Part shown: piece after piece, positions 1 through 52,533 of the stretch
How the letters are laid out: each line of letters begins with the position of its first letter
Position numbering within the stretch: the stretch's first letter is position 1
Assembly: GCA_947451385.1 (NCBI GenBank)
Contig: CANFYZ010000014.1
Coordinates: 1 to 52,533, forward strand
Length of the DNA stretch: 52,533 bases
DNA from: Comamonadaceae bacterium
GTDB lineage: Bacteria; Pseudomonadota; Gammaproteobacteria; Burkholderiales; Burkholderiaceae_C
Direction of reading: 5' to 3'
Made by a program: the position numbers and the translations under genes
The notes under the pieces: model-generated
The model's input: the letters and a program-made list of their open reading frames with translations, nothing else
Told to the model about the DNA's origin: nothing
The model's database searches: none

Positions 1-558
1 GATCTAGGCGAGACAACAAAAGCCTGGAGTGGGAACACCGCAATTTCAGCAGGTACAACACCTGATGGCAGCCTGGACTATTGGGTCCCCAAAGGTGCGA
101 GTCGTTTCCATTTTGCAGGTGGGGCTCGCTTCGTGCACGGCAGTGCAATGCCCCAAGAGGTTGTGGTACCTCTGGTGACCGTTCGCGAAAGTGAGGCCGA
201 AGGTTCGAAAACTCGTTCAGTCAGTATCAGCCTGCTGGGTTCTACAAATAAAGTGGTGACCAACACCCAACGGTTTGAGTTCATTCAGACGGATGCCGTT
301 TCGGAACGCGTTCTTGCCCGAACCGTAGTTGTATCCCTGCGGGATGGTGAAAAGCTGATCAGCGATCAACAAACCCTCACTTTTGACAGCACTTCACAAC
401 TTCTGGATGAACGAAAGAGATCTGTCTTTTTAACAATTCTGAGCGGTAACTACGAATCACACAAACGCTATGACTTGGTCATACGAGATGCGGTGACGAA
501 AGTTGAAGTGCTTCGACAGCCAGTTCAAATTGACTTGGCGTTTGGCAACGATTTTTAA
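1..558 (+). CDS. pglZ: PglZ, C-terminal part (BREX phosphatase-fold protein), 5'-truncated by window edge
   Basis: The reading frame is open from base 1 to the TAA at 556-558, giving the last 185 residues. The gene starts outside the window. The segment WVPKGASRFHFAGG followed by RFVHGSAMPQEVVVPLVTVR resembles the C-terminal end of PglZ proteins, in which an HGG/HGS-type motif precedes a PQEVVVP-like strand. The final ~100 residues form a beta-rich tail. PglZ is an alkaline-phosphatase-superfamily core component of BREX phage defence. The catalytic metal-binding part would lie upstream and cannot be checked. The call rests on these C-terminal motifs and on brxL following 22 bases downstream, an arrangement found in type 1 and type 4 BREX loci. 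Confidence 0.8.
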   Translation, partial: DLGETTKAWSGNTAISAGTTPDGSLDYWVPKGASRFHFAGGARFVHGSAMPQEVVVPLVTVRESEAEGSKTRSVSISLLGSTNKVVTNTQRFEFIQTDAVSERVLARTVVVSLRDGEKLISDQQTLTFDSTSQLLDERKRSVFLTILSGNYESHKRYDLVIRDAVTKVEVLRQPVQIDLAFGNDF

Positions 559-580
559 GAATAAGTACAAGGAGTAGGCG

Positions 581-2689
581 ATGAGCGAATTTGACGACAA
601 AATAAATCAGCACTTTGCTGGCCTGGTGGTGCGCAAAGACCTGGTGAAAGCTGTCAAAGGCAATGCAATCGTGCCGACCTATGTGCTCGAGTACTTGCTT
701 GGCCAGTATTGCGCCACCAACGACGAAGCGACCATCCAAACAGGCATCGATACGGTTAAAGAAATTCTGCGCAAGCATTACGTTCATCGCAATGAAGCAG
801 GTCTTGTTCGATCGACCATCAAGGAAAAGGGTCGGCACAAAGTCATTGATCGCATCAGCGTCTCACTGAATGACAAAGACGATGTCTATGAGGCAGAGTT
901 CTCTAACCTTGGTATCAAGAAGGTTTTGATTGACTCAGGCACAGTCAAGGCGCACCAGAAGTTGCTGGTCGGTGGTGTTTGGTGCATTGCGGACTTGGAG
1001 TACGAGCACACAGAAGAAAAAGCTGTGACGCCTTGGATTCTTGCCTCACTTAAACCGATTCAGATCTCTCGCTTTGAATTTGATGGCTATGTTGAGGCAC
1101 GCAAACAATTCAGCACGGAAGAGTGGATCGACCTGCTAATACAAAGCATTGGCTTCAACCCACAGATGTTTGGCAAGCGGAACAAGCTTTTGCAACTAAT
1201 TCGCTTGATCCCGTTTTGTGAGCGCAACTACAACCTGATTGAATTGGGTCCGAAGGGAACTGGTAAGTCGCATGTGTATTCCGAGTTCTCACCGCACGGA
1301 ATCCTGATTTCAGGTGGCGAGGTCACTGTACCCAAGCTTTTCGTCAGCAATTCCTCCGGTAAGCTGGGCCTGGTCGGCTATTGGGATGTGGTCGCTTTTG
1401 ATGAATTTGCGGGCAAGCAAAAGAAAGTCGACAAAGCACTTGTCGACATCATGAAAAACTACATGGCCAACAAGTCCTTCTCCCGGGGTGTCGAAACCCT
1501 AGGGGCCGAGGCCAGCATGGTGTTCGTGGGAAACACGGATCACACAGTGCCTTACATGCTCAAGCACTCTGACTTGTTCGACCCCCTGCCAGAGAAGTTT
1601 CATGACTCAGCATTCCTCGACCGGGTTCACAGCTACATTCCAGGCTGGGAAGTGGACGTGATTCGTGGTGAGATGTTCTCCACAGGCTACGGATTTGTTG
1701 TGGACTATTTGGCTGAGATTCTCAAATCTTTGCGCAGCCATGACTTTTCGGATCGGTACAAAAAGCATTTCAGCTTGTCTGAAGAGATCTCCACCCGCGA
1801 CCGAGACGGTATTAACAAAACTTTCTCAGGACTCATGAAGATTTTGTATCCCCAGGGTGCGGCAACTGAGTCTGAAATTGAAGATCTACTCAGGGCTGCG
1901 ATTGAGGGTCGAAAACGAGTTAAGGACCAACTGCTGCGCATCGACTCCACTTACCCTGAAGTGCGCTTTGCATATGAAGGTAAGGATGGTCAAGAGAAGC
2001 TGGTTCGTACTTTGGAGGAGGACGAGTATCCCAACCAATACCACCGTCGCCTGCCCATTGAAGTTCAATCACAAGCGGCTGAATCTTCTCCAATAACAGC
2101 AACACCCAGCCCAGCCTCGACGGAAGCCGCATCGACCCCCTTCGCAGCCACGATAAGTCCACCAGCTGCGGTTGAAGCGGTTTTAAAGGAGCAACACCTG
2201 GTCTTTCAAGAAAATCAGCGTGGCGTGAGTTTTGACGCCCTGTTTGGCTCCTATTTGGCTGGTGCCAAACGGATCATCATCACGGATCCATACATGCGCT
2301 TGTTTCACCAGTTGCGCAACTTGATGGATCTCATGGAAACGATCAGCAAGTTCAAAGGCCCTGACGAAGAAGTGGCCGTTCATGCAGTAACCGTAGAAGA
2401 CGAATTCAACGGGGACCGTCAATCAGAAAATCTACAAAAAATTGCTGATGCCTGCCAGAGCGTGGGGATTCAGTTCACCTGGGCTTATGACACATCAGGC
2501 ACAAAACATGACCGTGACATCACGACTGACCATGGCTGGAAGATCGCTTTGAGTCGAGGACTCGACGTATTCCAACGCTTTGAACTGAACGACGCCTTTA
2601 ACTTTGCCAACCGGATGCAGCAGCATAGGCAATCCAAAGAGTTCAACGTTACTTATGTGCGAATGAAACCCGAAGGCGTAAAGCGCTAA
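581..2689 (+). CDS. brxL: BrxL-family AAA+ protein with C-terminal MIT_C-like domain
   Basis: 702 residues, ATG preceded by AAGGAG. Residues ~1-160 match the BrxL N-terminal domain. The AAA+ core has Walker A GPKGTGKSH (223-231), Walker B VVAFDEF (270-276), sensor-like FVGNTD (315-320) and an arginine-finger-like FLDRVH (345-350). Homology to classical BrxL continues to about residue 490 (FSTGYGFVVDYLAEIL, GLMKILYPQG, EGRKRVKDQL). The Lon-like peptidase domain that normally follows is not visible. Instead there is a Pro/Ala/Ser linker (~495-535) and a domain at ~545-695 with DPYMR, HDRD and HGWKIALSRGLDVF, the pattern of the MIT_C (MITD1 C-terminal, phospholipase-D-like fold) family. BrxL is the AAA+ component of BREX; classical BrxL forms DNA-binding rings. 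The MIT_C call is from memory of the family and was not searched. Confidence 0.88.
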   Translation: MSEFDDKINQHFAGLVVRKDLVKAVKGNAIVPTYVLEYLLGQYCATNDEATIQTGIDTVKEILRKHYVHRNEAGLVRSTIKEKGRHKVIDRISVSLNDKDDVYEAEFSNLGIKKVLIDSGTVKAHQKLLVGGVWCIADLEYEHTEEKAVTPWILASLKPIQISRFEFDGYVEARKQFSTEEWIDLLIQSIGFNPQMFGKRNKLLQLIRLIPFCERNYNLIELGPKGTGKSHVYSEFSPHGILISGGEVTVPKLFVSNSSGKLGLVGYWDVVAFDEFAGKQKKVDKALVDIMKNYMANKSFSRGVETLGAEASMVFVGNTDHTVPYMLKHSDLFDPLPEKFHDSAFLDRVHSYIPGWEVDVIRGEMFSTGYGFVVDYLAEILKSLRSHDFSDRYKKHFSLSEEISTRDRDGINKTFSGLMKILYPQGAATESEIEDLLRAAIEGRKRVKDQLLRIDSTYPEVRFAYEGKDGQEKLVRTLEEDEYPNQYHRRLPIEVQSQAAESSPITATPSPASTEAASTPFAATISPPAAVEAVLKEQHLVFQENQRGVSFDALFGSYLAGAKRIIITDPYMRLFHQLRNLMDLMETISKFKGPDEEVAVHAVTVEDEFNGDRQSENLQKIADACQSVGIQFTWAYDTSGTKHDRDITTDHGWKIALSRGLDVFQRFELNDAFNFANRMQQHRQSKEFNVTYVRMKPEGVKR

Positions 2690-2716
2690 GCACCAAAAAA
2701 ACAAAGAAAGCGCGAT

Positions 2717-4408
2717 ATGGCAAAAGCAGAAGCATCAGTTGAAGAACTTGTCGGAATGATTGAACGAGGCGAGCTGCGTTTGCCTGAGATGCAGCGACAG
2801 TACGTTTGGCGCTCCACCAGAGTTCGTGATTTGCTCGATTCCCTTTATCGCGGCTACCCCTCCGGGGCGATCTTGCTTTGGGAAACCGATGAAGACGTGC
2901 CATTGCAGGCGATGGCAGTTGGCCAACAAAGTAACCCCTACAAGACCACACGGCTGCTTTTGGATGGGCAGCAGCGGCTCACATCACTTTCGGCTGTGAT
3001 TCGGGGTGAGCCTGTGAATGTTCGCGGCAGAAAGCGTCCGATTGAAATTCTTTTCAACCTTGAGCACCCCAACGAGCTTCAGGGCTTCATGGAGATCAAT
3101 GAGGAAAGTGACGTTGATGACACCGAGCCCGACCAGGTGGACGCATCGGAGGATGAACTCCAGCAGCGTTTTGACCGAATGACCTTCGTTGTATCGACCC
3201 GCAAGTTGGAAAGCAGTCCGCGCTGGGTCAAAGTCTCAGAGGTTTTCAAGAGCACAAGCAACACCGAATTCCTCAAACGGGCTGGCGTGACCTCCTTTGA
3301 TGACCCTCGTGCAGACCTTTATGGCCAGCGTCTTGATCGCCTCAGGGCCGTCAAGAAGTACGTGTACCGCATGGATGTACTGGAGCGCACGCTTTCCTAT
3401 GACGAGGTGACTGAGATCTTTGTGCGGGTCAACTCACTTGGCGCAAAGCTTCGAAGCTCGGATCTTGCACTGGCCCAAATCACTGCGAAGTGGAAAAACT
3501 CACTTCATACCTTCCAGGCATTCCAAGGCAAGTGCAAAGAAGTCGGATTTGACCTTGAACTGGGTATCCACTTGAAGAATATGGTGGCAATGGCCACTGG
3601 ACAATCTCGGTTCAAAACGGTGAGCTCGCTTGATATCACCCGGCTTCAAACGGCGTGGACTGATGCTTGCGAAGGCATGAATTTCGCCATGAATTTTCTC
3701 AAAAGCAACGTCGGGATTGATAGTCCAGCATTGCTTTCCTCTCCGTCCATGGTGGTGGCCATTTCGTATTTCGGTCACAAGCGCAACTACCAAATTTCGC
3801 CAGATGAGTCCAAGTTGCTGCGTTATTGGGTGCTGGCAGCCAACGCCAAGGGCCGGTTCTCGCGCGGCTCAAGTGAAACACTGCTTGACCAGGACATCGC
3901 CTCAATTCGGGATGGAGGAGATATCCAGGACTTGATTGACCGGCTACGTTCGCAGGTAGGTAGGCTGGAAATTTCGCCTGAAGAGCTGTCTGGAAGGAAC
4001 CAACGTAGTGCGTTGTTCAAGACGATGTTCTTGGCCTTCCGCTCGGCTGGCGCAAAAGACTGGCATTCCAATCTGACGATTGCCCTTGATCACAGCGGTA
4101 TGCAACATCGCCTTCAGTTCCACCATATTTTTCCAAAGGCTGTGCTCACCAAGGCGGGCGTGATTTCACGCGAGGCCGACGACATATCCAATTTGGCCTT
4201 CATTGGTGGCAAGACCAACCGTGTCATCAGCGACAAGCCACCAAAAGAGTACCTTGCCTTTTTTGCCGCAAAGAGCGGTGAAGAGGGTTTCAGCGTCCAA
4301 GAGATTCCGCTCGATCCTGAACTGCTTGACACCCCGGCATACAAGAAGTTCCTTGAGGTACGTCGCGAACGAATCGCAAACAGACTCAACCTGTTCATTT
4401 CCGGCTGA
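2717..4408 (+). CDS. DUF262 (GmrS/ParB-like) protein with C-terminal HNH-type nuclease motif
   Basis: 563 residues, 27 bases after brxL on the same strand, so probably co-transcribed. The N-terminal DUF262 fold is marked by GELRLPEMQRQYVW (18-31) and LLLDGQQRLTSL (80-91), the nucleotide-binding signature shared with GmrS, BrxU and Dnd/Ssp-type effectors. The C-terminus has FHHIFPKAVL (~467-476) and ISNLAFIGGKTNRVISDKPP (~489-508), a His-Asn pattern of DUF1524/HNH nucleases. The same two modules make up type IV modification-dependent restriction enzymes (GmrSD) and the BREX-associated BrxU, so a nucleotide-dependent DNA endonuclease is the likely role. At 563 residues it is compact for a full GmrSD-type enzyme. 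Whether it targets modified DNA cannot be read from sequence. Confidence 0.8.
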   Translation: MAKAEASVEELVGMIERGELRLPEMQRQYVWRSTRVRDLLDSLYRGYPSGAILLWETDEDVPLQAMAVGQQSNPYKTTRLLLDGQQRLTSLSAVIRGEPVNVRGRKRPIEILFNLEHPNELQGFMEINEESDVDDTEPDQVDASEDELQQRFDRMTFVVSTRKLESSPRWVKVSEVFKSTSNTEFLKRAGVTSFDDPRADLYGQRLDRLRAVKKYVYRMDVLERTLSYDEVTEIFVRVNSLGAKLRSSDLALAQITAKWKNSLHTFQAFQGKCKEVGFDLELGIHLKNMVAMATGQSRFKTVSSLDITRLQTAWTDACEGMNFAMNFLKSNVGIDSPALLSSPSMVVAISYFGHKRNYQISPDESKLLRYWVLAANAKGRFSRGSSETLLDQDIASIRDGGDIQDLIDRLRSQVGRLEISPEELSGRNQRSALFKTMFLAFRSAGAKDWHSNLTIALDHSGMQHRLQFHHIFPKAVLTKAGVISREADDISNLAFIGGKTNRVISDKPPKEYLAFFAAKSGEEGFSVQEIPLDPELLDTPAYKKFLEVRRERIANRLNLFISG

Positions 4409-4442
4409 TACCCAAAACGCTTAGAGCAACGAAGTTTCATTC

Positions 4443-4500
4443 AACTTGGTTCAAAGCCCGTTTTGCCGAAACCGGCAAATTCACGGCTCGGAACCAAGTT
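4443..4500. repeat. Long imperfect palindrome between the BREX genes and tRNA-Ser
   Basis: A perfect 10-base outer inverted repeat, AACTTGGTTC (4443-4452) and GAACCAAGTT (4491-4500), encloses AGCC/GGCT (4455-4458/4485-4488) and an inner hairpin TTTGCCG/CGGCAAA (4462-4468/4473-4479) with a 4-base loop. A second inverted repeat follows, AAAAGTC (4504-4510) and GACTTTT (4542-4548). The element lies 35 bases after the stop of the DUF262 gene. It may act as a transcription end for the defence operon or mark the island boundary. There is no downstream T-run of the canonical terminator kind. The rest of 4409-4587 holds no convincing gene. Confidence 0.6.
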
Positions 4501-4587
4501 CGAAAAAGTCATGAGGTTTTGAGACAAACGGGGTTTGAGACGACTTTTCCGGGCCAACGCCACAGGCCGCAGTCAGGAGCCCAAAGC

Positions 4588-4611
4588 AAAAAGCCCCGCG
4601 TGGTGCGGGGC
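4588..4611 (-). terminator. Rho-independent terminator after tRNA-Ser
   Basis: Read on the minus strand, the stem GCCCCGC/GCGGGGC (7 pairs, 5-base loop ACCAC; 4593-4611) is followed directly by TTTTT (4592-4588). It lies 46 bases past the 3' end of the tRNA gene and fits as its terminator. A further inverted repeat, CCTGCT/AGCAGG with flanking CCTCAA/TTGAGG, sits between it and the tRNA (4621-4647). Confidence 0.85.
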
Positions 4612-4657
4612 CTGGTGCTGCCTCAAGGCCTGCTGAGCAGGTTTGAGGTCTTAGTAC

Positions 4658-4747
4658 TGGCGGAGGAGGAGGGATTCGAACCCTCGGTAGTGTTGCCACT
4701 ACGCCTGATTTCGAGTCAGGTACATTCGACCACTCTGCCACCCCTCC
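4658..4747 (-). tRNA. tRNA-Ser (anticodon CGA)
   Basis: 90 bases including an encoded CCA end. The minus strand starts GGAGGGG and ends CTCCTCC-G-CCA, a 7-pair acceptor stem with one G-T pair. The anticodon stem CCTGA/TCAGG holds the loop CTCGAAA, giving anticodon CGA for UCG codons. A long variable arm (GTAGTG/CACTAC) marks it as class II, as expected for serine. The T-arm loop is GGTTCGAATCC. It lies 34 bases beyond the end of serS, transcribed in the same direction, and is followed by a strong terminator. Confidence 0.97.
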
Positions 4748-4781
4748 GGATTCGGTTTTGTCTGTCGAAGGCGGTATTCTA

Positions 4782-7059
<2,278 letters not shown>

Positions 7060-7060
<1 letters not shown>

Positions 7061-7503
7061 TACAGCACCCCAATCAGACGCACTTCAAAGGTCACAGGTT
7101 GACCCGCCAAGGGGTGGTTGAAGTCAAACAAAACCGCGCCTTCGGCATTCACCTCCAGCACCGTTCCGGCGTACGAGCCCAGCCCGTCGGGGGTGGGGAA
7201 CTGCACCACATCGCCCGCAGCGTATTTTTCCATCGGGTCACCCAGTTGGTTGAGCAGTTTGCGCGCGACCCATTGCGCCATCTCCGGGTTGCGATCGCCA
7301 AAGGCCTCGCCCGCAGGCAGCTCAAAGGTGGTGTGCGTGCCTTCGGCCAAGCCCATCAAGCGCTCTTCCATGGCGGGCGACAGTTCGCCCGAGCCCAGCG
7401 ACAGGGTCGCCGGCTTGTCGGTGAAGGTGTTGATGATGTCGCCTTGCGGCCCGGCCAAGCGGTAATGAAGGGTCAAAAAGGAGCCGGTTTGAACGATGGA
7501 CAT
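7060..7503 (-). CDS. fkpB: FKBP-type peptidyl-prolyl cis-trans isomerase (FkpB/SlpA family)
   Basis: About 147 residues from ATG 7503 ([16 protein letters not shown]). A TTG at 7524 could extend it by seven residues, but the ATG matches the usual N-terminus of the family. FKBP-like segments include [23 protein letters not shown], then the insert (flap) domain typical of SlyD/FkpB, and [18 protein letters not shown] near the end. The protein isomerises prolyl bonds during folding. It lacks the His-rich tail of SlyD. Its stop overlaps the ispH start by one base, so the two are one transcription unit. Confidence 0.92.
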
Positions 7504-7621
7504 AAGGGTTTTTTGGAATGCCAAGCCAGTGGCAATCTGTGCATTAATGGTCTGATTGTAAAAAGCTTCTCAGAAGCCGACAAAAAAGCCTTTCTAAAGG
7601 CTGGCCAGGGAGGGCTCACTG

Positions 7622-8296
7622 ATGACCATCAAGGACTTACCGGTGGAGGCGCGCCCGCGCGAAAAAATGCTGGCCCGGGGGCCATCGGCGCTGAGCGATG
7701 TCGAGTTGCTGGCGATTTTGCTGCGCACCGGCATGGCGGGCAAAAACGTGTTTCAGCTGGCGCAAGAGCTGCTGAGCACCTTCGGCGGGGTGTCGGGCTT
7801 GCTCAACACGGGCACCACCGAGTTGAAATTGATCAAAGGCCTGGGGCCCGCCAAACGCGCTGAAATGGCGGCGGTGTTGGAGTTGGCGCGCCGGGGTTTG
7901 GCCGAGCAGCTGCAGGAGCGCCAAGCCTTCCATGCGCCTGAAGCGGTCAAACAGTATGTGCAACTGCACTTGGCGCACAAAAATCACGAGGTGTTTGCAG
8001 TCCTTTTTTTAGACAGCCAAAACCGCCTGCAAGCCATGGAAGAGCTGTTTCGTGGCACGTTGAGCCAAACCAGCGTGTACCCGCGCGAAGTGGTGCTGCG
8101 CGCCCTGCACCACCGGGCCGCCGCCGTGGTGCTGAGCCACAACCACCCCAGCGGCTCGGTGCAACCGAGCCGTGCCGATGAAACCCTCACCCAAACCCTC
8201 AAAGCGGCGCTGGCACTGGTGGATGTGCGGGTTTTGGACCATGTGATTGTGGGCCAAGGCCAAGCCCTGTCGATGGCTGAACAGGGCTTAATCTGA
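7622..8296 (+). CDS. radC: RadC-family JAB/MPN-domain protein
   Basis: 224 residues, ATG with GGGAGG 8 bases upstream. The N-terminal helix-hairpin-helix part contains [18 protein letters not shown] and [21 protein letters not shown]. The C-terminal JAB1/MPN metalloprotease-like domain carries the metal site SHNHPSG with a downstream Asp, plus the Glu in [12 protein letters not shown]. RadC proteins were once linked to DNA repair, but the biochemical role is unresolved. It is divergent from the fkpB-ispH unit, with ~118 bases between. Confidence 0.97.
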
Positions 8297-8342
8297 GACC
8301 GCTGCGGCGCGAAGGACTTGGGCTTTGTGGCACCATAGACGG

Positions 8343-8981
8343 GTGAAACTGAATACCTTGGCCGACCTCAAAAAGGTTCAAAAACAAATTGCGCAGGCGC
8401 ATGCCGAAGAAGTGGCTCGCGCTGCGGCTTTGGCTGCTGCTGCGCGCAAAGCGCATGCGGACAAAAACCTGTTTTCGATGGCGGTGGGCGCAGTCCAGGC
8501 GTTGCCTGACAAAAAACAAGCCATCAAAAAACCGGTGCCCGTGCCGCCCGTGGCGCTGCAAAGGAAAAAAGACGAAGAGGCTGTGCTGCGCGATGCCTTG
8601 AGTGATGAATTCGATGCCAGCACCCTGCTCGACACCGATGACATGCTCAGTTTTCGTCGCCCCGGCGTGGGCCGTGATGTCACCCACAAGCTGCGCAAAG
8701 GCGAGTGGTCGATTCAAAAAGAAATCGATTTGCACGGCCTGCGCAGCGACGAAGCCCGGCTGGCCCTGGCCACCTTCATTCGCGACGCCCACAAGCAAGG
8801 CTTGCGTTGCCTGCGCGTGGTGCACGGCAAGGGCCTGGGCTCACCGGGCAAAACGCCGGTACTCAAATCCAAAGTGCACAGCTGGTTGGTACAAAAAAAC
8901 CAGGTGATGGCCTTTGTCCAGGCCAAACCCGCTGAAGGTGGCGCGGGGGCCTTGGTGGTGTTGCTGAAGTCCGGTTACTGA
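8343..8981 (+). CDS. Smr-domain (MutS2-type nuclease domain) protein
   Basis: About 212 residues from GTG 8343 (VKLNTLADLKKVQKQ); an in-frame TTG 18 bases earlier is less likely. An N-terminal Ala/Lys-rich helix is followed by a charged middle and the Smr domain at the C-terminus: EIDLHGLRSDEARLALATF and LRVVHGKGLGSPGKTPVLK, where the DLHG and HGKG motifs carry the putative nuclease His residues. Stand-alone Smr proteins of this kind are DNA- or RNA-nicking endonuclease candidates. The gene is 46 bases after radC and in the same direction. It converges with the haemoglobin gene. Confidence 0.9.
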   Translation: MKLNTLADLKKVQKQIAQAHAEEVARAAALAAAARKAHADKNLFSMAVGAVQALPDKKQAIKKPVPVPPVALQRKKDEEAVLRDALSDEFDASTLLDTDDMLSFRRPGVGRDVTHKLRKGEWSIQKEIDLHGLRSDEARLALATFIRDAHKQGLRCLRVVHGKGLGSPGKTPVLKSKVHSWLVQKNQVMAFVQAKPAEGGAGALVVLLKSGY

Positions 8982-8989
8982 AAAACGGC

Positions 8990-9394
8990 TCAAACGTTTT
9001 GGTTGCGCATCCAGTCGGCGGTTTGAAAAAAACTGTTCTCTAAACGCTCGCGTAAAGCAGGGTCCAGACCTGTTTCGCGCATGGCTTGGGCCATGCAAGC
9101 CAGCCATTGGTCACGCTCCAAAATGCCAATCGCAAACGGCATGTGCCGCATGCGCAAGCGGGGGTGGCCAAAGCGGTCGGTGTACTCGGGCGGCCCGCCC
9201 AACCAACCACTCAAGAACCAAAACAACTTGTCGCGGGCAGCTGTCAACTCGGAGCCATGCACGGCACGCAACTCTTTATAGCCAGGCTCCAGGTCCATCA
9301 AGTCATAAAAACGGTCGACCAGGTTGCGTACTGCGCCCTCACCCCCTGCCCAGGCATAAGGGGTGTCTGCGGGTGGGGATGCTTGTTTCTCCAT
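8990..9394 (-). CDS. Group II truncated haemoglobin (trHbO type)
   Basis: 134 residues, a small cytoplasmic haem protein for O2 or NO binding and redox. Expected globin residues are present: Tyr30 (B10) in RFYDLM, proximal His84 (F8) in RLRMRHMPF, and Trp97 (G8) in ERDQWLACM, the Trp being characteristic of group II. WLGGPPEYTDRFGHP matches the conserved CD-E segment. The ATG is 21 bases after the stop of the FtsX-like permease gene, suggesting co-transcription, though no shared function is evident. Confidence 0.94.
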   Translation of the reverse strand: MEKQASPPADTPYAWAGGEGAVRNLVDRFYDLMDLEPGYKELRAVHGSELTAARDKLFWFLSGWLGGPPEYTDRFGHPRLRMRHMPFAIGILERDQWLACMAQAMRETGLDPALRERLENSFFQTADWMRNQNV

Positions 9395-9415
9395 ACGCCA
9401 AAATTCCGAAAGGTT

Positions 9416-11941
9416 TCAAGAAGCGGCTTGCCGCAGAGTTTGCGTCACCGGTTGTTTCAGTACGCCCGCCAGTCCCCACCAACCGGCCGCCCAGGCCAGC
9501 AAGCCGCCGGCCAAGGCCCCCACCAAGGGCACGTACCAAGCTGCCGTCCATTCAAACTGGAAAGCATAGTGGGCCATCGCCCAGCCCACCACTGTGGCTG
9601 CGCTGCTGGCCATGAAACCAGCCAACATGCCCACACCCCACAGTTCAGCGCGCTGCACCTGCGCCAGCAAGTGACTGCTGGCACCCAAGGCCCGCATGAT
9701 GGCAAAGTCGCGCGTGCGGTCGTCGCGGGTGGCGGTGACGGAAGCCATCAACACCACCAGACCGGCGGCCAAGGTGAAGGCGAACAAAAATTCCACCGCA
9801 CGAATCACCTGATCGATGACGTTTTGTACCTGCTGTAGCGTGGCACGCATGTCCACGCTGGTGATGTTGGGGAATTGCTGCACCAAGGCATTGTCAAAGC
9901 CTTTTTGATCTGGCCCTTTGAATGCCGCCATGTAAGTGAGCGGTACATCGGGCAATGGGTCGACCGGGTAAATGACAAAAAAGTTGGCCCGCATCGAGCC
10001 CCAATCCACCTTGCGCAGCGAGGTGATGCGCGCGTCGGTTTGCACCCCGGCGACATCAAACTGCAAACGGTCGCCCAGTTTCAGGCCCAAGGTCTTGGCA
10101 ATGCCTTCTTCGACACTCACCGCGCCAACCTCGTTGTCTTGCCAGCGGCCGGCCACCACCGGGTTGTGCGCCGGCCGTTGCGCGCTGGCAGACAAATTGA
10201 ACTCACGGTCCACCAACCGCTTGGCACGCTCTTCCGCGTAGTCGGCTGGGTTGATGGGACGGTCGTTGACGGCCACCAAGCGGCCGCGAATCATCGGGTA
10301 CCAGTCGTACCCCTGGACCCCCGCTTGGGCCAAGGTCGCTTTGAAAGGCTGGGCTTGCTCAGGCTGCACATTGATCACAAAGCGGTCAGGCGCGTTGGCG
10401 GGCGTGGCTTGACGCCAGCTGCTGATCAGGTCGGTACGCAGCAAAACCAACAACACCAGCGCCAACAAACCCAAAGACAAAGCACTCGTCTGCACCATGG
10501 CATACACCGGCCGGGCGGTGACTTGGCGGGTGGCCAGGCGCAGCCAGCGCGGCGCATGCTCGCCCGGCATCAAGCGGCGAATCAGCCACAGGGCCAGCCA
10601 CCCGCCACCCGCAAAGACCAAAGAGGCCACAGCGAAGCCGCCCACGGTGATCAAGCCGAGCTGCACATCACTGCTGGCCAACAACAGTGCCACCGCAAAA
10701 CCCAATAAACCCAGCCCCATGACGCCGGCCGCGGCAGGACGCAAGGCGCCCACATCTCGGCGTATGACCCGCAATGGTGGCACTTGCGCCAGCTGCAAAA
10801 CCGGCGGCAAGCCAAAGGCCAGCAACAAGGTCAGGCCCATGCCCAGCCCCAAAGCCACCGGGTAAGCACTGGGGGCAGGCAAGGCCGTGTCAACCAGCCC
10901 CGCCAACACCAACACAAAAACATGGTGCAGCAGCCAGCCCAACAGCACGCCGATGGCGCTGGCCATCAGGCCTGCGGTGACAAATTCAAAAGTGTAGCTG
11001 AGGGTCAGGGTACGCTGGCTTTGGCCCAGCACCCGCAGCAAAGCGCAGCCGTCCAAATGCCGCGCGGCAAAAGTGCGCGCCGCCAGGGCCACCGCCACCG
11101 CGCACAGCAAGGCCGCCAACAGCGCCACCAGATTGAGAAATTTTTCGGCCCGGTCCAGGGTTTGGCGCATTTCAGGGCGGCCACTTTCCAGCGACTCGAT
11201 TTGCACACCGCGCAACCCGACCTGTTCGGCTTGCTTACGGGCCCAGCTTGCAAAGGCTTTGGTTGCGGCGTCCTCACCGATGACCGCCATGCGGTACTTC
11301 AAACGACTGGCAGGTTGCACCAACCCCGTGGCGGCCAAGTCCATTTGGTTGAGCATGACCCGCGGTGAAAAATTCATAAAGCCCGCCCCCCGATCGGGCT
11401 CTTGCACGATCACGGCGCTGATCTGCATTCGGCTGTCGCCCAAAAGCAGGGGATCCCCCAGGGACAGCCCCAAACTTTCAAGGACGCCAGCATCCACCCA
11501 GACTTGGCCTGGCGCCGGAATACCCGAAGCCGGGCGAGCAGGTTGACTCGGCAGCCCTTGGGTGGTGATCTGCAACTGGCCACGCAAGGGGTAACCGGGG
11601 TTCACCGCTTTCAGCGCCACCAGTTTGCTGGCGCCGCCCACAGCCCGTGCCATGGTCGGAAAAGTCACCGAGGTGTTATGCACCAAGCCGCTTCGCTGGG
11701 CTTCTTCGGTGATGAGGTTCGGCGTGGGTTGGTCGCTCGCCACCACCACGTCACCGCCAAGCAATTGACGTGCATCACGCCATAAACCCGCTTGCAAACG
11801 GTCGGCAAAAAAACCCACGGCGGTCAAGGCGGCCACTGCCAAAGAAACCGAGACCATCAACAGCCGCAACTCACCCGCACGCAGATCGCGCCACAGGTTG
11901 CGCCAACCCAGGCCCAGGGCCAAACGTAAATTCGAATTCAT
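9416..11941 (-). CDS. FtsX-like ABC transporter permease (YbbP family)
   Basis: 841 residues. The N-terminus (NLRLALGLGWRNLWRDLRAGEL, then a hydrophobic helix VSVSLAVAALTAVGFF) and a large periplasmic segment (~residues 45-260) are followed by about three membrane helices, a second hydrophobic block in the middle, another soluble domain and a final three-helix FtsX domain ending LAAWAAGWWGLAGVL-like. This duplicated FtsX architecture is that of YbbP, which works with the ATPase YbbA in lipoprotein or lysophospholipid-related transport. No ATPase gene adjoins it here. It starts 54 bases after fdhD ends, on the same strand. Confidence 0.9.
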   Translation of the reverse strand: MNSNLRLALGLGWRNLWRDLRAGELRLLMVSVSLAVAALTAVGFFADRLQAGLWRDARQLLGGDVVVASDQPTPNLITEEAQRSGLVHNTSVTFPTMARAVGGASKLVALKAVNPGYPLRGQLQITTQGLPSQPARPASGIPAPGQVWVDAGVLESLGLSLGDPLLLGDSRMQISAVIVQEPDRGAGFMNFSPRVMLNQMDLAATGLVQPASRLKYRMAVIGEDAATKAFASWARKQAEQVGLRGVQIESLESGRPEMRQTLDRAEKFLNLVALLAALLCAVAVALAARTFAARHLDGCALLRVLGQSQRTLTLSYTFEFVTAGLMASAIGVLLGWLLHHVFVLVLAGLVDTALPAPSAYPVALGLGMGLTLLLAFGLPPVLQLAQVPPLRVIRRDVGALRPAAAGVMGLGLLGFAVALLLASSDVQLGLITVGGFAVASLVFAGGGWLALWLIRRLMPGEHAPRWLRLATRQVTARPVYAMVQTSALSLGLLALVLLVLLRTDLISSWRQATPANAPDRFVINVQPEQAQPFKATLAQAGVQGYDWYPMIRGRLVAVNDRPINPADYAEERAKRLVDREFNLSASAQRPAHNPVVAGRWQDNEVGAVSVEEGIAKTLGLKLGDRLQFDVAGVQTDARITSLRKVDWGSMRANFFVIYPVDPLPDVPLTYMAAFKGPDQKGFDNALVQQFPNITSVDMRATLQQVQNVIDQVIRAVEFLFAFTLAAGLVVLMASVTATRDDRTRDFAIMRALGASSHLLAQVQRAELWGVGMLAGFMASSAATVVGWAMAHYAFQFEWTAAWYVPLVGALAGGLLAWAAGWWGLAGVLKQPVTQTLRQAAS

Positions 11942-11995
11942 GACCGAACCTTAACCCATCCCCCACTTTCCGCGCAGGGCTACGGCTTTACGCGC

Positions 11996-12868
11996 TCACA
12001 GGGCGGGCATCGGTGGGGCGGGCGTGGGCTGTGCCTCGGCTTGCCACAGCAGTCGCTCGGGCGCGCTGAAACACAAAAACCGTTTGTTCGTGGCACGGCC
12101 AATGGCGCACAGGCCGACCCGCTGGGCCACTTCCAAGCCCATTTGGGTGATGCCGCTGCGCGACACGGCAATCGGCACCCCCATCTGGGCGGACTTGATC
12201 ACCATCTCGCTGGTCAGGCGCCCTGTGGTGTAGAAAACTTTGTCTTGGCCCGACACGTCGTGCATCCACATCCAACCCGCAATGGTGTCCACCGCATTGT
12301 GGCGGCCGACGTCTTCCACAAACATGCGCATCTGATCGCCTTGGAACAGGGCACAGGCATGGACAGAACCCGCCGATTTGTAGGTGGTCTCTTGGACGCG
12401 AATGGCATTGACCAGGTTGTACAAGGTGGCTTGCGTGATCTGCGCTGGCGCCAGGTCGATGGCATCGATATCGGCCATCAAATCACCAAACACACTGCCC
12501 TGACCGCAGCCTGTGGTGACCACCCTGGGTGCTTTGGGGGTCTCGGGCACACCGCGCCGGGTTTTCACGGCGGCGACCCCAGGCTGACCGAGCTCTGCCT
12601 CGCCGATCGACCAGTCCACGGTGATGGACTCGATCTCTTCGACCGAGGCAATCAAGCGCTGGTTTCGCAAGAAACCCAACACCAACCATTCGGGGTGCGC
12701 CCCCAAGGTCATCAGGGTCACGAGTTCGCGCTTGTCCAAATAGACCGTCAAGGCCCGCTCGGCCGGAATGGCAATCGTGCTGCTCTCACCGAACTCGTTG
12801 ATCACCTGCACACCCTGGGTCAGGGCGGCGCTGGCTTGCGTCAGGCGGGGTTTGGGGCTCAGATTCAA
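11996..12868 (-). CDS. fdhD: Formate dehydrogenase sulfurtransferase FdhD
   Basis: About 290 residues if it starts at the TTG at 12868; no good Shine-Dalgarno is visible, so the start is uncertain. FdhD passes sulfur from IscS to the Mo-bis-MGD cofactor, which formate dehydrogenases need for activity. Family features include LTVYLDKRELVTLMTLGAHP, GFLRNQRLI, TTGCGQGSVFGDL, DVGRHNAVDTIAGW and FYTTGRLTSEMVIKSAQMG. The loop that is CxxC in E. coli FdhD holds one cysteine here (GCGQG). It is the last gene of the respiratory formate dehydrogenase cluster and could serve both formate dehydrogenases in the window. Confidence 0.96.
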   Translation of the reverse strand: MNLSPKPRLTQASAALTQGVQVINEFGESSTIAIPAERALTVYLDKRELVTLMTLGAHPEWLVLGFLRNQRLIASVEEIESITVDWSIGEAELGQPGVAAVKTRRGVPETPKAPRVVTTGCGQGSVFGDLMADIDAIDLAPAQITQATLYNLVNAIRVQETTYKSAGSVHACALFQGDQMRMFVEDVGRHNAVDTIAGWMWMHDVSGQDKVFYTTGRLTSEMVIKSAQMGVPIAVSRSGITQMGLEVAQRVGLCAIGRATNKRFLCFSAPERLLWQAEAQPTPAPPMPAL

Positions 12869-12879
12869 ATGACGCAGGA

Positions 12880-13263
12880 TCAGGACTTTTTGGCTGGCGC
12901 GGGCGCGGCAGCTGGGGCCGCCGCAGGGGCTGCAGGCGCAGCCGTTGCAGCCGGCGCTGCCGCTGTCACCGGTGGGGCAGGCACGTAGACAAAGGCACCC
13001 GGATCAACGCAAGCGGGCGTGCTGACCGGCGCGGTGGTGGCTTTGCCAGACGCTTTGGCGGTTTTGTAATAGTGTGCAGCCACTTTTTCGCGCGACTTGC
13101 AGAGTTGGAAATCAGCCACTTTGTTACCGTGCGCGGTTTTGGCTGCGGCCTCTGCCGCTTTGGCCTTGGCTTCATCACTGGGAGCGGGCAGTTTGGCCCC
13201 AGCGGGTGCACTGAGCAACAGGGCTGACATCAGCACCGAAATAAGTGTCCATGGATGTTTCAT
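12880..13263 (-). CDS. Small secreted Ala/Pro-rich protein in the formate dehydrogenase cluster, function unknown
   Basis: About 127 residues from ATG 13263, which has AAGGAAG upstream. A signal peptide is clear (MKHPWTLISVLMSALLLSAPAGA, cleavage likely after AGA). The mature part has a helical Ala/Lys stretch, two cysteines (FQLCKSREK and STPACVDPG) that could form a disulfide, and a low-complexity Ala/Pro tail ending AKKS. Nothing identifies an enzyme. Its position between the gamma subunit and fdhD suggests a periplasmic accessory of the formate dehydrogenase. It begins 17 bases after the gamma-subunit stop. Confidence 0.75.
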   Translation of the reverse strand: MKHPWTLISVLMSALLLSAPAGAKLPAPSDEAKAKAAEAAAKTAHGNKVADFQLCKSREKVAAHYYKTAKASGKATTAPVSTPACVDPGAFVYVPAPPVTAAAPAATAAPAAPAAAPAAAPAPAKKS

Positions 13264-13280
13264 AAGATCTTCCTTAGCGA

Positions 13281-14519
13281 TCAAGCTTGCGCAGATGCGG
13301 ATGAGGCAGGAGACATGCTGGCCGTGGCCGATGCAGGGGCTGTGCGGTGTGCCGGAATTTTGCCGGCTTGGATGTCGTTGTACCAGAGCTCGTGGTGCTC
13401 TTTGGCCCAGGTTTCATCCACATAGCCATGGCGCATGGCTTTGTAAGCGCCTTGCATGCCAATGGTGCCCATGTAGATGTGGCCGATGAACATCGCCATC
13501 ATCAGCACGGTAGCGACACCGTGAACCATATTGGCCAACTGCATGGTGCTGCGCTCATAAATCAAACCGGGGATCAATTTGTCCAGCACGAAACCGGAAG
13601 TAACCACAACGCCACCCAGCAAGAAGACGCCGCCCCAGAAGACCACTTTTTCGCCGGCGTTGAAGCGGTGCGAAGGCACCTCTTTGCCAGAGAACATACC
13701 GCCGCCGTGCAACAGCCACTGAATGTCATCGGACGAGGGCAGGTTGTCGCGCACAAAGGTGATCAGCACGATCACCATCGAAACGGCAAACAAAGGTCCG
13801 GCAAAGTTATGCACGTTTTTCAGCGCATAGGTCAGCCAACCAAACAAGGTGCCGCCGAGGATCGGCAAGAGAAAATATTTACCGAAAGCCATCACTACGC
13901 CCGAGATGGCCAAGGCACAAAAAGCAATCGCATTGGACCAGTGTGCCGAGCGTTCAAACGGGGTAAAGCGTTCGATCTTGCGACCCGTTTCCTGGCCATG
14001 CAAGGCCATCGTCCCTTTGCGCCAGTAGAACAAAGCCACCGCACCCAAAGCGATCAGCAGCAAGGCGCCGCCGTAGGGAATGATCCACTGGTTTCGCACT
14101 TGTCGCCAAGCCTCACCCGCGTTGGTCAACCGCGAACCGGGGTACTGCACAAAAGACTGAATCAGGTTACCGGCTTCTGGCGCTTGGCTCAGCGGCAGGC
14201 TGCTGTACCCCGTCACACCGGCGCCCACTTGACGCCACATGGGGGCGTTGTTGCCGGGTTGCACTTTGCCGCGTTCGGCGTTGTTTTGGTCAGCGTATTT
14301 GGGGTCGGTGTTGGCGTCGGGGGCGATGGAGAAAATGTTCGCGCTTTTCACGCCGCCTTCAGCCGCCGGGGCCTTTGTTGCCGTTGTTGCCGGCGCCGCA
14401 GCCGTTGTTACGGGTGTCGTTGCGGGTTGGGCATTTTGCGCAGCCGCATTGCACGCCGCACCGACCCAAGCCAACGCCAGCACCGCTGGCAGGATACGTT
14501 GCATCAGGGAATGGATCAT
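13281..14519 (-). CDS. fdhC: Formate dehydrogenase gamma subunit (cytochrome b)
   Basis: About 412 residues from ATG 14519 (GGGAGG 6 bases upstream; a GTG lies one codon earlier). It starts with a signal-like segment and an Ala/Thr-rich periplasmic region, a membrane helix (GALLLIALGAVALFYW), and then the FdnI/FdoI-type cytochrome b fold. Haem-ligand histidines are expected in FTPFERSAHWSNAIAF, KNVHNFAGPLF and MVHGVATVLMMAMFIGHIYMG. It anchors the alpha-beta dimer and passes formate electrons to quinone. At ~410 residues it is longer than E. coli FdnI because of the N-terminal extension, as in other betaproteobacterial versions. Confidence 0.95.
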   Translation of the reverse strand: MIHSLMQRILPAVLALAWVGAACNAAAQNAQPATTPVTTAAAPATTATKAPAAEGGVKSANIFSIAPDANTDPKYADQNNAERGKVQPGNNAPMWRQVGAGVTGYSSLPLSQAPEAGNLIQSFVQYPGSRLTNAGEAWRQVRNQWIIPYGGALLLIALGAVALFYWRKGTMALHGQETGRKIERFTPFERSAHWSNAIAFCALAISGVVMAFGKYFLLPILGGTLFGWLTYALKNVHNFAGPLFAVSMVIVLITFVRDNLPSSDDIQWLLHGGGMFSGKEVPSHRFNAGEKVVFWGGVFLLGGVVVTSGFVLDKLIPGLIYERSTMQLANMVHGVATVLMMAMFIGHIYMGTIGMQGAYKAMRHGYVDETWAKEHHELWYNDIQAGKIPAHRTAPASATASMSPASSASAQA

Positions 14520-14534
14520 CACAAACCTCCCGGT

Positions 14535-14783
14535 TCAGGGTGAGCGGGTGTGGTCGTTCATGCCGTACTGCGCACGCGCCTTGAGCTGCTCACTCCAGCT
14601 TTTGGCGTCACCAGCCTGCCAACCCGAGGCGGTAAAGGCGGTCACCCCTGTGCCCGTGGCAGGTGCGGTGTCCGATTTGGGCATGGCGGTCAAGGCTTGG
14701 GGGCTTTCTGAACAAGCCGCCAACGCAGTGGCCAGTCCGATCGCACTCACGCAGCGGGACCAGCGCAAAGAAGTAGCGCTCAT
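14535..14783 (-). CDS. Small putative lipoprotein between beta and gamma formate dehydrogenase genes
   Basis: 82 residues from ATG 14783, which overlaps the beta-subunit stop (ATGA). The N-terminus RCVSAIGLATALAAC has a lipobox LAAC with Cys24 as the lipidation site. The mature ~58 residues include GVTAFTASGWQAGDAKSWSEQLKARAQYGMNDH, with no family I recognise. Tight coupling to the beta gene and the 12-base gap to gamma argue that it is a genuine component or assembly factor of the membrane formate dehydrogenase. It is easy to miss because of its size. Confidence 0.8.
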   Translation of the reverse strand: MSATSLRWSRCVSAIGLATALAACSESPQALTAMPKSDTAPATGTGVTAFTASGWQAGDAKSWSEQLKARAQYGMNDHTRSP

Positions 14784-15388
14784 GATTTCGCTCCCTCGCC
14801 CGCCTTGGTGCCGTAGGCTGTGCCCCAGCCCCACACTTCAGCGCCTTTGCCGCGTTGCACCACGCGGTTGCGGAAGATGTCGGCCACGACATCGCCGTCG
14901 CCGGCGAGCAGGGCTTTGGTCGAACACATTTCAGCACAGGCAGGCAACTTGCCTTCGGCCAAGCGGTTGCGGCCGTATTTTTCAAACTCGGCTTGGCTGC
15001 CATTGGCCTCAGGGCCACCGGCGCAGAAGGTGCATTTGTCCATCTTGCCGCGCACGCCAAACGTGCCTTGGGAGGGGAACTGCGGCGCACCGAACGGGCA
15101 GGCATAAGAGCAGTAGCCGCAGCCAATGCAGATATCTTTGTCATGCAGCACCACGCCTTCGTCGGTGCGGTAAAAGCAATTCACAGGACACACCGCCATG
15201 CACGGTGCATCGGAGCAATGCATGCAAGCGACCGAGATGGATTTTTCGCCAGGGACCCCGTCGTTCAAGGTCACCACGCGGCGGCGGTTCACGCCCCAAG
15301 GCACTTCGTGCTCGTTTTTACAGGCGGTCACGCACCCGTTGCATTCGATGCAGCGCTCTGCATCACAAATAAATTTCATTCTTGCCAT
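14780..15388 (-). CDS. fdhB: Formate dehydrogenase beta (iron-sulfur) subunit
   Basis: 202 residues, ATG with AAGGAG 6 bases upstream. Four [4Fe-4S] motifs of the FdnH/DmsB type are visible: CIECNGCVTACKNEH, CMHCSDAPCMAVCP, CIGCGYCSYACPFGAPQ, and the split CTFC ... CAEMCSTKALL. It relays electrons from the molybdenum alpha subunit to the cytochrome b gamma subunit. It lacks the C-terminal membrane helix of E. coli FdnH. It overlaps the following lipoprotein gene by ATGA and lies 17 bases after the alpha gene. Confidence 0.97.
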   Translation of the reverse strand: MARMKFICDAERCIECNGCVTACKNEHEVPWGVNRRRVVTLNDGVPGEKSISVACMHCSDAPCMAVCPVNCFYRTDEGVVLHDKDICIGCGYCSYACPFGAPQFPSQGTFGVRGKMDKCTFCAGGPEANGSQAEFEKYGRNRLAEGKLPACAEMCSTKALLAGDGDVVADIFRNRVVQRGKGAEVWGWGTAYGTKAGEGAKS

Positions 15389-15405
15389 CGTGATCTCCTT
15401 GCGCT

Positions 15406-18381
15406 TTACGCCCGCTCAATTTCACAAACCGTGGTCTTGGTTTCTTGCATCATGGTGACGCTGTCGTAACCGTAGGTGGTGGCGGTGTTGATCGCTTCAC
15501 CACGCACAATCGGCGCGGCGCCGGCGGGGTAATGCGCCAACATGTCCGCCCCCTGCCAGCGACCGGAAAAGTGGAACGGCAGAAACACCGTGTCAGGACC
15601 CACGCGCTCGGTCACCATGGCCTGCACATTGATGCGCGCGCCGGTGGGCGACTTGACCCAGGCACGCTCACCGTTGCGAATGCCGCGCTGCGCCGCTGTT
15701 TGCGGATGGATCTCGACAAACATCTCTTGCTGCAACTCGGCCAACCAGGGGTTGGAACGGGTTTCTTCGCCGCCGCCTTCGTACTCGACCAAACGGCCCG
15801 AGGTCATGATCAGCGGGAACTTCTCGTACACCTTGTCGGCGATGTTTTTCGCCTGCACGGTTTTGTACAGCGTGGGCAAACGCCAGAACGCTTTTTTGTC
15901 ATCGTGCGTCGGGTACTTGGCCGCCATGTCGGCACGGGTGCCATACAAGGGCTCACGGTGTTGCGGGATCGGGTCAGGGAAGTTCCAAACCACCGCACGC
16001 GCCTTGGCATTGCCAAACGGGTGGCAACCATGGTTTTGCATGAACACACGGATCATGCCGCCGGAGTTGTCGGTCTTCCAGTTCTTGCCTTCGGCCAGCG
16101 CTTTTTCAGCTTCGGTCAACTCGTCCCACCAGCCCAGCTTTTTCAGCAAGATGTGGTCAAGCTCTGGGTAGCCGGTGGTGATGTCCGCGCCTTTGGAGTG
16201 CGAGCCGTCTTCGGCCAACAGGCTCTTGCCTTCGCGCTCAACGCCGAAGTTGGCGCGGAAGTTACCGCCCCCTTCCATGACGTGTTTAGAGGTGTCGTAC
16301 AAATTGGGCGAGCCGGGGTGCTTGAGCCCGGCCGTGCCCCAGCAAGGCCAAGGCAAACCGAAGTAATCGCCGGTGGTGTCGTAGCCGGTGTCTTTGTCTT
16401 TACCGCCTTTGGACTTGAGCGTCTTCACATCGAACAGGTGCATGTTCTTCATGTGCGCTTTCAAGCGCTCAGGGCTTTGCCCGGTGTAGCCAATGGTCCA
16501 AACGCTCTTGTTGATTTCGCGCAAGATGTCTTCGGGCACGGGCTCGTCCATGCCTTTGACTTTTTGCATCTTGAAGTTCTTGACCAGCTCCGCGCCAAAG
16601 CCCAGCTTCTGCGCAAATTGGTACATGATCATGTGGTCGCTGCGGCTGTCCCACAAAGGCTCAATCACCTTTTCGCGCCACTGCAGGGAGCGGTTGGAGG
16701 CGGTGCAAGAGCCACTGGTTTCAAACTGGGTGGCCGCCGGCAACAGATACACCGCGCGGTTGGGGTTCAGGTCTTCGGCTTGGCCTGGCATGGCGGCCAT
16801 GGCGGCCGTCGCCGATGGGTATGGGTCCACCACCACCAGCAAATCGAGCTTGTCCATGGCCCGCTTCATCTCCAAGCCCCGTGTCTGCGAGTTGGGTGCA
16901 TGGCCCCAGTAGAAGATGCCGCGCAAATTGCTGTCTTGGTCGATCAGCTCGTTCTTTTCCAGCACCCCGTCGATCCAGCGCGAGACGGTGATGCCGTTCT
17001 TGCCCATCATGCCGGGATTGGCAAAACGCCCTTTGATCCACTCAAAATCCACGCCCCAGGCCTTGGCAAAGTGTTTCCAAGAACCTTCGGCCAAACCATA
17101 GTAGCCGGGCAAAGAATCGGGGTTAGGGCCCACATCGGTGGCGCCTTGCACGTTGTCGTGGCCACGGAAGATGTTGGTGCCGCCACCCGTCTTGCCCACA
17201 TTGCCCAGGGCCAATTGCAAGATGCAGGAGGCGCGCACGATGGCGTTGCCGATGGTGTGCTGGGTTTGACCCATGCACCAGACGATGGTGCCTGGATTGT
17301 TCTCGTGCAGCATCTTGGCGATTTTGAAGACTTGCTCTTCTTTCACGCCACAGGCTTCTTCCACCTTATCGGGGGTCCATTTGTCCATCACTTCGGTCTT
17401 GACGGCGTCCATGCCGTAAACCCGGTCGTTGATGTATTTTTTGTCTTCCCAGCCGTTTTTGAAGATGTGGTACAGCACCCCAAACAAGAAAGGAATGTCG
17501 GTGCCGGAGCGAATGCGCACGTATTCGTCGGCCTTGGCGGCGGTGCGGGTAAAACGCGGATCGACCACGATCATCTTGCAGCCGTTCTCTTTGGCATGCA
17601 GCATGTGCAGCATCGACACGGGGTGCGCTTCGGCCGCGTTGGAACCGATATACAAAGCGACCTTGCTGTTTTGCATGTCGTTGTAAGAATTGGTCATGGC
17701 CCCGTAACCCCAGGTGTTGGCCACACCGGCCACCGTGGTGGAGTGGCAAATGCGGGCCTGATGGTCGCAGTTGTTGGTGCCCCAGAAGCTGACAAACTTG
17801 CGCAGCAAATAGGCTTGCTCGTTGTTGTGCTTGGAGGAGCCGACAAAGTACACGCTGTCGGGACCGCTGGCTTTGCGCAGCTCCAGCATCTTGGCGCTGA
17901 TTTCGTCCAGCGCAGTTTCCCAACTGATTTTTTGGTATTTGCCGTTGACCAGCTTCATCGGGTAGCGCAGGCGGAACTCGCCATGGCCATGCTCCCGCAG
18001 CGCAGCGCCCTTGGCGCAGTGAGCACCCAGGTTGATGGGCGAATCAAACACCGGCTCTTGGCGGACCCAAACGCCGTTTTCGACCACGGCATCCACAGCG
18101 CAACCCACCGAGCAGTGGGTGCACACGGTGCGCTTGACTTCGACCTTGCCCGCACCCATCGCCCCGGCTGCATTGCCCGCATGGGCCTTTTTCACCAAAG
18201 ACAGTTGTGTGGCGGCCAGACCGACGCCGACACCCAAACCCGAGCGACGCAGAAAACTGCGACGGTCCAGGGTCGGCAGGGCTTGCGACAAGCCCCGGCG
18301 CAAACTGTGGACAAACGAAGAAGAAGAAGAAGAAGAAGAAGACGCCGCCTGGGCGCCGTTTTGCTTTTTAGTCAGCAACAT
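15406..18381 (-). CDS. fdhA: Formate dehydrogenase alpha (Mo/W-bis-MGD) subunit, Tat-exported
   Basis: 991 residues, with GGAGAG before ATG 18381. The N-terminus has a nine-serine run and then a twin-arginine signal, LDRRSFLRRSGLGVGVGLAA, ending near KKAHA, so the enzyme is exported folded. The [4Fe-4S] ligands are CTHCSVGC and the Cys in NLGAHCAKG. The catalytic metal ligand is Cys212 in DHQARICHSTTVAG, where some homologues have selenocysteine. The C-terminal molybdopterin-binding domain contains LPFHFSGRWQGADML. It oxidises formate to CO2 on the periplasmic side, with FdhB and the gamma subunit. It follows the Tat-target peptide gene by 33 bases. Confidence 0.97.
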   Translation of the reverse strand: MLLTKKQNGAQAASSSSSSSSSFVHSLRRGLSQALPTLDRRSFLRRSGLGVGVGLAATQLSLVKKAHAGNAAGAMGAGKVEVKRTVCTHCSVGCAVDAVVENGVWVRQEPVFDSPINLGAHCAKGAALREHGHGEFRLRYPMKLVNGKYQKISWETALDEISAKMLELRKASGPDSVYFVGSSKHNNEQAYLLRKFVSFWGTNNCDHQARICHSTTVAGVANTWGYGAMTNSYNDMQNSKVALYIGSNAAEAHPVSMLHMLHAKENGCKMIVVDPRFTRTAAKADEYVRIRSGTDIPFLFGVLYHIFKNGWEDKKYINDRVYGMDAVKTEVMDKWTPDKVEEACGVKEEQVFKIAKMLHENNPGTIVWCMGQTQHTIGNAIVRASCILQLALGNVGKTGGGTNIFRGHDNVQGATDVGPNPDSLPGYYGLAEGSWKHFAKAWGVDFEWIKGRFANPGMMGKNGITVSRWIDGVLEKNELIDQDSNLRGIFYWGHAPNSQTRGLEMKRAMDKLDLLVVVDPYPSATAAMAAMPGQAEDLNPNRAVYLLPAATQFETSGSCTASNRSLQWREKVIEPLWDSRSDHMIMYQFAQKLGFGAELVKNFKMQKVKGMDEPVPEDILREINKSVWTIGYTGQSPERLKAHMKNMHLFDVKTLKSKGGKDKDTGYDTTGDYFGLPWPCWGTAGLKHPGSPNLYDTSKHVMEGGGNFRANFGVEREGKSLLAEDGSHSKGADITTGYPELDHILLKKLGWWDELTEAEKALAEGKNWKTDNSGGMIRVFMQNHGCHPFGNAKARAVVWNFPDPIPQHREPLYGTRADMAAKYPTHDDKKAFWRLPTLYKTVQAKNIADKVYEKFPLIMTSGRLVEYEGGGEETRSNPWLAELQQEMFVEIHPQTAAQRGIRNGERAWVKSPTGARINVQAMVTERVGPDTVFLPFHFSGRWQGADMLAHYPAGAAPIVRGEAINTATTYGYDSVTMMQETKTTVCEIERA
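18317..18340. repeat. (GAA)8 microsatellite inside the formate dehydrogenase alpha gene
   Basis: Eight tandem GAA units on the plus strand read as TCT codons on the coding strand and, with a following TCG, give nine consecutive serines. The tract lies ahead of the Tat motif. Slippage here would change the length of the signal-peptide N-region without breaking the frame. Confidence 0.95.
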
Positions 18382-18414
18382 GTAACTCTCCAGATGAGTT
18401 AAGAGAGAGAAAAA

Positions 18415-18618
18415 TCAAACCAAAGTGGATTGGTAATAGCGCTTCACGTGGTCGCTTTCACTGTAGCCTCCGCCTTTTTCAGGCTTGGGCAGCGCGGAAA
18501 GTTCGGGCACGGCTTGGCGTACCTGAGGCAACACAGTGACCACGGCGGCGACGGCGCCCGCCGCTCCCGCACCAGCAAACAATGTTCTGCGAGACAACTT
18601 GGATACAGGTTCAGACAT
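18415..18618 (-). CDS. Formate dehydrogenase region Tat-target small protein
   Basis: 67 residues from ATG 18618 (AAGGAAA upstream). The whole N-terminus is a Tat signal: KLSRRTLFAGAGAAGAVAAV. A short tail follows, ending GGGYSESDHVKRYYQSTLV. It matches the formate-dehydrogenase-associated Tat-target peptides found just upstream of alpha subunits in proteobacteria. Their role is unproven; membrane anchoring or guidance of the export chaperone has been considered. It is encoded between the TorD-like chaperone and the alpha subunit. Confidence 0.88.
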   Translation of the reverse strand: MSEPVSKLSRRTLFAGAGAAGAVAAVVTVLPQVRQAVPELSALPKPEKGGGYSESDHVKRYYQSTLV

Positions 18619-18722
18619 GAGAATTTCCTTTGACTTAGGAAGCCTTGTGCATAGGTGCCACGAATGTAACAAAACCCACAATCAATGCCCGAGTAATTAC
18701 CCGTACTGAATGTGAAATTTAT

Positions 18723-19349
18723 TCAAGCCAACAAATCAAAACCTTGTGCCTCAACGCTCACAAAGGCGGCCATGAACTCGGCCAGGCTGCGATAAAAGAC
18801 CGCGCGGGGGTGCGCCATGACCGCCTCACACAAGGCCGGCGCCCAGGGCTGAAAATGCGCCGCAAAGAAGGCGCCCTGCTGGGTCAAATTGGCCACAGCC
18901 ACATCGTCGCCGGCAATCAAATAGCGCATCACCTCGCACACATAGGCGATGTGGTCTTCTGTTTCTCGCATGGCCTCATCGCGCCCCAGGCCCAAGGCGG
19001 CCAAATCATCGCGCAGGCGGACGAGCGGTTTTTCGTTCAAAAAACCGCTCAGATAATGTGAACCAAACAAGTAAATCTCAGGCTTGCCCACGCCACCAAA
19101 CAAAGTGCTGAACTCGTCGGCGATGGCCTGGTCACTCATCTCGCGCGCCCGGGCCACCACTTCGCGCCAAGAGGCTTCGAGGTACGCCCCAGGCGCCGGG
19201 GCCTCGGTCACGGCCACGCGCAGTTGCGCCAGCAGGTGGGGTTCAGGGGGCTGGTAAAAAAGGGCCGACAGCAAACCGTAAATTTCGGCGCGGGCGGTTT
19301 CTTCGTCCAGTGCCGAGCTGCCGGGGTCGAGGTTCAGAGCAGAGGTCAT
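18723..19349 (-). CDS. TorD/DmsD-family chaperone for formate dehydrogenase
   Basis: About 208 residues from ATG 19349 (MTSALNLDPG); an upstream in-frame start is less likely. All-helical TorD-like features include AEIYGLLSALFYQPPEPHLL, DEFSTLFGGVGKPEIYLFGSHYLSG and a mid-protein ETEDHIAYVCEVMRYLI segment. Such proteins bind Tat signal peptides of molybdoenzymes and hold back export until the cofactor is inserted. Here the clients would be the alpha subunit and perhaps the small Tat-target peptide that follows. Confidence 0.9.
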   Translation of the reverse strand: MTSALNLDPGSSALDEETARAEIYGLLSALFYQPPEPHLLAQLRVAVTEAPAPGAYLEASWREVVARAREMSDQAIADEFSTLFGGVGKPEIYLFGSHYLSGFLNEKPLVRLRDDLAALGLGRDEAMRETEDHIAYVCEVMRYLIAGDDVAVANLTQQGAFFAAHFQPWAPALCEAVMAHPRAVFYRSLAEFMAAFVSVEAQGFDLLA

Positions 19350-19387
19350 GTCAAATAAAGGGTTGCAAGCCAAGATGAAAGCTGTTT

Positions 19388-21508
19388 TTAAAGCCGTTTT
19401 TTGCCTACAGGCAGGTCACCAATCCGGGTTTCTTGGGGGTCTGAGTACATGTCAATGACACGGCAATCGCCGCACATCTTTAAGCGCTGCAAAGCTTCGC
19501 CCTGGAACATGCTGTGGCCCGCCAGTTTGCCCAACATCGCCTCAATGGCCTTGAGGGTGCCAAACGGTTTGCTGCAGCGCACGCAGGCGTAGGGCTGGCT
19601 TTCGTTGAGCACCACCGCTTGCTTGCGCTCGGGGGTCAGCAACAAGCGCGGTTGCAAAGCGAGCGCATTTTCTGGGCAGGTGGTCACGCACAAGCCACAT
19701 TGCACGCAGTTTTTTTCAATAAAGCGCAGCTGAGGCAGCTGCGGATTGTCTTGCAAGGCACTGGCCGGGCATGCACTGACGCAGCTCAGGCACAGGGTGC
19801 AACGGTCCTTGTCCACCCGGACTGCGCCCAAAGGCGAGCCGGCGGCTGGCAAGGTGATCGCTGGCGACGATTCGGCCTGCGTCGGGGCGCAGGCCATCAG
19901 GTGGTCGAGCGCCAGCTCCAAGGTGGCGCGCTTTTCGGGCGCCACGGCAAAGCGGGCGGGCTCTGCCGGAACTTTTTGCCGCGTTGCTTTCAGGGCTTGC
20001 AGCGCAGCATCCAGACCCACAGGCGTGGTTTCATGGATCAGCTTGAAATGCGTGCCGGTGTAACCCAGGCCATTCAAAATCCCTTGCGCCACCGCCATTT
20101 GCGCTTGCAGGCCTTCGGCGTACTGCGGCGCTTCTTCGGCAGTGAGCAGCACCACCACTTGGTGGGCGCCCTGGGCAACGGCGCTGAGCCAGACCTCCAA
20201 GCCCAGGCTGGCGGTATGCCACAGCCCCATGGGGATCACGTGGGCCGGCACACCTTGGGTCACTCGCAGTTGCGCAGCCCGACCGAGTTCGCCGATCAGG
20301 GCCTGACCTGCGCCCTGACTGTGCAGCAGCAGCACCGCCTCTTGCCCACCCGCGGCGGTATAGGTGGTGAGCAGCGTTTTGATTTTTTGCCCCTGCTCAC
20401 TGGCCGAGGGATAGCCATAGGTCAAGGCCCCACTGGGGCAGACGGTGGTGCAGGCACCGCAGCCGACACACAGGTTCGGATTGACTTTGATTTGTTGGCG
20501 CGATTTGTCGCTGCTGATGGCTTCGGCCGAGCAAATGTCCACGCAAGCTTGGCAACCCACCGTCTCATTGCGGCTGTGGGCACAGAGTTTTTGTTTGTAG
20601 GCGAAGAATTTGGGCTTTTCAAACTCGCCCACCAATTCACGCAAGTCGAGCAAGGTTTTCAGGTCTTTGCCGTCCCAGCGCACATAGCCTTGTGGCGTGG
20701 CATGTTGGTTGAACGTGGGCGAGGCCGCAGCGGGCCGCAGGTCCAGCAACAAATCAAAGCGCTCGGTGTGGGCCACGGCGTTGCGGCCAAAATCGATGGC
20801 CCCAGCCGACTGACACACTTTGACGCAAGCACGGTGCGACTGGCACAGCGACAGGTCCACCTGATAGTCCAGACCAATGGCGTTGTCGGGGCAGGCCTCG
20901 ACGCAGGCGTTGCAGCGGGTGCACAGGTCCAGGTTGATGGGGTTGTTGTCTTCCCAACTGACATCAAAGGCCCCCAACCACCCGGTCAAGGCCGTGAGTC
21001 GGCCCGCCAATACCGGATAGCGGCGGGTTTGTGCGCCCCCGGCGCTGCCTGGGCCTTGGGCAAAGATGGCGACCTCCAGCACGTCTGACAGCAAAGCGGC
21101 GGCGCGTTCGGCTTCGTCCATGGCCCCCAAAATCAACACCTTGCCCTGGCTTTTGTAGGTCACCACCGGCACCGGCTCGGGCTCGGGCAGGTGCGCGGCG
21201 GCCAGCAAGGCGGCAATTTTGGGGCTGGCATTTTTCGCGTCCTGGCTCCAGCCACCGGTTTCGCGGATGTTGACAAACTTGATGACCGACACCGCCCCTT
21301 GCGTTTGCTCGGCCAGCTCAGAAAACAAGCGCTGCTCTTGGGTGCAGGCCACCACCACATCTTGGCCAGTTTGGATGGCCTTTTGAAACGCGCCCGCCTC
21401 GCGTCGGCACAAGGCCGAATGCAAGGTCAGCGGTTCACCCAGGGCGCGGCTCAGGTTCGGGGTCTGCAGGGGTTGGGTTTGGTTGCAATCGCAAATCAGT
21501 GTGGTCAT
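19388..21508 (-). CDS. Multi-[4Fe-4S] polyferredoxin of the formate dehydrogenase cluster
   Basis: 706 residues. At least five ferredoxin-type motifs are visible: CTRCNACVEACPDN and CQSHRACVKVCQSAG in the N-terminal third, CQACVDICSAEA and CVGCGACTTVCPSG in the middle, and CTLCLSCVSACPAS and CVQCGLCVTTCPEN in the last third, plus further Cys in CVRCSKPFG. The order resembles long 4Fe-4S proteins regularly found beside DUF3305/DUF3306 and Tat-exported formate dehydrogenases. There is no signal peptide, so it should be cytoplasmic, perhaps an electron carrier or an assembly helper. Its start lies inside the end of the DUF3306 gene (74-base overlap). Confidence 0.87.
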   Translation of the reverse strand: MTTLICDCNQTQPLQTPNLSRALGEPLTLHSALCRREAGAFQKAIQTGQDVVVACTQEQRLFSELAEQTQGAVSVIKFVNIRETGGWSQDAKNASPKIAALLAAAHLPEPEPVPVVTYKSQGKVLILGAMDEAERAAALLSDVLEVAIFAQGPGSAGGAQTRRYPVLAGRLTALTGWLGAFDVSWEDNNPINLDLCTRCNACVEACPDNAIGLDYQVDLSLCQSHRACVKVCQSAGAIDFGRNAVAHTERFDLLLDLRPAAASPTFNQHATPQGYVRWDGKDLKTLLDLRELVGEFEKPKFFAYKQKLCAHSRNETVGCQACVDICSAEAISSDKSRQQIKVNPNLCVGCGACTTVCPSGALTYGYPSASEQGQKIKTLLTTYTAAGGQEAVLLLHSQGAGQALIGELGRAAQLRVTQGVPAHVIPMGLWHTASLGLEVWLSAVAQGAHQVVVLLTAEEAPQYAEGLQAQMAVAQGILNGLGYTGTHFKLIHETTPVGLDAALQALKATRQKVPAEPARFAVAPEKRATLELALDHLMACAPTQAESSPAITLPAAGSPLGAVRVDKDRCTLCLSCVSACPASALQDNPQLPQLRFIEKNCVQCGLCVTTCPENALALQPRLLLTPERKQAVVLNESQPYACVRCSKPFGTLKAIEAMLGKLAGHSMFQGEALQRLKMCGDCRVIDMYSDPQETRIGDLPVGKKRL

Positions 21509-22040
21509 GTTCGCTCTGTAAGGCAGCCACTGCGGGGGCTTCGGATGGGGGTGTGGGGGATGAAGCAGAAATCAAGTCGGAAGGGGCGGGGTCGGCCACC
21601 GGGGCCTCATCGTCCCATAAACCCAAAAATTGGGCACCGGCCATTTTGCGCAGCATCTCAGGCGGCAAAGGATCGGGTGTGTTGTAGTCACCAATGTAAA
21701 TGTCCAGTCCGTCCATCACATTGAAGTGCGGATCGGTGAACAGCTTTTTCATAGCTGCGTTGCGTACTTCACTGGCCACGCCCTGCGACATGAAGGGCTG
21801 GAAATCCGAATCGGGGGTCAGCTGCTGGGCCTCGGCCAGGGTCGGCAGATCGCCCGCGGCGGGCAAGGACGCTGGTGGTGTCTCAGCAGCGGAGGTCGCG
21901 GGTGGGTGCTTGGCCTTGTTGTCGCTGGCGGCAGGATCGGCCGCTGGGGCCGGGGGCTCGTCCAACGGGCGACCGGCTTGCGCGGCACGTTTGCGCTGCG
22001 ACCAACGGCCCAAAAATCCACCCACCGCATCGTCGCTCAT
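21435..22040 (-). CDS. DUF3306 protein
   Basis: 201 residues. The N-terminus GGFLGRWSQRKRAA and the central SDFQPFMSQGVASEVRNAAMKKLFTDPHFNVMDGLDIYI plus YNTPDPLPPEML match the DUF3306 family. A disordered Ala/Pro-rich segment precedes the conserved part, and a Pro/Glu-rich tail follows it. Function is unknown; the family nearly always accompanies formate dehydrogenase clusters of this type. Its ATG overlaps the DUF3305 stop (ATGA), and its 3' end overlaps the polyferredoxin gene by 74 bases, so three genes are translationally linked. Confidence 0.88.
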   Translation of the reverse strand: MSDDAVGGFLGRWSQRKRAAQAGRPLDEPPAPAADPAASDNKAKHPPATSAAETPPASLPAAGDLPTLAEAQQLTPDSDFQPFMSQGVASEVRNAAMKKLFTDPHFNVMDGLDIYIGDYNTPDPLPPEMLRKMAGAQFLGLWDDEAPVADPAPSDLISASSPTPPSEAPAVAALQSEHDHTDLRLQPNPTPADPEPEPRPG

Positions 22041-22603
22041 GCGCCCTCTCCGCCGGCCGGTTTGCGGCTGCGCCGGTCACCGGTACTGACCGATGCCGGT
22101 TGCCCAAACCGGTCGGTCAGGGTTTGAAAACTGTGTGGCCTTTGGCGTTTTTTCACCTCGGGGGTGTAATGCACATGGGCAAAATCGCGTACCCACGACA
22201 CCACGTCTTCGGGGGCGGGCACCTGCTCCACGGTTTCTTGCGCGTCCAGCCAGCGCCCGGCGTCGTGGTAACTCAAGGACACGGCTTGGGGCCGCGCCAG
22301 GGCATAGCCCTCGTCGCCCACCTCTTCGTCCAAGCGCCACAGCACAAACCAGCAGGGTGTGGGCGAGTTGACGTTCAGCCAATAGCCCTCGCCGTCGTCC
22401 GCAAACAGCGCCGCCGTCATGCCAGGAAACAACCAGCGTTGCTCGTCCTCGGTGCGCAGCAGACAACGCGGCGCATCGCCAAAACTTTCTTCCTGCGGCA
22501 CCACTTCGGCCAAGACCCAGCGCCAAGGCTGCCAGCGGGCCATAGCCCCCTGGACGCGCTCACGCCGCATCAACACAGCCACGGATTGGGAAGGACGATT
22601 CAT
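22037..22603 (-). CDS. DUF3305 protein
   Basis: About 188 residues from ATG 22603 (MNRPSQSVAVLMRRERVQG). Family-type segments are WQPWRWVLAEVVP, YWLNVNSPTPCWFVLWR and SLSYHDAGRWLDAQETVEQVP. Function is unknown; DUF3305 and DUF3306 occur together at the head of respiratory formate dehydrogenase operons. It lies 76 bases after the stop of the NAD-linked formate dehydrogenase alpha gene, so the whole minus-strand run from boxC to fdhD could be read through, though a separate promoter in that gap is possible. Confidence 0.87.
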   Translation of the reverse strand: MNRPSQSVAVLMRRERVQGAMARWQPWRWVLAEVVPQEESFGDAPRCLLRTEDEQRWLFPGMTAALFADDGEGYWLNVNSPTPCWFVLWRLDEEVGDEGYALARPQAVSLSYHDAGRWLDAQETVEQVPAPEDVVSWVRDFAHVHYTPEVKKRQRPHSFQTLTDRFGQPASVSTGDRRSRKPAGGEGA

Positions 22604-22679
22604 GCGGCGATGGTAACAACTCTGAAACCGCCTTTGCACAGGCTGGCGGCTTGCACCTCTATCCCGTAGGCCTAAGCCT

Positions 22680-25475
22680 TTAATTCAGTGTGGCCGCTTG
22701 AATCTGCACCGCGCAGTATTTGAACTCGGGAATCTTCGCCACCGGATCCAAGGCGGCGTGGGTCAACACATTGGCCGCCGCTTCGACATACGCAAAGGGA
22801 ATGAACACCGCACCCCGGGGTGTGCCGTCGTCTTGCCGCACCTGCAGCGTCACCTGGCCGCGGCGCGAGCGCACCGTGATGGGCTGGCCGGCGGCCAGGC
22901 CCAGGCGCAGCAAATCGGCGCCACACAGCGAGGCGGTGGCCGCGGGCTCCAGGGCATCGAGCACCGCCGCGCGGCGCGTCATGCTGCCGGTGTGCCAGTG
23001 CTCCAGTTGTCGCCCAGTGATCAAGACAAAGGGGTAATCCGTGTCCGGCCGCTCGGCCGCCAGCACCAGGTCCACCGGCTGCAATTGCACACGACCGTCG
23101 GGCGTGGGAAATGCGTGCGTGAAGACAATGGGCTGCCCCGGATCGTCCGCGCTCAGGCAGGGGTAGGTGACGCTGGACTCGCGCTGCAGCCGCTCCCAAC
23201 TGATGCCGCCAATGGCCTGGGCCATGGCCTGGCGCATTTCCTCAAAGACAGCGGCCACGCCGTGGTCCGGCCCGGCATAGTGCCAATGCAAACCGATGCG
23301 TGCAGCGAGGTCTTGGATGATGGCCAGATCGGCCCGGGCTTGACCCGGCGGCTGTATCGCCTGCAGGCCCAGTTGCACCATGCGGTCGGTGTTGCTGACG
23401 CTGCCGGTTTTTTCCGGCCAGGCGCTGGCGGGCAGCACCACATCGGCCAGCCAAGCGGTCTCGGTCATGAAAATGTCCTGCACCACCAGGTGCGACAAAC
23501 TGGCCAGTGCATGGCGTGCGTGGTTCAGGTCGGGGTCGCTCATGGCCGGGTTCTCGCCCATGATGTACATGCCGCGTACTTTGTGGGGGTCGGTTTCTTC
23601 GGCCAAGATTTTGTGCATGATCTCCACCACGGTGTAACCCGGTGTGGCATCCAGCGGCTGCCCCCAAAAGGCCTCGAACCAGGCGTGCGCTGAGGGGTCG
23701 GAAACGCGCTGGTAGTTGGGGTACATCATCGGAATCAACCCCGCATCGCTCGCGCCCTGCACATTGTTTTGGCCGCGCAGCGGATGCAGGCCGGTGCCGG
23801 GGCGACCGATCTGCCCGGTCAGGCTGGCCAGCGCGATCAAGCAGCGCACATTGTCGGTGCCGTGCACATGCTGGCTCACGCCCATGCCCCACAGAATCAT
23901 GGCCGCGAGGCTGGTGGCGTAAGCGCGTGCCACCTCGCGCAATGTCTCGGCGTCAATGCCGCAGATCGGTGCCATGGCTTCGGGGCTGAAGGCCTGCACA
24001 TGGGCTTTGAGCTCGGCCACATGGTCAGCGCGCTCGCGCAAAAAAGCTTCGTCACACAAGTTCTCGGTGACGATCACATGCAGCAGGGCGTTGAGCAAAG
24101 CCACATCGGTGTCGGGCTTGAAGGCCAGGGTGCGCCAGGCCTGGTGCCCGAGGTCGGTGATGCGCGGATCGGCCAGCACAATCCGTGCGCCGCGTTGGGC
24201 GGCGTTTTTCATCCAGGTGGCCGCCACCGGGTGGTTCGCCGTGGGGTTCGAGCCGATCACCAAGATCAGCTCGGCGTGTTCCACATCGCGCACCGGGTTG
24301 CTCACCGCGCCCGAGCCCACACCTTCTAGCAGTGCGGCCACGCTGGAGGCGTGACACAAGCGAGTGCAATGGTCCACGTTGTTGCTGCCAAAACCGGTGC
24401 GCACCATTTTTTGGAACAAATACGCTTCTTCGTTGCTGCCCTTGGCCGAACCGAAGCCGGCCAAAGCCTTGGGGCCAAAGCGCGTTCTCAAATCCACCCA
24501 GCCGCTGGCGGCCAGGTCCAAGGCTTCCTCCCAGGTCGCTTCGCGAAACACTTCGCGCCAATCCAAACCCCGCGCCAGCAAGGCCGGGTCTTTGGGCACC
24601 CCGGCTTTGCGAATCAGGGGCAAGGTCAAGCGCTCGGGGCTGTGCACATAGTCAAAACCAAAGCGGCCTTTGACGCACAAACGGCTCTCGTTGGCCGGGC
24701 CATCGCGGCCTTGCACGCTGATGATTTTTTCATCGCGCACGTTGTAGGTGATCTGGCAGCCCACGCCACAAAACGGGCACACCGAGTCCACCTGCCGGTC
24801 CACCGACTGCGCACCCAGGTGGGTCTTGGGCATGAGCGCACCGGTCGGGCAGGCTTGCACGCATTCACCACAGGCCACGCAACTGCTCGCGCCCATGGCG
24901 TCGTCCAGGTCGAACACGACTTTGGTCTGCGCGCCCCGGAAAGCCAAACCGATCACGCCATTGACCTGCACCTCGCGGCACGCACGCTCACAGCGGTTGC
25001 ACTGGATGCAGGCATCCAAATTCACGGCCATGGCCGGGTGCGACAGATCGGCAGGCACTGCTTCGCGGCGCAAGGCACTGAGCTCGGGCCGCACCTGCAC
25101 CGCTTGGCGCTCGGCCCATTGACTCAGTTCACCGTGAGGGGCCTGGGCGCGGTCGTCCAGCCATTTGTGACCTGCGCTGGGCGTGTCGGCCAGCAACAAC
25201 TCCAGCACCATGTTTTGGCTCTTGACGGCGCGCGCGCTGTCGGTGCGCACCTGCATGCCGGGGGTGGCACTGCGGCAGCAACTGGGCGCCAGCGTGCGCT
25301 CGCCTTCGATTTCGACCACGCAGGCGCGGCAATTGCCGTCAGGGCGCAGCCCCTCGGTGTGGCACAGGTGGGGGATGGCGATGCCCAGGTCCTTGGCGAT
25401 CTTCCACAGGCTTTGGCCCGCCGGCGCAGTGACGCTTTGACCGTTCAGCGTGAACGCGACTGTCACTGGGCTCAT
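22680..25475 (-). CDS. fdsA: NAD-linked formate dehydrogenase alpha subunit (FdsA type)
   Basis: 931 residues, no export signal, so cytoplasmic. A NuoG-like N-terminus carries a [2Fe-2S] site (CHTEGLRPDGNCRACVVEIEG) and two ferredoxin motifs, CIQCNRCERACREV and CVACGECVQACPTGAL. The molybdopterin domain starts with CPFCGVGCQITYNV, and the metal ligand is Cys374 in DHCTRLCHASSV. The C-terminal cofactor domain has FVLITGRQLEHWHTGSMT. The layout is that of soluble Cupriavidus-type FdsA. Its ATG overlaps the stop of the fused GB gene (ATGA). Because boxA lies just upstream in the same operon, the likely substrate is formate released by BoxC. Confidence 0.94.
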   Translation of the reverse strand: MSPVTVAFTLNGQSVTAPAGQSLWKIAKDLGIAIPHLCHTEGLRPDGNCRACVVEIEGERTLAPSCCRSATPGMQVRTDSARAVKSQNMVLELLLADTPSAGHKWLDDRAQAPHGELSQWAERQAVQVRPELSALRREAVPADLSHPAMAVNLDACIQCNRCERACREVQVNGVIGLAFRGAQTKVVFDLDDAMGASSCVACGECVQACPTGALMPKTHLGAQSVDRQVDSVCPFCGVGCQITYNVRDEKIISVQGRDGPANESRLCVKGRFGFDYVHSPERLTLPLIRKAGVPKDPALLARGLDWREVFREATWEEALDLAASGWVDLRTRFGPKALAGFGSAKGSNEEAYLFQKMVRTGFGSNNVDHCTRLCHASSVAALLEGVGSGAVSNPVRDVEHAELILVIGSNPTANHPVAATWMKNAAQRGARIVLADPRITDLGHQAWRTLAFKPDTDVALLNALLHVIVTENLCDEAFLRERADHVAELKAHVQAFSPEAMAPICGIDAETLREVARAYATSLAAMILWGMGVSQHVHGTDNVRCLIALASLTGQIGRPGTGLHPLRGQNNVQGASDAGLIPMMYPNYQRVSDPSAHAWFEAFWGQPLDATPGYTVVEIMHKILAEETDPHKVRGMYIMGENPAMSDPDLNHARHALASLSHLVVQDIFMTETAWLADVVLPASAWPEKTGSVSNTDRMVQLGLQAIQPPGQARADLAIIQDLAARIGLHWHYAGPDHGVAAVFEEMRQAMAQAIGGISWERLQRESSVTYPCLSADDPGQPIVFTHAFPTPDGRVQLQPVDLVLAAERPDTDYPFVLITGRQLEHWHTGSMTRRAAVLDALEPAATASLCGADLLRLGLAAGQPITVRSRRGQVTLQVRQDDGTPRGAVFIPFAYVEAAANVLTHAALDPVAKIPEFKYCAVQIQAATLN

Positions 25476-27178
25476 GCACCCACCTCATGCGGGAAGTAGG
25501 TGAGCACGCAGCGGATCGGGTTCGGTGCGGCCTGGCCCAAGCCGCAAATCGACGCATCGCCCATGACCTGGGCCAGGTCTTGCAGGGTCTGTGCATCCCA
25601 CACCGGCTGGGCCATGAGTTGCGCCGCCTTGTCGGTACCGACGCGGCACGGGGTGCATTGACCGCAACTCTCGTCGGCAAAAAACCGCATCACGTTCAGT
25701 GCCGCTTCGCGGGCACTGTCGTGTTGGCTGAGCACCATGACCGCCGCTGAGCCGATGAAGCAGCCGTAAGGCTGCAGGGTGTCAAAGTCCAGCGGCACAT
25801 CGGCCAAACGCGCGGGCAAGATGCCACCGCTGGCGCCACCGGGCAGGTAGGCGTAGAGCGTGTGGCCTTCGGCCATGCCGCCGCAATACGCTTGCACCAA
25901 CTCGCGCAGCGTGATGCCCGCAGGCGCGAGCTTGACGCCGGGCTGCTTGACGCGGCCGCTGACGCTGAAGCGGCGCAGACCCTGGCGGCCATGGCGACCT
26001 TGCGCGGCAAAGTGCTCAGGGCCCTGCTCCAACAGTTCGCGAATCCAGAACAGCGTCTCGAAGTTGTGTTCCAAAGTCGGGCGACCGAACAGGCCCACTT
26101 CGGCAATATAGGGCGGGCGCAGGCGCGGTTCGCCGCGTTTGCCTTCGATGCTTTCGATCATGGCCGACTCTTCGCCGCAGATGTACGCTCCGGCCCCACG
26201 GCGCAGCTCGATGCGCGGCAAGGCGCAGGGCGGATCGGCCTGCAACGCAGCCAACTCCTGGCTGAGCAACACACGGGCCTCGTGGTATTCGTCACGCAGA
26301 TAGATGTAGACCGCCGCGCAACCGACGACGCTGGCGGCGATCAACACGCCTTCTAAAAAGCGATGCGGGTCGGCCTCCAGGCAGGTGCGGTCTTTGAAGG
26401 TGCCGGGCTCACCCTCGTCGATGTTCACCGCCATCAGGCGCGGCGCGCTCTGGCTGCGCACGATACGCCACTTGCGCCCGGCCGGGAAACCGGCACCGCC
26501 CAGGCCGCGCAGGCCCGAAGCCTCCAGGGCCTGAATCAGGGTTTCAGGATCTTTCTGGCCCGTCGACACCTGCATGGCCAACTGGTAGCCACCCGCTTGC
26601 TTGTAAGCGGCATAGCGGATCGCGTGCGGCAAAGTCAGGGGCTGGGTGTTCGTGCCGCTCACCACCGCACGCAGTTTGTCCGGCGTGGCCTGCGCCACGG
26701 CCTGTTGCCCCACTTGCGCGGCTGGGGCTTGCTCGCAACGGCCCAAACACGGCGCGGCCAGCACCTGCGCCTGCGCGCCCACCTCACGCTGGACTTGTGC
26801 CAGCAAGCTCTGGCTGCCGGCCAAGGCGCAACTCAGGCTCTCACACACCCGCACGGTGAGTGCCGGCGCGGTCGCATGGTCTTTCAAAATGTGAAAGTGG
26901 TGATAGAACGATGCGACCTCAAATACCTCCACCACCGGCAGTCGCATCTCGGCGGCCAGCGCGACCAGATGCCGCTCAAACAAGCCACAGTAGGCATCGT
27001 TCAAGGCATGCAGATGCTCGATCAACAGATCGCGCCGATGCCCGTCATCGGGGGGCGGACCGATCAGAGCCTGCACCTCGGCACGGGCCTGTGGCAGCAC
27101 TTGGCGGCCTTTGAGTTGGTCGCGCGGCTTGCGCAATGAATCCCGCAAGGGACCGAGATCGATCCGGGCCTCGTGCAT
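25472..27178 (-). CDS. Fused formate dehydrogenase gamma-beta subunit (NuoE-NuoF-like)
   Basis: About 568 residues from ATG 27178, which overlaps the boxA stop (ATGA). The N-terminal ~150 residues are NuoE/FdsG-like, with a thioredoxin-fold [2Fe-2S] site CESLSC ... APCLGRCEQ. The rest is NuoF/FdsB-like: GLRGLGGAGFPAGRKW (NADH/FMN loop), EGEPGTFKDR, GAGAYICGEESAMIESIEGKRG (FMN binding) and CGQCTPCRVG with a later Cys in ASICGLGQ ([4Fe-4S]). In Cupriavidus the G and B subunits are separate genes; here they form one chain. It transfers electrons from the molybdenum subunit to NAD. Confidence 0.92.
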   Translation of the reverse strand: MHEARIDLGPLRDSLRKPRDQLKGRQVLPQARAEVQALIGPPPDDGHRRDLLIEHLHALNDAYCGLFERHLVALAAEMRLPVVEVFEVASFYHHFHILKDHATAPALTVRVCESLSCALAGSQSLLAQVQREVGAQAQVLAAPCLGRCEQAPAAQVGQQAVAQATPDKLRAVVSGTNTQPLTLPHAIRYAAYKQAGGYQLAMQVSTGQKDPETLIQALEASGLRGLGGAGFPAGRKWRIVRSQSAPRLMAVNIDEGEPGTFKDRTCLEADPHRFLEGVLIAASVVGCAAVYIYLRDEYHEARVLLSQELAALQADPPCALPRIELRRGAGAYICGEESAMIESIEGKRGEPRLRPPYIAEVGLFGRPTLEHNFETLFWIRELLEQGPEHFAAQGRHGRQGLRRFSVSGRVKQPGVKLAPAGITLRELVQAYCGGMAEGHTLYAYLPGGASGGILPARLADVPLDFDTLQPYGCFIGSAAVMVLSQHDSAREAALNVMRFFADESCGQCTPCRVGTDKAAQLMAQPVWDAQTLQDLAQVMGDASICGLGQAAPNPIRCVLTYFPHEVGA

Positions 27179-28485
27179 CAATAGGTCTCGAGGTGCAGGC
27201 GGCCTTCTTTTTTCAGCGCAGCGCCCAGGCTGTCCCAGTCCAGCCCCGCGCCTTGGACAATGTCGCGCAGCGCCATGACCACCCCTTCTTCCATGCTTTT
27301 CAGGCCGCACACATAAAAACAGGCGTTGCCGTCTTTGAGCAAGGCCGCCACATCGGCCGCACGGTCGCGCAAGGCGTCTTGCACATAGCGCTTGGGCTGG
27401 CCGGGGGTGCGGGAGTAGGCAAACTCGATGTCAATGAAATCTTTCGGCAGGTTTTGCAACGGGCCAAAGTAAGGCAACTCTTGCTGCGTGCGGGCGCCAA
27501 AGAACAGCATCAACTTGCCGCCTTCAAACTTGCCACTGGCGCGCAGCCGTCGCCGCCATTCGGTCATGGCACGCATCGGCGCGCTGCCGGTGCCAGTGCA
27601 GATCATGACGATGTGGCTCTTGGGATGGTTCGGCATCAAGAAGCTGGCACCGAACGGGCCGATCACCTGCACCTGGTCACCCACATCCAGGTCGCACATG
27701 TAGTTGGAGCCCACGCCGCGGACCGGCTGGCCACTGTGGTCTTCCAGCACGCGCTTGATGGTGAGCGACAGGTTGTTGTGCCCCGGCCGCTCGCCATTGC
27801 GCGGGCTGGCAATCGAGTACTGGCGGGCATGGTGGGGCTTGCCGTTGGCGTCCACGCCCGGCGGGATGATGCCGATCGACTGGCCTTCCAAGACCGGGAA
27901 AGGCATCTGACCAAAGTCCAGCACGATGTGGTGGGTGTCGTAGTCTTTACCGACTTCAGTCACACGCAAATTGCCGGTGACGGTGGCGGTGATGGACTTG
28001 TCGGCGGCCTTGGGGCCATAGAGGTTGGTGTAAGCGTGAGCAGCCGACCAAGGCGGCAAGGTCGCGCCGAACTGGGCCGAGTTGAAACCGGAGGCGCTGG
28101 CGGTGCTGACGGCCGAGGCCGAAGACGCCGCCGCGGCTTGCACCGCGCTCTGCGCCGCTTGCTCGGCCGCACCCGCGTCACCGCTGTCACCCGTGGTTTC
28201 GGCCAGTTCTTCGGCGCTCAGTTCAGCAGGCAGCTCGTCCCACTTCAGTTGTTCTTCGATGCTGTAGGCCTTGGCCTTGGGCATCATGCGCCAGTTGTCG
28301 ATGGAGCCGGTCGGACAGGGCGAGATGCAGTCCATGCACAGATTGCAGATGTCGGCCTTGACCACGTAGTTCATCGAGTCGTGGGTGATGGCGCCGACCG
28401 GGCAAATGGCTTCGCAGGTGTTGCAGCGAATGCAGATTTCGGGGTCAATGACGTGCTGCTTGATGATGATGGTGTCGGTGCTCAT
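27178..28485 (-). CDS. boxA: Benzoyl-CoA epoxidase reductase component BoxA
   Basis: 435 residues. Two N-terminal ferredoxin motifs, [17 protein letters not shown] and [19 protein letters not shown], precede an Ala/Ser-rich linker (~residues 95-140). A ferredoxin-NADP reductase module follows, with [12 protein letters not shown] (FAD binding) and [14 protein letters not shown] (NADPH binding). BoxA delivers electrons from NADPH to the diiron enzyme BoxB for 2,3-epoxidation of benzoyl-CoA. The linker makes the protein somewhat longer than typical. It overlaps the following formate dehydrogenase gene by ATGA and lies 131 bases after boxB, a gap with no recognisable signal. Confidence 0.96.
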
Positions 28486-28616
28486 GGCATGGCTTTCATT
28501 TTTTTCTTCAGCGTTTGTGCAGGCGCTGGCAGTCTAACGGCATTGTGAGTGCTTTGCGCAAACCATGCCGCCCCCACAACAAAGCAGAGGCAGCAGTCGA
28601 TCAGTGAATCAACACA

Positions 28617-30044
28617 TCAGTTGAAGCGGACGTAGTCAAAGTCCACAGGCTGACGGTTGATGCCCATGACGGGCGGCGCGATCCAGTTGGCGAACTTACC
28701 GGGCTCAACCACGCGGCCCATCAAGCTGGCCACATAGGCGCGGTCTTCGTTGGTTGGCAACCATTCGCCCACGTGGGCCATCCACTCGGCATCGGACACG
28801 ACGCGGCCATCGGGGGTGACCTTGGCACCCGACAAGGAACCGATGTTGCGGTGGAAAGCCTTGTGCGGTGCGGTCAGCGTGAAAGGAATACCGGCTTTGG
28901 TGATGACGCGGTTCCAACGGTCAATGCCGCCCTTGGAATCGGTGATGTAGTCGTCGCGCAGCACCTCGTTCAAGGCGTTGAGCATCGGCACTTCTTTCTC
29001 GACCAACTTGCCCTCTTCGACGGCCAAAATCTTGTAGCTGTTGCCTTTCAGCACATGGTCGTCACCTCGTTTGCCTTCTTCGTAGCGGCCCTTCAAGCCC
29101 GAGCTGTAGAAGGTGGCGGCATTGGACGACTGGTCGGCACCGAACAAGTCGATGGTCACCGAGAAGTGGAAGTTGATGTAGCGCTGGATGGTGGGCAGAT
29201 CGATCACGCCCGCGGCACGCAGCTTGGCCACGTCATCGGTCTTGAGCTGGTTCATCACATCGACCGTGCGCTGGATGGTGCGGCTGACGCCGGACTCGCC
29301 CACGAACATGTGGTGCGCTTCTTCGGTCAACATGAACTTGGTGGTGCGGGCCAGCGGGTCGAACGCGGATTCGGCCAGGGCGCACAACTGGAACTTGCCG
29401 TCACGGTCGGTGAAATACGTGAACATGAAGAAAGACAACCAGTCCGGCGTCTTCTCATTGAAGGCCTGCAAGATGCGGGGGTTGTCTTCGTTGCCGCTGT
29501 TGCGTTGCAGCAGGGCATCGGCTTCTTCACGGCCGTCTTTGCCAAAGTATTTGTGCAGCAAATACACCATGGCCCACAGGTGGCGGCCTTCTTCCACGTT
29601 GATCTGGAACAGGTTGCGCAGGTCGTACATGCTGGGCGCGGTCAGGCCCAGGTGGCGCTGCTGCTCGACCGATGCGGGCTCGGTGTCGCCTTGCGTCACG
29701 ATGATGCGGCGCAGGTTGGCGCGGTGTTCGCCAGGCACGTCTTGCCAGGCTTTTTCGCCAATGTGGTCGCCAAAATGGATCTTGCGGTCTTGTTCGCCAG
29801 GGTTCAAGAACACACCCCAACGGTAGTCACGCATCTTCACGTGGCCGAACTGGGCCCAGCCTTGCGGATCGACGCTGACGGCCGTGCGCAGGTACACGTC
29901 CATGTCGGTGGAGCCTTCGGGGCCCATGTCGTCCCACCAGTTGATGAAGTTGGGTTGCCATTGCTCCAGCGCGCGCTGCAGCGTGCGGTCTTCGGCCAAG
30001 TTGACGTTGTTGGGAATTTTTTCGCTGTAGTTGATACCGGACAT
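28617..30044 (-). CDS. boxB: Benzoyl-CoA 2,3-epoxidase BoxB
   Basis: 475 residues from ATG 30044, with GGAG 8 bases upstream; longer in-frame starts do not match the family. The N-terminus MSGINYSEKIPNNVNLAEDR is characteristic. Diiron ligands are expected in VEEGRHLWAMVYLLHKYF and LTEEAHHMFVGESG, the repeated ExxH pattern of class I diiron enzymes. The enzyme uses O2 and electrons from BoxA to form 2,3-epoxybenzoyl-CoA in the cytoplasm. It lies 88 bases after boxC on the same strand. Confidence 0.97.
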   Translation of the reverse strand: MSGINYSEKIPNNVNLAEDRTLQRALEQWQPNFINWWDDMGPEGSTDMDVYLRTAVSVDPQGWAQFGHVKMRDYRWGVFLNPGEQDRKIHFGDHIGEKAWQDVPGEHRANLRRIIVTQGDTEPASVEQQRHLGLTAPSMYDLRNLFQINVEEGRHLWAMVYLLHKYFGKDGREEADALLQRNSGNEDNPRILQAFNEKTPDWLSFFMFTYFTDRDGKFQLCALAESAFDPLARTTKFMLTEEAHHMFVGESGVSRTIQRTVDVMNQLKTDDVAKLRAAGVIDLPTIQRYINFHFSVTIDLFGADQSSNAATFYSSGLKGRYEEGKRGDDHVLKGNSYKILAVEEGKLVEKEVPMLNALNEVLRDDYITDSKGGIDRWNRVITKAGIPFTLTAPHKAFHRNIGSLSGAKVTPDGRVVSDAEWMAHVGEWLPTNEDRAYVASLMGRVVEPGKFANWIAPPVMGINRQPVDFDYVRFN

Positions 30045-30132
30045 GAGAGTCTCCAGAAAAGAAAGCAACGGTGGGGTCAAATTTCGGTTGCAGCGCGGAC
30101 CACCGGGAACCGCGCCACACAACGCAAAAACA

Positions 30133-31788
30133 TCAGACGCGGTTCATATCGAATTGGACTTTTTCGCCCTTGCCATAGACCTTGAGCGCGCCTTTTTCGC
30201 CGACGGCGTTGGGGCGCTGGAAGATCCAGTTTTGCCAAGCCGTGAGGCGACCAAAAATACGGGTGGCCATGTTCTCTTTTTGCGCAAAGCGCAGGTTCGC
30301 CTCCAGGCCGGTCAGGGCGTCTGGCGACATGGCGGCGCGCTCTTCCAGGGCCAGGCGGATTTCGTCAGCCCAGTCGATGTCATCGGGCGCGGCGGTGACC
30401 AAGCCCAGGGCCAAGGCGGCGTCTGCGTCCAGCGCTTTGCCGATGGCGGCACGGGCGGCTTCCATGGCCGGCACTTCTTCGTAAAAGCGACGCTGCAAAC
30501 GGGTTTGGTCGTTCACCATGGGGAAGAAGCCAAAGTTCATCTCGCTCAGTTGCAGCTTGGGGGCCTTGGCTTCGTCGTCGGGCAAGGCCAGCATGTAAGC
30601 GCGGTCGGCGCAGAACACCAACTCGGCCAAGGTGCCTGCAAAGCAAGAGCCTTCTTCTACCAAGGCAAACAGGCTGCGTGAAGACACGTCCAGACGCGCC
30701 AGGGTGCGGCGCAGGTGGCCAATGGTTTCGCGCACCAACCAGTGGTCTTTGTGCGCCAGCAGCGTGGCATCCGAAGCCAGTACCGCGGCCGCGTCACCCG
30801 CTGTTTTCAGCACCCAGGTGCCGATGTCCAATTCATTGGTGCGCATGTGCAAGATGGCGTCGTCGAGTTCGCGCACCATCTGCAGCGGCCACCAGTTCAC
30901 ACCCGCGGCTTCGATGCCGGCGATGTCGGTCGGTTGGGCGCTGGTGGGGGCTTTGACGGTGAAGGTGGCCTGGCGCTTGGCGCGGTCAATCTCTACCGTG
31001 ACGTCCGTGTATGTGAGTGCGTCTGCCGCGATGCTGCGGTTCAACGGTGTCAGGGTCACGCCCTTGGCACCGACGGGGCGAATGCTGGTGGCGGCCAGTT
31101 TTGTGGCACGCGCTTTCACCACCTCTTTGAAAGCGGCGGGCTTGGCGATGGCATCGACCAAGCGCCAGTCCACGGCTTTTTGACCGCGCACACCTTCCAC
31201 GCTGGTGCAGAAAATATCGGCCAGGTCATGGCGCACATGGCGCTTGTCGGTGACGCGGGTCAAACCGCCGGTACCCGGCAACACGCCAAGGAGTGGCACC
31301 TCGGGCAGCGAGACGGCGCTGGAGCGGTCGTCTACCAAGACGATGTCGTCGCAGGCCAAGGCCAACTCGTAACCGCCACCGGCGCAGGCGCCGTTCAAGG
31401 CGGCGACGAATTTCAAGCCGTCGTGCTTGCTGGAGTCTTCAATGCCGTTGCGGGTCTCGTTGGTGAATTTGCAAAAGTTCACTTTCCAGCCATGGGTGGA
31501 CACGCCGAGCATGAAGATGTTGGCACCGGAGCAAAACACGCGGTCTTTCAAGCTGGTCACCACCACCGAGCGCACTTCGGGGTGCTCAAAGCGGATGCGT
31601 TGTAAGGCGTCATGCAATTCAATGTCCACGCCCAGGTCGTAGCTGTTGAGCTTGAGTTTGTAGCCAGGGCGAATGCCTGCGTCTTCGTCGATGCTGATGG
31701 CCAGTGTGGCGATGTCACCCTCAAACGACAGGTGAATGTGCTTGTACTGGGCGGGGGAGGTCTGGTAATCAACGGTCATCGGGTTCAT
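30133..31788 (-). CDS. boxC: Benzoyl-CoA-dihydrodiol lyase BoxC
   Basis: 551 residues from ATG 31788, preceded by TTGGAGAC. It is a large crotonase-superfamily protein: VFCSGANIFMLG and NGACAGGGYELALACDDIVL form the oxyanion-hole region, followed by PLLGVLPGTGGLTR. BoxC hydrolytically opens the ring of 2,3-epoxybenzoyl-CoA to 3,4-dehydroadipyl-CoA semialdehyde and formate. It is first in the operon, directly behind the putative BoxR-controlled promoter. Formate release explains the formate dehydrogenase genes downstream. Confidence 0.97.
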   Translation of the reverse strand: MNPMTVDYQTSPAQYKHIHLSFEGDIATLAISIDEDAGIRPGYKLKLNSYDLGVDIELHDALQRIRFEHPEVRSVVVTSLKDRVFCSGANIFMLGVSTHGWKVNFCKFTNETRNGIEDSSKHDGLKFVAALNGACAGGGYELALACDDIVLVDDRSSAVSLPEVPLLGVLPGTGGLTRVTDKRHVRHDLADIFCTSVEGVRGQKAVDWRLVDAIAKPAAFKEVVKARATKLAATSIRPVGAKGVTLTPLNRSIAADALTYTDVTVEIDRAKRQATFTVKAPTSAQPTDIAGIEAAGVNWWPLQMVRELDDAILHMRTNELDIGTWVLKTAGDAAAVLASDATLLAHKDHWLVRETIGHLRRTLARLDVSSRSLFALVEEGSCFAGTLAELVFCADRAYMLALPDDEAKAPKLQLSEMNFGFFPMVNDQTRLQRRFYEEVPAMEAARAAIGKALDADAALALGLVTAAPDDIDWADEIRLALEERAAMSPDALTGLEANLRFAQKENMATRIFGRLTAWQNWIFQRPNAVGEKGALKVYGKGEKVQFDMNRV

Positions 31789-31837
31789 GGGTGTCTCCAA
31801 AAAGTGGGCAGGGGTTGAATCGGCTTCGATGACATGA

Positions 31838-31877
31838 ATTATATTTCTCATCTACCGCAAGCACAATATGCACTTTA
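31838..31877 (-). promoter_or_regulatory. Putative box operon promoter with BoxR-type half site
   Basis: On the minus strand a perfect -10 TATAAT (31838-31843) lies 17 bases from a weak -35 TTGTGC (31861-31866). Just upstream of the -35 is TGCA (31869-31872) within ATGCACTTTA on the plus strand (31868-31877). The same ten bases occur upstream of boxR and bclA. BzdR/BoxR regulators are known to bind TGCA-containing operators, so repressor binding next to the -35 is plausible. The predicted transcript starts ~43 bases before boxC. Confidence 0.6.
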
Positions 31878-31919
31878 ATTCTTTTATCAGTATTTACCCT
31901 GATCTTTAGTGTCTACCCC

Positions 31920-32852
31920 TCAGACAGCCGAATCCAGTTGTTTGCGTACCGCATCGCGTAAGCGGGTGAAGCTTTGGTCCACCGTGCCTTCGCTGGTATT
32001 GATGGCGATATCGGCTTTGGAATAAAAGGCCGAACGCCCTTCTAAGATGCGCTTCAAATCCTCCATGGCTTCGCGGCTGGCCGCCATGGGACGCAGATCA
32101 CCTTGGGCCGCCACACGGCCCATGTGGTCGGCGGCATCGGCTTGCAGCCACACCGTGGTGCAATGCGACAACAACAGATTGAAATTGGCCGAATCCGAGA
32201 CCAGCCCACCCGGTGTGGCGATCACCACCTCGGGGTAAATTTGAATCGCTTCTTCCAGCGCCCGGCGTTCGTAACGGCGGTAGGCCGGGGCCCCGTACAG
32301 GTTGTGGATCTCGCTGATTTGGCAACCGGCAAACTGCTCAATTTGCCGCGACAGCTCGATGAACGGAAAACCCAAGTCGTCCGCCAAACGCTGGCCCAGC
32401 GTGGTTTTGCCTGCGCCGCGCAGGCCGATCAAAGCCACCCGGTTATGGCGCGCGCGCGCATCGCTGCCCTCACCAAACATCTCGCTCAGTTGCACCCGGG
32501 CCCGGCGCAAATCGGCCTCAGTGCGCTTGCTCAACAACTCGCGAATCAACAACCATTCAGGCGAGGTGGTGGTCATGTCGCCCAGCAACTCGGCCAACGA
32601 ACATTGCAAGGCCTGCGCCACCTGCAAAAGCACCAGCACAGAGACATTGCCTGTGCCGTATTCCAGGTTGGCCAAGTGGCGCTCCGACACATCGGCGGCC
32701 AAAGCCACGGCCTTGCGCGTCATGCCTTGGCGCGAGCGCAAGTTGCGCACACGCTCACCCAGCGCCACCAAAAACGGGCTGCGCAGGACTTCGGTTTCAC
32801 TCTCGGGGGTGGCGTCTGAACGCACTGCCGTATCGGTCACTGTCATCTCCAT
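31920..32852 (-). CDS. boxR: BoxR: HTH plus shikimate-kinase-like benzoyl-CoA-responsive repressor
   Basis: About 310 residues if started at ATG 32852 (an ATG two codons later is also possible; neither has a good ribosome site). An XRE-type helix-turn-helix spans roughly residues 30-90 (LGERVRNLRSRQGMTRKAVA, then SERHLANLEYGTGNVSV). The C-terminal half resembles shikimate kinase, with P-loop GLRGAGKTTLGQRLADDLG (~141-159) and a region near ATPGGLVSD. This domain pair is specific to BzdR/BoxR, in which the kinase-like domain senses benzoyl-CoA. It sits between the boxC promoter and the divergent ligase gene. Confidence 0.95.
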   Translation of the reverse strand: MEMTVTDTAVRSDATPESETEVLRSPFLVALGERVRNLRSRQGMTRKAVALAADVSERHLANLEYGTGNVSVLVLLQVAQALQCSLAELLGDMTTTSPEWLLIRELLSKRTEADLRRARVQLSEMFGEGSDARARHNRVALIGLRGAGKTTLGQRLADDLGFPFIELSRQIEQFAGCQISEIHNLYGAPAYRRYERRALEEAIQIYPEVVIATPGGLVSDSANFNLLLSHCTTVWLQADAADHMGRVAAQGDLRPMAASREAMEDLKRILEGRSAFYSKADIAINTSEGTVDQSFTRLRDAVRKQLDSAV

Positions 32853-32887
32853 GAGGGGCTTGCCAAGATTCGGGAAAACCCTGATTT

Positions 32888-32987
32888 TTGAGAACACCCA
32901 AAACATGCACTTTACTGCATACTAGGCCATACGCAAAATAATGCATTTATACAACCAGTTGAGCCACTCGACCAGTTTTTTAATGCA
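32888..32987. promoter_or_regulatory. Divergent boxR/bclA control region with TGCA-N6-TGCA operator
   Basis: TGCA at 32906-32909 and 32916-32919 are ten bases apart, the TGCA-N6-TGCA spacing described for BzdR. Further TGCA copies lie at 32942-32945 and 32984-32987. A plus-strand promoter TTGAGA (32888-32893), 17-base spacer, TTTACT (32911-32916) would be covered by the first pair. A weaker minus-strand candidate, TTGCGT (32931-32936), 16-base spacer, TAAAGT (32909-32914), would serve boxR. TCTCA/TGAGA (32988-33002) forms a short hairpin just ahead of the bclA start. Confidence 0.55.
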
Positions 32988-33007
32988 TCTCACGAAATGA
33001 GACGACC

Positions 33008-34567
33008 ATGACCCACAACGCCACCCTGGCCCCGCCGACCGAATTCAACTTCGCCCAGCACCTGTTGTTGGCCCAGCCATCGCGGTCGCAGAAGACCGCG
33101 GTGATCGACGACCAAGGCCGCCTCACTTACGGCGAATTGGCCGAGCAGGTGCAGCGCTTTGCCACCGGCTTGCGCAGCTTGGGCCTGCAACGCGAAGAAC
33201 GGGTGCTGTTGCTGATGCATGACAGCAGCGACTGGATCGTGGCCTTTTTGGGTGCGCTGTATGCCGGTGTGGTGCCGGTGGCGGTCAACACCTTGCTCAC
33301 CGTCGAAGACTATGCCTTCATGCTGGCCAACAGCCGCGCCCAAGCCGCCCTGGTGTCACACGCTTTGCTGCCCACTTTGCAAACCGCGCTCGGCTTGGGC
33401 GCGCACGAAGTCAAGCACCTGGTGGTCTCGCGCCCTGCCGGTGACCTGCCTGAAGGAGCGGTCAACATGGCCGACTGGGCCACGCTGCCACCCGCCCTGC
33501 CCGCCGCCACCTGGGCCGACGAACCGGCTTTTTGGCTTTACTCCTCGGGCTCCACCGGCAAGCCCAAAGGCACGGTGCACACCCAAGGCAATCTGTACTG
33601 GACCGCCGAGTTGTACGGCAAAGGCGTGTTGGCGCTGCGTGAGAGCGATGTGGTTTTTTCCGCCGCCAAATTGTTTTTTGCCTATGGCCTGGGCAATGCC
33701 CTGACCTTCCCGCTGTCGGTCGGTGCGACGGTGGTCTTGATGGCAGAGCGCCCCACACCACAAGCGGTTTTCAAACGCCTGGTCGAGCAGCAGCCCACGG
33801 TGTTTTACGGCGCGCCCACAGGTTACGGCGGCATGCTCGCCAGCCCCGACCTGCCGGCCAAAAAACAGGTGGCGCTGCGCCTGTGTTCATCGGCGGGCGA
33901 AGCGCTGCCGCGTGACATTGGCGAGCGTTGGACGGCGCATTTTGGCTGCGAAATCATTGACGGCATTGGCTCCACCGAAATGCTGCACGTGTTCTTGTCC
34001 AACCGCCCCGGCGATGTGCGCTACGGCACCACCGGCAAGGCCGTGCCCGGCTACGAGGTGCAACTGCGCGGCGAAGACGGCCAGGTGCTGAATGGGCACA
34101 ACGAGATTGGCGACCTGTACATCAAAGGCCCGAGCAGTGCCCTGATGTACTGGAACAACCGCGAAAAATCACGCGACACCTTCCAAGGCGAATGGACCAA
34201 GAGCGGCGACAAATACAGCTGCGACCCCGATGGCTACTACACCTACGCGGGGCGCAATGACGACATGCTCAAAGTCAGTGGCATCTATGTCTCGCCGTTC
34301 GAGGTGGAAGCCACGCTGGTGCAACATCCCGCGATTTTGGAGGCGGCGGTGATCGGCAAAACCGACACCGACGGCCTGGTCAAAACCAAGGCCTTTGTGG
34401 TGCTCAAAGCCGGACACAGCTTGACCGAGGAGGAGATCAAAACCTTTGTCAAAGCGCATTTGGCGCCTTACAAATACCCACGCTTTATTGAGTTTGTGGC
34501 CGAGTTGCCAAAAACCGCCACCGGCAAGATTCAACGCTTTCGGCTGCGCGACCAAGAAAAAGCCTGA
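33008..34567 (+). CDS. bclA: Benzoate-CoA ligase
   Basis: 519 residues, the usual length of benzoate-CoA ligases. It is an adenylate-forming enzyme: the P-loop is YSSGSTGKPKGTVHT (~177-191), the aromatic-substrate region includes KLFFAYGLGNALTFPLSVGA, then GIGSTEMLHVFLSN, and the C-terminal hinge DMLKVSGIYVSPFEVE with the catalytic Lys in KTATGKIQRFRLR. It activates benzoate to benzoyl-CoA, the substrate of BoxAB and the inducer of BoxR. It is divergent from boxR and shares its control region. Confidence 0.96.
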   Translation: MTHNATLAPPTEFNFAQHLLLAQPSRSQKTAVIDDQGRLTYGELAEQVQRFATGLRSLGLQREERVLLLMHDSSDWIVAFLGALYAGVVPVAVNTLLTVEDYAFMLANSRAQAALVSHALLPTLQTALGLGAHEVKHLVVSRPAGDLPEGAVNMADWATLPPALPAATWADEPAFWLYSSGSTGKPKGTVHTQGNLYWTAELYGKGVLALRESDVVFSAAKLFFAYGLGNALTFPLSVGATVVLMAERPTPQAVFKRLVEQQPTVFYGAPTGYGGMLASPDLPAKKQVALRLCSSAGEALPRDIGERWTAHFGCEIIDGIGSTEMLHVFLSNRPGDVRYGTTGKAVPGYEVQLRGEDGQVLNGHNEIGDLYIKGPSSALMYWNNREKSRDTFQGEWTKSGDKYSCDPDGYYTYAGRNDDMLKVSGIYVSPFEVEATLVQHPAILEAAVIGKTDTDGLVKTKAFVVLKAGHSLTEEEIKTFVKAHLAPYKYPRFIEFVAELPKTATGKIQRFRLRDQEKA

Positions 34568-34579
34568 ACGGCTTGCCGC

Positions 34580-35302
34580 TCACTGCCACGGATTGGCGCG
34601 CAGCCGTTCTGCGGCAAAAGGGCGCATGAACTCTTTGGCTTTGTCGGGGCGGGCCGACAAATAAGCGTCGTAAGCCCCTTCGCTCAGAATCACCGGCATG
34701 CGTTTTTCAGCCCCCGGATTTTGGTAGCGGTGCATCAAGGCGTGGCTGTTGGCGTTGACCGTGAGCAAGGTGAAGCTGATGATTTCTTCGCCCCCCGCAC
34801 CGCGCCAGTGGCACCAGACACCGGCCGCGCCCATGGGTTTGCCGTCGATGCGGGAAATGCGCGTCGGCACGGCTTTGCCGGGGCGGTAGTCGTCTTCAAA
34901 GAAAGCCATCATGGGCACAATGCAACGCTGGCCGCTGAGCCAAGCGTCGCGAAAATTGTTTGAGGTGCTGACGGTTTCGTGCCGCGCGTTGACTAATTTT
35001 GTCGAACGCAATTTGGCATCGGATGCCGACTTGACCCAAGCGGGCACCAAGCCAAACTGGCCGGAACACAGACCACGTTCAGGCACCGGGACATCCGGTC
35101 TGTCTGCGCCTGAAGTTGGGCCTGAGACTGCGCCTGAGGCTGCGCCCAGTTCAACGCCGATGTCGACTGCCGGCACATGGCGAATGAAATAGCCGGGCTT
35201 GCGCGGCCAGATGTCTTTGGCCCCCAAGTCCGTGGGGGGCAAGACGCCGAAACCGTCGGTGTAGACGGTGGCTTGCTGCAGCGATTCGTAATGGGTGCTC
35301 AT
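34580..35302 (-). CDS. SRAP (YedK/HMCES-like) protein lacking the catalytic Cys2
   Basis: 240 residues. SRAP proteins normally begin Met-Cys and use Cys2 to crosslink to abasic sites in single-stranded DNA. Here the start is MSTHYESLQQA, with Ser2. An in-frame TAA nine bases upstream of the ATG excludes an earlier start. Other family features are present: Asn in KLVNARHETV, Glu in CIVPMMAFFEDDY, and NPGAEKRMPVILSEGAYDAYL, although the His usually just before RMP is absent there (a His lies further upstream in LMHRY). It is either a non-crosslinking paralogue, a Ser-based variant, or carries a point change. The gene converges with bclA. Confidence 0.85.
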   Translation of the reverse strand: MSTHYESLQQATVYTDGFGVLPPTDLGAKDIWPRKPGYFIRHVPAVDIGVELGAASGAVSGPTSGADRPDVPVPERGLCSGQFGLVPAWVKSASDAKLRSTKLVNARHETVSTSNNFRDAWLSGQRCIVPMMAFFEDDYRPGKAVPTRISRIDGKPMGAAGVWCHWRGAGGEEIISFTLLTVNANSHALMHRYQNPGAEKRMPVILSEGAYDAYLSARPDKAKEFMRPFAAERLRANPWQ

Positions 35303-35319
35303 GCGAGCAGGTTAACGCA

Positions 35320-36408
35320 TCAGGTGTCTTTGCTGATTTTGATGCTGGGGAACTTGCTCGAAAAGTCCTTCGCCTTGGCCGCGATCTTGACCGCCACCGA
35401 ACGCGCCACGGCCTTGTAAATCTGCGCCACTTCGCCGTCCGGGTCGGACACCACCGTGGGTTTGCCGCTGTCGGCCTGCAGTCGGATTTGCATGTTCAAG
35501 GGCAAGGCACCCAAATAGTCCATGCCGTATTGCGCGGCCATCTTCTTGCCGCCGTCGGCGCCAAAAATATGCTCCACATGGCCGCAATTCGTACACACAT
35601 GCACGGCCATGTTCTCCACCAAGCCCAAAATCGGCACGCCCACTTTCTCAAACATCTTGATGCCTTTTTTGGCGTCGAGCAGGGCAATGTCTTGCGGCGT
35701 GGTGACGATCACCGCGCCCGTCATGGGCACCCGCTGCGAGAGCGTAAGCTGAATGTCGCCGGTGCCGGGGGGCATGTCGACGATCAAATAGTCGAGTTCT
35801 TTCCAGTTGGTCTGGCGCAGCAACTGCTCCAGCGCCTGCGTGGCCATGGGGCCACGCCAGATCATGGCCTCGTCCTGGTTCACCAAAAAGCCGATCGACA
35901 TGACCTGCACGCCGTAGTTTTCCATCGGTTCCATGGTTTGGCCGTCTTCGCTTTCGGGGCGGCCTTCAATGCCCATCATCATCGGCTGGCTGGGGCCGTA
36001 AATATCAGCGTCCAGCAAGCCCACTTTGGCGCCTTCAGCCGCCAGCGCCAGCGCCAAGTTCACGGCCGTGGTGCTCTTGCCCACGCCGCCCTTGCCCGAG
36101 GCCACGGCCACAATGTTCTTCACCTGCGGTAACAAGGCCACGCCGCGCTGGGCGGCGTGCGCCACGATATTCACCGACACATTCGCGGAAACATTCTCGA
36201 CCCCGGCCACGCCTTTGGCGGCCGCGATCAAGGCGCTGCGCAGCGCCGGAATTTGACTTTTTGCGGGGTAACCCAGCTCGACGTCAAACGCCACCTGGCC
36301 GCCCTCCACGCTCAGATTTTTGAGTTGTTTGGTGGAGACAAAGTCTTTTCCTGTGTTCGGGTCGATGACGGTTTGCAAGGCGGAAAGCAGCTGATCGGGG
36401 GTGGCCAT
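35320..36408 (-). CDS. apbC: Iron-sulfur cluster carrier ApbC/Mrp
   Basis: About 362 residues from ATG 36408 (MATPDQLLSALQTVIDP). An N-terminal MIP18/DUF59-like domain (~1-90) precedes a P-loop ATPase with the deviant Walker A ASGKGGVGKSTTAVNLA (~100-116) and LLDADIYGPS. The CxxC pair CTNCGH (~270) is the cluster site at the dimer interface. ApbC carries and delivers [4Fe-4S] clusters; the many Fe-S enzymes in this window are plausible clients. It is divergent from metG. Confidence 0.97.
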   Translation of the reverse strand: MATPDQLLSALQTVIDPNTGKDFVSTKQLKNLSVEGGQVAFDVELGYPAKSQIPALRSALIAAAKGVAGVENVSANVSVNIVAHAAQRGVALLPQVKNIVAVASGKGGVGKSTTAVNLALALAAEGAKVGLLDADIYGPSQPMMMGIEGRPESEDGQTMEPMENYGVQVMSIGFLVNQDEAMIWRGPMATQALEQLLRQTNWKELDYLIVDMPPGTGDIQLTLSQRVPMTGAVIVTTPQDIALLDAKKGIKMFEKVGVPILGLVENMAVHVCTNCGHVEHIFGADGGKKMAAQYGMDYLGALPLNMQIRLQADSGKPTVVSDPDGEVAQIYKAVARSVAVKIAAKAKDFSSKFPSIKISKDT

Positions 36409-36497
36409 GGGGTTCTTTCGAGAATTGGGGCGCAGTTTACAGATAAGCCGGGGCAACAAACCCTAAAATCAGTGATTCCCCTACAAGTTGTCATTCC

Positions 36498-38573
36498 ATG
36501 TCTGCCCCCCACGCGCCCCATCAGCTTTTTGTCACCACCGCCCTGCCGTATGCCAACGGCAATTTCCACATCGGCCACATCATGGAGTACATCCAGGCCG
36601 ATATTTGGGTGCGGTTCCAGCGCATGCAGGGTAGCCAGGTCCACTTTGTTGGCGCGGACGATACGCACGGCGCGCCGATCATGATCGCGGCCGAAAAAGC
36701 GGGCCTCACGCCGCAGCAGTTTGTGGCCAACATCGCCGCCGGGCGCAAACCTTATCTGGACGGTTTTCACATCGCGTTTGACAACTGGCACAGCACCGAC
36801 GCCCCCGAAAACCACGAACTGGCGCGGCAGATTTACCGCGACCTGAAAACCACCGGCCTGATCGAGACGCGCACCATTGAGCAGTTCTTTGACCCTGAAA
36901 AGAACATGTTCCTGCCCGACCGCTACATCAAAGGCGAGTGCCCCAAGTGCCACGCCAAAGACCAGTACGGCGACAACTGCGAGGTGTGTGGCTCGGTGTA
37001 TGCGCCCACCGACCTGATCAACCCGTTCTCGACCTTGAGCGGTGCCAAGCCCGAGCTGAAAAGCTCGGAGCATTTTTTCTTCAAGCTGTCAGACCCCCGC
37101 TGTGTGGCGTTTTTGACCGAGTGGACGCAAGACGGCAAGCTGCAACCCGAGGTGGCCAACAAGGTCAAAGAATGGTTCAGCGTGCGCACCAACCCCGACG
37201 GCAGCACCAGCGAAGGCTTGGGCGACTGGGACATCAGCCGCGATGCGCCTTACTTTGGCATCGAGATCCCCGACGCCCCCGGCAAGTACTTTTATGTGTG
37301 GCTGGACGCACCTGTGGGCTATTTGGCCTCGCTGAAAAACCTGCTCGATCAACGCGGCGAAGACTACAACGCTTACATGGCCAACCCGGCGCTGGAGCAG
37401 ATTCACTTCATTGGCAAAGACATCGTCACCTTTCACACCTTGTTTTGGCCGGCCATGCTGCATTTCAGCGGCCGCAAAACACCGAACCAGGTCAATGTGC
37501 ACGGCTTTTTGACAGTGAACAACGGCGAGAAAATGAGCAAGAGCCGCGGCACGGGCCTGGACCCGCTCAAGTATTTGAGCCTGGGCATGAACCCCGAATG
37601 GCTGCGCTACTACTTGGCGGCCAAGCTGTCCGGGCGCAACGAAGACATCGACTTCAATGCCGACGATTTCATGGCCCGCGTGAACAGCGATTTGATCGGC
37701 AAGTTCGTCAACATCGCCTCGCGCTCGGCCGGCTTCATCGCCAAGCGTTTTGGTGGCCAGCTGGGCACGGTGAGTGCCGACGGCCAAAGCTTGCTCGCTG
37801 CGCTGCAAGCGGCCACCCCGGCGATTGTGGATTTTTACGAAGTGCGCGAATACGGCAAAGCGCTGCGCGAAGTCATGCTGCTGGCCGACAAGGTGAACGC
37901 CTATGTGGACCAAAACAAGCCCTGGGAGCTGGCCAAGCAAGAAGGCATGGATGCGCGCTTGCACGATGTCTGCACCGCTTGCATTGAGGCCTTCCGTTTG
38001 CTCACCCTGCAGCTCAAACCGGTGCTGCCCGCTTTGGCTGCGCAGGTCGAAACCTTCTTGAATGTCACGCCTTTCACTTTCGCACAAGCGCAAAACTTGT
38101 TGGGCGCAGGCCACGGCATTCAGACCTACCAGCACCTGATGCAGCGCGTGGACGTCAAGCAACTCGAGGCCTTGTTTGAAGTGCCTGAACCCGCTGCACC
38201 CGCCCTGGTGCCGGGCGGCGAGGACATTGCGCCCACCATCTCCATCGACGATTTCACCAAGATCGATCTGCGCATCGCCCAAATCGTGAATTGCGAGCCG
38301 GTGGAGGGTTCGGTCAAATTGCTGCGCCTGACGCTGGACGTGGGCGAAGGTCGCACCCGCAACGTGTTCAGCGGCATCGCCAGCAGGTACCAACCCGAAG
38401 ACCTGGTCGGCAAACTCACCGTGATGGTGGCCAACCTGGCGCCGCGCAAAATGAAGTTCGGTGTCTCTGAAGGCATGGTGCTGGCCGCCAGCCACGCCGA
38501 CGAAAAAGCCGAACCCGGCATCTATGTGCTGCAGCCCTGGCCCGGGGCCAAGCCCGGCATGCGCATCCATTGA
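36498..38573 (+). CDS. metG: Methionyl-tRNA synthetase
   Basis: 691 residues. Class I signatures are FHIGH (~22-26 in the chain) and KMSKS (~345-349). A zinc knuckle, [18 protein letters not shown], marks the connective domain. The C-terminal ~110 residues form the tRNA-binding dimerisation domain ([37 protein letters not shown]), as in the E. coli dimeric enzyme. It is divergent from apbC, a common arrangement in proteobacteria. The SulP transporter gene follows after 9 bases. Confidence 0.98.
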
Positions 38574-38582
38574 TCTGGCTGC

Positions 38583-40289
38583 ATGACGCACCCTCTCTTT
38601 CATTTCAGACCCTCTTTACTGGATGCGCTGCGCACATACAACCGCCAACGCCTGATCACCGATGTGGGTGCGGGCATCACCGTGTGCGTGGTGGCGCTGC
38701 CCCTGGCCATGGCGTTTGCCATTGCCTCGGGTCTGAAGCCCGAAGCCGGTTTGTTCACCGCCATCATTGCCGGCTTCTTGATTTCGGCGCTGGGCGGCTC
38801 GCGGGTGCAAATCGGCGGCCCAGCGGGCGCCTTCATCGTCATCGTCTACGGCATCTTGGAGCGTTACGGGCTGGCCAATCTGATCATTGCCACCGCCCTG
38901 TCGGGCGTGCTGCTGTTCGCCATGGGGCTGATGCGTTTGGGCACCTTGATCCGTTTCATTCCGGTGGCGGTGGTGATCGGTTTCACCAATGGCATTGCGG
39001 TGTTGATCATGCTGTCGCAAATCAAGGATTTTTTGGGCCTGCCGGTCAACAACATGCCGGCGGGCTTTGTCGACATGCTGCAAGCGTTGCTCGCTGCCGC
39101 GCCCCAAGCCAGCATGGCCACGGTGCTGGTGTCCCTGGCCTCACTGTCTTTGATTGTGGGTTGGCAGCGCATGAGCGGGCTGCTGGCCGAGCGCGGCGTG
39201 GCGCGCTGGATGCGCAACGTACCCGGCTCGATCGTGGCCCTGGTGCTGGCCACCGTGGCGGTGAAGGCGCTGGATTTGCCGGTGGCCACCATCGGCAGCA
39301 AGTTCGGTGGCATCCCCGCGGCACTGCCACACTTTCAGTGGCCGGCGTTCAGCTGGGACAGCGCCCAGCATTTGGTCATGCCCACCCTGACCCTGGCTTT
39401 GCTGGGTGCCATCGAGTCGCTGCTGTGCGCGCGCATTGCCGACGGCTTGATCGGCGACCGGCACGACCCCAACCAAGAGTTGATGGCCCAGGGTGTGGCC
39501 AATTTCGTCACCCCGTTTTTTGGTGGCATGCCCGCCACCGGCACGATTGCGCGCACGGTGACCAACGTGAAAAGCGGCGCCACCAGCCCAATCGCGGGCA
39601 TGGTGCACGCCGTGACCCTGTTGGTCGTGGTCTTGGTGGCCGCACCGCTGGCCAACGACGTGCCCTTGGCTGCGCTGGCCGCGATTTTGATGTTTGTGGC
39701 CTGGAACATGGGCGAGTGGAAGGCCTTTGCCCATCTGTCGCAGTTTCGCTTGCCCTACCGCGCCACCTTGCTGGCGGTGTTTGTGCTCACCGTGGTGGTG
39801 GACCTGACGGTGGCGGTCGAGGTGGGCATTTTTGCAGCGGGTTTGACCTTCATTTACCGAATTGCCAACCTCACCCGGTTGGAAGAAGTGCGCGCGCAAG
39901 ATCAGGCGAATCTGGCCGAACACGCTCCCGCAGTGCGCGCTTGGCGTTTGTACGGAGCCTTGTTTTTCGGCGCAGTGCAGTTGCTGGAAACCATTGAAGA
40001 TGCCATGCCCCCCGCAACGCCGCTGAAAACCGTGGTGCTGGACATGAAGAACGTGATTTACATGGACTCCTCCGGTGCCGAGGCCTTGCTCGACTTTGCC
40101 TTGCTCTGCGGCAAGAAAAACGTGCACCTGGTGGTGTGCGGCCTGATCCACCAACCCCGCGACATCGCCCTGCGCAGCGGCTTGCTGGCCCTGCTCTCGC
40201 CCAAATTGGCGGTCGATGTGGCGCAAGGTCTGGAGCTCGCGGTCAGCCTGCTTCAGACCGATGCGCAGACCTCGGTCGCGCCAGCTTAA
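38583..40289 (+). CDS. SulP-family inorganic anion transporter with STAS domain
   Basis: 568 residues. The N-terminal ~410 residues are a chain of hydrophobic helices typical of SulP/SLC26, with the signatures PLAMAFAIASGLKPEAGLFTA and GGSRVQIGGPAGAFIVIVYG. The C-terminal STAS domain (~440-555) contains VVLDMKNVIYMDSSGAEALL. Members carry sulfate, bicarbonate or dicarboxylates; the substrate cannot be told from sequence. It lies 9 bases after metG and may be co-transcribed with it. Confidence 0.93.
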   Translation: MTHPLFHFRPSLLDALRTYNRQRLITDVGAGITVCVVALPLAMAFAIASGLKPEAGLFTAIIAGFLISALGGSRVQIGGPAGAFIVIVYGILERYGLANLIIATALSGVLLFAMGLMRLGTLIRFIPVAVVIGFTNGIAVLIMLSQIKDFLGLPVNNMPAGFVDMLQALLAAAPQASMATVLVSLASLSLIVGWQRMSGLLAERGVARWMRNVPGSIVALVLATVAVKALDLPVATIGSKFGGIPAALPHFQWPAFSWDSAQHLVMPTLTLALLGAIESLLCARIADGLIGDRHDPNQELMAQGVANFVTPFFGGMPATGTIARTVTNVKSGATSPIAGMVHAVTLLVVVLVAAPLANDVPLAALAAILMFVAWNMGEWKAFAHLSQFRLPYRATLLAVFVLTVVVDLTVAVEVGIFAAGLTFIYRIANLTRLEEVRAQDQANLAEHAPAVRAWRLYGALFFGAVQLLETIEDAMPPATPLKTVVLDMKNVIYMDSSGAEALLDFALLCGKKNVHLVVCGLIHQPRDIALRSGLLALLSPKLAVDVAQGLELAVSLLQTDAQTSVAPA

Positions 40290-40363
40290 ATACCAGCATT
40301 GATGCCCGTGCACACCTCCGCCCGGTAAAATCGCGGCAGTTCCGTTTTTACAAAGATTTCTCC

Positions 40364-40573
40364 ATGGCCTTCCATCTGTTTCGCCGTCCCGATTACCGCT
40401 CTGATGCCACCCAATTCATTGACCAGCTCAAAGCCACCAAGCCCGCGCTGGAAGCCCAGCAGCGCCAGGGACGCGAGTTGCTGTGGGACAAGCTAGTCAA
40501 CCGCAGCGAGCAACAAGACTTTCAAGCCGGTCGCGTGGCCCAAAAGCCTTACGTCTACCAGACCCAGGCCTGA
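40364..40573 (+). CDS. DUF3460 family small protein
   Basis: 69 residues from ATG 40364 (MAFHLFRRPDYRSDATQFID); longer in-frame starts run into the SulP gene and are unlikely. The basic, helical protein with FIDQLKATKPALEAQQRQGRELLWDK matches the small DUF3460 proteins common in Burkholderiales. Function is unknown. It lies 27 bases upstream of scpA and in the same direction, a recurring association in this group. Confidence 0.85.
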   Translation: MAFHLFRRPDYRSDATQFIDQLKATKPALEAQQRQGRELLWDKLVNRSEQQDFQAGRVAQKPYVYQTQA

Positions 40574-40600
40574 AACTGGCGCTGAGCACCTGTTGCGGGC

Positions 40601-41458
40601 ATGAACACCACACCCCCATTGAGCTCGCCGGAAGCCACAGCGGTGGTCGACGGCGCAGGCATGCCCCTGGTGGTCGACCATGTGGCCGTGGCCCGGCTGT
40701 ATGGGGAGCCTTTGTTCTCGCTGCCCAACGACCTGTACATCCCGCCGGATGCGCTGGAGGTGTTTTTAGAAGCGTTTGAAGGTCCGCTGGATTTGCTGCT
40801 GTACCTGATCCGCAAGCAAAACTTCAACATCCTGGACATCCCGATGGCCGCGGTCACGCGCCAGTACCTGAGTTATGTGGACGAGATCCGCCAGCACAAC
40901 CTGGAACTGGCGGCCGAATACCTCTTGATGGCGGCGATGCTGATCGAGATCAAATCGCGCATGCTGCTGCCACCGAAAAAGGTGGCCGAGGGCCAGGAAC
41001 CGGAAGACCCGCGCGCCGAGCTGGTGCGCCGCTTGCTCGAATACGAGCAAATGAAGCTGGCCTCGATGCGCCTGAACGAAATGCCGCAATTCGGCCGCGA
41101 CTTCATCAAGGCACAGGTGTACATCGAGCAAAGCCTGCAACCGCGCTTTCCTGACGTGCATCTGGTCGAACTGCAAGAAGCCTGGCGCGACATCTTGAAA
41201 CGCGCCACGCTGGTGCAGCACCACAAAATCAGCCGCGAAGAACTGAGCGTGCGCGAGCACATGAGCATCGTGCTGAAACATCTGCAAGGCCGTAAATTCG
41301 TTGAATTTGAGTACCTGTTCGACCCCAGCCAAGGCACACCCGTTTTGGTGGTGACCTTCATTGCCCTGCTGGAGCTGGCCAAAGAAACCCTGATCGAGAT
41401 CACCCAGGCCGAGGCCTTTGCCCCTATTTACGTCCGCTTGGCTTACACGCCAGTCTGA
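40601..41458 (+). CDS. scpA: Segregation and condensation protein A
   Basis: 285 residues. The kleisin core begins FLEAFEGPLDLLLYLIRKQNFNILDIPM, followed by QYLSYVDEIRQHNLELAAEYLLMAAMLIEIKSRMLLP. The winged-helix C-terminus includes FIALLELAKETLIEITQAEAF. ScpA bridges the SMC dimer in chromosome condensation, with ScpB. scpB is not adjacent here. An N-terminal extension of ~45 residues precedes the kleisin domain, as in many betaproteobacterial ScpA proteins. Confidence 0.95.
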   Translation: MNTTPPLSSPEATAVVDGAGMPLVVDHVAVARLYGEPLFSLPNDLYIPPDALEVFLEAFEGPLDLLLYLIRKQNFNILDIPMAAVTRQYLSYVDEIRQHNLELAAEYLLMAAMLIEIKSRMLLPPKKVAEGQEPEDPRAELVRRLLEYEQMKLASMRLNEMPQFGRDFIKAQVYIEQSLQPRFPDVHLVELQEAWRDILKRATLVQHHKISREELSVREHMSIVLKHLQGRKFVEFEYLFDPSQGTPVLVVTFIALLELAKETLIEITQAEAFAPIYVRLAYTPV

Positions 41459-41505
41459 GTCACGACATTCCCCCGGTCAGGGCCTGCACCGCTGACCGCA
41501 ATTAG

Positions 41506-42363
<858 letters not shown>

Positions 42364-42372
42364 ATTACAGGC

Positions 42373-43392
42373 TTAAACTGCTTCGCCCCGAGGCCCGCGC
42401 CCCATCAGGGCTTGCACCGCGTGGGCGGGGGTCAGTTGGCCGTCGAGCAGGGCGACCACGTTTTCGGTGATCGGCATGTCTACCCCCAGGCTGCGTGCGC
42501 GTTGCAGCACGGTACGGGCGCTGTACACGCCTTCGGCCACGTGGCCGAGTGAGGCCACGGCTTGGGCCAAGGTTTGGCCCTGCGCCAGCAGCAAGCCGAC
42601 TTGGCGGTTGCGGCTCAAATCACCGGTGGCGGTCAGCACCAAATCACCCAAGCCCGACAAGCCCATGAAGGTGTCGGCCCGTGCGCCCAGGGCCAAACCC
42701 AGGCGCGACATTTCGGCCAAACCGCGTGTGATGAGGGCGGCGCGCGCATTCAGGCCCAGTTGCAGGCCATCGCACAAACCGGTGGCAATGGCGAGCACGT
42801 TTTTCACGGCACCGCCCACTTCCACACCGACCCAGTCGTCGTTGGCATACACACGCAGCGCGGGACTGTGGAAGGCCGCCACCAAAGCCTCGCGCACGGG
42901 CGCGTGCGGGCTGGCGGCGACGAGGGCGGTGGGCTGGCCACGCGCCACTTCTTGCGCAAAACTGGGGCCACTCAAAACACCTGACAACAGGCCCGGTGCC
43001 ACCTGGGCACAGACCTCGTGGGCCATTTTGCCGGTGGCGTTGCGTGCAGCGTCTGCCGCCACGGCCTCAAAGCCTTTGCACAGCCAGGCCACGGGGGCTG
43101 CGCAGCCGGTCAAGGCCGACAAGCTTGCACGCAGCCCCGACATGGGGGTGGAGACGATCACCAAGTCGTTGGCAGCAGCCTGCTGCGCCACCAGGCGCGG
43201 ATGGAATTCGGTCACCTGCAAGCTGGGCGGAAACGACACACCCGGCAAATACCGGGTGTTTTCGCGGGCGCCCCGCATCGCCTTGAGCTGCTCGGCATCA
43301 CGCACGCATAGCCGGACATCGTGCCCTTGCTGCGCTGCGCTGATGGCCAAGGCCGTGCCCCAAGCACCGGCCCCCAAAAAGGTGATGGGCAT
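42373..43392 (-). CDS. gpsA: Glycerol-3-phosphate dehydrogenase [NAD(P)+]
   Basis: 339 residues. The Rossmann start [22 protein letters not shown] binds NAD(P). The central [20 protein letters not shown] and the catalytic region [33 protein letters not shown] are typical of GpsA. It makes sn-glycerol 3-phosphate for phospholipids. It follows secB by 21 bases and closes the rhodanese-grxC-secB-gpsA block. Confidence 0.98.
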
Positions 43393-43413
43393 GGGCGGGG
43401 CCAGCGAGCTTAT

Positions 43414-43872
43414 TTACTGAACCTGGGGGGCAGCCGCAGCTTGTTCGGCCGCTTGGGCTTGCTGCTGCTCGTACATGGCCTGGAAGTTGATCTCGGCCAA
43501 ATGCACTGGCGGGAAGCCTGCACGGGTCACCACATCGGCCACGTTGCCGCGCAGGTAGGGATAAACGATTTGCGGGCAGGCGATGCCCATGATCGCGCCC
43601 ATTTGCTCATCAGGCAGGTTGCGGATTTCGAAAATACCGGCTTGTTTGCACTCGACCAAGAACACGGTTTTGTCGCCGATTTTGGTCTGCACGGTGGCGG
43701 TCACGCTGACCTCAAAAATACCTTCGGCCACGGGCAAAGATTCCACGCCCAGCTGAATGTCCACGCTGGGTTGTTGCTGCTCGAGCAAGATGGCCGGTGA
43801 ATTGGGCTGCTCCAGCGAGGCCTCTTTGAGGTACACACGTTGGATTTGGAAAATGGGATCGAGGTCGGCCAT
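43414..43872 (-). CDS. secB: Protein-export chaperone SecB
   Basis: 152 residues. [19 protein letters not shown] is the usual N-terminus. [36 protein letters not shown] and [19 protein letters not shown] complete the fold. SecB keeps preproteins unfolded and hands them to SecA. A hairpin with a T-run lies just upstream, so it may have its own promoter between the hairpin and the ATG, or be reduced in expression relative to grxC. Confidence 0.98.
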
Positions 43873-43886
43873 GAAAAACTCTGGGT

Positions 43887-43913
43887 AAAAAATAAAAACG
43901 CCGTCCAGCGGCG
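43887..43913 (-). terminator. Terminator-like hairpin between grxC and secB
   Basis: On the minus strand the stem CGCCG/CGGCG (loop CTGGA; 43899-43913) is followed by TTTTTATTTTTT (43898-43887). It lies ~70 bases after grxC and only 14 bases before the secB ATG, so it would end or attenuate transcription before secB. The short stem makes it moderate at best. Confidence 0.5.
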
Positions 43914-43982
43914 CTGGTGCGCCTGCTTTCCGGGACGAGAGATTATGTACGAACGCCCTCAGCGTTCAGTGACATGGGGAAG

Positions 43983-44243
43983 TCAAGCGCCTTGCAGCAA
44001 AGGCACCAGGCCGCCACGGGCGTCCAGGGCCATCAGGTCGTCGCAGCCGCCCACATGGGTGTCGCCAATGAAAATTTGCGGCACGGTGCGTCGCTGGGTG
44101 ATTTGCATCATGTGCTCGCGCTGAGCCGCGTCCGCGTCGATGCGAATTTCTTCGATCTGCGCCACCCCTTTGGCTTTGAGGATTTGCTTGGCCCGAACGC
44201 AATATGGGCAAACAGCGGTGGTGTACATCTTGACGTGTTGCAT
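43983..44243 (-). CDS. grxC: Glutaredoxin 3
   Basis: 86 residues from ATG 44243. The dithiol active site CPYC lies in YTTAVCPYCVRAKQIL. The cis-Pro in RRTVPQIFIGDTHVGGCDDL forms the glutathione-binding groove. It reduces disulfides with glutathione in the cytoplasm. It follows the rhodanese gene by 14 bases and precedes secB. Confidence 0.97.
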   Translation of the reverse strand: MQHVKMYTTAVCPYCVRAKQILKAKGVAQIEEIRIDADAAQREHMMQITQRRTVPQIFIGDTHVGGCDDLMALDARGGLVPLLQGA

Positions 44244-44257
44244 GGTGCAGGTGTCCT

Positions 44258-44665
44258 TCAGGCTTTTTCGACAGGCAAACTGGCTTCGCGCCAAGCCTTC
44301 AGGCCGCCGGCCAAGGGTTGGGCTTGGGTGTAACCCATTTTCTGGGCTTGGGCTGCCGCCCGCGCTGCGCGCGAACCGGCTTGGCAGAGCAACACCACCG
44401 GTGTGGTTTTGCTTTTGACCCACTTGGGCAACTGGGCTTCGAGCTGGGCCAAGGGCACGTTTTTGGCACCCGCGACATGGCCTTGGGCATATTCTTCGGG
44501 CTCGCACACATCAATCACCACCGCTTTTTCGCGGTTGATCAGCTGCACCGCTTCGGCGGTGCTCAAGCCAGAAGCTGCGCCTTGGGCCAACACGGGCCAC
44601 ATCAGGGCGATGCCCGAAGTCAGGGCAATGACCATCAGCATCCAGTTATCGAGAAAAAATTTCAC
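44258..44665 (-). CDS. Membrane-anchored rhodanese-like protein
   Basis: 135 residues. One N-terminal membrane helix (MLMVIALTSGIALMWPVLA) is followed by a single rhodanese domain: VVIDVCEPEEYAQGHVAGAKNVPL, then the active-site loop VVLLCQAGSRAARAA with the catalytic Cys. Single-domain rhodaneses transfer sulfur or carry persulfides; the physiological substrate is unknown. It is the first gene of the rhodanese-grxC-secB-gpsA block and is divergent from gpmA. Confidence 0.93.
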   Translation of the reverse strand: MKFFLDNWMLMVIALTSGIALMWPVLAQGAASGLSTAEAVQLINREKAVVIDVCEPEEYAQGHVAGAKNVPLAQLEAQLPKWVKSKTTPVVLLCQAGSRAARAAAQAQKMGYTQAQPLAGGLKAWREASLPVEKA

Positions 44666-44778
44666 AAAAAAGCCTTTAAAAGAAGAAATTGGCCACGCTT
44701 TGAAAGCTGCGCCGAACCCAAGGATTCTAAAATGAGCGGCTGACGACCGTTTGCCCCTGTGTTTTTTAACCTTTCACC

Positions 44779-45522
44779 ATGTACAAAATTGTCCTGATTC
44801 GCCACGGCGAATCCACCTGGAATCTGGAAAACCGCTTCACCGGCTGGACCGATGTGGACCTGACCCCCACCGGCGAAGCCCAAGCCCGCCAAGCCGGGCG
44901 CTTGCTCAAAGCCGAGGGCTATGAATTTGACATGGCGTTCACCAGCGTCTTGCGTCGTGCCATCCGAACACTGTGGCTGACGCTGGACGAGATGGAACGC
45001 CACTGGCTGCCGGTCACCCACAGCTGGCGCTTGAACGAGCGCCACTACGGCGCCTTGCAAGGGCTGAACAAAGCCGAAACCGCCAAAAAATACGGCGACG
45101 ACCAGGTGCTGGCCTGGCGCCGCAGCTATGACGTGCCGCCACCGGCCCTGGAATTGAGCGACGCCCGCTACGAAGGCGGTGACCTGCGCTACGCCAACAT
45201 GGCCCCGGCCCAACCACCGCTGACCGAGTGCCTGAAAGACACTGTGGCCCGTGTGGTGCCCTACTGGAACGCGACTTTGGCGCCAGCGATCCTGTCGGGC
45301 CAGCGCATTGTGGTGGCCGCGCACGGCAACTCGATCCGCGCCCTGATCAAATACCTGGATGAAGTGTCTGACGCTGACATCGTGGGCTTGAACATCCCCA
45401 ACGGCATTCCGCTGGTGTACGAGCTGGACGCTGATTTGAAGCCGATCCGCCATTACTACCTGGGCGACGCCGAAGCGGCCGCCCAAGCAGCGGCGGCCGT
45501 CGCCAGCCAGAGCAAGGGCTGA
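44779..45522 (+). CDS. gpmA: 2,3-bisphosphoglycerate-dependent phosphoglycerate mutase
   Basis: 247 residues. The phosphohistidine motif is [19 protein letters not shown]. The second catalytic His is in [36 protein letters not shown] binds the phosphoglycerate. It interconverts 3- and 2-phosphoglycerate in glycolysis. An Ala-rich C-terminal tail follows the catalytic fold. The gene precedes ctpA by 119 bases; that gap holds a small GC hairpin (45558-45574) without a T-run. Confidence 0.98.
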
Positions 45523-45641
45523 GCCCAGACAAAGTGGGGTAGAAAATAAGGCCATGGGCCTGCGCTGGGCAGGCTCTGTACCCCGCAGAGGGCCTGGGTG
45601 TATATTGGTTCGAATCATCGGATCGCTGAAGGTCAAGGACT

Positions 45642-47090
45642 ATGGGACAAAAACTGAAAATTGCCGGCTGGATCACCGTGGGTGCCATGGCCGGTGCGCT
45701 GACCACGGTGTCGCTGCAAACCGCCGCGCGCGGTGCTTTTGCGCCCCTGCCGTTGGAAGAGCTGCAACAGCTGGCGGCGGTTTTTGGCATGGTCAAAAGC
45801 GACTATGTGGAGCCGGTAGACGAGAAAAAACTCATCACCGAAGCCATCTCGGGCATGGTCGCCAGCCTGGACCCGCATTCGCAATACTTTGACAAGAAAA
45901 GCTACAAAGAATTCAGCGAAGGCACGACCGGCCGCTTTGTCGGCGTGGGCATTGAGATCAGCCAAGAAGACGGTTTGGTGAAAGTCGTCTCCCCCATCGA
46001 AGGCTCACCGGCCGACCGTGCGGGCCTGAAAACCAACGACCTGATCACCAAGATCGACGACACCTTCGTCAAAGGCCTGACGCTGAACGAAGCCGTCAAG
46101 CGCATGCGCGGCGAGCCCAACACCAAGGTGCTGTTGACGATCTTCCGCAAAGAAGAAAGCCGCACCTTCCCGGTGACCATCGTGCGCGAAGAAATCAAGA
46201 CCCAATCGGTCAAAGCCAAAGTGGTGCAGCCCGGTTACGGCTGGATCCGGGTCTCGCAGTTCCAAGAGCGCACAGTGGAAGACTTTGCCCGCAAGCTGGA
46301 AGACATGTACAAGCAAGACCCCAAGCTCAAAGGCTTGGTGCTGGACCTGCGCAACGACCCCGGCGGCTTGCTGGACGCGGCCGTGGCCTTGTCGGCTGCG
46401 TTCTTGCCAGACAACGTGACCGTGGTCTCCACCAACGGCCAGCTGGAAGAGAGCAAATTCGTCTACAAGGCCTCGCCCCAGTTTTGGCGGCGCAGCGCCA
46501 GCACCGACCCGATCGGGCGTTTGACCCAAGCCACCCAGGGCGCTTTCAAAAAAATCCCATTGGTGGTGTTGGTGAATGAAGGTTCCGCCTCGGCCAGCGA
46601 GATCGTCGCCGGTGCTTTGCAAGACCACCAACGCGCCACCTTGATGGGCAGCCAGACCTTTGGCAAGGGCTCGGTGCAAACCGTGCGCCAACTGGGTCCG
46701 GACACGGCCCTCAAAATCACCACCGCGCGCTACTACACGCCCAAAGGCCGGTCGATCCAAGCCAAAGGCATCGTGCCCGATGTGATGGTGGATGAAACCG
46801 AAAATGGCAGCCCGTTTGCGGTGTTGCGGACCCGCGAAGCGGATCTGGAAAAACATTTGGGTAACGGCAAAGAAGCTGAAACCAAAGACGCAGAACGCGA
46901 AAAAGCCCGCGAAGCGGCCATGAAGCGGCTGGAAGAAGAGTCCAAAAAACCGGTGGCCGAGCGGCGGCCGCCAGAGTTTGGCTCAGACAAAGACTTCCAA
47001 CTCAACCAAGCGCTGAACCAACTCAAAGGCCAACCGGTGCTGGTCAGCAAGACCCTGGCTGAGCGCAAAGAAGAGAAAAAAGACAAATAA
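45642..47090 (+). CDS. ctpA: C-terminal processing peptidase (S41 family, PDZ domain)
   Basis: 482 residues with an N-terminal signal or anchor (KIAGWITVGAMAGALTTVSL), so periplasmic. A PDZ domain (VGVGIEISQEDGLVKVVSPI ... GLKTNDLITKIDD) precedes the S41 protease core. The serine-lysine dyad is Ser317 in NEGSASASEIVAGAL and Lys342 in TFGKGSVQT, the 25-residue spacing seen in Prc/Tsp. The C-terminal ~90 residues are Lys/Glu-rich and charged. It trims or degrades periplasmic proteins from their C-termini. moeB follows after 16 bases. Confidence 0.96.
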   Translation: MGQKLKIAGWITVGAMAGALTTVSLQTAARGAFAPLPLEELQQLAAVFGMVKSDYVEPVDEKKLITEAISGMVASLDPHSQYFDKKSYKEFSEGTTGRFVGVGIEISQEDGLVKVVSPIEGSPADRAGLKTNDLITKIDDTFVKGLTLNEAVKRMRGEPNTKVLLTIFRKEESRTFPVTIVREEIKTQSVKAKVVQPGYGWIRVSQFQERTVEDFARKLEDMYKQDPKLKGLVLDLRNDPGGLLDAAVALSAAFLPDNVTVVSTNGQLEESKFVYKASPQFWRRSASTDPIGRLTQATQGAFKKIPLVVLVNEGSASASEIVAGALQDHQRATLMGSQTFGKGSVQTVRQLGPDTALKITTARYYTPKGRSIQAKGIVPDVMVDETENGSPFAVLRTREADLEKHLGNGKEAETKDAEREKAREAAMKRLEEESKKPVAERRPPEFGSDKDFQLNQALNQLKGQPVLVSKTLAERKEEKKDK

Positions 47091-47106
47091 ATTTGCCAGG
47101 CTTGTC

Positions 47107-47862
47107 ATGACCGACGACCAGCTGCTGCGCTACTCGCGCCATATCTTGCTCGATGAGCTGGGGATCGAAGGCCAAGAGCGCATCTTGGCTGCCCATGCGC
47201 TGGTGATTGGCGCAGGCGGATTGGGCTCCCCGGTGGCGTTGTACCTGGCCAGTGCGGGCGTAGGCCACATCACCTTGGTCGATCACGACACGGTGGACAC
47301 CACCAACTTGCAACGCCAAATTGCCCACACGCTGGAACGCGTGGGCCAACGCAAAGTCAACTCGGCCCAAGCGGCCATCCAAGCCATCAACCCCGATGTG
47401 CGTGTCACGGCGATTGCCGAGCGCGCCGATGCGGCGTTGCTGGACAGCCTGGTAGCGCAGGCCGATGTGGTGCTGGACTGCTGCGACAACTTTGCCACCC
47501 GCCAAGCGGTCAACCAGGCTTGCATGCGTCACGGCAAACCGCTGGTGTCGGGCGCGGCGATCCGCATGGACGGGCAGGTGTCGGTGTTCGACCCGCGCCA
47601 AGCTGACTCGCCTTGCTATGCCTGCGTGTTTCCGCCCGAACCGGCCCCCGAAGAAACCCGCTGCGCCACGATGGGCGTGTTTGCGCCCCTGGTCGGAATC
47701 GTCGGCACCGTGCAAGCGGCCGAAGCGTTGAAACTGATCACTCAAGCGGGCAGTTCACTCGCCGGACGGCTGCTGATGCTGGACGCGCGCCACATGGACT
47801 GGAGCGAGGTACGCCTACAGCGCCATGCGGATTGCCCGGTGTGCAGTGGCTTGCGGGCTTGA
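47107..47862 (+). CDS. moeB: Molybdopterin-synthase adenylyltransferase (MoeB/ThiF/HesA family)
   Basis: 251 residues. The ATP-binding Rossmann motif is VIGAGGLGSPVALYLASAGVG, followed by DHDTVDTTNLQRQIAHT, typical of E1-like enzymes. Two CxxC pairs (CYAC and CPVC) should bind zinc, and ETRCATMGVFAP is the conserved crossover-loop region. It adenylates the C-terminus of MoaD (or ThiS) so that sulfur can be added. Molybdopterin made this way would serve both formate dehydrogenases here. ThiF cannot be fully excluded. Confidence 0.92.
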   Translation: MTDDQLLRYSRHILLDELGIEGQERILAAHALVIGAGGLGSPVALYLASAGVGHITLVDHDTVDTTNLQRQIAHTLERVGQRKVNSAQAAIQAINPDVRVTAIAERADAALLDSLVAQADVVLDCCDNFATRQAVNQACMRHGKPLVSGAAIRMDGQVSVFDPRQADSPCYACVFPPEPAPEETRCATMGVFAPLVGIVGTVQAAEALKLITQAGSSLAGRLLMLDARHMDWSEVRLQRHADCPVCSGLRA

Positions 47863-47895
47863 GTCAAAAAGCCCCTGAAGTGGCGATCAGCCGAT

Positions 47896-48600
47896 TCAAA
47901 AGCGCTTGTCGCGCAGCACCTTGAGCACGTCAGAGCGGAACTCGCGGCCGTACAAAATCAGCACCACCAAAGCGGTGGCGGCGATCAGGGCAAAGGGTGA
48001 AAAAAACCAGGCCATCGCAGCAAACGAAAAATAGTAGGCGCGCAAGCCGTCGTTGAAGGTTTCTGCGGCCGCGCCGACCAACTCTCCGGCGCGGTTCGCC
48101 AGCGCTGTCCGGTCATGCAGACCCTGGGCAAACTCCTCGGCTGGCGGCATGGCACCGATGACCAGCGCGACAAAGGTGTATTGCCGCATTGACCAAGAAA
48201 AGCGAAAGAACGCATACACAAAGATGCCGGTCAGCACCAGGATCTTGAATTCAAACACCAGCATCGGTGTCTGGGTAGCGAACGGGATCTCACGCACCAG
48301 TTCGGCGGCTTTGTCGGTGGTGCCCATCAAGGCCATCAAGCCGCCAATGATGATGATGGTGGTGGACGAGAAAAAAGACGGCGTATGCGACAGGTTTTGC
48401 GTGATCACACCGTCCAGCATGCGCGGGTCGCGCGCGGTGGCCTGCAGCATCCACAAGCATCTGTAGCGGTTGGTGGTGGCGATCAACGAACGCTCATGCA
48501 TGCCCCAGCGTTTGGCGAAGACGGCGTAGCCCATCCACATGGCAAAAAAAATGCCCATGGCCAACCAGTCGACCAGGGGCAAGAGAGTGATGATCTTCAT
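47896..48600 (-). CDS. DUF599 membrane protein
   Basis: About 234 residues from ATG 48600 (MKIITLLPLVDWLAMG). Four hydrophobic helices are visible: near the N-terminus, TTIIIIGGLMALMG, MLVFEFKILVLTGIFVYAFF, and near the C-terminus FFSPFALIAATALVVLIL. The conserved FRFSWSMRQYTFVALVIGAMP and NDGLRAYYFSFAAMAWF match the uncharacterised DUF599 family. Function is unknown. The gene converges with moeB. Confidence 0.87.
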   Translation of the reverse strand: MKIITLLPLVDWLAMGIFFAMWMGYAVFAKRWGMHERSLIATTNRYRCLWMLQATARDPRMLDGVITQNLSHTPSFFSSTTIIIIGGLMALMGTTDKAAELVREIPFATQTPMLVFEFKILVLTGIFVYAFFRFSWSMRQYTFVALVIGAMPPAEEFAQGLHDRTALANRAGELVGAAAETFNDGLRAYYFSFAAMAWFFSPFALIAATALVVLILYGREFRSDVLKVLRDKRF

Positions 48601-48683
48601 GCCACTATGGTAGCGGCTTCTGTGGCGCAACGCGGCCCACAGACCCTGACCCACTTGTGCAGGCCAGGTGCTTCACATTGACC

Positions 48684-49217
48684 TTAACCGCGCAGTTTGG
48701 CGGCCACAGCAGCCACGCGCTCGCCGTAGGCTTTGGCCGTGTCCAAATCGCCTTGGGGAATGTCTTCGGCCGGGCTGGTCGGGCCGACCTGGGCCATCAC
48801 GCCCGAGTTGGAGCCGATGCGGTTGATGGTGCCGTCGTTCATCGAAGGCTGGCCCACCCAGACCATGGCTTGCTGCATGGCCAAGGTGATGAAGTACTGG
48901 ATCGTCGACAGTTTGTCGCCACTGGGGCTGGCCGAGATGGTGAAGCCGCCGGCCACTTTGTCTTTCCAGGCGCTGGTGAACCAACGCTTGGAAGTGGCAT
49001 CGGCAAATTTTTTGAACTGCCAAGAGGCCATGCCCATGTAAGTGGGCGAACCAAAGATGATCGCGTCGGCGGCGTCCAAAGCGGCCCAATCGGCTTCGGT
49101 GATGTTGCCGTCGGCATCGATGGCAATGATTTGCGCGTTGGCGCCTTGCGCCACAAATTGCGCCACGCGTTGGGTGTGGCCGTAGCCTGAGTGGTAAACA
49201 ACAACGGTTTTAGCCAT
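48684..49217 (-). CDS. Flavodoxin-fold NAD(P)H oxidoreductase (WrbA-like)
   Basis: 177 residues. The FMN-binding loop is VVYHSGYGHTQRVAQ, and FGSPTYMGMASWQFKKFAD matches the second flavin-binding stretch of WrbA-like proteins. It is shorter than WrbA (~200). It lies 62 bases after the pirin gene on the same strand, and the two probably form one unit divergent from the LysR gene. A quinone or electrophile-reducing role is likely but inferred. Confidence 0.88.
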   Translation of the reverse strand: MAKTVVVYHSGYGHTQRVAQFVAQGANAQIIAIDADGNITEADWAALDAADAIIFGSPTYMGMASWQFKKFADATSKRWFTSAWKDKVAGGFTISASPSGDKLSTIQYFITLAMQQAMVWVGQPSMNDGTINRIGSNSGVMAQVGPTSPAEDIPQGDLDTAKAYGERVAAVAAKLRG

Positions 49218-49279
49218 GAGAAAACTCCTGAAAGGTTGAGAGTGGGGTTAAAAAATGCAGAGAAAAATAGGGGGAAATT

Positions 49280-49981
49280 TCAAGCGGCCAGATCGAACAC
49301 CAGCACCTCGGCCCCTTGGCCCTGGCTGAGTGTGAGTTGGCTTTCGGCTTCGATCCGTGCGGCATCACCCGCCTGCAGCGTCAGGCCGTTCACCTGCAAC
49401 TGACCTTGCACCAAGTGCACATAGGCTTTGCGCGCCGGGTTCAGCGCCAGGGTGGCGGACTCGCTGCCGTCAAACAAGCCTGCATACAGGGCCGCATCGG
49501 CCGAAATCTTGACCGCATGGCCTTCGCCTTGCGGCGAAGCAATCAATTGCAGCTGCCCACGCTTGGCGTTGACGGGCACCGTTTTTTGCTCGTAGCTGGG
49601 GGCAATGCCCATCACATTCGGCTCGATCCAGATCTGGAAAAAATGCGTTTGCTGCCCTTCGGCATGGTTGAACTCGCTGTGCATCACGCCCTTGCCGGCG
49701 CTCATGCGCTGCACATCGCCGGGCGGAATGCCTTTGACATTGCCCATGCTGTCTTTGTGCGCCAGATTGCCCGACAGCACGTAGCTGATGATTTCCATGT
49801 CGCGGTGCCCGTGGGTGCCAAAACCGGTGCCGGGCGCGATACGGTCTTCGTTGATCACGCGCAAATTGCCCCAGCCCATGTGCGCCGGATCGTAGTAACC
49901 CGCGAACGAAAAGCTGTGAAAGGATTTGAGCCAACCATGATCGGCATAACCCCGATCGCCACTGGAACGCAAAGTCAACAT
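49280..49981 (-). CDS. Pirin family protein (YhhW-like)
   Basis: 233 residues. The N-terminal cupin has FHSFSFAGYYDPAHMGWGNLRVINED, then GFGTHGHRDMEIISYVLSG and GVMHSEFNHAE, which provide the metal-binding His/Glu set of pirins. Bacterial YhhW homologues have quercetin 2,3-dioxygenase activity in vitro; the physiological role is unclear. The gene is followed by a flavodoxin-type reductase and is divergent from a LysR regulator. Confidence 0.92.
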   Translation of the reverse strand: MLTLRSSGDRGYADHGWLKSFHSFSFAGYYDPAHMGWGNLRVINEDRIAPGTGFGTHGHRDMEIISYVLSGNLAHKDSMGNVKGIPPGDVQRMSAGKGVMHSEFNHAEGQQTHFFQIWIEPNVMGIAPSYEQKTVPVNAKRGQLQLIASPQGEGHAVKISADAALYAGLFDGSESATLALNPARKAYVHLVQGQLQVNGLTLQAGDAARIEAESQLTLSQGQGAEVLVFDLAA

Positions 49982-50059
49982 GTTTCACCTCGATGTCTTT
50001 TGAAGCTTGACTGTAGTGCCAACCCCTGTCCGTGGGATGCCAAAAATTCGCCGTCATCA

Positions 50060-50074
50060 TTCAATATTTTTGAA
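50060..50074. promoter_or_regulatory. Putative LysR-type operator between pirin and lysR genes
   Basis: TTCAA (50060-50064) and TTGAA (50070-50074) form a perfect inverted repeat with a 5-base spacer and contain the T-N11-A pattern of LysR-type binding sites. The site lies in the 109-base gap between the two divergent genes, 16 bases ahead of the regulator start, as expected for autoregulation. Confidence 0.5.
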
Positions 50075-50090
50075 ATAAAATACATTCAAC

Positions 50091-51032
50091 ATGCAAACTC
50101 CTCGCGACATTCTGACCCCTGAAGCCTTGGCCATGCTGCAAACCATCGGCCACACGGGCAGCTTTGCCGCCGCCGCGCGCACTCTGGGCCTGGTGCCGAG
50201 CGCGCTGACTTACCGGGTTCGGCAAATCGAGGACGCTTTGGATGTCTTGCTGTTCGACCGCAGCAGCAAGCAAGCCCAGCCCACCGCCGCCGGGCAAGAG
50301 CTGCTGCGCGAAGCCGCGCGCTTGCTCAGCGATGTGGACGCGGTCGCAAACCGCGTCAAGCGCGTGGCCACTGGCTGGGAGGCGGTTTTGACGGTCGCGG
50401 TCGACAGCATCGTGGCGCGCAACGTGGTGATGGAGCTGTGCGAAGCTTTTTTGGCCATGCACCCGCCGACCCGGCTGAGGCTGCGGCACGAAACCCTGTC
50501 AGGCACGCTCAACGCCCTGACCTCGGGCCAAGCCGATCTGGCCCTGGGTGTGCTGCTGCCCACGGGTTTGAGTTCTGACTTTGCGCACCTGCCGCTGGGC
50601 CCGTTGGAGTTTGTCTTCGCGGTGGCACCGCACCACCCCTTGGCTGCGATGCCCGAGCCCCTGAGCGACGAGCTGCTGCAACAGCACCGCGCCGTGGCCG
50701 TGGCCGACTCGGTGCCGCGCGGCACCGGACTGACCGTGGGTTTGCTGGGCGGGCAAGACGTGTTCACCGTGCCCGACATGGCCAGCAAACTCGACGCCCA
50801 GCTGCGCGGTTTGGGCGGCGGATTTTTGCCTTTGTCCATGGTCCAGCCCTACCTCCCCAGCGGCCGCCTGGTGACCAAAAAAGTAAGCCGCGCTCAGCGT
50901 ATAGGGGAAACTCACTACGCCTGGCGAAACAGCCGCAAAGCCGCGCCAGGCAAGGCTTTGCAGTGGTGGCTGCAGCAATTACAAAGCAAAACTACACAGC
51001 AGGCCTTGCTGCAGCCGCAATATCGTGTTTAG
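50091..51032 (+). CDS. LysR-family transcriptional regulator
   Basis: 313 residues. The N-terminal winged helix-turn-helix is MLQTIGHTGSFAAAARTLGLVPSALTYR-like (~14-40), followed by the linker helix ending LLREAARLLSDVDAV. The effector-binding domain follows (~95-300), with LRLRHETLSGTLNALTSGQADLALG. It is divergent from the pirin-flavodoxin genes, its likely targets. The effector cannot be read from sequence. Confidence 0.94.
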   Translation: MQTPRDILTPEALAMLQTIGHTGSFAAAARTLGLVPSALTYRVRQIEDALDVLLFDRSSKQAQPTAAGQELLREAARLLSDVDAVANRVKRVATGWEAVLTVAVDSIVARNVVMELCEAFLAMHPPTRLRLRHETLSGTLNALTSGQADLALGVLLPTGLSSDFAHLPLGPLEFVFAVAPHHPLAAMPEPLSDELLQQHRAVAVADSVPRGTGLTVGLLGGQDVFTVPDMASKLDAQLRGLGGGFLPLSMVQPYLPSGRLVTKKVSRAQRIGETHYAWRNSRKAAPGKALQWWLQQLQSKTTQQALLQPQYRV

Positions 51033-51050
51033 AGCGTGTAGAGTAAGCGC

Positions 51051-52085
51051 ATGACACAACATTTCGCCATCATCGGCGCCGGCATTGCCGGCATCACTTG
51101 CGCCCGCACCTTGGTTCAAGCCGGTCACCGCGTGACGGTTTTTGAAAAAAGCCGCGGCTTAGGCGGGCGCATGAGCACCCGCAGCACGCCCTTTGGCAGC
51201 TTTGACCACGGCGCTCAGTACTTCACCGTGCGCGATCCCCGCTTTGCCCAGGCCATTGAAACGGCACCCGGCGTGTGCAAGCCCTGGAGCGCCAACGCCG
51301 TGCGCGTGCTCGACGCCATGGGCCGCGTGGTGGAGGCCGCCTTGCCCCACCGCGAGCCGCATTGGGTGGCCAAACCCGGCATGAACGCTCTGGTCAAAGC
51401 CTGGGCCCAGCCGCTGAGCGCGCAAGTGCAGCTCGGCTCCCAGGTGCAACGCATCTCGCGTGATGCCTTGTACAAACACCAATGGCAGCTGCATACCGCT
51501 GGCGAAGAAAACACCCAACAGGTGTTTGGCGGCTTCGATGGTGTGCTGCTGGCCATCCCTCCGCTGCAGGCCCAGGCGCTGCTGCGTGACTCGAACCTGG
51601 CACCGGCCATCAGCAAACAAATCGATGCGGTGCAAGTGGCGCCCTGCTGGACCTTGATGGTGGCCTTTCCGCATGCGGCGCAACCCATCACCCTGGGCCC
51701 GCAATGGAACGCCGCACGCAGCAACCACCACCGGGTGGCCTGGCTGGCGCGTGAATCTTCCAAGCCCGGTCGCAACCAGTTGGAGCGCTGGACCATCCAG
51801 GCCAGCGCCGCATGGTCGCAAGAACATCTGGAAGATGCACCCGAGCGCGTGCAAGCCAAGTTGCTCAAAGCGTTTTCTGAAATCACCGGCATCCGCGCCA
51901 CCCCGGCCCACGCCGATGTGCACCGCTGGCGCTACGCCAAAACCCTGCAGCCCTTGGGCCACAGCCATGTGTGGGACAACAAGCTGGGCATCGGCGTGTG
52001 TGGCGACTGGTGCCTGGGACACCGGGTTGAAGACGGCTTTGTCTCCGGCCTGGAACTGTCGTTGGCCGTCGCAAAAAGTCGCTGA
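51051..52085 (+). CDS. FAD/NAD(P)-dependent oxidoreductase (renalase-like amine oxidase fold)
   Basis: 344 residues. The Rossmann FAD motif is [30 protein letters not shown]-like at the N-terminus (~6-35), followed by [23 protein letters not shown], a signature of the renalase-related family. The C-terminus [21 protein letters not shown] closes the FAD site. The substrate is unknown. It follows the LysR gene by 18 bases and precedes gluQ. Confidence 0.9.
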
Positions 52086-52123
52086 GCGACAGCGCACCCG
52101 GCGTGAGCGCAAGGCAGGCTGAA

Positions 52124-52533
52124 GTGAGTGGCTTGGCCCCTGCAGACGCTGAAGACGCTGCAAACGCTAAAGAGGCTTCAGACGCTTCAGCCCGCGTCAA
52201 CCCCAGTTACATCGGGCGCTTTGCGCCCTCGCCCACCGGCCCCCTGCATGCCGGCTCGTTGGTAGCGGCGCTGGCCAGTTGGCTCGATGCCCGCGCGCAC
52301 GGCGGGCGCTGGCTGGTGCGCATCGAAGACGTGGACACGCCGCGCTGCATCCCCGGCGCGACAGACCTCATCTTGCAACAACTCGCGGCCTGCGGCCTGC
52401 ACAGCGACGGCCCGGTGCTGCACCAGTCAGAACGCTCACCGCATTACCAAGCCGCGCTCGAGCGTTTGATCGCACAAGGTCTGGTCTACCCCTGTGGCTG
52501 CACGCGCAAAGAGATCGAATCCGCCCAAAGTCA
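52124..52533 (+). CDS. gluQ: Glutamyl-Q tRNA(Asp) synthetase, 3'-truncated by window edge
   Basis: The reading frame runs off the window. The class I core begins [22 protein letters not shown], with the HAGS form of HIGH used by GluQ rather than GltX, followed by [10 protein letters not shown] and [28 protein letters not shown] is the zinc-binding cysteine region of GluQ. GluQ glutamylates queuosine in tRNA-Asp. The start is uncertain: GTG 52124 (AAGG nine bases upstream) or GTG 52103. Either way an acidic, Ala-rich leader of 19-26 residues, from repeated GACGCT-like units, precedes the core. Confidence 0.9.

What the first reader, a model, noticed from the sequence alone, without database searches (positions are those of the whole stretch)
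581..2689. BrxL with the Lon-like protease domain replaced by a MIT_C-like domain
The AAA+ half follows BrxL closely through about residue 490. The C-terminal Lon-like domain expected next is then not visible; a low-complexity linker leads into a segment with DPYMR, HDRD and HGWKIALSRGLDVF, the pattern of the MIT_C (MITD1 C-terminal, phospholipase-D-like) domain known from eukaryotic ESCRT proteins. This suggests a BREX subtype in which BrxL lost its protease part and gained a phosphate- or membrane-binding module, possibly a different way of sensing or sequestering phage DNA at the membrane.
Basis: partly seen in the sequence, partly recalled or inferred. Interest (0 to 1): 0.75.

Follow-up and report, generated by a model that had tools for sequence, protein, structure and literature searches.

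The report
BREX motor protein with MITD1-like tail
The gene encodes a phage-defence DNA motor (BrxL) whose usual inert Lon-like tail is replaced by a phospholipase-D-fold domain related to one in human MITD1; the swap is real but common and already published, and whether the tail cuts DNA or only grips phosphate or membrane is untested.

Summary
ORF 581-2689 (702 aa) has the BrxL N-terminal and AAA+ domains, no Lon-like C-terminal domain, a flexible linker, and a full-length MIT_C domain (residues 548-694, E 8e-39). By sequence (E 1e-15) and predicted fold (pLDDT 94; MITD1 ranks first, E 2e-17, TM about 0.82) it is a relative of the C-terminal domain of human MITD1.

It is not new. Rakesh & Krishnan (NAR 2026) count 1030 of 2913 type-1 BREX BrxL with an "HKD-endoDNase" in place of the Lon domain; PADLOC has a model for this form. 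In 299 sampled genomes of the host's phylum, 5 of 11 BrxL have it.

What I add: in 110 aligned MIT_C rows, human MITD1 included, H643, R645 and RGLD are nearly invariant, Lys never replaces R645, and the +7 Asp varies. So "HKD nuclease" is unproven. Human MITD1 groups with one BrxL-tail subgroup (up to 48.6% identity); MIT_C also occurs on a dynamin-type and other proteins.

The parts
1..558 (+). 3' part of pglZ (BREX-1 PglZ type A); the gene runs off the contig start
   Evidence: TIGR02687 positions 663-844 at window 4-531, 197 bits, below the family's cut-off of 270 as the gene is cut; 708-844 in the ORF 133-558, E 4.9e-40
581..2689 (+). brxL, 702 aa, MIT_C-tailed form
   Evidence: PADLOC BrxL model PDLC02508 matched at residues 1-695 of 702, 1204 bits
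608..1003 (+). BrxL_N domain (residues 10-141)
   Evidence: PF20442 E 9.5e-50
1037..1969 (+). BrxL AAA+ ATPase domain (residues 153-463); Walker A GPKGTGKS 223-230, Walker B AFDE 272-275
   Evidence: PF13337 E 5.4e-130; most of these residues invariant in 27 full-length rows; motif names recalled
2045..2176 (+). flexible linker (residues 489-532)
   Evidence: pLDDT under 50; core-to-tail stretch 49-91 aa in 120 distinct BrxL ORFs, the window included; fastest-changing part
2222..2662 (+). MIT_C (PLD-like) domain, residues 548-694
   Evidence: PF16565 E 8.4e-39; MITD1 by phmmer E 1.3e-15; AF2 pLDDT 94.2 and Foldseek MITD1 E 2.4e-17
2285..2299 (+). DPYMR motif (residues 569-573)
   Evidence: Y571 105 of 105, R573 104 of 105 BrxL-type rows
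2507..2530 (+). HDRDITTD = HxRx4D, pseudo-HKD motif (H643, R645, D650)
   Evidence: H 103 of 104, R 104 of 104, D 95 of 104 BrxL-type rows with a residue there
2555..2566 (+). RGLD motif (residues 659-662), near the place where PLDs carry GSxN (that motif recalled)
   Evidence: R 103 of 104, G, L and D 104 of 104
2717..4408 (+). GmrSD_N/DUF262 protein, 563 aa, possible BREX accessory (type IV restriction-like)
   Evidence: PF03235 E 1e-28; PADLOC HEC-05 2.2e-49. Against the link: its nearest plasmid homologue (69%) has no gene annotated as BREX within 6 kb

Best explanation
This is the BrxL motor of a type-1 BREX system in the MIT_C-tailed form. The N-terminal and AAA+ parts most likely form the ring that assembles on DNA, as shown for Acinetobacter BrxL (established for the relative, inferred here). 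The Lon-like domain that joins two rings in that relative is absent; instead each subunit carries, on a flexible tether of roughly 50-90 residues, one PLD-fold domain with a nearly invariant H-R-RGLD pocket (shown by sequence and predicted fold). I think it most likely that two such domains pair to form one phosphodiester-handling site, with H643 as the attacking residue, and nick or process the DNA that the ring has engaged (inferred, about 45%). The main competing mechanism is that the same pocket only binds phosphate and tethers BrxL to membrane or DNA, in line with the membrane binding reported for MITD1 (about 35%).
For: Domain calls: 4, 5, 6. Predicted fold and matches: MITD1, then Zucchini/PLD6 (E 3e-5), phosphatidylserine synthases, PLDs and the HKD restriction enzyme SauUSI (E 1.8e-3). 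Putative nucleophile H643 kept in 103 of 104 BrxL-type tails with a residue there, and H also in 4 of 4 non-BrxL bacterial rows and in human MITD1; R645 in 104 of 104: hard to explain for a bare scaffold. Purifying selection on the tail. Neighbours: a pglZ homologue within 1.7 kb upstream in 65 of the 67 (of 80) named loci with more than 1.5 kb upstream, a brxC-pglX-pglZ-brxL operon with DUF1819 (brxA-like) and DUF1788 (brxB-like) genes in Methylomonas koyamae LM6, and the pglZ 3' end here. Other carriers include defence-type proteins (NsnC-like). The authors of PMC12839542 independently read the domain as an endoDNase.
Against: The catalytic Lys of HKD enzymes is Arg in 104 of 104 BrxL-type tails and the Asp varies (5 N, 3 S, 1 G of 104). 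Human MITD1, with the same H, R and RGLD, is described as a membrane binder (passage of PMC6015221). One bacterial MIT_C is fused to a dynamin-type GTPase, which suggests a membrane role. The domain's net charge is -4, unlike a typical DNA binder. I saw no biochemistry of the tail in print, but of the papers behind I saw mostly listings (40 of 73), so this is weak.
Confidence: 0.45

Rival explanations
1. The tail is a non-catalytic phosphate or membrane tether, as in MITD1: it holds BrxL (and the DNA in its ring) at the membrane or at another phosphorylated ligand.
For: Closest solved relative is MITD1, whose PLD-like fold binds membranes, needed for abscission (passage of PMC6015221); Arg in the HxK place and a variable Asp; dynamin-MIT_C fusion.
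Against: His nearly invariant; other carriers include helicase-like and defence-locus proteins. Lipid or membrane signals in BrxL were not sought.
Confidence: 0.35
2. The tail is mainly structural: it replaces the Lon-like domain as the element that pairs BrxL rings, with no chemistry.
For: The Lon-like domain joins rings tail to tail (PMC10164562); Lon and MIT_C tails exclude each other (0 of 173 core ORFs with both).
Against: An H-R pocket with G660 and D662 is kept even on unrelated host proteins; the long disordered linker suits a tethered effector better than a rigid joint.
Confidence: 0.18
3. Artefact: chance MIT_C resemblance or a decayed Lon domain.
For: None found.
Against: E 8e-39 over the full profile; fold match; 222 related stretches in named genomes, best 80 kept; purifying selection.
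Confidence: 0.01

Closest known systems
BrxL with C-terminal HKD-endoDNase (Rakesh & Krishnan, NAR 2026, PMC12839542; section 19 read, other passages seen)
   Same: Type-1 BREX BrxL, Lon domain replaced by a PLD-superfamily domain, HRD instead of HKD motif; 1030 of 2913 BrxL
   Different: They call it a likely endonuclease; the main text does not hold the words MITD1, ESCRT or MIT (whole-word search). Here the kinship with MITD1 is shown and catalysis is left open.
BrxL of Acinetobacter (8EMC/8EMH; PMC10164562, passages seen)
   Same: N-terminal and AAA+ domains, E 4e-144 over residues 3-473
   Different: Its C-terminal domain is Lon-like, without protease site; absent here
Human MITD1 (2YMB, 4A5Z)
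   Same: PLD-like domain; DPYxR, HxR, GW, RGLD shared; best bacterial tail 48.6% identical over 144 aa, ours 35.7% over 126 aa
   Different: MITD1 carries an MIT domain (ESCRT-III binding); none in BrxL; +7 residue N in MITD1, D here
HKD nucleases (SauUSI 7CLG, Zucchini 4GGK)
   Same: Fold (Foldseek E 1.8e-3 and 3e-5)
   Different: The Lys of their HxK (recalled) is Arg here in 104 of 104 BrxL-type tails that reach the motif

Membership tests
BrxL (BREX) | BrxL_N and BrxL AAA+ domains | tested here: met
   (TIGR02688 649 bits, cut-off 329)
BrxL (BREX) | Lon-like C-terminal domain (full TIGR02653) | tested here: not met
   607.5 bits against 628.25; alignment stops at 474 of 675. Not a feature of all BrxL: type-4 BrxL has no tail (section 19 of PMC12839542)
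BREX type 1 | pglZ type A next to brxL | tested here: met
   only its 3' end, directly upstream
BREX type 1 | brxA, brxB, brxC, pglX in the same operon | tested here: inconclusive
   contig starts inside pglZ; no BrxC or PglX found in the 90% complete assembly; brxA and brxB not searched there; such an operon in a relative
MIT_C (PF16565) | profile over cut-off, full length | tested here: met
   133 bits against 25, positions 1-142
MIT_C (PF16565) | MITD1-like PLD fold | tested here: met
   AF2 pLDDT 94.2; MITD1 ranks 1-5
MITD1 | N-terminal MIT domain | tested here: not met
   no MIT match in Pfam
HKD (PLD) nuclease | HxKx4D motif | tested here: not met
   HxRx4D; R in 104 of 104, D in 95 of 104
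HKD (PLD) nuclease | DNA cleavage through a phosphohistidine | not testable with these tools
   needs protein

The most novel reading that the evidence does not exclude
The PLD-like domain of eukaryotic MITD1, an ESCRT-III cofactor in cell division, came from a bacterial BREX BrxL tail: human MITD1 groups among bacterial MIT_C domains with one BrxL subgroup (support 100/98 in two trees) and is up to 48.6% identical to it. The tail would be a mobile phosphate-handling module shared by phage defence, a bacterial dynamin-type protein and eukaryotic abscission. Direction is not shown; only one eukaryotic sequence was used and the trees have no outgroup.
Probability: 0.22. Interest if true: 0.7.

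Novelty: new member of a known kind. Interest (0 to 1): 0.36.

Why it matters
About a third of published type-1 BrxL proteins carry this tail, so what it does bears on how BREX stops phage. The published label (endonuclease) rests on a motif whose key lysine is missing in every sequence I aligned, and whose remaining residues are shared with a eukaryotic membrane-binding protein. A few point mutants would decide between the readings. If the MITD1 link holds with more eukaryotes sampled, it adds a case of a cell-division part related to a bacterial defence module.

Tried and rejected
Lon_C remnant after the core: none. 'BREX subtype' tested by a BrxL core tree: MIT_C tails fall in three places in a quick 61-row tree, but an AU test on 45 rows (L136 and the tail-less rows left out, fewer MIT_C rows) does not reject a single origin (p 0.70; the held tree was even better), so repeated swaps are possible but not shown. 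Weak MIT_C hits below the cut-off: of the four in the window's phylum, two (L008, L010) read as ABC ATPases; the other two (L007, L009) were not identified, because the script read the wrong strand; my notebook entry that says all four are ABC ATPases is too strong. Integration repeat: no exact copy of 10 bases or more of the 63 bases at the tRNA-Ser 3' end in 1-4650. Dynamin-MIT_C as a widespread family: 1 of 14 matched plasmid records holds most of it; none seen among the 22 matches listed from 369 genomes, where at most two candidates a genome were scored (MIT_C-side matches in BrxL-sized frames, or GTPase-side matches). Phage records: no match to linker plus tail in 50,697; 17 loci in IMG/VR contigs, 16 with a BrxL core in the same ORF. 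Full-length AF2 model: AAA+ part poor (mean pLDDT 66.8, 27 rows), used only for the linker. Papers on Menshen (Li 2025) and MITD1 (Hadders 2012) are not held; they are known to me here only through other papers. Paper searches added only PMC9477494 and, again, PMC12715929; one search gave nothing.

Full report
What is there. The window is the start of contig C14 of a 3.1-Mb, 107-contig, 90% complete assembly. It opens inside a pglZ type A gene, followed by brxL (581-2689), a GmrSD_N/DUF262 gene (2717-4408) and then tRNA-Ser(CGA) on the minus strand (4658-4747). No BrxC or PglX was found in the assembly, so the left part of the operon is not visible here; brxA and brxB were not searched for.

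The BrxL protein. Pfam finds BrxL_N (10-141), BrxL_ATPase (153-463) and MIT_C (548-694, E 8.4e-39, whole profile) and no Lon_C. Against the PDB, residues 3-473 match the Acinetobacter BrxL structures (E 4e-144) and residues 540-668 match human MITD1 (E 1e-15). The two parts are joined by a stretch with pLDDT under 50 at 489-532; core end to MIT_C start is 49-91 residues in 120 distinct BrxL ORFs, and this is the fastest-changing part of the gene. PADLOC separates the two forms already: the window protein and Thauera BrxL (L017) match model PDLC02508 nearly end to end, whereas the two Lon-tailed BrxL tested (L182, L189) match PDLC02506 nearly end to end.

Fold. AlphaFold2 on residues 536-702 with 46 rows gives pLDDT 94.2, pTM 0.88. 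Foldseek against the PDB ranks five MITD1 chains first (best E 2.4e-17, TM 0.82 by query, 0.87 by target), then mouse Zucchini (3e-5), phosphatidylserine synthases and PLDs, and SauUSI at 1.8e-3.

How common. Among 299 genomes of the window's phylum, 11 have BrxL_N and 5 of the same handles have MIT_C over the cut-off; those 5 are BrxL tails and the other 6 BrxL have Lon-like tails. MIT_C over the cut-off elsewhere: 6 of 369 genomes of the class of G299 (Allochromatium by record title), 19 of 296 of the phylum of G300 (Bacteroidetes by title) and 13 of 292 of the phylum of G301 (Cyanobacteria by title). In the last two, 17 of 20 and 11 of 13 matches over the cut-off lie in open frames of BrxL size (673-709 and 678-695 aa); of the other five, four are described below and one (L140, a frame of 99 aa with a stop inside) was not classed. 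Fourteen genomes and two plasmids that carry loci of mine each hold one MIT_C (a fifteenth genome was not held). In named genomes 222 stretches matched and the best 80 were kept; 76 of 80 have a Walker-A-like motif in the same frame. The other four: L038 is an internal deletion that brings the start of brxB close to the end of brxL; L039 and L093 have the core wholly or partly in other frames; L045 starts at a contig end. Of the 67 of these 80 loci with more than 1.5 kb upstream, 65 have a pglZ homologue within 1.7 kb upstream (misses: L021, L038); pglX in 58 of 63 with more than 4.5 kb upstream; BrxC was reached in only 2 of 54, probably because the fetched flank mostly ends before it. In plasmids 25 records match linker plus tail against 324 that match the whole protein. 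Of the 324 I classed few: of nine Lon-or-tail-less candidates opened's list, seven (L188-L194) have Lon-like tails and two (L195, L196) neither tail.

Active-site residues. In an alignment of 110 distinct MIT_C rows (105 BrxL-type, one of them, L021, ending before the motif; 4 other bacterial; 1 human), the BrxL-type rows show H643 103 of 104 (one Q), R645 104 of 104, D650 95 of 104 (5 N, 3 S, 1 G), G652 and W653 104 of 104, R659 103 of 104, G660, L661 and D662 104 of 104, Y571 and Q577 105 of 105, R573 104 of 105. No row has Lys in the HxK place. Human MITD1 has the same residues except N for D650. The other four bacterial rows keep H, R, G660 and D662, not all of the rest. The classical motif HxKx4D...GSxN is recalled, not from a call.

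Relation to MITD1. The three nearest bacterial tails (L102, L118, L125) are 46.5-48.6% identical to human MITD1 over 144 residues; ours is 35.7% over 126; phmmer of the tail of L168 (the gene of L118) gives 133 bits, E 8e-38, against 61 bits for ours. In two trees human MITD1 groups with L097, L102, L118 and L125 (100/98); L097 comes from a brxL annotated in pieces. The second tree leaves out the longest branches (L141, L156, L103). Both have one eukaryote only and a midpoint root, and the first had an unsettled bootstrap. So close kinship across domains is shown, direction is not.

Other carriers. A dynamin-type GTPase with C-terminal MIT_C on a Candidatus Thiodictyon plasmid (Dynamin_N E 2.8e-20, MIT_C E 2.7e-21); a MIT_C-Sel1 protein next to DpdE-like, DrmMI-like and Mrr genes; three proteins of 309-320 aa, two with a PADLOC NsnC match (L164, L165), L163 and L164 beside NsnB-like ATPases; a DruE-like helicase with a tail below the cut-off.

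Prior art. PMC12839542 (section 19 read in full; other passages) reports the substitution in 1030 of 2913 BrxL and proposes endonuclease activity despite K to R. It cites Li et al. 2025 (not held). It does not hold the words MITD1 or ESCRT in its main text. A search for papers with BrxL and MIT found one lanthipeptide survey, a passage of which lists PF16565 among BREX-linked families; MITD1 with 'horizontal gene transfer' found none. These searches cover only the openly licensed library.

Mechanism. Shown: domain make-up, absence of the Lon-like part, fold by prediction, conserved pocket, constraint, BREX neighbourhood in relatives. Known for relatives: BrxL forms DNA-binding rings joined through the Lon-like domain, and BrxL is needed for restriction (passages of PMC10164562). 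Inferred: tails pair to form a phosphodiester-handling site. I hold nuclease action at about 45%, a non-catalytic phosphate or membrane tether at 35%, a structural role at 18%. (In checking I set the confidence of the best explanation to 0.45, to agree with this text.)

Verdict. A correct and well-read observation of a published variant; interest lies in the open question that the conserved H-R pocket makes testable and in the MITD1 kinship.

Noticed in passing
L098:6640-9480 (NZ_CP020372.1): Dynamin_N GTPase fused to a C-terminal MIT_C domain, HDRYVVCD motif, on a Candidatus Thiodictyon plasmid; 1 of 14 matched plasmid records holds most of it.
   Followed up: partly
L162:8098-11307 (G837): MIT_C followed by many Sel1 repeats, beside DpdE-like helicase, DrmMI-like methylase and a Mrr-type nuclease.
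   Followed up: partly
L163:5765-6703, L164:6778-7704, L165:3154-4113: Short proteins with weak MIT_C match and HDR motif; L164 and L165 match PADLOC NsnC; L163 and L164 lie beside NsnB-like ATPases, that of L164 with a CARF-like N-terminus.
   Followed up: partly
L168:6227-8419, L125, L216, L217: BrxL subgroup whose tail is nearest to human MITD1 (up to 48.6% identity; HDREIRLDNGW in L168 for HDREIRFNNGW), also seen in IMG/VR contigs.
   Followed up: partly
window 2717-4408: GmrSD_N (DUF262) gene right after brxL. In 10 of 69 named loci a homologue was found, by position before brxL; a DUF262 gene follows brxL in a Lactiplantibacillus plasmid; but the nearest plasmid homologue (69%) has no annotated BREX gene within 6 kb.
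   Followed up: partly
window 4658-4747: tRNA-Ser(CGA) with its 3' end facing the BREX genes, as at many island borders (recalled); no repeat of 10 bases or more found on the visible side.
   Followed up: partly
L038:8134-9477 (Stutzerimonas stutzeri KOS6): BREX remnant: a brxA match over its whole length, then a short start of brxB close to the end of brxL with its MIT_C tail; the middle of the operon is missing.
   Followed up: no
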